Source: Planctomycetota bacterium
GTDB taxonomy: Bacteria; Planctomycetota; Planctomycetia; Gemmatales; Gemmataceae
Reading direction: 5' to 3'
DNA length: 41,533 bases
Assembly (NCBI GenBank): GCA_016873095.1
Contig: VGYC01000049.1
Location: 1-41,533 of the forward strand
The notes under the pieces are model-generated. The model had not been told where the DNA came from and made no database searches. It saw only the letters and a list, made by a program, of their open reading frames with translations. Both the position numbers and the translations under genes were made by a program. Shown in pieces: positions 1 to 41,533 of this stretch; within the stretch, counting starts at the first letter, position 1; each line of letters opens with the position of its first letter.

Positions 1-155
1 CCTGGGCTTCTGCAACTACCTGGGGGAACTCGACAATCCCTGGCATGACCGGACCCTCCGTGGTCGTCGTGCGCCATGTGAAATTACCAGGAATTTGAAC
101 GAAATTGCCCATTTTGACAAGGCCAGCTGCAGCTTTGCAAAACCTTAGCTTAAAC
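1..155. other. Left-edge segment that does not match the flanking gene
   Basis: The minus-strand kinase gene reads normally from 1264 down to about 160, then loses all family resemblance just after its P-loop helix, although the frame stays open to the window edge. Bases 61-160 hold 46 G or C in 100, lower than the gene beside them. A plus-strand frame is open from base 2 to a TAG near 148, but I do not recognise it. The likeliest readings are the end of an insertion element or an assembly join. No terminal inverted repeat or target duplication can be tested because the element would lie mostly outside the window. Confidence 0.45.
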
Positions 156-1264
156 TCTGCCTGCTCGGCCAGCCGGCGAGCCAGCGTGGACTTTCCTGTG
201 CCGGGCAGGCCGCCTACCAGAACGAGGCATGGTCGCTGGCGCGGTTCGGCCAGTTCGCTCAGCGCCAGCAGCCAGTGGCCGCGCGACTGCACCCGGGCCA
301 AGTCGCGCTCTGTCGCGGGAATCTCCTTCTCCGCGAGCTTGAACCCTTCAACCTTGCCGCGAACAATCGCTCGGTAGGCCGAGTAGAACGACACCAGCGC
401 CTGCCCTTCCGAATCGCTGGCAAATCGAAAGTAGGCGGCGCGAAAGGCCTCCGCAAGATCTCGGCGCCCGTGAAACTGCAAGTCCATGACCAGGAATGCC
501 ATGTCGGCCACAGGATCACAGCAACGAAAGCGCTCGTTGAACTCGATGCAGTCCACGATGACCAGGTCCTTGGGCGCTGGCTTGCCGGGAAAGTAATAAA
601 CATGGTCCAGGTGCAGATCGCCATGCGCATCGCACGGCACTCCGCGCGCCGCCCGCGCCTCGATCAATGGCCGCCGCTGCGCCAGCGCTTCCTCGTTCAG
701 CCTGCGCAAGCGCTCGAACACCGCCGCGCTCACGGTCGTTCCCACCTGGGTTGCTGCCTGCTCGAAGTTTTCGCGGGCATTGCGGGCCACCACGTCAAAG
801 CGGCCGAAGGCGGCGATCGTCTGGCTCCGCGCGGCATGCGCGTGAAAATCGGCGATGCGACCAGCAAGCAAGTCGATCACATCAGCGCCGGCCGTGGCCT
901 GGCGGAGACGGTTTTGCAGCGTCGCCTCCTCGGGCAGGCGCTCCATCTTGACGGCCCACTCGACCACCTCGCCCGGGCAATCAATGTGAATGGCGGAACC
1001 GCTCCGCGACACCGGCACGACATCCAGATACACCGACGGCGCCAGGCGGCGATTGAGGCGTACTTCCTCCTCGCAGAATCGCCGGCGACTCTCCAGGCTG
1101 CGAAAGTCCAGAAACCCCATGTCCACCGGCTTCTTGATCTTGTAGGCGTACGCTCCCGCGAGAAAGACAACCGAGATATGAGTCTGGCGGATATCGACCT
1201 CGGATACCGGGTACGGGTAGGCTTCCGGAGCGGACAGCGCTTGGATCAGGCTGGCGAGTTCCAT
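1..1264 (-). CDS. Aminoglycoside-phosphotransferase/P-loop kinase fusion protein (partial, 3' end lost)
   Basis: This is the two-domain family with an N-terminal phosphotransferase (APH-like) fold followed by an AAA/gluconate-kinase-like P-loop domain. The catalytic loop HGDLH lies near residue 215, with the DPVADMAF segment downstream. A textbook Walker A, GGLPGTGKST, sits near residues 351-360 (bases 186-214). The ATG at 1264 is preceded by GGAG at a good distance, which fixes the start. Family members usually continue for well over 100 residues beyond the P-loop. Here the homology fades after about residue 370, so the gene is either interrupted near base 155 or misassembled there. The substrate is unknown. 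It lies 49 bases downstream of the dehydratase gene on the same strand and may be cotranscribed with it. Confidence 0.8.
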   Translation of the reverse strand, partial: MELASLIQALSAPEAYPYPVSEVDIRQTHISVVFLAGAYAYKIKKPVDMGFLDFRSLESRRRFCEEEVRLNRRLAPSVYLDVVPVSRSGSAIHIDCPGEVVEWAVKMERLPEEATLQNRLRQATAGADVIDLLAGRIADFHAHAARSQTIAAFGRFDVVARNARENFEQAATQVGTTVSAAVFERLRRLNEEALAQRRPLIEARAARGVPCDAHGDLHLDHVYYFPGKPAPKDLVIVDCIEFNERFRCCDPVADMAFLVMDLQFHGRRDLAEAFRAAYFRFASDSEGQALVSFYSAYRAIVRGKVEGFKLAEKEIPATERDLARVQSRGHWLLALSELAEPRQRPCLVLVGGLPGTGKSTLARRLAEQAEFKLRFCKAAAGLVKMGNFVQIPGNFTWRTTTTEGPVMPGIVEFPQVVAEAQ

Positions 1265-1313
1265 CAGAATTCTCCGGACCAACGCATGCGATCACGGCAA
1301 GGTCCCGGGATTG

Positions 1314-3269
1314 CTACGGCGACGCTGCCAGCCGCGCGATGACCGCATCGGCATCGAAGACGCAGCCGCCCCAGCTGCCGCCGCCGACACTTTGCAAGGC
1401 GGCCCACAGACGCGTGTCGGCCGGCAAGTCCGGGTCGGCGGCCAGGTCCGACCGAGCGGCCCGCCTGGCCAGCACCAGCGCGCCCTCCGCCGGCGTGTAG
1501 CGACTCTCCCCATCCCCTATCAGGTCGATCGTCCCTTCCAGGCGATTGCGGTCAATGACGATCTGGATGACATCGCCATCGCGAACCTTGCCGATGGGGC
1601 CGCCAACGAGGGCCTCGGGCCCGATGTGGCCGATGCACGCACCGGTGGACACGCCGGAGAAGCGCGCATCGGTCAACACCGCCACGTGCTTGCCGAAGCT
1701 CAAATGCTTGAGGGCCGAGGTGATCTGGTAGATTTCCTCCATGCCGGCGCCCATCGGACCGCGGCAGATGAGCACGAGGACGTCGCCCGGCTGGATCTTG
1801 CGCTCCTTGATGGCCGTCACCGCGGCACGCTCCGTCGTGAAGACACGGGCCGGCCCGATCTTGCGATAGATGCCATCGGCATCGACAACGCTGGGATCGA
1901 TGGCTGTGCTCTTGATAACCGATCCTTCCGGCGCCAGGTTGCCGCGCGGAAATGTCACCGTCGAGGTCAAGCCGCGTTGCCGCGCTCGCGCCGGGTTCAT
2001 GATGACGTCGTCCGGATCGATGCCGTCGCGCTGCGTCAACACCTGCCGTAGCCGGCGGCGCCGCGCGGACTGCTCCCACTCGTCAAGCACCTTGCCAAGC
2101 GGCACACCGGCCGACGTCAGGCAGCTTTCGTCGAGCAAGCCGATCCGGCGCAGATGCAGCATGATCTCCGGGACGCCGCCGGCCAGAAAGACGCGCACCG
2201 TCGGATGGCCGACCGGGCCGTTAGGCAGGGCATCGACGATGCGCGGCACCAGGCGATTGATGGCGTTCCAGTCGTCCACGGTGGGCCTTCGCCTTCCTGC
2301 CGCGTGGGCGATGGCCGGGATGTGCAGCAGCAGATTGGTGGACCCGCCGCAGGCCGCATGCACGGTCATGGCGTTGCGGAGTGACGCTTCGGTGACGATG
2401 TCCTTTGTCGTGATGCCGCGCTCGGCCAGCTGCACCACGGCATGCGCCGCGCGCTTCGCGATGTCGAGCCAGATGGCCTGACCGGATGGCGCCAGTGCGG
2501 AATGCGGCAACGCCAGCCCCAGCGCTTCACCGACGACCTGCGACGTCGCCGCCGTCCCCAGAAACTGGCAACCGCCGCCGGGCGATGCGCAGGCCCGGCA
2601 GCCAAGTTCTGCTGCCTCCTGCAGCGACAGTTGCCCGTGCGTGAAGCGAACGCCGATGGTCTGCACCTTGCCCGCGTCCTCACCGTCGCTCGGTGGAAGC
2701 GTGACTCCGCCGGGCACGAGCACGCAGGGCAAGTCGCGCATGCCGGCCAGGGCCATCATCATGGCGGGCAAGCCCTTGTCGCAAGTAGCCACGCCGATGA
2801 CGCCGCGCCGCGTCGGCAGCGAGCGGATCAGTCGGCGGAAGACCGTGGCTGCGTCGTTGCGATACGGCAGGCTGTCCATCATGCCCGGCGTCCCCTGGGT
2901 TCGGCCATCGCACGGGTCGGTGCAAAAGCCCGCAAAGGGGACGTTGCCCAGTTCCTTCAGCACGCGGGCCGCCTCCTGCATGAGCAGACCGACTTCCCAG
3001 TGACCGGTGTGATAGCCAAGCGCGATGGGCCGGCCGTCTTCCGCACGAATGCCCCCCTGCGTGCTGAGAATGAGGAACTCGCGGCGATTCAGTCCGGCCG
3101 GATCCCAGCCCATGCCCACGTCCTGCGTGAGGCCGAAGATGTCGCCGCTCGGCGCCTGCCGCAGCATCTCCTCCGTCAGGGGCAAACTACCTTCCGGCCC
3201 CGCGGCGCTGGTGCGGATGTCGTAAATGTCATCTGCAGTGGCGTCGAATAGGTTCATGACGGCTATCAT
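1314..3269 (-). CDS. yjhG: Dehydratase of the YjhG/YagF (D-xylonate dehydratase) branch of the IlvD/Edd family
   Basis: The 651-residue protein matches the E. coli YjhG/YagF type in length and nearly end to end in remembered sequence. This branch dehydrates sugar acids such as D-xylonate to 2-keto-3-deoxy acids, using an iron-sulfur cluster and Mg2+ in the cytoplasm. Cluster-type cysteines sit in [19 protein letters not shown] and the [13 protein letters not shown] segment, and the C-terminal half carries the [15 protein letters not shown] motif. The open frame allows a start at 3269 or at the fourth-codon-later ATG at 3257. The latter aligns better with the family N-terminus (NLF), and neither has a convincing ribosome binding site. 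No aldolase or sugar-acid transporter is adjacent, so the physiological substrate is inferred from family alone. The residue pattern is intact, with no sign of decay. Confidence 0.9.
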
Positions 3270-3379
3270 AGCGGCATCGTGTCCGATGTCCGTCCCGGCC
3301 CCTTGCCGTATGGACGGGCGCTCGTTAATGTTGGGAAGGATCGTCGCCAGGATCGTTCTTTTTTTGAAGGAAAGCGCTC

Positions 3380-3958
3380 ATGTCCCGAAACGACGACTGG
3401 GAATATGATGACGACCGCCCACGCCGGCGGCGGGAACGGGACCGTGACGATGATTATGAAGATGACTACGTGGACCGCCGACTGCGCCGCACCGAGCACA
3501 GCGGTGCCGTCACTGCCGTGGGCATCATCAACATCATCGTCGGCTCGCTCGCCGTCCTCGTCGGTTTGTGCGTATTTCTGGGCGGCGCGTTCCTGGGCGG
3601 AGCAGCCAATGATTTTCGCGGCAATCCGGGCGCGGGCCTGGCCGGGGCCTTCGCCGGCGCCATCATCATCGTTGCCTTTCTCATTCTGGTCGTTGCCGTG
3701 CTCGAGATCCTGGCCGGCGTCGGCGTGCTCAATCGCAAGAACTGGGCCCGAATCATGACGCTCGTCCTGGGCGGACTCAGCGCCCTGCTTGGCCTGCTGC
3801 ATATCTTCGGCGTGGTCGGCGCCATGAACAATCCGTTTCCCGAAGATCGCGCGGGAGCCGTGCTGGTCAACCTGCTGCTGATCTTCCTGTACATCGGCTA
3901 CACGGTGCTGGTCTATGTCATTCTCCTGAATCCGGCGTACGCCGATGAGTTTCAATGA
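3380..3958 (+). CDS. Four-helix membrane protein with an acidic/basic N-terminal tail
   Basis: The product has 192 residues. The first 40 or so are extremely charged, alternating Asp/Glu with Arg (a stretch like RDRDDDYEDDY), and should be cytoplasmic. Four hydrophobic segments follow at roughly 44-75, 86-115, 121-145 and 160-185, with a conserved-looking NRKNWAR turn between helices two and three. The ATG at 3380 is preceded by GAAGGAAAG, a good ribosome binding site. It is transcribed away from the dehydratase and is followed 41 bases later by the lipoate-ligase-like gene on the same strand. I do not recognise a named family. The overall plan is that of small planctomycete inner-membrane proteins of unknown function. 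Confidence 0.75.
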   Translation: MSRNDDWEYDDDRPRRRRERDRDDDYEDDYVDRRLRRTEHSGAVTAVGIINIIVGSLAVLVGLCVFLGGAFLGGAANDFRGNPGAGLAGAFAGAIIIVAFLILVVAVLEILAGVGVLNRKNWARIMTLVLGGLSALLGLLHIFGVVGAMNNPFPEDRAGAVLVNLLLIFLYIGYTVLVYVILLNPAYADEFQ

Positions 3959-3999
3959 CGTCGTAAGGCACACGTTTGTAATTCGCCGCGCCAAATACC

Positions 4000-4713
4000 A
4001 TGCTCTTCCTGCCGCTCACGCTGACTTCTCCCGCGGAGAATCTCGCGCTTGACGAGGCTTTGCTGCTCCAGGCCGAGGACGGTGGTCTGGAAGTGTTGCG
4101 TCTGTGGGAATGGCAGTTGCCTCTGGTGGTTCTCGGCGCTGCTTGCCCGATCGCCAGTGATGTGGATCGGGCCGCCTGTGACCGCGACGGTGTGCCGATC
4201 ATGCGCCGTGCCAGTGGCGGCGGCACCGTCGTCCTGGGCCGTGGCTGCCTGTGCTTCAGCCTCGTCCTCAGCTATGACCGCGACCCGGCCCTGCGCGAGG
4301 TTCGCTCGTCCTATCAATTCATCCTCGGCCAGGTGCGCGACGCTCTGTCAGCGCTGGTTCCCGGCGTCACGCTGGCCGGAACCAGCGACCTGGCCTGGGG
4401 CGATCGCAAATTCTCAGGCAACTCGCAACAGCGCAAGCGCCGCCATCTTCTGCACCACGGGACCATTCTCCATGATTTCGACCTGACGCTCTCGGACAGA
4501 TATCTACGGATGCCGTCGCGTCAGCCGGACTATCGCCGGCAGCGTCCGCACGCCGCGTTTCTCACGAATCTACCGGTTGCCGTGACGACCTTGCACGAAC
4601 AGTTGCGCGAAGCGTGGCACGCCGTCGAGACACCGCCTGCCTGGCCGGAGGAGCGCGTTGCGCACCTGCTTGAAGCGAGATACTCGCGCACAGACTGGAC
4701 AGTCCGCCGCTGA
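4000..4713 (+). CDS. Lipoate/biotin/octanoate protein ligase family protein (LplA/LipM-like)
   Basis: The protein has 237 residues and belongs to the BPL/LplA/LipB fold that attaches lipoate or octanoate to carrier proteins. Visible motifs are RRASGGGTVV at about 69-78, GTSDLAWGDRKFSGNSQ with the predicted adenylate-binding lysine near 137, and HHGTIL near 152. It is shorter than E. coli LplA and lacks its C-terminal domain, so it may be an octanoyltransferase or a ligase that needs a separate partner. A lipoyl carrier of the GcvH type is encoded about 21 kb away at 25137-25604 and is a candidate substrate, but the two are not linked in an operon. No clear ribosome binding site precedes the ATG at 4000. 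The gene converges on the glycosyltransferase with a 30-base gap. Confidence 0.8.
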   Translation: MLFLPLTLTSPAENLALDEALLLQAEDGGLEVLRLWEWQLPLVVLGAACPIASDVDRAACDRDGVPIMRRASGGGTVVLGRGCLCFSLVLSYDRDPALREVRSSYQFILGQVRDALSALVPGVTLAGTSDLAWGDRKFSGNSQQRKRRHLLHHGTILHDFDLTLSDRYLRMPSRQPDYRRQRPHAAFLTNLPVAVTTLHEQLREAWHAVETPPAWPEERVAHLLEARYSRTDWTVRR

Positions 4714-4743
4714 GCAACCAGCTTTGAGCACATCAGAGCACGC

Positions 4744-5931
4744 TCATGCAGCGAGCCTTCGTGTCGCTGCCGGTTGCAGAATGTGCATGAGCCGCTGATA
4801 GTGCTGTTCGAAGGTCCAGCGGGCGGCAGTCTGGCGTGCTGCCTGGGAGCAGACGAGACGCCGCGAGGGGTCGAGAAGCTGTGCCATGCACCAGGCCAGA
4901 TGGTTTGTGTCGTGCGGCGTGTCGATGACGTAGCCCTCTTGCAATGGCCGCAAGAGTTCGGTCGCGCCGTTTTGACGCGTCGTGATGACGGGCAGGCCAC
5001 AGGCCAGCCCCTCGAGCACGACCAGCGAGCAGGGATCGTAGAACGTGGGATGGACCAGGAAATCGGCGGCGAAGAAGCCGCCGGTGATATCGTCGCAGTT
5101 GCCGAGGAAGCGGACATGCTTGTCGATGCCGAGTGATAGCGCCATGCGGCGAAACTCGCGCGTGCGCGAGCTGCCGGCGACCACGAGCCGAAACCCGCTG
5201 GAACGGCGGAACTCGGCGCGCCGAGTGAGGCGTTGCACAGCCAGCAGCAACGGCTCGAGGCCCTTGAGTCGATAGTTTCGGGCGACGAACAGGGCCACGG
5301 TTTCCGTCGGCGCCAGGCCATGCCTGTGCCGCCAGTCCACGCGATGCCGCGGCCGGTCCGGTTGCTGGAATCGCTCGGGATGGATGGCGCTATGCACTAC
5401 ATGCACCGAGTCCTCGGCGATACCGTAATAGCGTTGAAAGTGTCTTTGCACCATCCGGCTGTTGACGACGATCAACGGTCGCTGCGCTTCCAGGTACTGC
5501 CGGCGTTCCAGACGGCTGAACGACCAGTGTCCGAGATCAAAAGTCTTGCCGAGCCTCGCCAGGACACGGCCAAGTCGGCCCCGATGCTTGTCGCGATTGT
5601 GCTCCACCGTGGCGGCGTGCAAGCCTCCCTGTGGGAAGAGCACGTCGAGCCCCCAGGTCTTGTCGAAGCCGATCGTCAGGTCGTGTCTTGCGTTCGCAAG
5701 CGCTTCGTGACAGCGGCGGCTGAAACGCCATGGCCGCAGGAAGCGCGGCCCGGGCACGCGCGGCAGGCGATGATAACGGATGCCCGCAGGCAACGCCGCC
5801 ACATCCCAGCGGCACGCGTACAGGTGCACCTCGTGCCGGTCTGCCAGCAAGCGCCGGGCAAGATCGGCGATGTACGTCTCGCAACCGCCGCGCGCCGGCT
5901 TCACATGCTCATGGCAGAATGCGAAGTTCAT
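4744..5931 (-). CDS. GT4-type glycosyltransferase, WaaG-like
   Basis: The 395-residue protein has the two-Rossmann GT-B layout. The N-terminal domain opens with a donor/acceptor loop containing RGGCETYIADLARRL, and the C-terminal nucleotide-sugar domain carries the typical EGLACGLPVITT motif with the family's acidic residue just before it. In LPS loci this type adds a hexose to the heptose of the inner core, acting at the cytoplasmic face of the inner membrane. It is the last gene of the minus-strand LPS run. Its ATG overlaps the stop codon of the upstream kinase gene in an ATGA, which implies translational coupling. The acceptor is inferred from context. A general GT4 enzyme for another surface glycan remains possible. 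Confidence 0.85.
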   Translation of the reverse strand: MNFAFCHEHVKPARGGCETYIADLARRLLADRHEVHLYACRWDVAALPAGIRYHRLPRVPGPRFLRPWRFSRRCHEALANARHDLTIGFDKTWGLDVLFPQGGLHAATVEHNRDKHRGRLGRVLARLGKTFDLGHWSFSRLERRQYLEAQRPLIVVNSRMVQRHFQRYYGIAEDSVHVVHSAIHPERFQQPDRPRHRVDWRHRHGLAPTETVALFVARNYRLKGLEPLLLAVQRLTRRAEFRRSSGFRLVVAGSSRTREFRRMALSLGIDKHVRFLGNCDDITGGFFAADFLVHPTFYDPCSLVVLEGLACGLPVITTRQNGATELLRPLQEGYVIDTPHDTNHLAWCMAQLLDPSRRLVCSQAARQTAARWTFEQHYQRLMHILQPAATRRLAA

Positions 5932-6854
5932 GCTTGACTCTTGAGTCGTTTCTTGTCGTTGTGCCGCTGGTAGAAAAACGCCTTGACGCGGATGGTCCAG
6001 GCCAGCCAGCGTCCCCAGAAGGATCTGCGCGCCGCACCCAGGTAGGTCCGCCAGAATCGCAGCCGGTCGCGAGCCTCGATGCCTTCAAGGTCTGACGAGA
6101 AGAGCAGCTGCGCCAGATCCTTCACGCGCCAGATGGTAGACAGCACGCGATGATGTGCCAGGCGATGGAGGTCAATCAGGTGGACCTTGCCGCGCCATGC
6201 CGTACCCGGCCAAAGCTCGTCACGGCGAATGAAGAAGTGGCACAGGTACAGGTCGCTGTGGAAATGCCGGCGCAGGTGCAGCTCTCGTGCCAGCCGCGCC
6301 AGTTCGCTGACCAGACCATTCTTCCACGCCTGAAAGTCGGCGGGATGCAACATCCGCGCCGCTCGCGGAATCGCCTGGTGCAGAGGCAACATGTCGACGA
6401 GTTCCTCGATGGCGAGAAAGCTCTGCATCTTGCCCCACGGTCCGACAAACTCGCCGGCCGCCACCGGTACCGGTACCGGTAGACCGTTGCGCTGGGCCCA
6501 GCGCAGATGACGGCATTCCTGCCAGGCCGGCGACCAACCGTTCCCGGGCCACAGGGACGCCAGCCAGCCGGCCCAGCGCGGCAATCGATAATGCCGCTTC
6601 AGGTAAACGGCGAGCCGCTGTCCATCGCGCTCGACAACCAGGCGTCCGGTGGAACGGCCCTGCTTGGCGTGAAACTGATCCGTGACCTCGACCTGCATGA
6701 CACGCTCGGCCCAGTTGTCGCCGAGCAGAAATCGCCAGTCCGGTCTGGCAAAGATGCGTCGCCAGCCGTGCGTGAGTCGCCGCCACGGGGAGGTGGGGGC
6801 GCAGTCCCCGCGCAAGGACTCGGTAGCCTCGAACTGGACGGCCTCCCGCTTCAT
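5928..6854 (-). CDS. Kdo/WaaP-type lipopolysaccharide core kinase
   Basis: The protein has 308 residues when started at the ATG at 6854, which overlaps the preceding stop in an ATGA. A longer open frame upstream lies inside the neighbour gene and is not used. The fold is the eukaryotic-like kinase of the WaaP/KdkA group, which phosphorylates heptose or Kdo of the LPS inner core. The probable ATP-binding lysine is in VYLKRHYR near residue 86. The catalytic loop reads HSDLYLCHFF at 199-208, and the metal-binding segment reads LIDLHRL at 226-232. All are consistent with an active enzyme. It sits between a second kinase gene and the WaaG-like transferase, so the pair probably decorates neighbouring sugars of the same core. 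Confidence 0.85.
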   Translation of the reverse strand: MKREAVQFEATESLRGDCAPTSPWRRLTHGWRRIFARPDWRFLLGDNWAERVMQVEVTDQFHAKQGRSTGRLVVERDGQRLAVYLKRHYRLPRWAGWLASLWPGNGWSPAWQECRHLRWAQRNGLPVPVPVAAGEFVGPWGKMQSFLAIEELVDMLPLHQAIPRAARMLHPADFQAWKNGLVSELARLARELHLRRHFHSDLYLCHFFIRRDELWPGTAWRGKVHLIDLHRLAHHRVLSTIWRVKDLAQLLFSSDLEGIEARDRLRFWRTYLGAARRSFWGRWLAWTIRVKAFFYQRHNDKKRLKSQA

Positions 6855-8533
6855 GCGGAGAGCACCCCCTGCAACTTGTCGCGCTTGCCGGCTCTCGGGA
6901 CGTCGCGCAATCGCAACGCCAGGATGGCCGCGATCCAGCCGCGCAGTTCTCGCGCCGATACCGTGCCATCGGTTCGGGCCCTTGTGCCGGATCGATCTTC
7001 CCAGCACGCCGCCAGCGCGCCGTCACCGCCGTGGAGATAGGCCTGCAAGAAGCGCAGCGCTTCCGTTCGAGTGACGCAGGTACGCGCCTGTTTGAGCAAT
7101 CGCCGCAGATCACACACGGCGTGCTTGCGGCGGGGTCTGCGGTCTCTCGTGAGACTGCACGCCGAGCGCAGCCACGCACCCTGATCCGCACCCGAAACGC
7201 CGAAGGCATGCAGCACGTCCGAGCCGGCGCGAAAGCGGTAGCCCGCCTGATGGATGCGCCGCAATTGCTCGGCAACTTCGCGAAGCGTGCGATGCCGCTG
7301 CCAGTCAAATGCCTGATTCAACCATGTTCCCAGCGGCCGCAGCGCGACTGGCTCTTCGGTGAGCAAGAACGAGCTCGATTGCCAGGGGCGCCGCCGGTGC
7401 TGGCCCACTGCCAGTACGCGCGGCAGCGCCACGCCGAAGCGTTGCAGCCGAAAGACCGTCGCGGCAAGTTCCAGTTCCGGCGACGGCAGCGCACGCAGGC
7501 GCAGGCAATGCCACAGCCAGCGGAATGGCCGCATGGCTTGACGACGGATCAGCTTCGCGGAGCCGCCGCCTGGCAACACAACGTTCTTCTCGACAACCGC
7601 CTCGGCTTGCCCTTCCGTCCGAAGCCGCGGCAGCCAGTCGGGCACTTCGCCGCGCAGCTCGTTACGAAACTCCTTGGTGACGCACAGCGCTTCGCCATCG
7701 AGCCAGACGAGATTCTGCTGCTCTGCCGGCAAGGGCGGCTGCCGCAACTCGCGGATGTGACGTTTGCGCAGCATCGTTCGCGCCATCGCTCGGATCGTGC
7801 TCGCCAGATACGTTCGGTCTTGCCGCAAGATCACCTGAGAGGAGCAGGCCCGGACATACGCGATCAGGCAGGCCAGGCGCTCGCGCGGCGTTGCCAGACC
7901 GTCGGCCAGCGTGGCGTGCAGCGTCCCCAGGTCGCGGCAGCGCTGGCCCCACGAGACGCTGCCGGCCAGGCGTGAACGTTGCCAGTCCAGAAAGTGAAAC
8001 AGAAATCCGTCGCCGGCCGGTTCCACGAGCACGTGCTTCGCGTACAGGTCGCGATGGGCCAGTCCCGATTGATGAATGCGTGCCAGCTCCGCGCCCAGTT
8101 GTCTGGCCAGTTGCCGGCGCATGCGCGGGTTCGGGTTTTCCTGAAGAAAGCGGCGCAGGTCGCTGGCCCGTTCCATCTCGCGCGCCAGCAGGAAGGCCTG
8201 TCCGCCGCTCTCCCCGGCCGCAAGAATCTCCGGCGATGCAATGTTGTGTCTGGCCAGCTCCGGTCGTAGCTTCATCTCCTTGCATGACTTCGACACGAAG
8301 CCGAAGCCAGCGAGCTGATTCGTCAAGCGATCGCGCCAGCGGACGCGGTGTTCTCGTTTGAGGTACAGTGACAGCGATCGCTCGTCATCGCCGAGACGGA
8401 CGTGGGCGACGTTGCGGTCGGGGTGGCCGCAAATGATGACACCGGACAGCTTGAGGAAATCGCCGGCGGCGCAGAGACCGAGTTGTTGCAGCCAGTCGTG
8501 ATACCGCGGATGAATGAACAGCTTCGCCATCAC
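6851..8533 (-). CDS. Tandem WaaP-like kinase with an apparently inactive second kinase domain
   Basis: At 560 residues this is about twice the usual WaaP/Kdo kinase length. The first half (about 40-260) is a complete kinase: YLKREHRV near 57-64, HRDLYAKHVLV at 160-170 and FLDWQRSR at 181-188. The second half (about 290-520) keeps the same overall plan, including a helix ending in RRIHQAG near 425-431. The catalytic loop that follows reads YRFRAGSD instead of HRDL, with no obvious metal-binding Asp, so it looks like a pseudokinase. The start is either GTG at 8533 or ATG at 8530; both overlap the stop of the heptosyltransferase. The second domain could regulate or scaffold the first, or could hold the acceptor glycan. 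It is coupled to the next kinase gene by an ATGA overlap. Confidence 0.8.
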   Translation of the reverse strand: MMAKLFIHPRYHDWLQQLGLCAAGDFLKLSGVIICGHPDRNVAHVRLGDDERSLSLYLKREHRVRWRDRLTNQLAGFGFVSKSCKEMKLRPELARHNIASPEILAAGESGGQAFLLAREMERASDLRRFLQENPNPRMRRQLARQLGAELARIHQSGLAHRDLYAKHVLVEPAGDGFLFHFLDWQRSRLAGSVSWGQRCRDLGTLHATLADGLATPRERLACLIAYVRACSSQVILRQDRTYLASTIRAMARTMLRKRHIRELRQPPLPAEQQNLVWLDGEALCVTKEFRNELRGEVPDWLPRLRTEGQAEAVVEKNVVLPGGGSAKLIRRQAMRPFRWLWHCLRLRALPSPELELAATVFRLQRFGVALPRVLAVGQHRRRPWQSSSFLLTEEPVALRPLGTWLNQAFDWQRHRTLREVAEQLRRIHQAGYRFRAGSDVLHAFGVSGADQGAWLRSACSLTRDRRPRRKHAVCDLRRLLKQARTCVTRTEALRFLQAYLHGGDGALAACWEDRSGTRARTDGTVSARELRGWIAAILALRLRDVPRAGKRDKLQGVLSA

Positions 8534-9582
8534 GACGCCTTCCGTTCAGGAGAAAGCAGGGACACCGCTGCCGCAAACACATCGTCGACTGTGAGCAGCT
8601 TCATGCATTGGTGGTCCAGAGGGCATTCCCGAAGCTGACACGGTCCACAATCGACCTTTTTCTGCAGGTGCACGGCTGCCGGGTGATAGGTCTCTGTCCA
8701 GGCAATGTGCGTGGGACCGAAGAGAGTGACAACGGGCCGGTCGAACGCTGCCGCGAAATGCCGCGGGCCGCTGTCCGTCGTCACCAGCAGGCTCGCGCGC
8801 TTGATGCACGCCTTGGTAAGTCCCAGCGACAGTCCACTACCGCTCAACTCGCTCAGGGCATGGACCCCCGACCGGCGCGCGTCGCGGGCGATGTCGCGGG
8901 CCAGCTCTTGTTCCTTCGGCCCGCACAGCACGAGCACGCCACAGCCGCGGCGATCGACGAACTCCCGAGCTACCTGCACGAATCGTTCTTTGTCCCAGTA
9001 CTTGGCCGACCCGAAAGCAGCGCCCGGATTCAGGCAAACGACCTCATTCTTGGCAGCAAGACGCGACGTCTCCCAGACCTGGTCGGCGGCCTTCTCATCG
9101 GCAGCGGTCGTGGCCAGTTCCATGCGATAACCGGGATTCGGACATCCCAGCACAGCCACCAGACGGTTGAAGGCATCGATGGCTGGCGCCGGTTTCAGCC
9201 AGCCGCGCTCATCGCGCAGTGGCTCCAGGCGATCGCTGAGCAAGAAACCGCGGCCGTAGAGCCGGTAGCCGATGCGGCGCCGGCAACCGGCCAGCCGCGC
9301 CACCAGGGCCGCGCGAAAGGTATTTGGAAACAGGATGGCGGCGTCGATCTTCTCGCGGCGCAGCTGCCATGCGATGGCCGGACCGCGGTGCCGCCATGCG
9401 CCTCGCTTGCTGAGCAGCACCTGCTCGTCCAGCAACGGCGAGCCTTCGAGTACGCCGGCGACATATGGCCGGGCAATGCCAAGGATTCGCGCATCGGGAA
9501 AAGTGTGCCGCAAGGCGCGCAAGGCCGGCGTAGCCATCACCACGTCGCCAACCCAGTTCGGCAAGAATGCAGCAATCTTCAT
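8530..9582 (-). CDS. waaF: ADP-heptose:LPS heptosyltransferase (WaaF-like, GT9)
   Basis: The 350-residue protein has the GT9 signatures. The N-terminus reads LPNWVGDVVMATPALRALR. The ADP-heptose region has NPGAAFGSAKYWDKERF, then TTDSGPRHFAAAF and TLFGPTHIAWTETYHP. The C-terminus carries DCGPCQLRECPLDHQCM, typical of heptosyltransferase II. It transfers L-glycero-D-manno-heptose from ADP-heptose to the growing inner core at the inner face of the cytoplasmic membrane. The donor is made by the hldE product encoded 70 bases upstream. The short gap to hldE contains two copies of CTCTCTCAGG. Only one heptosyltransferase is present in this window, so the number of core heptoses cannot be told. Confidence 0.92.
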   Translation of the reverse strand: MKIAAFLPNWVGDVVMATPALRALRHTFPDARILGIARPYVAGVLEGSPLLDEQVLLSKRGAWRHRGPAIAWQLRREKIDAAILFPNTFRAALVARLAGCRRRIGYRLYGRGFLLSDRLEPLRDERGWLKPAPAIDAFNRLVAVLGCPNPGYRMELATTAADEKAADQVWETSRLAAKNEVVCLNPGAAFGSAKYWDKERFVQVAREFVDRRGCGVLVLCGPKEQELARDIARDARRSGVHALSELSGSGLSLGLTKACIKRASLLVTTDSGPRHFAAAFDRPVVTLFGPTHIAWTETYHPAAVHLQKKVDCGPCQLRECPLDHQCMKLLTVDDVFAAAVSLLSPERKAS

Positions 9583-9652
9583 GATGGTTCTTCTGGCTAC
9601 TCCCTCGGGTCATGCGAGCCTTCTGCCTTCGCTGTTCTCTCTCAGGGCTCTC

Positions 9653-11140
9653 TCAGGCGGCGCGCAAGCGCTCCAGCAGCGAACTTGTCGAGAAGCCGTC
9701 CTGGAATGTGGCCAGGTGAATGCGCCCGCCGTAACCGCTCACGAAATCGCCGCCGACGACCTTGTCGCGCGTGTAATCGGCGCCTTTCACCAGCACATCG
9801 GGCCTCACTGCCGTGATGAGTTCCAAAGGAGTGGCCTCTTCGAACACCGCGATGAAATCTACCGCATGCAGTGCCGCCAGCACCCTGGCGCGTGCGGGCA
9901 GCGGTTGTACCGGCCGTTGCGGTCCCTTCAGGCCGCGCACGCTGGCATCGCTGTTCAGCCCGACCACAAGCACGTCGGCCTGGGCCCGCGCTTCCTGGAG
10001 ATACTGCACGTGTCCGGCGTGCAAGAGATCGAAGCAACCGTTGGTGAAGGCGACGCGCTGGCCCATGCGCCGCCGGCTGTCCAGTTCCCGGCGCAGAGCG
10101 TCCCAGGCAAGCAGCTTGTCGTTGTTTTGCGGATCGCGCGAGGGACGCGTTCGCAGCAGGTCGCGAAGGATCTCATCGCGAGTGACAGTGGCGACGCCGA
10201 TCTTCTCGACTTCGAGGCCGCCGGCGACGTTGGCCAGCGCGATGGCCGATTCGTAATCGGCGCCGGCCGCCAGCGCCATTCCCAGAACGCTCATCACCAT
10301 GTCGCCGGCGCCCGTGATGTCGTATACCTGCCGCGCACGGGTGGGGAACAGCTTGTAGCGACCGTCGCGGTGCTTCAGCGCCATGCCGTCCTTGTCCAGC
10401 GTGATGATGGCGGCTTCGAGATCCAGCTGTTCACGAAGTTGTGCCGCGGCTTCCATGACCTCGCCGGCATTGTGCAACGTCCGGCCGGTGGCGAGGCCCG
10501 CTTCCAAACGGTTGGGAGTCATTGCCGAGCAACCATGATAGCGACGATAGTCGCTGCTGCGGATGGGATCCGCCAGCGTGCGCAGATTCATGGCCCTTGC
10601 CGAAGAGATGATCCCGGACAGCAGCTGCGTCGTGCACACGCCCTTGTCGTAGTCGCTGATGAGCACGATGTCCGATTTCTTGAGCAGATGCTGCGCGACG
10701 CCGAGTAGTTCCGTTGTCAGGGTGTCGGACAGGGGCCGGCGATCCTCGTAATCGACACGGATCATTTGTTGCGGATGGCGATGCTGGGCCCGGCCGATGT
10801 AACGCTCCTTGACGGTGCTTGGCCTGGCAGGATCGTTGAGCACCCCTTCGTGATCAATGCCAAGGTCGCCGAGCATCTGGCGGATCCGGCCGCCGTCCGC
10901 GTCGTCGCCGACCACGCCGGCCAGCGCTACCTTGGCCCCCAGGGCCCGCAGCATGGTGGCCACGCTGCTCGCCCCGCCCAGGCGTTCTTCCCGGCGATCG
11001 GCATGCAGCAGGATTACCGGCGCCTCCTGGCTGATGCGCTCGGCATCCCCCCAGACGTAACGGTCCAGCATCAGGTCGCCCACCACCAGTACGCGCGGCT
11101 GGCCGAGACGCTGCACCAGGTCGATCAACTCCGCAGACAT
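9653..11140 (-). CDS. hldE: Bifunctional heptose-7-phosphate kinase/heptose-1-phosphate adenylyltransferase
   Basis: The 495-residue product makes ADP-D-glycero-D-manno-heptose precursors in the cytoplasm. The N-terminal PfkB/ribokinase domain has VVGDLMLDRYVWG near 19-31, LGGASSVA near 54-61 and the anion-hole motif DITGAGDMV. From about residue 360 the cytidylyltransferase-like domain has FTNGCFDLLHAGHVQYL, followed by LNSDASVRGLKG and a FSTSSLLERL tail. The ATG at 11140 is chosen because GGAG sits seven bases upstream and the family begins there. A longer open frame upstream runs through an AT-rich repeat and is not protein-like. The gmhA, gmhB and hldD partners are not in this window and must lie elsewhere for the pathway to work. 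Confidence 0.95.
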   Translation of the reverse strand: MSAELIDLVQRLGQPRVLVVGDLMLDRYVWGDAERISQEAPVILLHADRREERLGGASSVATMLRALGAKVALAGVVGDDADGGRIRQMLGDLGIDHEGVLNDPARPSTVKERYIGRAQHRHPQQMIRVDYEDRRPLSDTLTTELLGVAQHLLKKSDIVLISDYDKGVCTTQLLSGIISSARAMNLRTLADPIRSSDYRRYHGCSAMTPNRLEAGLATGRTLHNAGEVMEAAAQLREQLDLEAAIITLDKDGMALKHRDGRYKLFPTRARQVYDITGAGDMVMSVLGMALAAGADYESAIALANVAGGLEVEKIGVATVTRDEILRDLLRTRPSRDPQNNDKLLAWDALRRELDSRRRMGQRVAFTNGCFDLLHAGHVQYLQEARAQADVLVVGLNSDASVRGLKGPQRPVQPLPARARVLAALHAVDFIAVFEEATPLELITAVRPDVLVKGADYTRDKVVGGDFVSGYGGRIHLATFQDGFSTSSLLERLRAA

Positions 11141-11152
11141 CCATGTCTCCGT

Positions 11153-11245
11153 ATTCTTGATTCTTGGTTTTTGATTTTTGATTGGGCGATCGCCCGGCAT
11201 GACTGCATCCGGGCAATCATGAATCAAGAATCGCAAATCAAAAAT
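11153..11245. repeat. Inverted pair of five-unit heptamer arrays in an intergenic gap
   Basis: Two 35-base arms face each other, 11153-11187 and 11211-11245. Each is exactly five heptamers on the pattern ATTCTTG or ATTTTTG, and the innermost unit changes to ATTGGGC or ATTGCCC. The right arm matches the left as an imperfect palindrome (25 of 35 positions by eye), separated by 23 bases that include GCGATCGC at the left junction. The element is sharply AT-rich against its GC-rich surroundings. It fills the 109-base gap between the conserved unknown gene and hldE, and could fold as RNA in the operon transcript. Short heptamer arrays are known as dispersed repeats in cyanobacteria; whether this is a dispersed planctomycete repeat cannot be seen from one copy. 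Confidence 0.8.
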
Positions 11246-11249
11246 GGTT

Positions 11250-12281
11250 TCACGCCGCCTGGGCCTTCTCCTTGTCCCTCGGAGCCTGGCCGGCAAGCTG
11301 GCAGGCGAGGGCCACATGCAAGAGCGGCAGCAGGATTTCGTGGTGGCCGATCATTTCGATGCCCTCGGCGGACGGGCGTTCGAGGACATTGACTCGCGAG
11401 CGATACTGCACCTGCTTGTCGAAGTTGACCGTGATGAGGCCGTCGAGATTGTGGCCAAAATTACGAGCGACCGCGACGGCCTTGACGAACACCTCGGGCA
11501 TGACGACGGCGCTGCCGAGGTTCATCCACACGCCCTCGCACATGGAGGCCACCACGCCGCACAGCCGGCGAAAATCGATGAGCGACGCCTCGCCCACGGC
11601 CGCGCCGGACACGTGCGGGTGCATGTGCACGATGTCGGTGCCCAGGGCCACGTGCACGGTACAGGGAATGCCGGCGCGATACGCTGCGAGCACGATGCTG
11701 CTCTCCGCGTGCGGGCAGCCGATGTTCTCGATGTGCTGCCCCAGCGCCCAGCCTAGCCCCAGATCCTTTTCCGAGCCAAGACGCGAGGCGACGGCAAAGG
11801 CATCGGCCGTCTCGCGGGCCATCCCGAAGTCGCCGGTGGGCAGTTGCTTGCCAACGTCCTCGCTGGTCTTGCCGGCCAGAGCCAGCTCGAAATCATGGAT
11901 CGCCGCCGCACCGTTGAGGGCAACCGCCTTTAGCACGCCTTGCCGGATCCAGTCGATGAGATAGGGGCCGCAACCCGTCTTGATGACGTGCCCGCCGATG
12001 GCGGCGGCAACCGTGCGGCCCGTGTAGAAGGCCCGTGCCAGGTGCTGGCACAGCCGCCGCAGGTCGTTGCCGGCGAGTTGCCGCGGCAACGCCGCCAGCC
12101 AGTCCTGCACCGTGGCATCGGCGCAGACGGGCCGGCCAAGATCGTCGTGAAACACCTTCGATGGGCGTGAGTTCAACTCATAGGTCTTCAGACCGCTCAG
12201 GTCGAAGGGCCGATGGGTTTGCAAGGCGTCGCCCCACGAATGGCAGCACGGCCGTGGGCTGACCGGAATTGTTCCTTCCAT
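11250..12281 (-). CDS. Conserved protein of unknown function in the LPS operon
   Basis: The 343-residue protein starts at the ATG at 12281, behind a strong AAGGAGGG. The upstream extension of the frame is discarded. Conserved-looking blocks are AIGGHVIKTG near 95-104, ALNGAAAIHDFELALAGKTS near 121-140 and, later, a run ending HMHPHVSGAAVGEAS and VNFDKQVQYR. I recall closely similar proteins in delta-proteobacteria and planctomycetes, sometimes labelled deoxyhypusine-synthase-like and often near heptose or lipid A genes. I cannot confirm that assignment, and the classic deoxyhypusine synthase motifs are not obvious. The glycine- and histidine-rich blocks suggest a Rossmann-like or metal-binding enzyme. 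Its place between lpxK and hldE suggests a role in envelope sugar or lipid metabolism, which is inference. Confidence 0.7.
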   Translation of the reverse strand: MEGTIPVSPRPCCHSWGDALQTHRPFDLSGLKTYELNSRPSKVFHDDLGRPVCADATVQDWLAALPRQLAGNDLRRLCQHLARAFYTGRTVAAAIGGHVIKTGCGPYLIDWIRQGVLKAVALNGAAAIHDFELALAGKTSEDVGKQLPTGDFGMARETADAFAVASRLGSEKDLGLGWALGQHIENIGCPHAESSIVLAAYRAGIPCTVHVALGTDIVHMHPHVSGAAVGEASLIDFRRLCGVVASMCEGVWMNLGSAVVMPEVFVKAVAVARNFGHNLDGLITVNFDKQVQYRSRVNVLERPSAEGIEMIGHHEILLPLLHVALACQLAGQAPRDKEKAQAA

Positions 12282-12373
12282 CCGACCCTCCTTGGTTGGA
12301 TTGCAACTCTTACTCTTGAACCTGTCCGGAAAGGGAGGGCGAGGCTCCTGCCGAGCCGCGAACCCTCGCCAAC

Positions 12374-13456
12374 TCAACGCCTTGACGGCTCGGCGGGAGT
12401 CTCACCCTCCCGAAGACCGCAAGCGGTTAGCAACTTCTCTTGCAGCGCTTCTTGCCCCGTCTCCACTTCCAGTTCGATCCGCAGGGCCCACAGCTCGCGC
12501 GCGCCGAGACGACTGACGCGCAGCTTGACCAGATCCTTCTGCGTGGTGAGCAACGGCAATCCCTCAGGCTGGCCTTGTCCCCAGGCGCGCAGATCCTCAA
12601 CATCCGTGCGCGTGTATTCGTGATGGTCGGCGAAAGTCCGAAAGGCGACCACGTTTATGTTCAGGTTTGCCAGGGTGCGTTCAAAGGCGTCGGGGTTGCC
12701 GAGGCCGCAGAATGCCGCCGCCGACCGCCCCGCTAACTCCTCCAGGTTCCGTGTTGCTCCGTCACTGTTGACGAAGCAGGCCGGGCGATGTCGTGTCGCC
12801 GCCACGGCCGCGGCAGGGGCCAGGCGCTGGACACGATCTGTCAGCTTCCGCAACTCTTCCCGATCCACCAGGTCGCAGCGTGTCAGCAACGCCATGTGGG
12901 CGCGTGCCAGGCTCGAAACCGGCTCGCGCAACAGTCCCGCCGGGAAAAGCCGGCCATGCCCCCACGGATTGGTCGCATCGATCAGCACGATGTCGAGATC
13001 ACGGTGCAGCCGGCGATGCTGAAACCCGTCGTCGAGAACCAGGACCTCGCTTTCCAGTTCCGTCACCGCCGTCTCCGCAAGGGCCACGCGATCGGGATCC
13101 TGCAGGTGAGGCACGTCCGCAAGATTCTCCTCCAGTACAAGCGCCTCGTCATTGCGCCCCTCACGGCCACCGTAGCCGCGACTCAGGATGGCCACGCGCA
13201 CGTCGTGCTGCCGGAAGTAGCGAGCGATCCACTCGACGCATGGCGTCTTGCCCGTGCCCCCCAGCGTCAAATTGCCGACGCTGATGACCGGCACACGAGC
13301 GCGATGACTGGCCAGCAGGCCCCAGTCGTACAAGCAATTCCGCAACCGAACCGTCATCCCGTAGGGCACGCTGGCCGCCCACAGTCCCCCGCGCAAGAGC
13401 ATCGCCCCGAGCCCCCGCGCTTCGCCGCGGACCAACGAATGATAGCGCTCGTGCAC
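12374..13456 (-). CDS. lpxK: Tetraacyldisaccharide 4'-kinase (lipid A biosynthesis)
   Basis: The protein has 360 residues from a GTG start at 13456. LpxK phosphorylates the 4' position of the lipid A disaccharide precursor at the inner membrane. The P-loop reads SVGNLTLGGTGKTP at about 59-72, and LVLDDGFQHRRLHRDLD lies near 140-155; both are family signatures. A longer open frame begins with a TTG at 13531, but that TTG is the first base of a TTGACA promoter box, while GGGAG lies just ahead of the GTG and the family N-terminus aligns there. This is the first gene of the minus-strand envelope run and the best evidence that the organism makes a true lipid A. Confidence 0.92.
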   Translation of the reverse strand: MHERYHSLVRGEARGLGAMLLRGGLWAASVPYGMTVRLRNCLYDWGLLASHRARVPVISVGNLTLGGTGKTPCVEWIARYFRQHDVRVAILSRGYGGREGRNDEALVLEENLADVPHLQDPDRVALAETAVTELESEVLVLDDGFQHRRLHRDLDIVLIDATNPWGHGRLFPAGLLREPVSSLARAHMALLTRCDLVDREELRKLTDRVQRLAPAAAVAATRHRPACFVNSDGATRNLEELAGRSAAAFCGLGNPDAFERTLANLNINVVAFRTFADHHEYTRTDVEDLRAWGQGQPEGLPLLTTQKDLVKLRVSRLGARELWALRIELEVETGQEALQEKLLTACGLREGETPAEPSRR

Positions 13457-13501
13457 GTCCGCTCCCGCTGTCCTGTTTTCGTCCGTGATCCGGGGGATGG
13501 G

Positions 13502-13531
13502 AAAATACCACGATCTTAATTTGGGTGTCAA
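13502..13531 (-). promoter_or_regulatory. Sigma-70-type promoter ahead of lpxK and the LPS run
   Basis: Reading the minus strand, TTGACA (13531-13526) matches the -35 consensus exactly. After 18 bases, TATTTT (13507-13502) matches four of six -10 positions. Transcription would begin about 40 bases ahead of the GTG start of lpxK. It is the only strong promoter I can see for the whole seven-gene run. Confidence 0.65.
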
Positions 13532-13560
13532 CCGCGACCGGTTTCGATGCGAGATTGCGT

Positions 13561-13612
13561 TTCACGCTTGCGGAATGCCGCCAGCAACGTGCTGGCCAGT
13601 GCCAAGCGTGAA
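13561..13612. repeat. Long inverted repeat enclosing an inner hairpin, between divergent genes
   Basis: TTCACGCTTG (13561-13570) and CAAGCGTGAA (13603-13612) are perfect 10-base inverted copies. Between them CCAGCA-ACG-TGCTGG (13581-13595) forms a perfect 6-base hairpin, and CGG-AATG-CCG (13571-13580, trimmed) a short one, so the whole could fold as a three-way junction. It lies 30 bases upstream of the lpxK -35 box and about 107 bases upstream of the PQQ-propeller gene. It could be an operator for either or a structured leader. A near-identical 13-mer (12 of 13) occurs at 23065-23077 ahead of the aldo/keto reductase gene. Confidence 0.6.
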
Positions 13613-13718
13613 CAGGCCGTTGATTGCGGAACCTGGGCACATGCGGCAAGCGAGGGAACTTTCTCGCTGCCCTGGCCTCCAATAACATAGCACAATGGAT
13701 CGCACCTGGAGGAGGAAG

Positions 13719-16184
13719 ATGATGGGGTCGCGGAACAGGGCAACATTGCTGGCCTTGATTGCGCTGCTGGCGTTCGGCCCCGCGTCGTGGGCGGTCATCA
13801 AGGTGCTGACGCCGTTGCGTTCGCTGCTGGCCGATGGCCAGTTCGTCATCGTCGCCAGGGTCGAGAAGCTTCTTCCCGACAGGCCGGCGATGGTGCTTGC
13901 CGTTGCCGATGACCTGAAGGGAAAGGCGCCGTTCCGTTCACTCCCCGTCAATCTCACCGGGGACCGCGAAGGCAAGAAGACGAACGACACCGCCAGGCTG
14001 CTGAAGCGTCTAGCGAAAGACATGCCGGTCGTCCTGTTTGTCAATCAGCGCGGCCAGCGCTTCACGGCATTCGCCTATTCCAGCGGCACCTGGTTTCAGA
14101 TGATCGGCCAGAAAGTGGACGAGCGCGTCGTCTGGAGCTTTACCCACCTGGAACCGTATCTGCGGCGCACTTACAAGGGCGATACCGTCGTTCTGGCCAG
14201 GATCGTCAGGGACGCACTGGCCGGCAAGATCAAGCCGCCGGAAGCCGATGCCAAGGAAGCGCCGGGCATCGGTCCGGAGATCGCGCCGAGCAAGGCCAAG
14301 ACCCCCAGCCCCTCTGCCGGAGACAAAGGGGGGCAGAGTCATGCGGCAACTGGCGCCCTCTTCGCCGTCATCCCCACGCTCGGCATCGGCGGCCCGCTCG
14401 CCATCCTGGCGCTGCTGTTCCCGTCGCTCTTCGGCGGCGTGCTCGTTCTTTTCCGGCAATGGGCGTCGTTCCTCATGCTCATCAGCGCGGTGAGCCTGCT
14501 CTATCTGTTTCACTGGTTGTTCGGCGGCAGTTTCCGCGAGGCGTGGTGGACGTCGCCGGGCGGCATGTCCACCATCGTGATCGCGGCGACTTTCCTGTGC
14601 GGCATCTGGTCGTGGCGGCGCAACTGGAGCGCGCTCGCCAAGGGCCAGCCGTCCATCGCGCCGCAGAAGACCGAGAATATCGTCCTGATCGTGCTCAGTC
14701 TTACCTGCCTGGCCATCGTGCTCCTTTACATGGATGCCCGGCTGGACGCGCTCGACTGGAGCCTGCTGCTTGGTTTCTCGGCCGGCATCTGGGCGGCGCT
14801 GGCCTACAAGTTGTTTCGCTGGCTGTCGCGCTCCGCCGCCGGCATCCCGCTGCCCAGCGAGGGCATCATCCTCTGGACGTTGCTGTTCACCATGGCGGGG
14901 CTGGCAATGGGACGAAAAGGGCAAGCCGTCGAACAGGTAGAGGTCGGCGCATCCACGTCGGCCGCCAGATGGGTTGGCAAGCTCTGGGAGTTCCAGGCTC
15001 CTGGCAGCGGCTGCATTGTCTCGGCGCCATTCGTCACCGACGACCGTGTCTATGTTGCTTCGGCCCATCCGACCTTTCGCTACGGCGCACTCTTCTGCCT
15101 GGATCGGGCAACGGGCAGAGGGGCCGGCCCGGACAGGAAATTCATCTGGGAGTTCATTGACGAGGGCAACCTGAAGCAAGTTTTCTCCTCGCCGACCGTG
15201 TCCTACGGCAAGCTGTTCATCGGCGAGGGATTTCACGACGATGCCAACTGCAAGGTCTACTGCATTGACGCCGATACCGGCAGAAAGCTCTGGGATTATC
15301 AGACAACGAGTCAGACCGAGTCCACGCCTGCCGTTCGCAGCAATCGCGTCTACATCGGCGCCGGCAACGACGGACTGCTCGCCCTGCACGTCGCCACCGG
15401 CAAGAAACTTTGGCAATATCCGCCGGACCCGGGCCAGGGCCGGTTGCTACGCTTCGGCGCGGGCCCGGTCGCCGTCCCGGGCGGCAAGCTCTATGTCGGC
15501 ACCGGCGTGGACCGCAATCGCCAGGACGATCCCGGCGAAACCGCCTTGCTTTGCCTCGAGTCCGCCACCGGCAAGCTCGTCTGGAAAACTCCGGTCGATC
15601 TGCCCTCGTGGGGCGCTCCCGTGGTCAAGGGCGACGACGTGTTTTTTGGCATCGGCAACGGCGACATCTTCGACGACGCACCAAAACCGGCCGGCGCCAT
15701 GCTGTGCCTTGATGCCGCCTCCGGCAAGATTCGCTGGCGAACTGATTTCCCCAATGGCATCCTGGACAGGCCGGCCGTGGACAAGGAACGTGTCTACTTC
15801 GGTTGCCGCGATGGCCATTGCTACGGACTTGATCGCGCCAGCGGCCAAATCAGGTGGAAGAACGATCTGGGCAGCCCGGTCATCGCAGCACCCGCCCTGG
15901 CGCCAAACAGCATGACGGGGCGAACCGCCAGCGTCTATGCGCTCGGCTCGCGCGGCAAGGTCCGCTGCCTGGACCCGGTCAGCGGCACCGATCAGTGGAC
16001 CTTCAGCCTGGATGACAAGGGCAGGCAGTTCGCCCATCTGTCAGCGGCGCCGACCGTGGTCGTGTCGCGCACCAGGGAAGGCGACCGCCGCCACCTCTAC
16101 TTCGCCGCCGCTCTCGACAGCCCCACCTCCGGCCGGGCCATGCTGTATTGCCTGGAGGACCTGTTGCCCGTGAATGGTGAGTAG
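13719..16184 (+). CDS. Membrane-anchored PQQ-like beta-propeller protein
   Basis: The 821-residue protein starts at the first of two adjacent ATGs (13719), behind GGAGGAGG. An ATG 24 bases earlier lacks a binding site. A signal peptide ends near residue 25 (GPASWA). A soluble domain of about 150 residues and a Pro/Lys-rich linker follow, then five or six hydrophobic helices from about 210 to 405. The C-terminal 400 residues are a propeller of at least seven PQQ-type blades, each ending in forms such as DADTGRKLWDY, LESATGKLVWKT, DAASGKIRWRT and DRASGQIRWKN. The blade repeats resemble quinoprotein dehydrogenases and BamB, but catalytic quinone-binding residues are not evident. The combination of periplasmic domain, multi-helix membrane block and outward propeller is unusual. 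The role is unknown, with surface sensing or scaffolding possible. Confidence 0.8.
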   Translation: MMGSRNRATLLALIALLAFGPASWAVIKVLTPLRSLLADGQFVIVARVEKLLPDRPAMVLAVADDLKGKAPFRSLPVNLTGDREGKKTNDTARLLKRLAKDMPVVLFVNQRGQRFTAFAYSSGTWFQMIGQKVDERVVWSFTHLEPYLRRTYKGDTVVLARIVRDALAGKIKPPEADAKEAPGIGPEIAPSKAKTPSPSAGDKGGQSHAATGALFAVIPTLGIGGPLAILALLFPSLFGGVLVLFRQWASFLMLISAVSLLYLFHWLFGGSFREAWWTSPGGMSTIVIAATFLCGIWSWRRNWSALAKGQPSIAPQKTENIVLIVLSLTCLAIVLLYMDARLDALDWSLLLGFSAGIWAALAYKLFRWLSRSAAGIPLPSEGIILWTLLFTMAGLAMGRKGQAVEQVEVGASTSAARWVGKLWEFQAPGSGCIVSAPFVTDDRVYVASAHPTFRYGALFCLDRATGRGAGPDRKFIWEFIDEGNLKQVFSSPTVSYGKLFIGEGFHDDANCKVYCIDADTGRKLWDYQTTSQTESTPAVRSNRVYIGAGNDGLLALHVATGKKLWQYPPDPGQGRLLRFGAGPVAVPGGKLYVGTGVDRNRQDDPGETALLCLESATGKLVWKTPVDLPSWGAPVVKGDDVFFGIGNGDIFDDAPKPAGAMLCLDAASGKIRWRTDFPNGILDRPAVDKERVYFGCRDGHCYGLDRASGQIRWKNDLGSPVIAAPALAPNSMTGRTASVYALGSRGKVRCLDPVSGTDQWTFSLDDKGRQFAHLSAAPTVVVSRTREGDRRHLYFAAALDSPTSGRAMLYCLEDLLPVNGE

Positions 16185-16272
16185 ACTCGTGTGATTCGGC
16201 TCACTTGTTGTCTCGGTGTTTGGAGCACCTCAAACAGCACTCCGCAAACTTCACTTGTACAGCCACCCTCGG

Positions 16273-19089
16273 ATGACGAAACATATCTACTTCTTCGGTT
16301 CCGGCCAGGCCGACGCCGGCAACGACTTGCGCCATCTTGTCGGCGGCAAGGGGGCGAGCCTGGCGGAGATGACCCGCGCCGGCCTGCGTGTACCGCCGGG
16401 GTTCACCATCTCCACCGAGTGCTGCAATGCCTACTACCAGCACAACGGCGTCTGGCCTGACGGCCTCGAGGACGATGTTCGCGTTGGCCTGCGCCGCCTC
16501 CAAGAACTCGCGGGGCGGCCGTTTGGACGCGGCGACGATCCGCTGCTCGTCGCCGTCCGCTCCGGAGCCGCCCAGTCCATGCCAGGCATGATGGACACGG
16601 TCCTCAATGTCGGCCTGAACGCCGCGTGTGTGCCGCTCATGGGGCGGCGTGTCGCTGACACGCGCGCCGCCTGGGAAGCCTATCGCCATTTCCTCGTCAT
16701 GTTCGGGCACACGGTGGCTGGCATTTCGGAGTCGGTGTTCGCCGACGCCAGCGCAGGCGTCCTCCGCGACACGGGTCGCGATCGCGACGAGCAGTTGAAC
16801 GCCGACGAGATGGCGGAACTCTGCCGCCGGCTGGAAGAGACGTATCGCACGCACGCCGGCACGGACATCCCCGCCGATCCGTGGCAGCAACTGGTCGAGG
16901 CCATCAACGCGGTCTTTCGATCGTGGAACAGCGAGCGGGCCGTGACCTACCGCCGTCATCACGGCATCGATGCCTTGCTCGGCACCGCGGTCAACGTGCA
17001 GATGATGTGTCCCTCCGAGGTCTCGGGCATCATGTTCACCGCCAACCCGGTCAATCCGGCGCTCCAGCAAATCCTGATCGAATCGTCGTTCGGCCTGGGC
17101 GAGGCCATCGTGCTCGGCAAGGTCACGCCGGACCGGTTCGTCATCGACAAGTCATCGTTGCAGATCACGGAGCGCGAGATTGCGCGCAAGGAGCAGCGCG
17201 TGGCCACGCTCGCCGCCGGCCCGACCAGCGTTGCTGCGGCGGACGCGCCGTCACTCGACGATACCCAGATCGCGGAACTGGCCCGGCTCGGCATGCAGGT
17301 CGAGACATACTTCGGCCATCCGTGCGACATCGAGTGGGGCATTTCGCGCGGAGACATCTATCTCTTGCAGGCCCGCAAGATCAAGGGAATGCGGGTCGGC
17401 CAGGATGAAACGCAGATTGCCGGAACGGAACTCGGCGAGGATAGGGAACGCGTGCGGCGCGAGGAGATCGAGGCGTTGCGCGCGCTGGCGGCCCCGAAGG
17501 GCACCGTGTGGAGCCGATTCAACCTCGCGGAAGTGCTGCCCGAGCCAACGCCGATGACCTGGGCCATCGTACGCCGCTTCATGTCCGGGCGCGGCGGCTT
17601 CGGCCTCATGTATCGCGATCTCGGCTTCGACCCCGATCCGGCACTCGACGAGATCGGCATCTTCGACCTGGTGTGCGGCCGGCCCTACTGCAACTTGAGC
17701 CGCGAGCCGCGCATGCAGTACCGCGCGCTTCCCTTTGAGCATCCCTTCATAACGCTCAAGAGCGATCCGTCGCGGGCCATGTATCCGCAGGCGGTCTTCA
17801 ATCCGGCCAGCGCCGGCTGGAGATTCTGGTGCTTTCTCCCCATCACGTTTGTCAAGCTGTTCAATTCCGGCCGGCGGCTCGCACGTATCAGCCGCGAGTT
17901 TGCCTCACATTTTACCGAGCGTATCGTGCCCGCATATCTGGAGGAGATTCGCCGCGCGCAGACCGACAATCTCGAATCGCTCGACGCCGCGGCGGTCGTG
18001 GAACGGATGAACGCTTGGATCAAGCGTACTCTGGACGACTTTGGCCGTGAAAGCCTGAAGCCGACGGGCCTGGCGGCGCTGGCAATGGAAAACCTGCGTC
18101 GGCCCCTGGAACGTGTCGTACCGCGCGCGCAAGCCGAGACCGCGCTGCGTGAACTGGTCATGGGCGCTCGTCCCGGTCCCGAGACGGACTTGCCGGGCGC
18201 CATCAACGACTTGCTCGCCGGCAGGCTGGAGCGAGCTGCATTTCTTGAACGCTTCGGCCATCGCGGCAGCCTGGAGATGGAACTGAGTCAGCCTCGCTGG
18301 GCCGAAGACCATGTCGCGCTGGATCGGATGTCCCAGTCCGGCAATGAACCTCAGCCTCGTTCGGCGCAACATCCCGACCCGGTTGCCCTCTGGCGGACAA
18401 TCGCCGGCGAGGCCAAGCTGGCCGACGCCCAGACTCGTGCTCTGGAGGCCGACGTCCGCTCGCTGCACACCTACATGGGTCTGCGCGAATCCGGCAAGCA
18501 TTATCTCATGATGGGCTATGCGCAGATTCGCCGTTGCCTGGTCGAACTGGATCGGCGCTACCAGCTTGATGGCGGCCTCTTTTACTTGACGCCGATTGAG
18601 CTGGCTGAGATGACTCGCAGTCCGGAGGGGCAGGTCGATGCCCGCTTGATCGCGCTGGCCGGCGCGCGTCGCCGCCGCCGGGAGATTGCTTTGAGCTTGC
18701 CGGTTCCGGCGGTGATTTTCAGCGATGACCTGGAAGCGATTGGCCGCCCGCTTGAGACCGCAACCACGACCTCCCTTGTTGGAGTTGCCCTTTCTGCCGG
18801 CGTCGCCGAAGGCAACGCCCTGGTTCTCGATCGGCCGGAGCAAGCGTCAACGACCGAGCCGGGTTACATCCTGGTTTGTCCATCCACCGATCCGGCGTGG
18901 GTGCCGCTGTTTGTCAAGGCCAGGGGCCTGGTGATGGAAACGGGCGGCGTGCTTTCACACGGCGCCATCGTGGCTCGCGAATTCGGGCTGCCCGCGGTGG
19001 CCGGCATCCCGGCTGTCCAGCGCCGCCTGCGCACCGGCCAGCGCCTGCGCGTCAACGGCGCCACCGGCGAGGTGACCGTCCTGGAATGA
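16273..19089 (+). CDS. PEP/pyruvate-dikinase-like enzyme with rifampicin-phosphotransferase layout
   Basis: The protein has 938 residues from the ATG at 16273, where the family N-terminus (YFFGSGQADAG) begins. The ribosome binding site is weak. The first 375 residues are the PPDK-type ATP-grasp domain, with VGGKGASLAEM, VRSGAAQSMPGMMDTVLN and the SEVSGIMFTANP motif. A long helical middle (about 410-830) contains WSRFNLAEVLPEPTPMTWA, as in PEP synthase-like and rifampicin phosphotransferases. The C-terminal swivelling domain carries GGVLSHGAIVAREFGLPAV with the phosphorylated His near 896. The PEP/pyruvate-binding barrel of true PPDK is absent. The chemistry should be ATP-driven phosphotransfer through the His to an unknown acceptor held by the middle domain. 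It could be an antibiotic-inactivating enzyme or a metabolic kinase. Confidence 0.85.
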   Translation: MTKHIYFFGSGQADAGNDLRHLVGGKGASLAEMTRAGLRVPPGFTISTECCNAYYQHNGVWPDGLEDDVRVGLRRLQELAGRPFGRGDDPLLVAVRSGAAQSMPGMMDTVLNVGLNAACVPLMGRRVADTRAAWEAYRHFLVMFGHTVAGISESVFADASAGVLRDTGRDRDEQLNADEMAELCRRLEETYRTHAGTDIPADPWQQLVEAINAVFRSWNSERAVTYRRHHGIDALLGTAVNVQMMCPSEVSGIMFTANPVNPALQQILIESSFGLGEAIVLGKVTPDRFVIDKSSLQITEREIARKEQRVATLAAGPTSVAAADAPSLDDTQIAELARLGMQVETYFGHPCDIEWGISRGDIYLLQARKIKGMRVGQDETQIAGTELGEDRERVRREEIEALRALAAPKGTVWSRFNLAEVLPEPTPMTWAIVRRFMSGRGGFGLMYRDLGFDPDPALDEIGIFDLVCGRPYCNLSREPRMQYRALPFEHPFITLKSDPSRAMYPQAVFNPASAGWRFWCFLPITFVKLFNSGRRLARISREFASHFTERIVPAYLEEIRRAQTDNLESLDAAAVVERMNAWIKRTLDDFGRESLKPTGLAALAMENLRRPLERVVPRAQAETALRELVMGARPGPETDLPGAINDLLAGRLERAAFLERFGHRGSLEMELSQPRWAEDHVALDRMSQSGNEPQPRSAQHPDPVALWRTIAGEAKLADAQTRALEADVRSLHTYMGLRESGKHYLMMGYAQIRRCLVELDRRYQLDGGLFYLTPIELAEMTRSPEGQVDARLIALAGARRRRREIALSLPVPAVIFSDDLEAIGRPLETATTTSLVGVALSAGVAEGNALVLDRPEQASTTEPGYILVCPSTDPAWVPLFVKARGLVMETGGVLSHGAIVAREFGLPAVAGIPAVQRRLRTGQRLRVNGATGEVTVLE

Positions 19090-19151
19090 CTCGCTTGCCA
19101 GACCGTCCCAGCTTTTGCAGATTGGCAACGGTGCGGCGCGGCTATTTCCGG

Positions 19152-19179
19152 TTGTCCGCCGCGAAAAAAACGGTATGCT
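19152..19179 (+). promoter_or_regulatory. Possible promoter for the methyltransferase gene
   Basis: TTGTCC (19152-19157), a 16-base spacer rich in A, and TATGCT (19174-19179) match four of six positions in each box. It lies in the 138-base gap after the dikinase-like gene and about 45 bases ahead of the next ATG. The match is modest. Confidence 0.35.
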
Positions 19180-19227
19180 CCCTGCGGACGACCTTGAGCA
19201 CCAGCGAGGGCAGCACCTGGGGTTGGG

Positions 19228-19866
19228 ATGAGCTACTTGACGGAATGCCGCGAGTTCTACGGGCAGTTTCGGCAGCGGTATTACACCACCGGGTCGATCC
19301 TGCCCAGCAGCCGGGCACTGGCGCGAGCACTGGTGTCGGAGTGTCGCAAGCGCAGCAGGCCGGCCCGGGTCCTGGAGGTTGGCCCCGGCACCGGCGCGGT
19401 GACGGCCGAAATCGTCCGGCAACTGCGCGCGGGCGACCACCTGGACATTGTCGAGATCAACGAGCATTTCGTTCAGGTGCTCGAGCGCCGTTTCGAGGAC
19501 GAACCGCTGTTTCGAGCCAGGCGCGACCAGGCGACGCTGATGCACGCGCCCTTGCAGGACGTGCCCGGCGTCGGCATCTATGACTTCATGATCTCCGGCT
19601 TGCCGCTCAATAACTTTCCCGTGGCTCTGGTGCGCGACATCTTTCGCAGCTACCAGCGCTTGCTCAGACCCGGCGGCGTCCTGTCGTACTTCGAGTACCT
19701 GTGGATCCGTCCCATGAAAAAAACGCTGGTCGGCGCCGGCGAGAGGCAGCGCTTGCACGTCCTGACGCGGTTTCTGGAGCGCAAGATCGCCGCCGCGCAG
19801 TTTCGCGAAGACTGGGTGTTCTTCAACATGCCGCCCGCGGTGGCGCGGCATTTTCGCTTCGATTGA
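19228..19866 (+). CDS. SAM-dependent methyltransferase, PmtA/phospholipid N-methyltransferase-like
   Basis: The product has 212 residues with a class I methyltransferase fold. The SAM-binding motif reads VLEVGPGTGAVT at 48-59, the acidic ribose-binding end of strand two is DIVEINEHF, and ISGLPLNNFP occupies the motif IV position. The last of these, with LRPGGVLSYFEYLW after it, is the pattern I associate with bacterial phosphatidylethanolamine N-methyltransferases (PmtA), which make phosphatidylcholine at the membrane. It also resembles rRNA adenine dimethylases, but their N-P-P-Y motif is missing. The short N-terminal amphipathic stretch before the fold fits membrane association. It follows the dikinase-like gene by 138 bases, and no lipid gene is adjacent, so the substrate is inferred. 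Confidence 0.75.
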   Translation: MSYLTECREFYGQFRQRYYTTGSILPSSRALARALVSECRKRSRPARVLEVGPGTGAVTAEIVRQLRAGDHLDIVEINEHFVQVLERRFEDEPLFRARRDQATLMHAPLQDVPGVGIYDFMISGLPLNNFPVALVRDIFRSYQRLLRPGGVLSYFEYLWIRPMKKTLVGAGERQRLHVLTRFLERKIAAAQFREDWVFFNMPPAVARHFRFD

Positions 19867-19920
19867 TTCGTACGATCCGCTCACGGAACGAGCGTTCCCC
19901 ACTCACGGAGGAGGCATTTC

Positions 19921-20589
19921 ATGACCCCCAACAGGATCCTGGCTGCGCTGGTCACCGGCTGTCTCTGGCTCGCAAACCAGGGCATGGCCAAGCCGCCCGA
20001 CCTGCCCATCGATCTCACGGTGCGCTGTCAAGAAACGGGCGCGCCGGTCGATGCGCGGAGCGGCGTGCCGGAGGAGTGCTTCCCATGTCCCGACGCGTGC
20101 CTGGCCGTGGGCGGCTGCGTCGGCTGGGCCACCGTTCAGGCCTTGCTTGGCCAATTCGGATCCGTACAGGCGGAACAGCTGACCGTCACGCCCAAGGTTG
20201 TTCGCCGCAAAAAGACCATCGTTCCGGCCGTCAGCCATGAGGAGCAGGATGCCCGCGAGCTGGAGGAACTGCACCAGCGCTCTCATCAGCTGCGGTTGCA
20301 AAGCCGGTCGGCGCCGGCAAATTCTTCGGAGCAAGCCGAGGCGGCCTGGCGCGAGCGCATGGCCCGGCAACTCTACCGCATCGCCGAGGGCTGCCTCCGC
20401 AAGGGCGATCACGAGATGGCATACTCGTGCTACTGCGAGGTGGAGTTGCTCGTGCCGGATTCAGCGCTCGGCGAGCGCGCCCGCCAGCACATGGACCAGT
20501 GCCGTCGGCAAATGAACGGCGCTGAAGAAGCCGAATCGACGGAAGACCAGGAGGAATTGAAGCAAGGCGACAAGTTCGACATCGAGTAA
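19921..20589 (+). CDS. Secreted protein with a cysteine cluster and helical acidic C-terminus
   Basis: The 222-residue product begins at an ATG behind GGAGGAGG and has a signal peptide ending near residue 23 (NQGMA). Just after it comes a tight cluster of cysteines, ECFPCPDACLAVGGC, at about 52-66, which could bind metal or form disulfides. From about 100 to 205 the sequence is charged and helical, with two short stretches resembling TPR or sel1-type helices (ERMARQLYRIAEGCLRKGDH and a following helix). It ends in an acidic tail. I do not recognise a family. The gene stands 54 bases after the methyltransferase gene, across a small GGAAC/GTTCC hairpin, and converges on the BON-like gene. Confidence 0.65.
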   Translation: MTPNRILAALVTGCLWLANQGMAKPPDLPIDLTVRCQETGAPVDARSGVPEECFPCPDACLAVGGCVGWATVQALLGQFGSVQAEQLTVTPKVVRRKKTIVPAVSHEEQDARELEELHQRSHQLRLQSRSAPANSSEQAEAAWRERMARQLYRIAEGCLRKGDHEMAYSCYCEVELLVPDSALGERARQHMDQCRRQMNGAEEAESTEDQEELKQGDKFDIE

Positions 20590-20630
20590 CCGTCGCCCGC
20601 TTGCGGCTTGATGTGCCGACTGCGAGCAGC

Positions 20631-20885
20631 TTAGTTCAGCGGAATGCCCGGCAGGAACTCGTCCGTGTTGTCGATCTCGATTTCGTTCTCGATGAGGATG
20701 TCAGGGCAGGAGTCGCCGAGCACGTGCTCGGCCAGCTGCCGGGACACGGTACTGCTGGCCTTGCCGCTCATGAAGGCCCGGTCGTCGCGGATCTCGATGG
20801 TCAAGTTCCGCACGCGCCAGCCGGTGCGCCGCTGAATTCGGCGTTCCAGCCCCTCGACCAACGATGGCTCGACGGCAGCGGTCAT
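20631..20885 (-). CDS. Small BON-domain-like protein
   Basis: The product has 84 residues from the ATG at 20885; a TTG two codons earlier is possible. The sequence follows the BON pattern: an N-terminal helix (VEGLERRIQRRTGW), a beta hairpin (RNLTIEIRDDRAFMSGKAS) and a second helix with LAEHVLGD, then an acidic tail ending PGIPLN. It has no signal peptide. BON modules bind phospholipid or peptidoglycan in envelope proteins, but in planctomycetes short free-standing ones are common and uncharacterised. The gene converges on the secreted protein with a gap of 41 bases. Confidence 0.65.
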   Translation of the reverse strand: MTAAVEPSLVEGLERRIQRRTGWRVRNLTIEIRDDRAFMSGKASSTVSRQLAEHVLGDSCPDILIENEIEIDNTDEFLPGIPLN

Positions 20886-21066
20886 TGGCAAAGCTCGTCA
20901 AGAAATGCGAAGTCAATTCCCCTTGCATGTAGTATGACCCAACTTTCTTGCCGGACCGGACAACTCGAGCCGAATTCCCGGGATTCACGCAGATTCGCAT
21001 CTGCCAATTGCAAAAGCTGTCAGAGCCAGAATAAGCCACAGATGAGGCGACACAAAAATGTGCTTC

Positions 21067-21113
21067 AATTCCGGAATTCACAATTTGACTGATTGTAAGG
21101 CTTGACCTATAGT
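21067..21113 (+). promoter_or_regulatory. Strong sigma-70-type promoter with an adjacent palindrome, for the pilin gene
   Basis: TTGACT (21085-21090), a 17-base spacer and TATAGT (21108-21113) each match five of six consensus positions at ideal spacing. A perfect 12-base palindrome, AATTCCGGAATT (21067-21078), ends six bases upstream of the -35 box and could be a regulator site. Transcription would start near 21120, giving a leader of about 300 bases ahead of the Flp pilin start, which contains the riboswitch. The rest of the gap from 20886 to 21066 holds a small GCAGAT/ATCTGC hairpin (20989-21004) and nothing I recognise. Confidence 0.7.
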
Positions 21114-21202
21114 TGCCGAGAAGGCTGGGTAACGTGCTGGTGCAGCTCATTCCACCTTTCATGCCGTCGCCTGTTGCGAGTTCGGAGAAGGATGCTGGGC
21201 TT

Positions 21203-21293
21203 CACGATAAGGGCAAACCATCCGCGAGGATGGGACGCAAAGCCATGGATCTCACGCGTCGTTGCGCTTGAAGATTGCCAGGCTGCCGAATGG
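21203..21293 (+). ncRNA. Cyclic-di-GMP class I (GEMM) riboswitch
   Basis: The sequence carries the class I core almost letter for letter. CACG-ATAA leads to GGGCAAACC (21211-21219). An ATCC/GGAT hairpin capped by the GNRA loop GCGA follows, then GGGACGCAAAGCC. The second arm starts AGCC (21240-21243) and closes with GGCT (21281-21284), with ATCT/AGAT and CGC/GCG pairs inside and unpaired ATGG and TGCCA opposite each other where the tetraloop receptor belongs. The 3' end is GCCGAATGG. These aptamers bind c-di-GMP and usually control motility, pili or surface adhesion genes. The next gene is a type IVb pilin, about 125 bases downstream, which fits. The assignment rests on consensus memory, not a covariance search. 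Confidence 0.9.
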
Positions 21294-21386
21294 ACTGGTC
21301 CGCTCGGCTGTCAGATATCTTTCTCTGTTTCCGCACCGGTATCCCGAGCGTTTCGGGGGCCGAGCCGTTTATCTGTTTCTGTATGG

Positions 21387-21412
21387 TCCTCATTCCTGGA
21401 CCGGAAAGGACG
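21387..21412 (+). promoter_or_regulatory. Hairpin covering the ribosome binding site of the pilin gene
   Basis: GTCCT (21387-21391) pairs with AGGAC (21408-21412), and inside it TTCC (21394-21397) pairs with GGAA (21404-21407) around the loop TGGACC, leaving a two-base CA bulge. The hairpin covers the whole ribosome binding site GGAAAGGA seven bases ahead of the ATG at 21419. It is a plausible translational expression platform for the c-di-GMP riboswitch. A weaker CCCGA/TCGGG hairpin upstream (near 21350) could be the alternative partner. Confidence 0.55.
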
Positions 21413-21418
21413 ACGCAC

Positions 21419-21598
21419 ATGTTGTCTCGCTTGACACGTCAGGTTGTGGAGTTCGTTCGTCGCGAAGATGGCCCGACCGCCGTCGAGTACGCCGTGATGC
21501 TGGCCCTGATCATCGTGGTCTGCATCACCGCCATCACGGCGATCGGCACCAACGCCAACGCCAAGTTCGCCACGGTGGCGACCACGCTCGCATCGTAG
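21419..21598 (+). CDS. flp: Flp-family type IVb pilin
   Basis: The 59-residue prepilin has a short leader, then the processing site: G followed by PTAVEYAVMLALIIVV, with Glu at mature position 5. It ends in a short tail with a TNANAKFATVATTLAS pattern typical of Flp/Fap pilins. The prepilin peptidase cuts after the Gly and the hydrophobic helix packs into a thin adhesive pilus. The ATG at 21419 has GGAAAGGA at good distance; the longer open frame upstream is leader RNA. The gene is monocistronic, bounded by its own promoter and riboswitch and a strong terminator. No tad assembly genes (cpaF, tadB, rcpA) are in the window, so secretion must depend on genes elsewhere. Confidence 0.92.
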   Translation: MLSRLTRQVVEFVRREDGPTAVEYAVMLALIIVVCITAITAIGTNANAKFATVATTLAS

Positions 21599-21630
21599 AA
21601 CTGGCAAGCGCGAATCTGCTTCGAAACAGA

Positions 21631-21671
21631 AACCGCCACCCAGGTGACTTGGGTGGCGGTTTGTGTTTTGT
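21631..21671 (+). terminator. Rho-independent terminator after the pilin gene
   Basis: A perfect 12-base stem, AACCGCCACCCA (21631-21642) with TGGGTGGCGGTT (21650-21661), closes a seven-base loop and is followed by TGTGTTTTG. It begins 32 bases after the pilin stop codon. It also lies 47 bases beyond the stop of the converging cysteine-rich gene and may serve both strands. Confidence 0.9.
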
Positions 21672-21718
21672 CCTCGTAAACGCGAGTACGGCGTGCGAGG
21701 TTGTGGGAACTGCCAGTC

Positions 21719-22612
21719 TTAGTGGCAGCCGTGGTGCCGGGTGCGGCAGCCGTCGCAGCACGGCTGGCAGCGGCACGGGCAGCAACAGGTCGTCTGGCAG
21801 CAACCGCAAGCGGCGTTGCAGCACGGATCGACCGGGACTTGCCGTTCCACTTCGCTGGCCACCATGCGGCAGCAGGTCACGGTCTCTTCATAGGGCACGC
21901 AGACGCGAACCATGCGCGTCGCCTTGCAGGCGACCTTGCGGCACACGACCTCGGTGTACTTCTCCGTGTGCTGCTCCTGCACGCAGCGGTAGTGGCAGCG
22001 CTGCACCTGCTTCTCGACATAGTACGGCTTGCACACCTTCACCTTGCAGATTTCCGGCTTCTGGACGCATACCTTCACGCACTTGGTGACGGGGCACTCG
22101 ATGTATTCCGGGCAGTGGACCCAGCACTTCTTGCAGACCACGCGCGGGCAGGCGCACGGGTTGCAAAGCTTTTCCAGGCAGCCGGGCTGCTTGCACACGG
22201 CCTTGCACTCGTAGTGGCCCTTGCAGACGCACTTCTTCTGCATGCAGGTCACGGTGCGATACTCGTAACACTTCTTCATGACCACCTTGTCCTCGCAGCA
22301 CCACTTGTGGCAGCAGACCTTGACGGTCTCGGTGCGGTACTCGTGGATCTTCTTGGTGACGGTGCAGACGCGCTCGCGCGGCTCGCACACGGTCTCGCAA
22401 CGAAACGTGTCGTAGGTTTCCTCACGGCACTCGATGCGGTAGCAAGTGCGCTTCTCCTGATATTGCTCGGGAACGCACTCGATGCACTTGATGGTGCGCA
22501 TCGCCGGGCCGGCAACCGGTGTGATTTTCTCCTGGGCGCCAACGGTGCTCGCGCCCGCTGCGACAACGCCAACTATTAAGCCAATGCGAACAGTGCGAAG
22601 GGACCAGCCCAT
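21719..22612 (-). CDS. Cysteine-rich secreted envelope protein
   Basis: The 297-residue protein has a signal peptide ending near residue 26 (STVGA). Of all residues, 50 are Cys, and Lys, Val, Tyr, Thr and Glu make up most of the rest. The body is a degenerate repeat of units like C-x3-5-C separated by strings such as KVCVQKPEICKVKVCKPYY and EYRTVTC, ending in a CCQTTCCCPCRCQPCC cluster. AAGGAG precedes the ATG. Planctomycete genomes encode families of cysteine-rich surface proteins, including the YTV-repeat type, proposed to form a disulfide-linked protein layer; the tyrosine/threonine/valine flavour fits. The function here is inferred. A metal-binding role is the main alternative. It faces the pilin gene across the shared terminator. 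Confidence 0.8.
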   Translation of the reverse strand: MGWSLRTVRIGLIVGVVAAGASTVGAQEKITPVAGPAMRTIKCIECVPEQYQEKRTCYRIECREETYDTFRCETVCEPRERVCTVTKKIHEYRTETVKVCCHKWCCEDKVVMKKCYEYRTVTCMQKKCVCKGHYECKAVCKQPGCLEKLCNPCACPRVVCKKCWVHCPEYIECPVTKCVKVCVQKPEICKVKVCKPYYVEKQVQRCHYRCVQEQHTEKYTEVVCRKVACKATRMVRVCVPYEETVTCCRMVASEVERQVPVDPCCNAACGCCQTTCCCPCRCQPCCDGCRTRHHGCH

Positions 22613-23113
22613 GCCAACTCCTTATTCTCTGGTGCGACTCTCGCCGATCGCTCGTCCACGGTCCACGTGCCCGGGAAACCGGATCGGAACGCTGGGATTC
22701 AGACCTCACCTGTAATATGCCCAATCCAGGGGCACTGGAGAAACAGCGGGAATTGCAAAGACGAGAAAAATAGCGAAAAAAGTCCGGACTGGGCGAACCG
22801 TGCCGGTGGCTAGGACCTTGCCGGTCGTGCGGCCTTGTGCACGACGCGAATCGGCCCCATGATGCAGCTGCGCAACGCCTTGATGGATGAACTGTTCCTG
22901 CTGAACGTCAAGGCGGATGGCCTGGAAACGGCAATTCATCTCCCTGTGGCCGATGTACATGTACATTCACGCGAAATCTGGCGTGAAAGCGTGAATCTTG
23001 CCGCCAGGCCCGCAGGCTTGCGTGGGAATGGCTACCCAATAGAATCCCAGCACTCTTGCCGCCCTTCACACTTGCGGTCCTTTGAACAACGCCGCGCTTC
23101 AACGAGACGTCGA
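22613..23113. other. 501-base intergenic gap with several perfect palindromes
   Basis: The gap lies between two divergently transcribed genes. No convincing gene is seen; the open frame running into the reductase from 22835 has no ribosome binding site and no recognisable product. It contains AGTCCGGACT (22781-22790), the 14-base palindrome ATGTACATGTACAT (22953-22966) and, directly adjoining, TTCACGC (22966-22972) with GCGTGAA (22981-22987) repeated as GCGTGAA at 22989-22995. At 23065-23077 is TTCACACTTGCGG, one base off the arm of the inverted repeat at 13561. These are plausible operators for the reductase or the cysteine-rich gene. No clear promoter boxes stand out. Confidence 0.5.
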
Positions 23114-24061
23114 ATGCGCTACCGTACCCTTGGCAGAACCGGGTTGACCGTATCCCTCGCCAGTCTCGGCACGGGAGGCCCCAGCCGCCTCGGGCAACAG
23201 ACCCACGGCGACGCGGCGAAGGCGCGGCAAGTCATCCGCCGCGCCCTTGAACTGGGCGTCAACCTCATCGACAGCGCCGCCAACTACGGCGACAGCGAGG
23301 CCATCCTTGGCCGTGCCCTCTCCGGCGTGGCACGCTCAAGCTACCTGGTGGCGACCAAGTTCTTTCCTTATCGTGACGACGGTTCCATCATCACGACGGA
23401 AGAAATGGTCTCATCGTGCGAGCGCAGCCTGCGCCGGCTCAGCGTCGACGTCATCGACATCTACCAGTTCCACAGCGTTGTCCCGGAATCGTATCGCGAC
23501 GTGGTGGATCGGCTCTATCCCGCCGTCGTCCGTCTGAGGGAGCAGGGCAAGATTCGCTTCATCGGCATCACCGAGTATTTTTTCCCCGATCCGGCCCACA
23601 AGATGCTCGAGCTGGCGCTGGCCGACGACCTGTGGGACACCATCATGGTCAAGTACGGCATCCTGAACCTGTCGGCCGAGTGGCAGGTGCTGCCGCTGGC
23701 GCGCAAACGCAACGTCGGCGTCATCAACATGTCGCCGGTGCGCGTGAAGTTGACTCGACCTGATGAGCTTCGCAAGGTCATTTGCCGCTGGAAGGAGACC
23801 GGGCTGCTGCCGGGGGACGTATCCGACGAGGGAGCGCTGGACTTCCTGGTGCGCGGCCCGGTTTCATCCGTGGTGGCCGCCGGCTACAAGTTCGGCGCCG
23901 CCCACGACGCGATCGCCACGGTTCTCTTCGGCACCGGCAACGTCACGCACCTCGAAGAAAACATCGAGGCCATCCTGGGGCCGCCGCTGCCGGTTGCGGA
24001 TTGCGATCGGGTTCGGCAACTATTCGGCCACCTCGCCGAGTCGGAAGGGGACACGGGATGA
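23114..24061 (+). CDS. Aldo/keto reductase
   Basis: The 315-residue enzyme has a TIM-barrel oxidoreductase fold that uses NADPH to reduce aldehydes, ketones or sugars. The catalytic tetrad is visible: Asp53 and Tyr58 in LIDSAANYGDSE, Lys82 in VATKFF and His120 in IYQFHSV. The C-terminal part has the typical NLSAEWQVLPLARKRNVGVI and a cofactor-binding FGTGNVTHLEENIEA segment. The start is the ATG at 23114, where the family N-terminus MRYRTLGRTGL begins; no strong binding site precedes it. The protein resembles the D-threo-aldose/galactose dehydrogenase-like branch. It is alone on its strand and converges on the ferredoxin-like gene with 16 bases between stops. The substrate is unknown. Confidence 0.85.
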   Translation: MRYRTLGRTGLTVSLASLGTGGPSRLGQQTHGDAAKARQVIRRALELGVNLIDSAANYGDSEAILGRALSGVARSSYLVATKFFPYRDDGSIITTEEMVSSCERSLRRLSVDVIDIYQFHSVVPESYRDVVDRLYPAVVRLREQGKIRFIGITEYFFPDPAHKMLELALADDLWDTIMVKYGILNLSAEWQVLPLARKRNVGVINMSPVRVKLTRPDELRKVICRWKETGLLPGDVSDEGALDFLVRGPVSSVVAAGYKFGAAHDAIATVLFGTGNVTHLEENIEAILGPPLPVADCDRVRQLFGHLAESEGDTG

Positions 24062-24077
24062 ATCCAGACTCCGATAC

Positions 24078-25133
24078 TCACAGGTCCATCGAGTCAAGCG
24101 CATCCATCAAGTTGTCGAGATCATCCTTCGGGCCCTGCGGCTTATCGGCTTGCCGCTTGGCGATGCCGACGGACATGCCGACGGCATCGCGGCCGTCGGC
24201 GACCAGCTCGCGGTCGCGCTCGGCCACGGCCTGGGCGACGGCGTCCTTGGCCTCGCCGCCGAACAGGCGCGTGAGGTCGATCTTGAGGCTGCCGATGGCG
24301 CCGACAGGAGCGCCGGCGATGGCGGGCGTCTTGTAATCCGGGAACATGATGGCCTGCTCGGGGCAAACGCGGCTGCAGGCCGGACAGCCGCGCTTGCAGT
24401 TATCCTGGTTCTCGACGGCGATGCGCTCCAGGCCATCCACGCCGTAGACGCCGAACAGGCAAAAATCGATGCACTCCATGCAATTGGTGCAACGGCTGTA
24501 GTCGATGACCGGATACCAGCGCCGACCAGGCGCTTGCAGGAGTTGCTCGGCCGTGAAGGTCGGCATCGTCGCCGCATGTTCGCCGATAACGCCGTTCGTG
24601 CCGTTCGTGCCGTTGGCCGTCAGCGACGTGCCCAGCTCGACCATCATCGGCTTGCTGGCGGCCCTGTCCTTTTCCTCGCGGCGAGTCCGGCACTCGGCGG
24701 CGATGCGGCGGACTTCGTCAATGAACGGATCGTGCGTGGCGGCGTCGCGCAGGTCGATGCAATAAATGTGGCGCTCCGGGACATCCACGGCGCCGATGCC
24801 GCGCGGCGCTTCGGGCTCGCCGTCGTCGTCGTCATCGTCGGCCGCCGGTTTGAGCAGCGTCTCCCCCAGATGCCCCTTGATGCCGTCGCGGTCCAGCAGC
24901 CAGAAGGCGGCTCGCGGAAACAGCCAGCTGAGCACGACCATGTCGCCATGCACCGATTCCAGGAACAGCCGCCCGGTGTGGTCGGGTGACAGATCATACA
25001 GGCTCGGAATGACCGACACGTCCAGGCCCGATTCCATGATGAGGGCCGCAACCAGCGCTTCCTCCAGGGCCCGCTTCACCGGATGCTTGCCGGCGGCCTG
25101 CGATATCACGACTGTCAAGCGATGACGGCTCAT
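24078..25133 (-). CDS. Two-cluster [4Fe-4S] ferredoxin-domain protein
   Basis: The 351-residue protein has an unrecognised N-terminal domain of about 95 residues (TVVISQAAGKHPVKRALEE, with no cluster) and an Asp-rich linker with six Asp in a row. The C-terminal ferredoxin core carries two cluster sites, C215-x2-C218-x2-C221-x3-C225 and C246-x3-C250-x2-C253-x3-C257. The second site's C-x3-C start is a slight variation. It should carry electrons in the cytoplasm. A small in-frame repeat encodes NGTNGTNG near 174-181. It follows the GcvH-like gene with three bases between stop and start, so the two are translationally linked. The partner is probably the radical SAM enzyme or an oxidoreductase that needs the lipoyl carrier; this is inference from operon structure. 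Confidence 0.8.
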   Translation of the reverse strand: MSRHRLTVVISQAAGKHPVKRALEEALVAALIMESGLDVSVIPSLYDLSPDHTGRLFLESVHGDMVVLSWLFPRAAFWLLDRDGIKGHLGETLLKPAADDDDDDGEPEAPRGIGAVDVPERHIYCIDLRDAATHDPFIDEVRRIAAECRTRREEKDRAASKPMMVELGTSLTANGTNGTNGVIGEHAATMPTFTAEQLLQAPGRRWYPVIDYSRCTNCMECIDFCLFGVYGVDGLERIAVENQDNCKRGCPACSRVCPEQAIMFPDYKTPAIAGAPVGAIGSLKIDLTRLFGGEAKDAVAQAVAERDRELVADGRDAVGMSVGIAKRQADKPQGPKDDLDNLMDALDSMDL

Positions 25134-25136
25134 TTT

Positions 25137-25604
25137 CTAGATTTGTCCCTTCAGGATGCGCTGGGTGTTTTCCCAGTTGGCCTCCAAGAATTGATAATAC
25201 TCCTGGACCGACATTGTGCCAGCGTCGCCGCCTTCTGCGTGCTCCATGTCGAAGAGCCAGCCGGTCCCATGATTATCGACGTTGATCGCCGACGGATCCT
25301 TCAATAGCTCTTCGTTGATGACCGCCAGCTTGCCCGCGATGGGCGCAAACAGATCGGACTGGGCTTTGGACGTCTCGATGTGGCCGATGGACTGCTTGAC
25401 TTCCAGCACGTCGCCGACATTCACCTGCCAGTCGAGAAAGTACACGTCCTGCATCAGGCGAACGGCGTAGGAGCTGAAGCCGAAGCGTGCCCGGCCGTCC
25501 GCGGCACGACACCACATGTGGTTGCGCGCGTATCGCAACTCCGCCGGCAACACCGCCGGATACTTGCCCATCATGAATGTCAACGGTTCGGACACACTAC
25601 CCAT
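25137..25604 (-). CDS. GcvH-like lipoyl carrier protein
   Basis: The 155-residue protein has the H-protein/biotinyl-lipoyl hammerhead fold, with the lipoyl lysine (Lys80) in GHIETSKAQSDLFAPIAGKL, close to the usual ESVKA/ETSKA context. In the glycine cleavage system the H protein shuttles the aminomethyl group between GcvP, GcvT and GcvL, but none of these is nearby. The start could be the ATG at 25604 or the doublet near 25574, and neither has a strong binding site. It lies between a radical SAM gene (31 bases upstream) and a ferredoxin-type gene (three bases downstream). Lipoyl carriers outside glycine cleavage are known, for example in sulfur oxidation with Hdr-like complexes, and a non-canonical role is plausible here. 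Confidence 0.85.
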   Translation of the reverse strand: MGSVSEPLTFMMGKYPAVLPAELRYARNHMWCRAADGRARFGFSSYAVRLMQDVYFLDWQVNVGDVLEVKQSIGHIETSKAQSDLFAPIAGKLAVINEELLKDPSAINVDNHGTGWLFDMEHAEGGDAGTMSVQEYYQFLEANWENTQRILKGQI

Positions 25605-25635
25605 GTCTGCCGTTCATCATCAGTCATTTGTCATT

Positions 25636-26958
25636 TCAAGTATATCGTCCGCCGCGAAACTCCGGCTCGAAGAACGCGGGCAGCAAACGGTCCACTTGCA
25701 ACAGCCCCTGGCGGGTCAAGACAACGTCGTCGCCGAGCGCGGCAAACTGGTCGCGCGCCATCTGTTCGAACGCCTCGGCAAATTCATCGCGGACGCTGAC
25801 GCCAAACTTCTCCTGGAAGTAACGCGTCTCCAGCCGGCCGGTCTTGAGTTGCAGGATCATTTCGCGAATGAGCCGCTGGCGAGGAGTGAGCGGCAGCGCC
25901 CGGCCCAGCGGCAGCTTGCCGGCTTGCAGCATGTCCACGTAGTTCTCCCAGGCATCGACATTCTGCACATGCACGCCGTTGACATGGCCGAACGACGCGA
26001 CCCCGGTGCCGAGCATGTCTGCCCCGTGCCACAGGCAATCGCGATAGACAAACCTGGTTCGGCTTCGATCACGGACCATCGTGTAGCCGCTCGACACCTC
26101 GTAGCCGGCCTTCTCCAGCTCCTCGAAAGCAAATCCGACCCAGGCGCGCTTGGTCGACCAGTCGGCGACGGCCACCGGCGGCGAGCCGTCCGAGCCGAGC
26201 ACGTGCAGCTCTTTCGTGAAAACAGTGTTGAAGGGCAGCTCCATCTGGTAGATGGTCACGCTTTCCGGAGCGAGGTCGATGGTCTTCCTGACGCACTCGC
26301 GCCAGTTGTCCCACGTCTCGCCGACCATGCCGGCGATGAGGTCGATGTTGATCTGGTCGAAGCCGAGGTCGCGGGCCCAGCGATAGGCGCGAAAGATCTC
26401 GGATGAGAGATGAGCCCGGCCATTGGACTCGAGAATCCTGTCGTCGAAGTTCTCGATGCCCAGGCTCAGCCGCGTCACGCCCTTTTCCTTCAAGGCTTGC
26501 AGCTTGTGCTCCTGCAGCGTCCCCGGCTCGCACTCGAAGGTGACCTCGGCGGCCTGATCCCAGGGCATGACGGCTTGCAGCCGGGCAAACAGGTCGCCGA
26601 GCTGCGTCGCGCTCAGGTAGGAAGGCGTGCCGCCGCCGAAGTAGACAAAGTGCAGCGGCCGACCCTCAGCCACCGGCAGCCGCGCATACAGCTCGACCTC
26701 GCGCGTCAGGGCGTCAAGATACGTCTCGACATCGCGGGCGTTCTTGTCGGTGTACACGCGGAAGTAGCAGAACTTGCAACGCTTGCGGCAAAAAGGGATG
26801 TGCAGATACAGGCCCAGCGGCGTTGCCGGTTCCGGCGCCGAGTGCATGGCCGCCTCGGCGTCCGGCACATGCGCCGGCTGCCACGCGGAGAACGGCGGAT
26901 AGTTGGCGACGAAGTAGTTGCCGGGGCTGGTCTTTTCCTTGGTGGGTTCGGCCGTCAT
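25636..26958 (-). CDS. Radical SAM protein of the HemN/HemW (coproporphyrinogen oxidase-like) family
   Basis: The 440-residue protein starts at the ATG at 26958; a TTG four codons upstream is discarded. The radical SAM cluster motif is HIPFCRKRCKFCYF with Cys57, Cys61 and Cys64. FVYFGGGTPSYLS, EVTFECEPGT and LSLGIENFDD follow, and a HemN-like C-terminal domain begins near 320. Family members act as anaerobic coproporphyrinogen III dehydrogenase, heme chaperone (HemW) or heme/thioether methylases, and sequence alone cannot choose between them. It opens the three-gene minus-strand unit with the lipoyl carrier and the ferredoxin. The grouping suggests an anaerobic maturation or modification step rather than plain heme synthesis. 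No other heme gene is in the window. Confidence 0.8.
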   Translation of the reverse strand: MTAEPTKEKTSPGNYFVANYPPFSAWQPAHVPDAEAAMHSAPEPATPLGLYLHIPFCRKRCKFCYFRVYTDKNARDVETYLDALTREVELYARLPVAEGRPLHFVYFGGGTPSYLSATQLGDLFARLQAVMPWDQAAEVTFECEPGTLQEHKLQALKEKGVTRLSLGIENFDDRILESNGRAHLSSEIFRAYRWARDLGFDQINIDLIAGMVGETWDNWRECVRKTIDLAPESVTIYQMELPFNTVFTKELHVLGSDGSPPVAVADWSTKRAWVGFAFEELEKAGYEVSSGYTMVRDRSRTRFVYRDCLWHGADMLGTGVASFGHVNGVHVQNVDAWENYVDMLQAGKLPLGRALPLTPRQRLIREMILQLKTGRLETRYFQEKFGVSVRDEFAEAFEQMARDQFAALGDDVVLTRQGLLQVDRLLPAFFEPEFRGGRYT

Positions 26959-27187
26959 GCGGGAGTCCAATCGCGAGCGGGTCAGCAGTGTCCATTCTCA
27001 GGCAACTGCGCAATCCGTCGGGTGCCTCTTTTCTGGCGCTCTGCAAGCCAGGACAATATCAAAGTCTATTGTGAACGGATAATGGGTGATGGTCCAGCCG
27101 TCTTTTGACCAGGGCCTGCTTTACCGGTTCATGGATGTCATCCGTCGCGGGCGCGAAGCCTGCTGTGTTCGCGCCATCTCGACAGTT

Positions 27188-30175
27188 TCACTTTCCTGCC
27201 GGCACCTTGCCGCCGAGATAGCGCCAGTTTTTCAGATATGACAGCAGATCGGCCATCTCGGGGACAGAGATGGTCTTCTCCAGCCCGTCCGGCATGAGCG
27301 AGACGCCGGTGGATTGCAGCTCATCGATGTCTTGACGCAGGACCACGTCGCTCTGACCCTCGGCGCGACGCAGCGTGATGCTGGAGGCATTCTCGGCCGC
27401 GATGACGCCGGTCAGGCTCTTGCCCGATCTGGTCGTCACCAGGTAGTTGACGTAGTTGTTGTCGATGGCCTGGTTGGGATTGAGGATATCGACGAGCAGA
27501 GCCTCGATGGTCTTGGTGCGGGTGTCGGCGATATCCGGGCCGACGTCAGTGCCGATGCCGCCCACACGATGGCAGGTGGCGCAGTTCTTCTTGAATATCT
27601 CACGGCCTCGGTCCGCGTTGCCTTCAAGCTTCAATGCCTCACGATAGCGCGACAGTACCTCCTTGCGATCCGCAGGCAGGCTGTCTTGCAACAGCTTGCG
27701 GGCGCGATCGCGAATGTCGGCGCGGCCGTGACCGAGAAGTTGCCGGGTACGGGCCACGTCTATGTCGCCGGGCTTGACACGCCCGGCCGCGATCTCATCC
27801 AGCAGGAACACGATGCGGTCCGGTTGCCGCAGCATCGCCTCGGTCACCTCGCGGCGAATGGGCGGTGTGTAGCTGCGCCACCCTTGCATGAGCGTCTTGC
27901 TCACTTCCGGTTGAGCATGTGCCGCCAGGGAACGCACGGCAGCCAGGCGAAGCTCCTGCGAGCCGTCCGTGTTAACCAGGCCGGTCAACACCGGGCCGGA
28001 CTGCGCCCACGCCGCGTGCGCCAGCAAGCGCACCGCCGGCAGCCGCTCTGCCGGCTTCGCCTTGTCCTTGTGAGCCAGCGCGACGATGGCCGCGAAGAAC
28101 TTGTCCATGTCGCGCCTGAGGTCCACGTTCTCAGCGGGCAACTTCTGAAGGAACGCCGTCAATTGCGTGCCGCGCCTGCCCATGCCCTCGACCAGCCCGC
28201 CGACGACGGCAATCTGGCGGCTCAGCGAATCTTGCGGCGCTGCTCCAAACAACCGCGACAGCACGCCGGCGACTTCCTTGCCGTCCTGCCGGGCGCCGAC
28301 CTGCGCCGCCAATTCCTGCAGCAAGACCGCATCCGTCTTCTCGGTCGCAAGCAAGGACGCGAGCAGCTTCCCGGCGTGACCGGGGCGATGCAGGGAGCTT
28401 GCCACCGCCAGCCGAGTCCCGCGATCCTGGGCGCCAGCCAGGGCGATGTCCGCCAGCGGCGCGAGAATGGCCTCGCTGTCCCAGGCGCCCAGCGTGAGTG
28501 CGACCTGGTAACGAGTTCGATCGTCGCCATCCTTCGCCATGGCCACGAGCTTCTTCTGAAGCGCCTTCGAGCCTGGCAAGCGGCCTTCGCTCAACCGAAC
28601 GGCATGCTCGCGGACGCGCGGATGATCCTCAGCGAGTAGCTTCAGCACGAAGCTGTCCGAGAGCGACTCCAGATTCTCCAGCAGCCAGACAGCATGCACA
28701 CGCGCCAGCGGGCTGGGCGATGTTGCAACCGTCTTGCGGAGAGGCTCGACGCCGTCCTTGTCCCGACGCTCCAGCAAGAGCCTTTGCGCCGTCGTCCGCC
28801 ACCAGGCGTCTGGATGGGCAAGCAGTTCGACGAGATGGGGCGTGTCGGCCTTGCCGAGGTCGGGCCTGACGGTTCTCGTCGCGTGGCGTTCGGGCACGAT
28901 GCGCCAGATGCGGCCACGGTCCTTGCCCAGCGTCAAGTCGGGGCGTTTCTGCAACTCCGGCGGCATGAACTCTGGATGCTCGATCACGGCCCGATACATG
29001 TCCACGACGTAGAGGGCGCCGTCCGGACCGGATGTGAGAAACACCGGCCGGAACCAGTCATCCGGCGAGGCCAGGAACTCGATGCCCTCGCGATCGGGCC
29101 GCGACTTGAAGGTGGCGCCGCTGGGTTCCATGATCTCGCGATGGACGAGGTTGCCGGTAGGGTCGCAGGTGAAGACCGAGCCCCGGAGATTGCCGCCGAG
29201 CAAGCCGCCGCGATAGACGAAGACGCTGCAGGCTGCCGTGAACCGCCCCTCGTGCAACGACGAGGTCGTCCAGTTGCTGCTGATGGGAAAAACCTTGCCG
29301 CCCGATGACAGCGGGCCATCATCCAGCACCGAGATATCTTCCACAAGCTCCGGGGCGGCCAGGAACGGATTTCTTTTCAAGTAGCGATTGTCCATGACGA
29401 CGTGCCGCAGGTGATGGCGATTGTCGCACACGAAGCGCCGGCCCCAGTCGTCGAAGGTGTTGCCGTACTGCCCCATGCCGGTGATCGCTTCCGCCCGATC
29501 GCGAACCAGGTCGAAGCGAAAATCCATGCCCGAGAGGTTGATCGGCATGCGCTTGCCGCCGCCGGCGCGAACGACCTGCCCGCCGCGTAGCCCGTTGGCA
29601 ACGTAAATCCAGTTATCGATGCCGAGAGTGGGATGGCTGACACGCAGCTGCGGATTCTGGGCTGCGAAGCCTTCGTAGAGGACTTCGCGCCTGTCAAAGA
29701 CTACGGAGTCCTTCGACTTCGACAGGAAGACGATGTGCGGGGCCGCCGTGACAATCAGCCCGCCCTTCCACGGCATGAGGCCGTTGCCAAAGAGCAGCTT
29801 GTCGGCGACGATGCTGCTGCGTTCATAGACGCCGTCGCCGTCGCGGTCTTCCAGCATGCGAATCCGGCCGGCGGGCGGCTGTCCCTTGCCGGGGCCGTTC
29901 GGATAGTCGAGCATCTCCATGACGTAGAGCCGGCCATCCTCGTCGAAGGCCATCGCCACAGGACTTTGTACCTGCGGCTCGGCAGCGACCAATTCCATCC
30001 GCAACCCCGGCGCGAGCTTGAAGAACTGCAACGCTTCCTGTGGCGACAGCGGGACCTTGATGGGGTTGAGTTTCTTCGGGATGTCAGCGGGCGCTGTCGC
30101 CGCAGGCCAGGCTCCCAGCAGCCACGCCGAAGAAACAACTAGACCAAACCACACTCTCACAGGCTGTTGCATCAT
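27188..30175 (-). CDS. Large secreted planctomycete protein with propeller, HEAT-like repeats and c-type heme site
   Basis: The product has 995 residues from the ATG doublet at 30175/30172, behind GGGAG. A signal peptide ends near residue 28. Residues about 45-420 form a propeller with glucose/sorbosone-dehydrogenase character (QSPVAMAFDEDGRLYVMEM, DGALYVVDMYR). Residues about 430-830 are alpha-helical repeats of HEAT type (PLRKTVATSPSPLARVHAVW and similar). A C-terminal cytochrome domain has the heme-binding NCATCH at about 864-869, followed by DVGPDIADTRTKTIEALLVDILNP. This architecture is characteristic of planctomycetes, where such proteins are thought to be periplasmic dehydrogenases for sugars or polysaccharide breakdown products; the substrate is unknown. 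It may pass electrons to other heme proteins such as the one at 36271. Confidence 0.9.
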   Translation of the reverse strand: MMQQPVRVWFGLVVSSAWLLGAWPAATAPADIPKKLNPIKVPLSPQEALQFFKLAPGLRMELVAAEPQVQSPVAMAFDEDGRLYVMEMLDYPNGPGKGQPPAGRIRMLEDRDGDGVYERSSIVADKLLFGNGLMPWKGGLIVTAAPHIVFLSKSKDSVVFDRREVLYEGFAAQNPQLRVSHPTLGIDNWIYVANGLRGGQVVRAGGGKRMPINLSGMDFRFDLVRDRAEAITGMGQYGNTFDDWGRRFVCDNRHHLRHVVMDNRYLKRNPFLAAPELVEDISVLDDGPLSSGGKVFPISSNWTTSSLHEGRFTAACSVFVYRGGLLGGNLRGSVFTCDPTGNLVHREIMEPSGATFKSRPDREGIEFLASPDDWFRPVFLTSGPDGALYVVDMYRAVIEHPEFMPPELQKRPDLTLGKDRGRIWRIVPERHATRTVRPDLGKADTPHLVELLAHPDAWWRTTAQRLLLERRDKDGVEPLRKTVATSPSPLARVHAVWLLENLESLSDSFVLKLLAEDHPRVREHAVRLSEGRLPGSKALQKKLVAMAKDGDDRTRYQVALTLGAWDSEAILAPLADIALAGAQDRGTRLAVASSLHRPGHAGKLLASLLATEKTDAVLLQELAAQVGARQDGKEVAGVLSRLFGAAPQDSLSRQIAVVGGLVEGMGRRGTQLTAFLQKLPAENVDLRRDMDKFFAAIVALAHKDKAKPAERLPAVRLLAHAAWAQSGPVLTGLVNTDGSQELRLAAVRSLAAHAQPEVSKTLMQGWRSYTPPIRREVTEAMLRQPDRIVFLLDEIAAGRVKPGDIDVARTRQLLGHGRADIRDRARKLLQDSLPADRKEVLSRYREALKLEGNADRGREIFKKNCATCHRVGGIGTDVGPDIADTRTKTIEALLVDILNPNQAIDNNYVNYLVTTRSGKSLTGVIAAENASSITLRRAEGQSDVVLRQDIDELQSTGVSLMPDGLEKTISVPEMADLLSYLKNWRYLGGKVPAGK

Positions 30176-30371
30176 CGCTCCCGGCAAAACGCCATCAACC
30201 GCACCGTGTCTTTTTATCAGGAAACGGAATTAACGCTGCCTGAAATCCAGGCGAAAGATGTGGATCGTTCTTGGATTGAAAGAAAGATGCCGATGCACGG
30301 CACACGCGAGTTGTTTACCTGCTATCGACGCTTTCGCGAGCCCCTTGCAATGGGCAACTTGAATGCCATGC

Positions 30372-31190
30372 TCATGGCGCCGCGGCCGATGCTGCATCAC
30401 GTTCGTATGCGTCAACCACGATCCGGCAGGCTTCCTGCGTGGAGTCGGTGACGCTCACGAGGTCCAGGTCGCCGACGGAGATCTTGCCGCCGGCAAGCAC
30501 CTGCTCTTTCATCCATGCCCACAGGCAACTCCAGTAGGTGGAACCGAACAGGATGACGGGAAAGCGTCTGATCTTCTCGGTTTGAATCAGCGTGAGGGAC
30601 TCGAAGAGTTCGTCGAGCGTGCCGAAGCCGCCGGGGAAAAGGACGAAGCCTTCGGAATACTTGACGAAGCTGGTCTTGCGGCAGAAGAAGTAGCGGAAGT
30701 TGACCGCGACATCGACGTAAGGATTGATGCCTTGCGCCTGGGGCAACTCGATGTTGCAGCCGATGGACAGGCCGTCGGCCTCGCGGGCGCCGCGATTGGC
30801 GGCTTCCATGATGCCCGGTCCGCCGCCGGTGATGACGGCGAAGCCGCTATGGGCCAGCCGGCCGGCTAGTTCGCGGGCCGCTTGATACATGGGGTCCGAC
30901 TCCAGCGTGCGAGCCGAACCGAAGATGGTAACGGCGGCGCCAACCTCGGCAAGTGCATCGAAGGCGCCGACGAACTCCCCCATGATGCGCAGCACCCGCC
31001 ACGGGTCGCCACGAGTGAACTCCGCCTGCTCCGGTACGCGCGGCGTGGGCTGAACGAGCTTGCGACGTTCCAGCAGCAGCTCATCTTCAGTCTTGCCGCC
31101 AACGCGCGCCTTGCGGTTCAGCGTTATGTTGGGGATCATGCCGCGCGAAGCGTGCGCCTGGCCGTCCGCCACGCGTTTCTTTTTCGCCAT
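30372..31190 (-). CDS. LOG-family Rossmann-fold protein (lysine-decarboxylase-like)
   Basis: The 272-residue protein starts at the ATG at 31190 (MAKKKRVADG). The longer frame upstream is a shadow of the tyrosine-rich gene. It carries the two family motifs, GGGPGIMEAANRG at 122-134 and PGGFGTLDE at 186-194. These bind and cleave the N-glycosidic bond of nucleoside 5'-monophosphates; plant LOG enzymes release cytokinin bases this way. Bacterial homologues are often called TIGR00730 proteins and are cytoplasmic. A basic N-terminal extension of about 65 residues precedes the Rossmann core, as in other planctomycete members. The gene stands 10 bases downstream of the broken tyrosine-rich gene on the same strand and has a poor ribosome binding site. 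Confidence 0.88.
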   Translation of the reverse strand: MAKKKRVADGQAHASRGMIPNITLNRKARVGGKTEDELLLERRKLVQPTPRVPEQAEFTRGDPWRVLRIMGEFVGAFDALAEVGAAVTIFGSARTLESDPMYQAARELAGRLAHSGFAVITGGGPGIMEAANRGAREADGLSIGCNIELPQAQGINPYVDVAVNFRYFFCRKTSFVKYSEGFVLFPGGFGTLDELFESLTLIQTEKIRRFPVILFGSTYWSCLWAWMKEQVLAGGKISVGDLDLVSVTDSTQEACRIVVDAYERDAASAAAP

Positions 31191-31200
31191 GGTAACCGAC

Positions 31201-31665
31201 TCACCGCGCCGCCGGCCAGCCGTAGCCGTAGGGGGAGTAGCTGGGCCATGATTGCGGCATGTTGTAATTCGAGTAGTGTGAATAGCCTGAGTAAGGATAC
31301 GAAGTGTACGAAGTGTTGCCGTAGCGTGGGTCGTAGTTTTGCTGCCACCCGTACCCGTAGCCGTGCTGGTTCGGCATGCTGGCAGAGTATGCCGCCGGAT
31401 ACTGCCCGACGCCGGCTGGATACGATGTCCAGTATCGCTGCTGGGAATATGTGGGCGGCATTGGCGCGCTGCCCGGCCACTGGCCGACCGTGGAGTAGTT
31501 GCCGTAGACCTGGTTGGGATAGCCTGTGTAGTTGACCGAAGCATACGGGGATCGACCGATCCCGGAGGCCGCGCGGCAGCCGTTGATCGATCAGCTCGCG
31601 GCCGCTGACGACATTCGGCCGCCAGTCAAGAGTGCCATGGCCAGCAGCAATAGACGTCGTGTCAT
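31201..31665 (-). pseudogene. Tyrosine/glycine-rich secreted protein split by an in-frame TGA after its signal peptide
   Basis: Starting at the ATG at 31665, behind AAGGGAAG, the frame encodes a good signal peptide (MTRRLLLLAMALL, ending SSAAAS). It then hits TGA at 31593-31591. The same frame continues without another stop to 31201, giving about 130 residues very rich in Tyr, Gly, Asn, Ser and Pro (patterns such as NYTGYPNQVYGNY and SYPYSGYSHYSNYN). Signal and body are therefore collinear and separated by one stop codon. I read it as a nonsense mutation or a sequencing error in a small secreted protein. Stop readthrough cannot be excluded, but there is nothing around the TGA to support it. 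The function of the body is unknown; such tails are often adhesive or self-associating. Confidence 0.7.
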
Positions 31666-31796
31666 GGGATCTTCCCTTGGGGCAAGTTTCAGCTTGTCGG
31701 TGAAGGTCTGCGCGCGGCATCGCACCGGGCTGATCACCCGAATATCATCGGCATCGCGGCTTGCTGGGGATTCGGAAAAAAGCGATTTTGCGGAGA

Positions 31797-32234
31797 CTAC
31801 GGGCAGGCTGGTGAGACTGGATCGAAACGATGGGCTAGCCGGCGGCTGTTGATGTCGAGAGCCTCGAGAATTTCTCGGACCTGCTGCATGCAGATCCCCC
31901 AGTCGAGGGCCCAGATAATTACGTCGAGGTTTTCCTGACCGGCTTTCAGACGATCCAGAATGCGATCAAGGAGGAGGGAGGTCTCCTGGAAGCGACGCTG
32001 GAGAAGACCAAAGTCGCCGCGGTCCAGTTCGACCCAGAAACGCCTACCGTGGAGATGCTCGAGCCAGCGGTCGCGCAAGTAGCCCCACCAGTGCTGCTGC
32101 ACCCAGCGACGGATGGCCGTCTCACCCAGGTCACAGCCCGCTTTCTCGCTCTCGATCCACTTATATTGAAGGGCTTCTTTTTCGCTTTCGATGTAAACGC
32201 TCGACTTCTCCACGACTGCCGTCTCCATCGCCAA
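31797..32234 (-). CDS. Conserved hypothetical protein, Trp-rich
   Basis: The product has 145 residues from a TTG at 32234, with AAGGG nine bases upstream, or 143 from the ATG at 32228. It is cytoplasmic, with no signal or membrane segment. The centre carries WIESEKAGCDLGETAIRRW, then a Trp/His/Arg-rich run (VQQHWWGYLRDRWLEHLHG) and FWVELDRGDFGLL. The C-terminal third is helical. I remember this pattern as common in planctomycetes, without a function. It may bind nucleic acid or a partner through the aromatic block, which is a guess. The gap of 131 bases to the tyrosine-rich gene holds no clear signal, and 268 bases separate it from the divergent TPR gene. Confidence 0.7.
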   Translation of the reverse strand: MAMETAVVEKSSVYIESEKEALQYKWIESEKAGCDLGETAIRRWVQQHWWGYLRDRWLEHLHGRRFWVELDRGDFGLLQRRFQETSLLLDRILDRLKAGQENLDVIIWALDWGICMQQVREILEALDINSRRLAHRFDPVSPACP

Positions 32235-32502
32235 CGGTTTTCACCCTTGCCTGCATCCGTGGCCCTTGGGGTAAAAGGAGAGGAGCCATTTGGCTCATGC
32301 TTCACTCATTAATCCTACTCTCCTATTTCAATACGTTCAAGTGAGTTCTTCGACCAGTGTGTCCGGTGCATTCAAGAAAACCGTGCAAGTGGACGAAATT
32401 GATTAGGATTCACGCCGGCCAACTGGGTCGGCAGACCAACGGCAACGGCGGATGCTGTTCCGCAAGCCGAGCACGTTACCCGGTTACTTGGAGGGGCACG
32501 CC

Positions 32503-33549
32503 GTGCGCAAGTTATGGATTGCCATCCTGATAGGTGCGATGGCGGGCTGCGGCAAGTCGGCGGACTCCAATGCCGAAACGACCGCCGAAACGCCGGCGGA
32601 CGTCGACGAGCCGGGTCTCACCAGCCCAGGCCTGCTGACCTCGCCTGACAAGGCCATCCACAATTGCACCCTGGCGATCGAAAAGCATCCGAAGAATATC
32701 GAGGCTTATTGCGACCGGGGCGATCTCTATTTCCGCGTGGGCCAGTTCGACAAGGCCATCGCCGACTATACCAAGGCGCTGCAGTTGCAGCCAGGCGCCA
32801 AGATCTACTACAACCGCGGTGTGGCCCATTCCGCCAAGAACGAGCTGGATTTTGCCTTTGCCGATTACAACAAGGCGATCCAGCTGGACCCGCGCGACGC
32901 CGCCGCCTACTTCAATCGCGCCATGGTGTTACAGCAACGAGGCGAGGCCGCCGAGGCGATCAAGGACCTTTCGGAGGCCATCAAGATTGAGCCCGCCGAT
33001 GCCTTGTCATTCTTGCATCGCGGACTGACGTACCTCGGTCTGGAACTGATTGACCTGGCCGAAAATGACTTCACGAGTGCGATTCAGCTGGACCCGACCC
33101 ATGCCGACCCGTTCATCAACCGCGGCTTCATTCGTTTCAATCGCGGTCAATTCGAGGCGGCCGTCGCCGATTTCAGCGCCGCGATTCGCCTCGCTCCGGA
33201 GCACGCTCAGCCGCGGATGAACCGGGCCATCTGCCTTGAGCAACTCGGCAAGCTGGACGCGGCCCTGCAAGACCTGGATGAGGCACTGCGCCTGGAGCCC
33301 GAAAATGCGCTCCTGTTCAACAAGCGCGGCACGCTTCGCGCCGCCAAGGGCGACACCAGATCCGCCGTCAACGACTTCACCAAGGCCGTCGACCTGCAAC
33401 CGGAGTTTGCCCCCGCCTTTCGCAACCGTGGCAACGCCTACCTGAAGATGGGCGACAACGCCAGGGCCCAGCAGGACTTTGAGACTGTGGGCAAACTCGA
33501 TCCAACTGAGCTGGAGAAGAACCCTCCGACGACGAATCGCAGTGAATGA
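32503..33549 (+). CDS. TPR-repeat lipoprotein
   Basis: The protein has 348 residues from a GTG start at 32503 behind GGAGGGG; the earlier ATG at 32452 has no binding site. The N-terminus is a lipoprotein signal with MAGC as lipobox (Cys near residue 16), so the protein is anchored by lipid at the envelope. After an Ala/Glu/Thr-rich linker come about eight tetratricopeptide repeats covering residues 50-335, each with the A-x-x-x-R-G and A-x-x-D-x-x-x-A-x-x-L-x-P pattern (for example KAIADYTKALQLQPGAKIYY and AFADYNKAIQLDPRDAAAYF). TPRs mediate protein-protein contacts, so it is probably a scaffold. The final repeat is followed by a short polar tail. It converges on the small membrane protein with a 15-base gap. 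Confidence 0.88.
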   Translation: MRKLWIAILIGAMAGCGKSADSNAETTAETPADVDEPGLTSPGLLTSPDKAIHNCTLAIEKHPKNIEAYCDRGDLYFRVGQFDKAIADYTKALQLQPGAKIYYNRGVAHSAKNELDFAFADYNKAIQLDPRDAAAYFNRAMVLQQRGEAAEAIKDLSEAIKIEPADALSFLHRGLTYLGLELIDLAENDFTSAIQLDPTHADPFINRGFIRFNRGQFEAAVADFSAAIRLAPEHAQPRMNRAICLEQLGKLDAALQDLDEALRLEPENALLFNKRGTLRAAKGDTRSAVNDFTKAVDLQPEFAPAFRNRGNAYLKMGDNARAQQDFETVGKLDPTELEKNPPTTNRSE

Positions 33550-33564
33550 GCCGAAATCCTGCAC

Positions 33565-33855
33565 TCACGCATCTTGGTTCAGCTCAACTTCATGCTTCGG
33601 GCGCGTGCGCCCCTCAAGGGTGGTCGCTTCGAGACCGTCAGGCGCGACTTCGGCCGATGCGTCTTCGGCCGATCCGGCCGCTTCTTTCTTGCGCACCTTG
33701 AACAGGCGGATCAAGGCAAAAAAGGGTCGCAAGAATATCGCTCCCACAGCCAAGCCTGCCCAGGCCAACAGGCCGAGCAGATAAGGAATGAACTCGATGC
33801 CCATTCCCGGGCCTACATAGGCCAGGGGAAGGACGGCGAGGTTATGGTCTGGCAT
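33565..33855 (-). CDS. Small membrane protein with a charged tail
   Basis: The 96-residue product has a hydrophobic N-terminal half with one or two membrane helices (about 9-50: LAYVGPGMGIEFIPYLLGL, then WAGLAVGAIFLRPFFAL). A hydrophilic Ala/Glu-rich tail contains the basic anchor KVRKK. The ATG is preceded by a strong AAGGGAGGG. That site and the start overlap the last 14 bases of the arylsulfotransferase-like reading frame, which suggests the two were once translationally coupled. No family is recognised. The intact binding site implies it is still translated even though its upstream partner is broken. Confidence 0.7.
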   Translation of the reverse strand: MPDHNLAVLPLAYVGPGMGIEFIPYLLGLLAWAGLAVGAIFLRPFFALIRLFKVRKKEAAGSAEDASAEVAPDGLEATTLEGRTRPKHEVELNQDA

Positions 33856-34730
33856 GGGGCCCTCCCTTGAGAAACGGCAATTGTTCCGATGAGAATCGCC
33901 TGCCGGACGTGATGAATCCTCCAGTCGAACAGGACCAGACGACTTCCTTGTCGTGAGTGACTTCCAGAATGTTGCCGGCGTCGGAGTTGACGATCAGCGT
34001 GTTGCCGTTGGGCAAACGTTGATTCATGCCGCGAAGCTTGCTCAGAAATGGCCTGGTGTTTTCGCCCGAATAAGACCCGGGAAAGCCCTGAGTTTCGGGG
34101 TCATACTCGACAACGCGCGATGCCGTCGGAGAACCACGATTGTCGAATAAAAGCAGATTGCCATTGTCAAGAAACTGAGGATCGTGCTGGGCTTCCCAGG
34201 GGCCGCGCGCTGCCCAGACCAGCTTGCCGCTGTCGACATCAACAACGGCAATCGTGTCGAGGTGACACATGGACGTGAGCACCTGTCCGGCCTTGAACAT
34301 GGGGAATTTCGGCGCCAGTTGCCTGGTCAGTACCTTGACGGAATTCAGGTGCAGGATGTCTCTACGGCGCGCGTCGGCAAAAGTCGCGCCCGGCTTCGCC
34401 CCGATCAACGAACCGCCCTTGACCTCGTCCAGTAGCGGAGAATAAGGCGAATCGCGCCGCCATGATCGTCAGAAGCGTGAATCCATCAAAGTTCTTGTCT
34501 ACCGTGTCATAATCGATGCGGATGTCCGGCAATGCGTCGCCGGAAGCCGCCTCGTTCGAGCCGGACAAGGCCTGCTGCCGCTCGTAAGCGGCTTGCGCTC
34601 CAAGGAACGCTTTGCGCAGAAAGTCCGCCGAAGGGAGATCAAAAAAAATCACCGCGGCGCCCAGCAGGAAGCTCAGAGAGGCGATGCCGATGGCACTCGT
34701 GGTTCGGAACAAGAACTTCCGTGAACACAT
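33842..34730 (-). pseudogene. Arylsulfotransferase-family protein with a large internal deletion
   Basis: Two pieces of one protein are present. The N-terminal piece begins at the ATG at 34730, behind GGAAGGG, with a membrane anchor (IGIASLSFLLGAAVIFF) and ends in DYDTVDKNFDGFTLLT. The C-terminal piece, in another frame from about 34450 to 33842, reads SPYSPLLDEVKGGSLIG, then ILHLNSVKVL, DTIAVVDVDSGKLVW, HDPQFLDNGNLLLFDN and QRLPNGNTLIVNSDAGNILEV, all typical propeller blades of the ASST type. About two hundred residues that should lie between them are missing and the frames do not join. This is a pseudogene or an assembly collapse. The intact ancestor would be a periplasmic, membrane-tethered propeller, possibly a sulfotransferase. 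Confidence 0.75.
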
Positions 34731-35062
34731 GAGGCGTGACCCTTCCGGTTCCGAGCGAAGGACGAACAAGCTGGCGAAGTCGTTGCCAGTGCCCAGGTCG
34801 AAGAGTTGGCTGCGGGTGCTCGTCCTCTTCCACCCTGTGAGCTTAGCAACAGAAAATGAATAAAGGGTGAATCAAGCATTAAAACACGGGGGCGAGGCGA
34901 GGGGGGGCAGGGCGGAGGTAGGGCGGAGGGGGGGATGCTATCAGAATATTGATTCTACGCGTCATCCACGACGCGACAAGGAGCGCGACGCCGGGAAATC
35001 GTGCGCAACACGAGGAACCGCGATGTGGTCCGTGCGAAATGGATGCAAGGCAAACTGCTGTT
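34731..35062. other. 332-base gap containing a dense G-rich tract
   Basis: Between the sigma-factor stop and the broken arylsulfotransferase-like gene lies a purine-rich run at 34888-34934 on the plus strand. It contains G-tracts of five, seven, three, three and seven, with two direct copies of AGGGCGGAGG. Four tracts with loops of 8, 4 and 1 bases fit a G-quadruplex. On the transcribed minus strand this is a C-rich stretch downstream of the sigma gene. No gene, clear terminator or promoter is seen in the rest of the gap. Confidence 0.55.
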
Positions 35063-35899
35063 TCAATCCGCTTGCAAGCTCTCGCTCAGCTTGCTAAGCG
35101 CCTCGCTCTCGATCTGGCGGACTCGTTCGCGAGTGAGGCCCAGACATTCGCCGATTTCCTTCAGCGTCTTGGGTTCTTCATCGTCAAGCCCGAAGCGCAT
35201 GCGCAGCACCGTGGCCTCGCGCTTGTCCATCTTGTCGAGGAGGTGGAGGACGTGGGAGAGGTCGTCGGCTTCCACCATTTCCAGGTCGGGTGATTTGGAA
35301 TGACCATCCATGATCATCTCGTCGAGCGACCAGCCGGCCTCGGTTTGCTCGGTCTGGGGCGCGGAGTTGTAGACGCGGATGGCTTTCTTGATGATCGCCA
35401 GCTTCTTCTTGGGCAGATTCAGGCTCTTGGCGATCTCCTCATGCGTCGGAGCACGGCCCAGCTCGTCTTGCAGCTTGGCGGACGCGCGTCGCCATTTGGC
35501 GAGCAGTTCCACCATGTAGGCGGGGATGCGGATGGTCTTGGCGGTGTTGACCAGGGCACGCTTGATTGACTGCTTGATCCAGTAGCTGGCGTAGGTGCTG
35601 AAGCGCGTGTTCATCGTCGGATCAAAGCCCTCGACGGCGCGCAACAGGCCCAGGTTGCCTTCCTCGATGAGATCCTGCAGACCGAGTCCCTTGCCGGTGT
35701 AGCTGCGGGCGATATTGACGACCAGGCGGAGATTGGCGCGGACCATGCGGTCACGGGCCTCGCTGTCGCCTTCCTCGATGCGGTAGGCCAGCTGCTTCTC
35801 CTCATCAGCGTTGAGAAGAGCGGTTTCGTTGATCTCGCGCAGGTAGGTTTCCAGTGGCGACTGAACGGAAGGACCTCGTTGCCGACGTGGTCGTGTCAT
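35063..35899 (-). CDS. RNA polymerase sigma factor of the RpoD/group 2 type
   Basis: The 278-residue protein starts at the ATG at 35899 (MTRPRRQRGPSVQSPLETYL). The frame extends upstream without protein-like sequence. It has region 1.2 (SPLETYLREINE), region 2 with the core-binding and -10 recognition helices (GLQDLIEEGNLGLLRAVEGF and FSTYASYWIKQSIKRAL), region 3, and region 4 with the -35 recognition helix-turn-helix (TLKEIGECLGLTRERVRQIE). There is no region 1.1, so it is a group 2-like factor rather than the housekeeping sigma, probably for stress or growth-phase genes. It would read promoters close to the consensus ones seen at 13502-13531 and 21085-21113. It binds core RNA polymerase in the cytoplasm. 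Confidence 0.92.
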   Translation of the reverse strand: MTRPRRQRGPSVQSPLETYLREINETALLNADEEKQLAYRIEEGDSEARDRMVRANLRLVVNIARSYTGKGLGLQDLIEEGNLGLLRAVEGFDPTMNTRFSTYASYWIKQSIKRALVNTAKTIRIPAYMVELLAKWRRASAKLQDELGRAPTHEEIAKSLNLPKKKLAIIKKAIRVYNSAPQTEQTEAGWSLDEMIMDGHSKSPDLEMVEADDLSHVLHLLDKMDKREATVLRMRFGLDDEEPKTLKEIGECLGLTRERVRQIESEALSKLSESLQAD

Positions 35900-36270
35900 G
35901 TGGAGGTTCCAAAGGTCCTGGGGGGCGGCCCTGGGGGCTCCGGCACCCCGCTTTAGTTTATCCTGGTCACGCGGCGACGCCAATTGTATCTGGGCGCGGT
36001 CCGGCATTTTGCTCGTCAGAGAGGGTATCGTCACGCGTTGCATTGACCTGCACGTCCGCGGCGCGGAACATAGGTCGCGGAGAGAGCTTACCGGCAGCAG
36101 CCCTGTCCCATCAGCCATGACCGCGTCAGGGCACGTTGCTGACACATCGGCCATAACCGGTACAATCGGCGCCACCCGCGCATTTTTGGGCGATGGCCGC
36201 AGCGCGAAAGATCTTGCAAATCAAGTTCGAGCACCGATCCATCGTCCCGTTCGTCGGCCACCGAGATCTC
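35900..36270. other. 371-base gap upstream of the sigma-factor gene
   Basis: The gap between the sigma-factor start and the stop of the DUF1553 gene must hold the sigma promoter on the minus strand. I see no good match to -35 and -10 boxes there. A plus-strand TACAAT near 36161 has no gene downstream. The sigma-frame open sequence that extends to 36175 is not protein-like. Nothing else is recognised. Confidence 0.5.
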
Positions 36271-39200
36271 TCAAGGGATGTAGATGAACTCTTTCAGGTT
36301 GAACATGGCGTGTGCGAGATTCGCCCACACTTGCCGGCTGCTCATGATCTCGCCTGGCGCGACTCTGCCGAGCTCCGCAAAGCGCTGAACGGCCCGCTCG
36401 AAGCGCTCGCGCTCTTGCTTGTCGGGAGCGCGTCCGAGGGCCATCGCGAACATGCTTTCAATGCGCGCCACGGGCGTGGCGTGGTGCTGCTGCACGAGCC
36501 GGCCGCTCCAGTAGGCCGCCTGGTCGAGTACGAATGGATCGTTCAGGAACGCGAGCGCCTGGGCGGGGACATTCGTCAGGTCGCGACGGCCCTGCGTGAC
36601 CTTGCCGCCGGGAAAGTTGAAGGCGCCCAGAAAGGCAGGACTCTCCATCAAGATATTCTTGATGTAGATGCTGCGGCGACCGAGGCCATCAAGCGGGCCG
36701 GGAAACAGCCGCCGGTCCGCGTTTTCCTTGTCGCGATAGGGTGCGATGCTCGGGCCATACAGGGAACGGTCCAGACGGCCCGACGCCGCCAGGATGGCAT
36801 CCCGGATGGCTTCCGCCTCCATGCGCCTGGCCGGATAATGATGCAGCCAGCGATTTTGCGGATCGATCTCGCGTGCCCTGGCCTCGGGCCGGTTCGACAT
36901 CTGAAAGCTGCGTGACAGCACGATGGCGCGAATAAGCTTCTTGATCGACCAGCGCTCATCAACGAACCTGGCCGCGAGATGATCCAGCAGCGCCGGATGC
37001 GACGGCAGTTCGCCGACGCGGCCGAAGTCGTCCACGGTCCGCACCAGCCCCGTGCCGAAGAGATGATGCCAGACGCGGTTGACCATGACCCGGGCCGTGA
37101 GCGGATTACCGGCGTTGGCGATCCGCTGGGCGAGTGCGAGGCGACCGCTGCCGTCAGCTGGAAACCGCTCGCGCTCGGTGGACAGCACCTCCAGGTAGCG
37201 CCGGGCGGTCCTCTCCCCGGGCCTCAGACAGTCGCCGCGCACGAAGATCGGCTGATCGATGCCCGGTCCCCAGTCCGCCAGCCCCGGTACGATCCGCGGC
37301 CGGGCCAGCCCTTTCTCGATGGCACGATAGCTGTCAACGAGGTTGCGCAGCCGCGGCGTCGCATCATCTCGATTCGGCAGCAGGCCGTTATTGAGCAGGT
37401 AGGCGAGCCAGTGGACGTCGTGGTCGCTGGCCTTGCCTGTGTGCCAGGCACGCACGGCATTCGCAATGGTCGCGGCATAGCGATCCGCCAGCTCTGGCAC
37501 GGTCTTGGGCGCGGGCTCGGCGAACAACGGCCGCAGGTGGCCAAGCTCCGCCCGCGGCGGACCATCCTCATCGTGCGTGACCACGTGGGTCACGCCCCAG
37601 AACGAGTGTGGATCGGCGGCGGCCTTGTCCCATGGCACGCGCTGGTTCGTCGAGTCGCCCCCCAGCGTCCCCAGTTGATCGGGATACTTCGGATTGTCGA
37701 ACTTCGTCATCAACTCGGCGTAGACGCGCAGGCCGTCCGCATCTTCCGGCGGCGACAAGGTGATCCAGTGCCGGTCGCCGCTGGTGAGCGCCCGGAAGTT
37801 GCGATAGTTGAGCTGGCACTGATTCGACACCAGGCGGACGGCGGCACTCTTGCCGCCCATGACCTGAAAGCTGATGTGTTTGAGGCCGCGTGGCAGGATC
37901 GGCGAGCGCAGTGTGCCATTCAGTTTTTCGGAGACGGCGTGTGTGAAAACGCCGGCGGGAAAGATGGCCTTCACCACAGCGTCGCCGTCGCAATCCAGCG
38001 CAAAGTCGCCGGCAGCACCGGGACCGTGGCGCAGCGCCTGGCCGCCGGCTTGCCAGCCTGCGAACCCCTCCTTGCGAAAATCAGCCCAGGTTCTGAATCG
38101 CTTGGCGTTGAACTCGGCACGCTCCCGTTCATCTTTCGTGAATTGTGCCGCCGCCTGCCGCCAGCGCGTCGCGAATGGCGCCCTGGCATCCATCATGACT
38201 TGCCGCCAAACCTTCAAGGGCTCCTCCGCTCCGGACTTGTTGTTCCTGAGTGCCGCCTGCCAGTGATTCAGCATTTTCCCGTCGGCCTGGCCGGCGCCGG
38301 CAGTGGATGCCGCCATCAGATAGCGCGCGACTTTTTCCGACTCGGTCAACCAGGCCCGGCCAAGCTCTTCGCGAATCTCCTGCTTGAGCTGTCGTAATCG
38401 ACGGATCGGTCCAGCGTTGACCTCGGGAGCGTCGATGGTGTGAGTGACCTGTCGCGAACTCCGAAGCACGCCGAGCAGGCCGTAGTAATCCTTCATGGAC
38501 ACGGCGTCGATCTTGTGGTCGTGGCAGCGGGCGCAGGCGACCGTCGTCGCCTGGAAGGCCTTGGTGAGCGTATCGATCTGGTTGTCGAGCAGGTCGTAGC
38601 CAATTTGCCGCAGGTCGATGCAATCGTCGTGGTTGACCTCGCCGAAACGATAAAAGGCCGTGCCGATGACCGACTCATTGATCCTGTCGTGCTCGTTCCG
38701 ACGCGGCCGCGGCAACAGATCGCCGGCAATGTGCTCGCGGATCAACTGATCGAACGGGACGTCGTCATTGAAAGCGCGTATGAGGTAGTCGCGGTAGCGC
38801 CAGGCGTGATGCACCTCGTAGTTCCACTCGTTGCCGTGCGTCTCGGAAAAACGAACGACATCGAGCCAGTGCCGCGCCCAGCGCTCGCCGAAGTGCGGCG
38901 ACTTGAGCAGCCGATCGACCAGCTTTTCATAGGCATCCACGTCGGAGTCGCGCTCGAAATCGGTAATCTCCGAGGGCATGGGCGGCAAGCCGGTCAGCAC
39001 CAGGCTGAGCCGACGAATGAGCGTGGCCCGCGGTGCCGGGTCCGCCGGTTCGAGCCCCGATTTCTCCAGCGATGCCATCAGGTGCTGATCGATCCTTTGC
39101 CTGGACCAGGTGATATTCTTGATCGCCGGGACGCCGGGTTCGATCACAGGCTTCAGGCTCCACCAGTCACGGCGCGTGCGCAGCATCTCGTCCCAGGTAG

Positions 39201-39597
39201 TCGCCGCAGCCGGGTTGACGCTGCGCGTGCGCGGATCCGGCGCCCCCATCTTGATCCACGCTTCCAGGTCGGCGATCACGTTGTCAGGCAGCTTTCCCTT
39301 CGGAGGCATGCGCAGCGAGTCATCCGAGTAGCTTACCGCCTTGAGCAGCAGGCTCGCCTCCGGCTTGCCGGGAACCACGGCCGGCCCGGTCTCGCCCCCC
39401 TTGCGTGTTGCCTCGCGGCTGTCGAGCCACAGCTTGCCTTTGACTTTTTTCGCGCGCGTCGAATGGCACGAGTAGCAGTGCTCCGCCAGGACCGGGCGGA
39501 TCCTGGCCTCGAAGAAGTCCAGTCCGTGCTGCTCCTGGGCGCTTGCGATAGCCGGTGCGCCGGCGATGAACCCAAGAAGAATGATGGATTGACGCAT
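36271..39597 (-). CDS. Planctomycete secreted cytochrome c protein with DUF1549 and DUF1553 domains
   Basis: The 1108-residue protein starts at the ATG at 39597, behind GAGGAT, and has a signal peptide ending near residue 20 (AIASA). The N-terminal planctomycete cytochrome domain binds c-type heme through CYSCH (Cys41, Cys44, His45), followed by MPPKGKLPDNVIADLEAWI with a likely axial Met. The DUF1549 region runs from about 160 to 360 (FGERWARHWLDVVRFSETHG), then a jelly-roll-like insert, then DUF1553 from about 790 to the end (NPLTARVMVNRVWHHLFGTG, WSIKKLIRAIVLSRSFQMS). Such proteins are hugely expanded in planctomycetes and are thought to act in periplasmic breakdown or oxidation of complex sugars; the reaction is unknown. 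They usually pair with a DUF1501 gene, which is absent here. Confidence 0.93.
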   Translation of the reverse strand: MRQSIILLGFIAGAPAIASAQEQHGLDFFEARIRPVLAEHCYSCHSTRAKKVKGKLWLDSREATRKGGETGPAVVPGKPEASLLLKAVSYSDDSLRMPPKGKLPDNVIADLEAWIKMGAPDPRTRSVNPAAATTWDEMLRTRRDWWSLKPVIEPGVPAIKNITWSRQRIDQHLMASLEKSGLEPADPAPRATLIRRLSLVLTGLPPMPSEITDFERDSDVDAYEKLVDRLLKSPHFGERWARHWLDVVRFSETHGNEWNYEVHHAWRYRDYLIRAFNDDVPFDQLIREHIAGDLLPRPRRNEHDRINESVIGTAFYRFGEVNHDDCIDLRQIGYDLLDNQIDTLTKAFQATTVACARCHDHKIDAVSMKDYYGLLGVLRSSRQVTHTIDAPEVNAGPIRRLRQLKQEIREELGRAWLTESEKVARYLMAASTAGAGQADGKMLNHWQAALRNNKSGAEEPLKVWRQVMMDARAPFATRWRQAAAQFTKDERERAEFNAKRFRTWADFRKEGFAGWQAGGQALRHGPGAAGDFALDCDGDAVVKAIFPAGVFTHAVSEKLNGTLRSPILPRGLKHISFQVMGGKSAAVRLVSNQCQLNYRNFRALTSGDRHWITLSPPEDADGLRVYAELMTKFDNPKYPDQLGTLGGDSTNQRVPWDKAAADPHSFWGVTHVVTHDEDGPPRAELGHLRPLFAEPAPKTVPELADRYAATIANAVRAWHTGKASDHDVHWLAYLLNNGLLPNRDDATPRLRNLVDSYRAIEKGLARPRIVPGLADWGPGIDQPIFVRGDCLRPGERTARRYLEVLSTERERFPADGSGRLALAQRIANAGNPLTARVMVNRVWHHLFGTGLVRTVDDFGRVGELPSHPALLDHLAARFVDERWSIKKLIRAIVLSRSFQMSNRPEARAREIDPQNRWLHHYPARRMEAEAIRDAILAASGRLDRSLYGPSIAPYRDKENADRRLFPGPLDGLGRRSIYIKNILMESPAFLGAFNFPGGKVTQGRRDLTNVPAQALAFLNDPFVLDQAAYWSGRLVQQHHATPVARIESMFAMALGRAPDKQERERFERAVQRFAELGRVAPGEIMSSRQVWANLAHAMFNLKEFIYIP

Positions 39598-39776
39598 GAA
39601 ATCCTCGCAAGGCGGGACGGCAGTGGACTCATGGGGCGGATTGGCCATTATACCGGAACGCCTGCTGCACCACCTGAAAAAACCGCCTGGCAGCAACGGC
39701 GCACCGGCGCTTCGTTTTTTCACCAAATGTTTCTATGTATATGAGGGAATGAACTGCACTCTCAGGGCCGCAACCA

Positions 39777-40634
39777 ATGGCCGCGACCACCCAGGCTCCT
39801 GTCCTCGACCGCCCGCCGGAGTCCATGCGCCCGGACCGGCCCGAAGTCATGAGCCAGGTTGGCGTGAGCACGCTCATCGAGATTGACCGCGGCGTGACGT
39901 TTGAGTGCCTGGTGGGCAGGCATGTACGAGCCCGCAACCTGACGACCGGTCTGGTGACGATTCGCGCCTCGGCCGGTCTGCCATATCACACTCATCCGTT
40001 CGGTGAGGCCATCACCGTGCTGCAAGGCCGGGCAGTGGTGGGGGTGCAAGGGCGCGTTTACGAGCTGGGCCCGCTCGACAACATTGTGATCCCGCGTGAA
40101 CTCGCCCACACCGCCAGCAATCCTTCCGACCAAGACGCCGTGCTGCATATCGCCATGGCGTCGCATGCGCCGACACGCACGCTGGTCGAGGACAGGTTCA
40201 CGCAGCAGGCAATGTCGACCGATTCGACAGGCCAGCCCGGGGCCGAACGCGTCAATCGCCAGGCCACTGCGCCGCGCTTCGCCGCCGGGCCGGGGACGGA
40301 GTTCATTGACTTCTTCAATGTCGATCTGCTACCCAACATCGAGATGAGCGGCGGCTACGGGCTGTTCCATCCCGGAGGCCGGTTGCCGGCGCACGTGCAC
40401 GACTTCGACGAATCGATATCGATCATCGACGGCGCGGCCACGTGCATCGTCGAGGGCAAGCGCTATACGCTGTCCAGATGCGCCACCGCCCTGGTGCCGC
40501 GCGGCCGCGTCCATTACTTCATCAACGATTCCCAGGCGACCATGGCCATGATCTGGGTATACGCAGGTCCCAGACCGGAGCGGATCATCGTCGCCGAACG
40601 CTGCGCCACCATCGAAGGAAGTCCCTGGAAATGA
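39777..40634 (+). CDS. Bicupin protein
   Basis: The 285-residue protein has two cupin barrels in tandem. The first has the metal ligands His71, His73 and Glu77 in HTHPFGEAITVLQG, with the second-motif His111 in ELAHTASN. The second has His206, His208 and Glu212 in HVHDFDESISIIDG, with His246 in GRVHYFIN. Both sites are complete, so each barrel may bind a metal such as Mn, Fe or Ni. Bicupins of this kind include oxalate-, gentisate- and (S)-ureidoglycine-type enzymes, and the layout resembles ureidoglycine aminohydrolase-like proteins, but I cannot assign a reaction. The ATG at 39777 has only AGGG nearby. It precedes the dehydrogenase by 61 bases on the same strand, suggesting a small catabolic operon. 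Confidence 0.85.
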   Translation: MAATTQAPVLDRPPESMRPDRPEVMSQVGVSTLIEIDRGVTFECLVGRHVRARNLTTGLVTIRASAGLPYHTHPFGEAITVLQGRAVVGVQGRVYELGPLDNIVIPRELAHTASNPSDQDAVLHIAMASHAPTRTLVEDRFTQQAMSTDSTGQPGAERVNRQATAPRFAAGPGTEFIDFFNVDLLPNIEMSGGYGLFHPGGRLPAHVHDFDESISIIDGAATCIVEGKRYTLSRCATALVPRGRVHYFINDSQATMAMIWVYAGPRPERIIVAERCATIEGSPWK

Positions 40635-40695
40635 GGCGGCCGGCAACTCCGATCCGCAAGCATCGGCGCGATGGATTGCAGGGGGTGTTGGCGAC

Positions 40696-41424
40696 ATGAG
40701 CCGTACCTTTCGCGTGGCCCTTACCGGCGACTTCAACGACGAGGCCGGTCGGCCGCGCTATCCCGACATGGGCCTTCCTCTTCTCGCGAATGCGGGCATC
40801 GACACATCCACGCTGCCGCGGCACGCCGCCGAGATCGAGCCGGAGCAGCTGGCAAATGTCAACGGTGTCATCGTGCTGTCGCCGCGCGTGACGGCGCGCA
40901 CCCTGTCCGGGTCTAGCGAGTTGCTGGCCGTCGGCCGGTTCGGCGTCGGCTACGACAGCGTCGATGTCGCCGCCTGTACCGCTGCCGATGTCATCCTGTT
41001 CATCACCCCCGGCGCCGTCGATCGCCCGGTGGCGGAAGCGACGCTGGCGTGGATGCTCGCCCTGTCGCATCACGTCCGCGCCAAGGACCGCCTGGTGCGC
41101 GAAGGCAAGTGGGACGAGCGCTCCGGCTACATGGGCAGCGAACTGCGCGAGCGCACTCTCGGCGTGATCGGCCTGGGCGGCATCGGCAAGGCGCTTGTCA
41201 ACCTGGTCGCCGGCCTCGGCATGAAACCGGCCATCGCTTGCGATCCGGTGGTGATGCCCGAGCAGGCGGCTGCCATCGGCGTCCGGCTCGTGTCACTCGA
41301 GGAGCTGTTGCGTTCCGCGGACTATGTCTCGATCCACTGTCCACTCAGCGAACAGACGCGCAACCTGATCGGTGCGCGCGAGATCGCACTGATGAAGCCG
41401 ACGTCATATGGCCCGTCGCAATAA
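40696..41424 (+). CDS. D-isomer-specific 2-hydroxyacid dehydrogenase, truncated at the right edge
   Basis: The readable product has 242 residues. It contains the N-terminal substrate domain (RFGVGYDSVDVAACTAADV) and the Rossmann motif LGVIGLGGIGKALVN at 155-169, with the NAD-selective Asp near 183. It resembles the D-3-phosphoglycerate dehydrogenase group, which oxidises 2-hydroxy acids in the cytoplasm. The family continues after MKPTSY with an INTARG-type stretch that brings the catalytic Arg, then Glu and His. Here the sequence departs at about 41408, right after the Tyr codon, reads GPSQ and stops. All catalytic residues are therefore missing and the gene is broken or misassembled. GGGGG precedes the ATG at 40696. 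It may act with the bicupin upstream. Confidence 0.85.
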   Translation: MSRTFRVALTGDFNDEAGRPRYPDMGLPLLANAGIDTSTLPRHAAEIEPEQLANVNGVIVLSPRVTARTLSGSSELLAVGRFGVGYDSVDVAACTAADVILFITPGAVDRPVAEATLAWMLALSHHVRAKDRLVREGKWDERSGYMGSELRERTLGVIGLGGIGKALVNLVAGLGMKPAIACDPVVMPEQAAAIGVRLVSLEELLRSADYVSIHCPLSEQTRNLIGAREIALMKPTSYGPSQ

Positions 41425-41533
41425 ATCTGCAACATATTAACACTTGAAGAAATCAGCAACGCAGCAGCGAAAAAAGATTCCTCTCAACAAACTCGGTCTA
41501 TTAGACATGTTTGCCAATTTATGTTCAGTTAGA
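41411..41533. other. AT-rich right-edge segment unlike the rest of the window
   Basis: From 41421 to the end, 40 of 113 bases are G or C, far below the surrounding DNA. The change occurs exactly where the dehydrogenase reading frame stops matching its family. No gene or repeat is recognised. It may be the end of an insertion element, laterally acquired DNA or an assembly chimera. Confidence 0.6.

Follow-up and report, generated by a model that had tools for sequence, protein, structure and literature searches.

A probable pseudokinase domain, conserved and joined to a predicted lipopolysaccharide core kinase, in planctomycetes of the family Gemmataceae

Background

A protein encoded in a putative lipopolysaccharide (LPS) core operon of a Gemmataceae planctomycete raises the question of whether its second half is a kinase domain that has lost its activity next to one that has not, and, if so, what such a domain would be kept for. 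The gene lies in a stretch of 41,533 nucleotides (hereafter, the window; contig VGYC01000049.1 of the GenBank assembly GCA_016873095.1). The original prediction, made from the sequence of the window, was that the first half of the protein contains all kinase motifs, that YRFRAGSD takes the place of the catalytic loop in the second half, and that this second domain might be an allosteric or acceptor-binding module.

To our knowledge, nearly all work on regulatory pseudokinases has concerned eukaryotes. WaaP, KdkA, lipopolysaccharide and planctomycetes are all absent from a 2025 review of bacterial pseudokinase families (PMC12599244), and a survey of the microbial kinome gives KdoK as a family and does not contain the words pseudokinase or catalytically inactive. 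The bacterial families described so far (ActPs1-3, GLW, CP1, DYD and DLHK) are also conserved pseudokinases of unknown function but, unlike the domain analyzed here, derive from Ser/Thr protein kinases (PMC12599244). Our search of a mostly open-access literature for pseudokinases in connection with WaaP, Kdo kinase or Planctomycetes returned nothing on this protein. The WaaP fold and pseudokinases as a class are known; no report was found, in the literature searched, of a conserved pseudokinase that forms part of an LPS core kinase and is fused, in many species, to another kinase.

The open reading frame and its operon

Judging by sequence and structural model, the 560-codon open reading frame (ORF) is a tandem of two WaaP/Kdo-type kinase domains, denoted D1 and D2 (Table 1). 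The frame opens with GTG at position 8533, directly followed by ATG at 8530 (GTGATGG), and a start at this ATG, giving 559 aa, is as likely as one at the GTG. The motifs quoted in the original prediction were all recovered: in the first half, HRDLYAKHVLV begins at aa 160 and LDW occupies aa 182-184, and in the second half HQAG-YRFRAGSD (aa 428-439) is the counterpart of HQSG-LAHRDLYA in the first.

Table 1. Features of the D1-D2 ORF and of the surrounding operon, in window coordinates
Feature	Position	Strand	Evidence or remark
LpxK, lipid A 4'-kinase	12374..13531	minus	PF02606 2e-81
Syntenic DS-like ORF, 375 aa	11250..12377	minus	weak matches
HldE, bifunctional ADP-heptose synthesis	9653..11317	minus	true start maybe further in
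Heptosyltransferase II (WaaF-like)	8530..9582	minus	TIGR02195 156.8 bits, cut-off 134.6
Tandem WaaP/Kdo-type kinase (D1) and pseudokinase (D2), whole ORF, 560 aa	6851..8533	minus	
D1, catalytic-type kinase domain, aa 1-262	7748..8533	minus	Pfam PF06293 1.7e-25; residues conserved in 54 homologs
D1 catalytic loop HRDLYAKH, aa 160-167	8033..8056	minus	
D1 metal-binding LDWQ (DFG equivalent), aa 182-185	7979..7990	minus	
D2, predicted pseudokinase domain, aa 268-507	7013..7732	minus	AlphaFold2 model; best PDB match WaaP 6dfl
D2 degenerate catalytic loop YRFRAGSD, aa 432-439	7217..7240	minus	
C-terminal tail, aa 508-560, not conserved	6854..7012	minus	homolog matches stop near aa 507
W, WaaP-like kinase, 308 aa	5928..6854	minus	intact motifs KQGRS, HSDLYLCH, LIDLH
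GT4 glycosyltransferase, final gene of the conserved set	4744..5931	minus	

The proposed LPS core setting holds as well: LpxK, HldE, a heptosyltransferase II, a second WaaP-like kinase (hereafter, W) and a GT4 glycosyltransferase surround the ORF, and a Kdo-transferase-type gene (PF04413) is present in the same genome. The order LpxK-(DS-like)-HldE-WaaF-D1D2-W-GT4 is kept in nearly every adequately flanked locus of two Gemmatales families. The D1-D2 ORF starts inside the WaaF stop codon, and ATGA overlaps join it to W (6854-6851) and W to GT4 (5931-5928), which makes translational coupling likely. The presence of an outer membrane and of LPS genes in Planctomycetes, including Gemmata, has been argued from genomes (PMC3422733). 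The DS-like ORF between LpxK and HldE is odd for an LPS operon; its deoxyhypusine-synthase/ArgZ-like matches are weak (E 0.0014-0.008; PDB 3c2q, E 0.0065), and it is syntenic in most Gemmatales loci and absent from one Gemmata-type subclade.

The catalytic-type domain

The Pfam Kdo/WaaP family (PF06293) matches the ORF with an E-value of 1.7e-25 (90.2 bits against a gathering score of 21.3), best over aa 57-210. The catalytic set of D1 consists of the β3 Lys (K59), the αC Glu (E86), the HRD motif (H160-D162), H167 replacing the Mg-binding Asn, and the DFG-type D183; among the D1 domains of 54 homologs, K59, E86, H167 and D183 are invariant, D162 is found in 50, and H160 also varies. On the curated equivalog models for RfaP (NF011703, cut-off 170) and KdkA (NF002475, cut-off 142), D1 scores 63.6 and 46.3 bits, and W 92 and 27.5 bits, in each case below the cut-off, so neither D1 nor W is an RfaP equivalog. 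D1 is predicted to be a kinase of the WaaP/Kdo-kinase superfamily that phosphorylates an LPS core sugar. WaaP (RfaP, the LPS core heptose(I) kinase; PDB 6DFL) has the same fold as D1, D2 and, by sequence, W, resembles D1 and W in its catalytic residues and is likewise encoded beside a heptosyltransferase, but it is a single-domain, acyl-ACP-stabilized protein without a pseudokinase partner. KdkA (Kdo kinase; PRK01723, PF06293) shares the superfamily and motif pattern of D1 but is also a single-domain protein, and its model is matched by D1 only below the cut-off.

The D1 loop is intact in the window. In one large clade, it reads TPDL(T/S/A)AKH, with changes at the positions of WaaP H161 and Y165, both of which are essential in Pseudomonas aeruginosa (PMC6147952). 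Five genomes from two genera (TPEL), as well as locus L056 (TPAL), have a substitution of the catalytic Asp itself. Y164 is lost too, and eroding loops are found in L021, L025, L026, L056, L083 and L090 and in the TPDL clade. The W loop is retained in every locus where W was seen complete, which, together with the altered D1 loops, suggests that D1 may be becoming a second pseudokinase in the TPD, TPE and TPA lineages, with W as the sole live enzyme there.

The fold of the second domain

The second half alone does not stand out in searches of family libraries. Nevertheless, a search of the whole PDB with a D2-only sequence profile identified WaaP (6DFL) as the sole match (E 8.9e-13), comparison of the D1 and D2 profiles using hhalign gave an E-value of 2e-22 over 183 columns, and in reciprocal hmmsearch the profile of each half matched the other half in nearly every homolog. 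The AlphaFold2 model of D2 alone (44 relatives; pLDDT 88.6, pTM 0.86) contains N-lobe strands, the αC helix, β4-β5, αE and a small C-lobe. Foldseek initiated with this model ranked 6DFL first (3.5e-9), and VIA-align matched the two with a Z-score of 16.4 over 202 residues, above Bud32/PRPK. The model, the structural matches and the profile match converge on a WaaP-like kinase fold for the second half, rather than a non-kinase fold. D2 sequences form one monophyletic group in the tree (support 100/99), on a long stem whose branching relative to D1, W and group T2 (see below) is ambiguous.

Loss of the catalytic and acceptor sites in D2

The sites were compared by mapping D2 on D1, using 46 Gemmataceae D2 sequences and 54 D1 sequences. 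The position of the β3 Lys (K59) is Lys in none of the 46 D2 and is occupied by V, I, L and other residues (I329 in the window); that of the αC Glu (E86) is Glu in a single sequence, with L, Q or A elsewhere (L356); the HRD Asp (D162) is retained in seven and otherwise G, R, P or A (HRD162 becomes F434-R435-A436); the Mg-binding H167 is replaced by A, G or L (A443); and the DFG-type D183 is retained in 10 and otherwise S, G or R (S457). D2 accordingly lacks the set of catalytic Lys, Glu, HRD Asp and DFG Asp expected of an active Kdo/WaaP kinase. In P. aeruginosa WaaP, the mutants K51A, D163A, D188N, H161A, Y165A and H168A did not grow, and E78A nearly abolished function, with a 128-fold effect (PMC6147952); to the extent that sequence can show it, the joint loss of the equivalent residues in D2 rules out the known form of catalysis. 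The structural αF Asp (WaaP D206), which braces the HRD loop, is retained in 78% of the D2 domains, so that D2 appears to have kept the scaffold and lost the chemistry. The degenerate loop is kept family-wide, and the alignment of homologs thus agrees with the structure prediction in backing the original claim that an LPS core operon encodes an active-type kinase with a pseudokinase attached to it.

Because the window belongs to a draft assembly of 548 contigs, the broken loop might be attributed to a sequencing or assembly error, or to recent decay in one genome; all 46 homologous D2 domains share the defect, which refutes these explanations, as it does chance, and leaves them a negligible probability. 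Catalysis of a different kind, through migrated residues, has precedents among kinase-fold 'pseudokinases': SelO proved catalytic in another way, and SidJ reportedly did so as well. An enzyme, however, normally keeps an invariant catalytic set, and the 44 aligned D2 sequences contain no invariant residue at all (L, R, P, L, A, G, F and H are nearly invariant), which makes this scenario very improbable.

Of the two roles suggested for D2 in the original prediction, the allosteric one is possible and is favored (see below), and the acceptor-binding one fared less well. Y165, H168 and R191 are essential acceptor-site residues of P. aeruginosa WaaP (PMC6147952); in D2, the first of these positions holds P, G, A or D, the second A, G, L or P, and the third is S460 in the window, and a pocket of the WaaP type is disfavored because all three equivalents are lost. 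More broadly, D2 could bind a substrate, the LPS core or a lipid, and present the acceptor to D1 or W, between which it sits. Such a role would fit the conserved features specific to D2, namely an N-terminal motif, QxLVWLxGEAxC, and an αC/β4 stretch, and the WaaP C-lobe is known to hold the acyl chain of acyl-ACP (PMC6147952). Given that the WaaP acceptor residues are replaced and that the best conserved columns of D2 are hydrophobic or structural, we consider substrate binding unlikely.

Two-kinase proteins with an intact second loop also exist. Besides D1-D2, the source genome carries another Gemmataceae tandem (G000:C129, a 601-aa frame; L102, 2582-4384) which likewise has two PF06293-type domains per chain but retains both loops (HHDLHAGN...LVDLH and HRDLKAAN...LIDLVG); tandem layout alone, therefore, does not entail a dead second half. 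This tandem and its relatives in several Gemmataceae (L103-L107) span 560-637 aa, with L107 located in a 911-aa open frame, and the loops are intact where read. As homologs that might contradict the loss in D2, these proteins (complete sequences for L102-L104, profile matches for L105-L107) were rejected: they belong to separate tree groups, T1 and T2, and are not orthologous to D1-D2. Another planctomycete two-kinase protein (L070, 524-2548), followed by a GT4 gene, is a tandem of the reverse order, with a degenerate first half (FDGNLHFRN, HRD Asp replaced by Asn) and an intact HRDLYAKH in the second.

The predicted fold and the residue comparison together show D2 to be a descendant of a kinase of the WaaP/Kdo superfamily in which the fold has been kept while the capacities for ATP binding and catalysis, and the acceptor site of the WaaP type, have been lost.

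Conservation and distribution of D2

The query protein is matched in 91 of 99 related genomes, and within Gemmataceae many of the matches cover both halves. The named relatives belong, with few exceptions, to Gemmataceae or to unclassified planctomycetes; the collection scan used a 6-row alignment, an 18-row alignment offering no sufficiently conserved stretch. In a 294-genome sample of the phylum, D2 scored 253 bits in the source genome and at most 86 bits in the others, which is what generic relatives reach, so that D2 was not detected in this sample outside Gemmataceae. Records labelled Bacteroidales and Candidatus Kuenenia (L047, L060) contain the Gemmataceae operon and are probably mislabelled metagenome bins. 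In two loci D2 is aberrant, owing either to a metagenome-bin frameshift or to real truncation: it is broken off midway ahead of the W gene in L034 (9968-11215), and is highly divergent and recognized only in part in L069 (9827-11872).

In nine close pairs, the dN/dS ratio of D2 is 0.07-0.30, similar to or somewhat above those of D1 and W; by this measure D2 is under purifying selection and is not junk. At the same time, it is the fastest evolving of all domains, with a tree length of 18.9 compared to 12.0 for D1 and 9.2 for W. Possessing a kinase fold devoid of the canonical catalytic motifs and being evolutionarily conserved, D2 has the sequence and structural properties expected of a pseudokinase, and it is almost certainly one that is maintained by selection.

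Domain architectures

Three architectures are observed, namely (i) D1 and W adjacent, without D2, in a sister Gemmatales family (L062, L065, L066); (ii) D1-D2 followed by a separate W, in the window and in most Gemmataceae; and (iii) all three domains in one uninterrupted frame (D1-D2-W, 848-1186 aa), in thirteen loci (L027, L029, L037-L042, L044, L057, L059-L061). The sister-family D1 nests inside the Gemmataceae D1 in one tree, so both a gain of D2 in Gemmataceae and its loss in the sister family are possible. The tree does not call for repeated origins of the three-domain fusion, since a single change suffices when unsupported forks are left open. For the L038 fusion (831 residues, 13 sequences), the model (pLDDT 82, pTM 0.69; relative domain placement uncertain) has WaaP as the best PDB match, on D1 (Z 19.3), and its pTM allows a fixed three-domain arrangement.

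These architectures bear on the possibility that D2 is a passive spacer or fold-stabilizer, that is, a tolerated duplicated domain. D2 is absent from the sister family, is shortened or scarcely recognizable in a few loci (L034, L069) and evolves the fastest, all of which would fit passivity. However, its dN/dS ratio is low, it is kept across many genera, and both lobes contain conserved motifs; moreover, because the chain without D2 is viable in the sister family, an unneeded D2 should often have vanished. We therefore regard a passive D2 as improbable.

A possible role for D2

The location of D2 between two kinases of the live type, its fusion with them, and the loss of ATP-binding and acceptor residues from a retained scaffold are best explained if D2 is a partner of D1 without catalysis of its own and, in addition, a docking piece for W. 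This combination of D1 as the kinase and D2 as its non-catalytic, W-docking partner is the best overall explanation, to which we assign a probability of about one half. Under the mechanism that we propose, D2 would act without chemistry, packing on D1 and either stabilizing it or setting it allosterically, and would provide a docking face for the next enzyme, W; D1 and W could then act as a single unit in phosphorylating the Kdo/heptose core as it grows, D1, D2 and W being a single polypeptide in many species. The Kdo/heptose core as the presumed target is suggested by the protein family and the operon. The order and fusion of the genes, together with selection on D2 and its rate covariation, point to the packing, setting and docking steps tentatively, and a little less firmly than to the overall explanation.

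The evolutionary rate of D2 covaries with that of D1 (rho 0.49, p 8e-4; 43 branches, corrected by non-kinase neighbors), a correlation that the sharing of one chain could by itself yield. The covariation of D2 with W is not significant (rho 0.22), so that for docking of W the evidence consists of gene order and fusion; for LpxK, HldE, WaaF and GT4 the values are about 0. There is a precedent for a stabilizing partner: P. aeruginosa WaaP is insoluble without bound acyl-ACP, a protein that is not its substrate (PMC6147952), and dependence on a protein partner is thus not foreign to the family. The rapid evolution of D2 and the D2-less sister family count against the proposed mechanism. A stronger version, an LPS core unit of three kinase folds in which D2 is indispensable and coordinates two sugar phosphorylations by coupling them allosterically, is conceivable but doubtful.

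Implications

In animals, dead kinase domains likewise occur beside live ones, in JAK (JH2-JH1) and in the Fam20A-Fam20C pair, and act on the live partner by allostery. These proteins differ from D1-D2 in that they belong to unrelated families with unrelated substrates, and the pairing does not reflect common descent. D2 would add an LPS glycan kinase family with its own conserved pseudokinase to the bacterial families described so far, which stem from Ser/Thr protein kinases, and would give the regulatory 'dead kinases' of animals a bacterial counterpart that is open to testing and available in dozens of Gemmataceae species. Relatives without D2, with D2 on a chain separate from W, and with all three domains fused are natural controls, and with these variants the question of why dead kinase domains persist beside live ones becomes testable in a small bacterial system. 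The finding also bears on how the LPS core is decorated by planctomycetes, the outer membrane of which has long been disputed.
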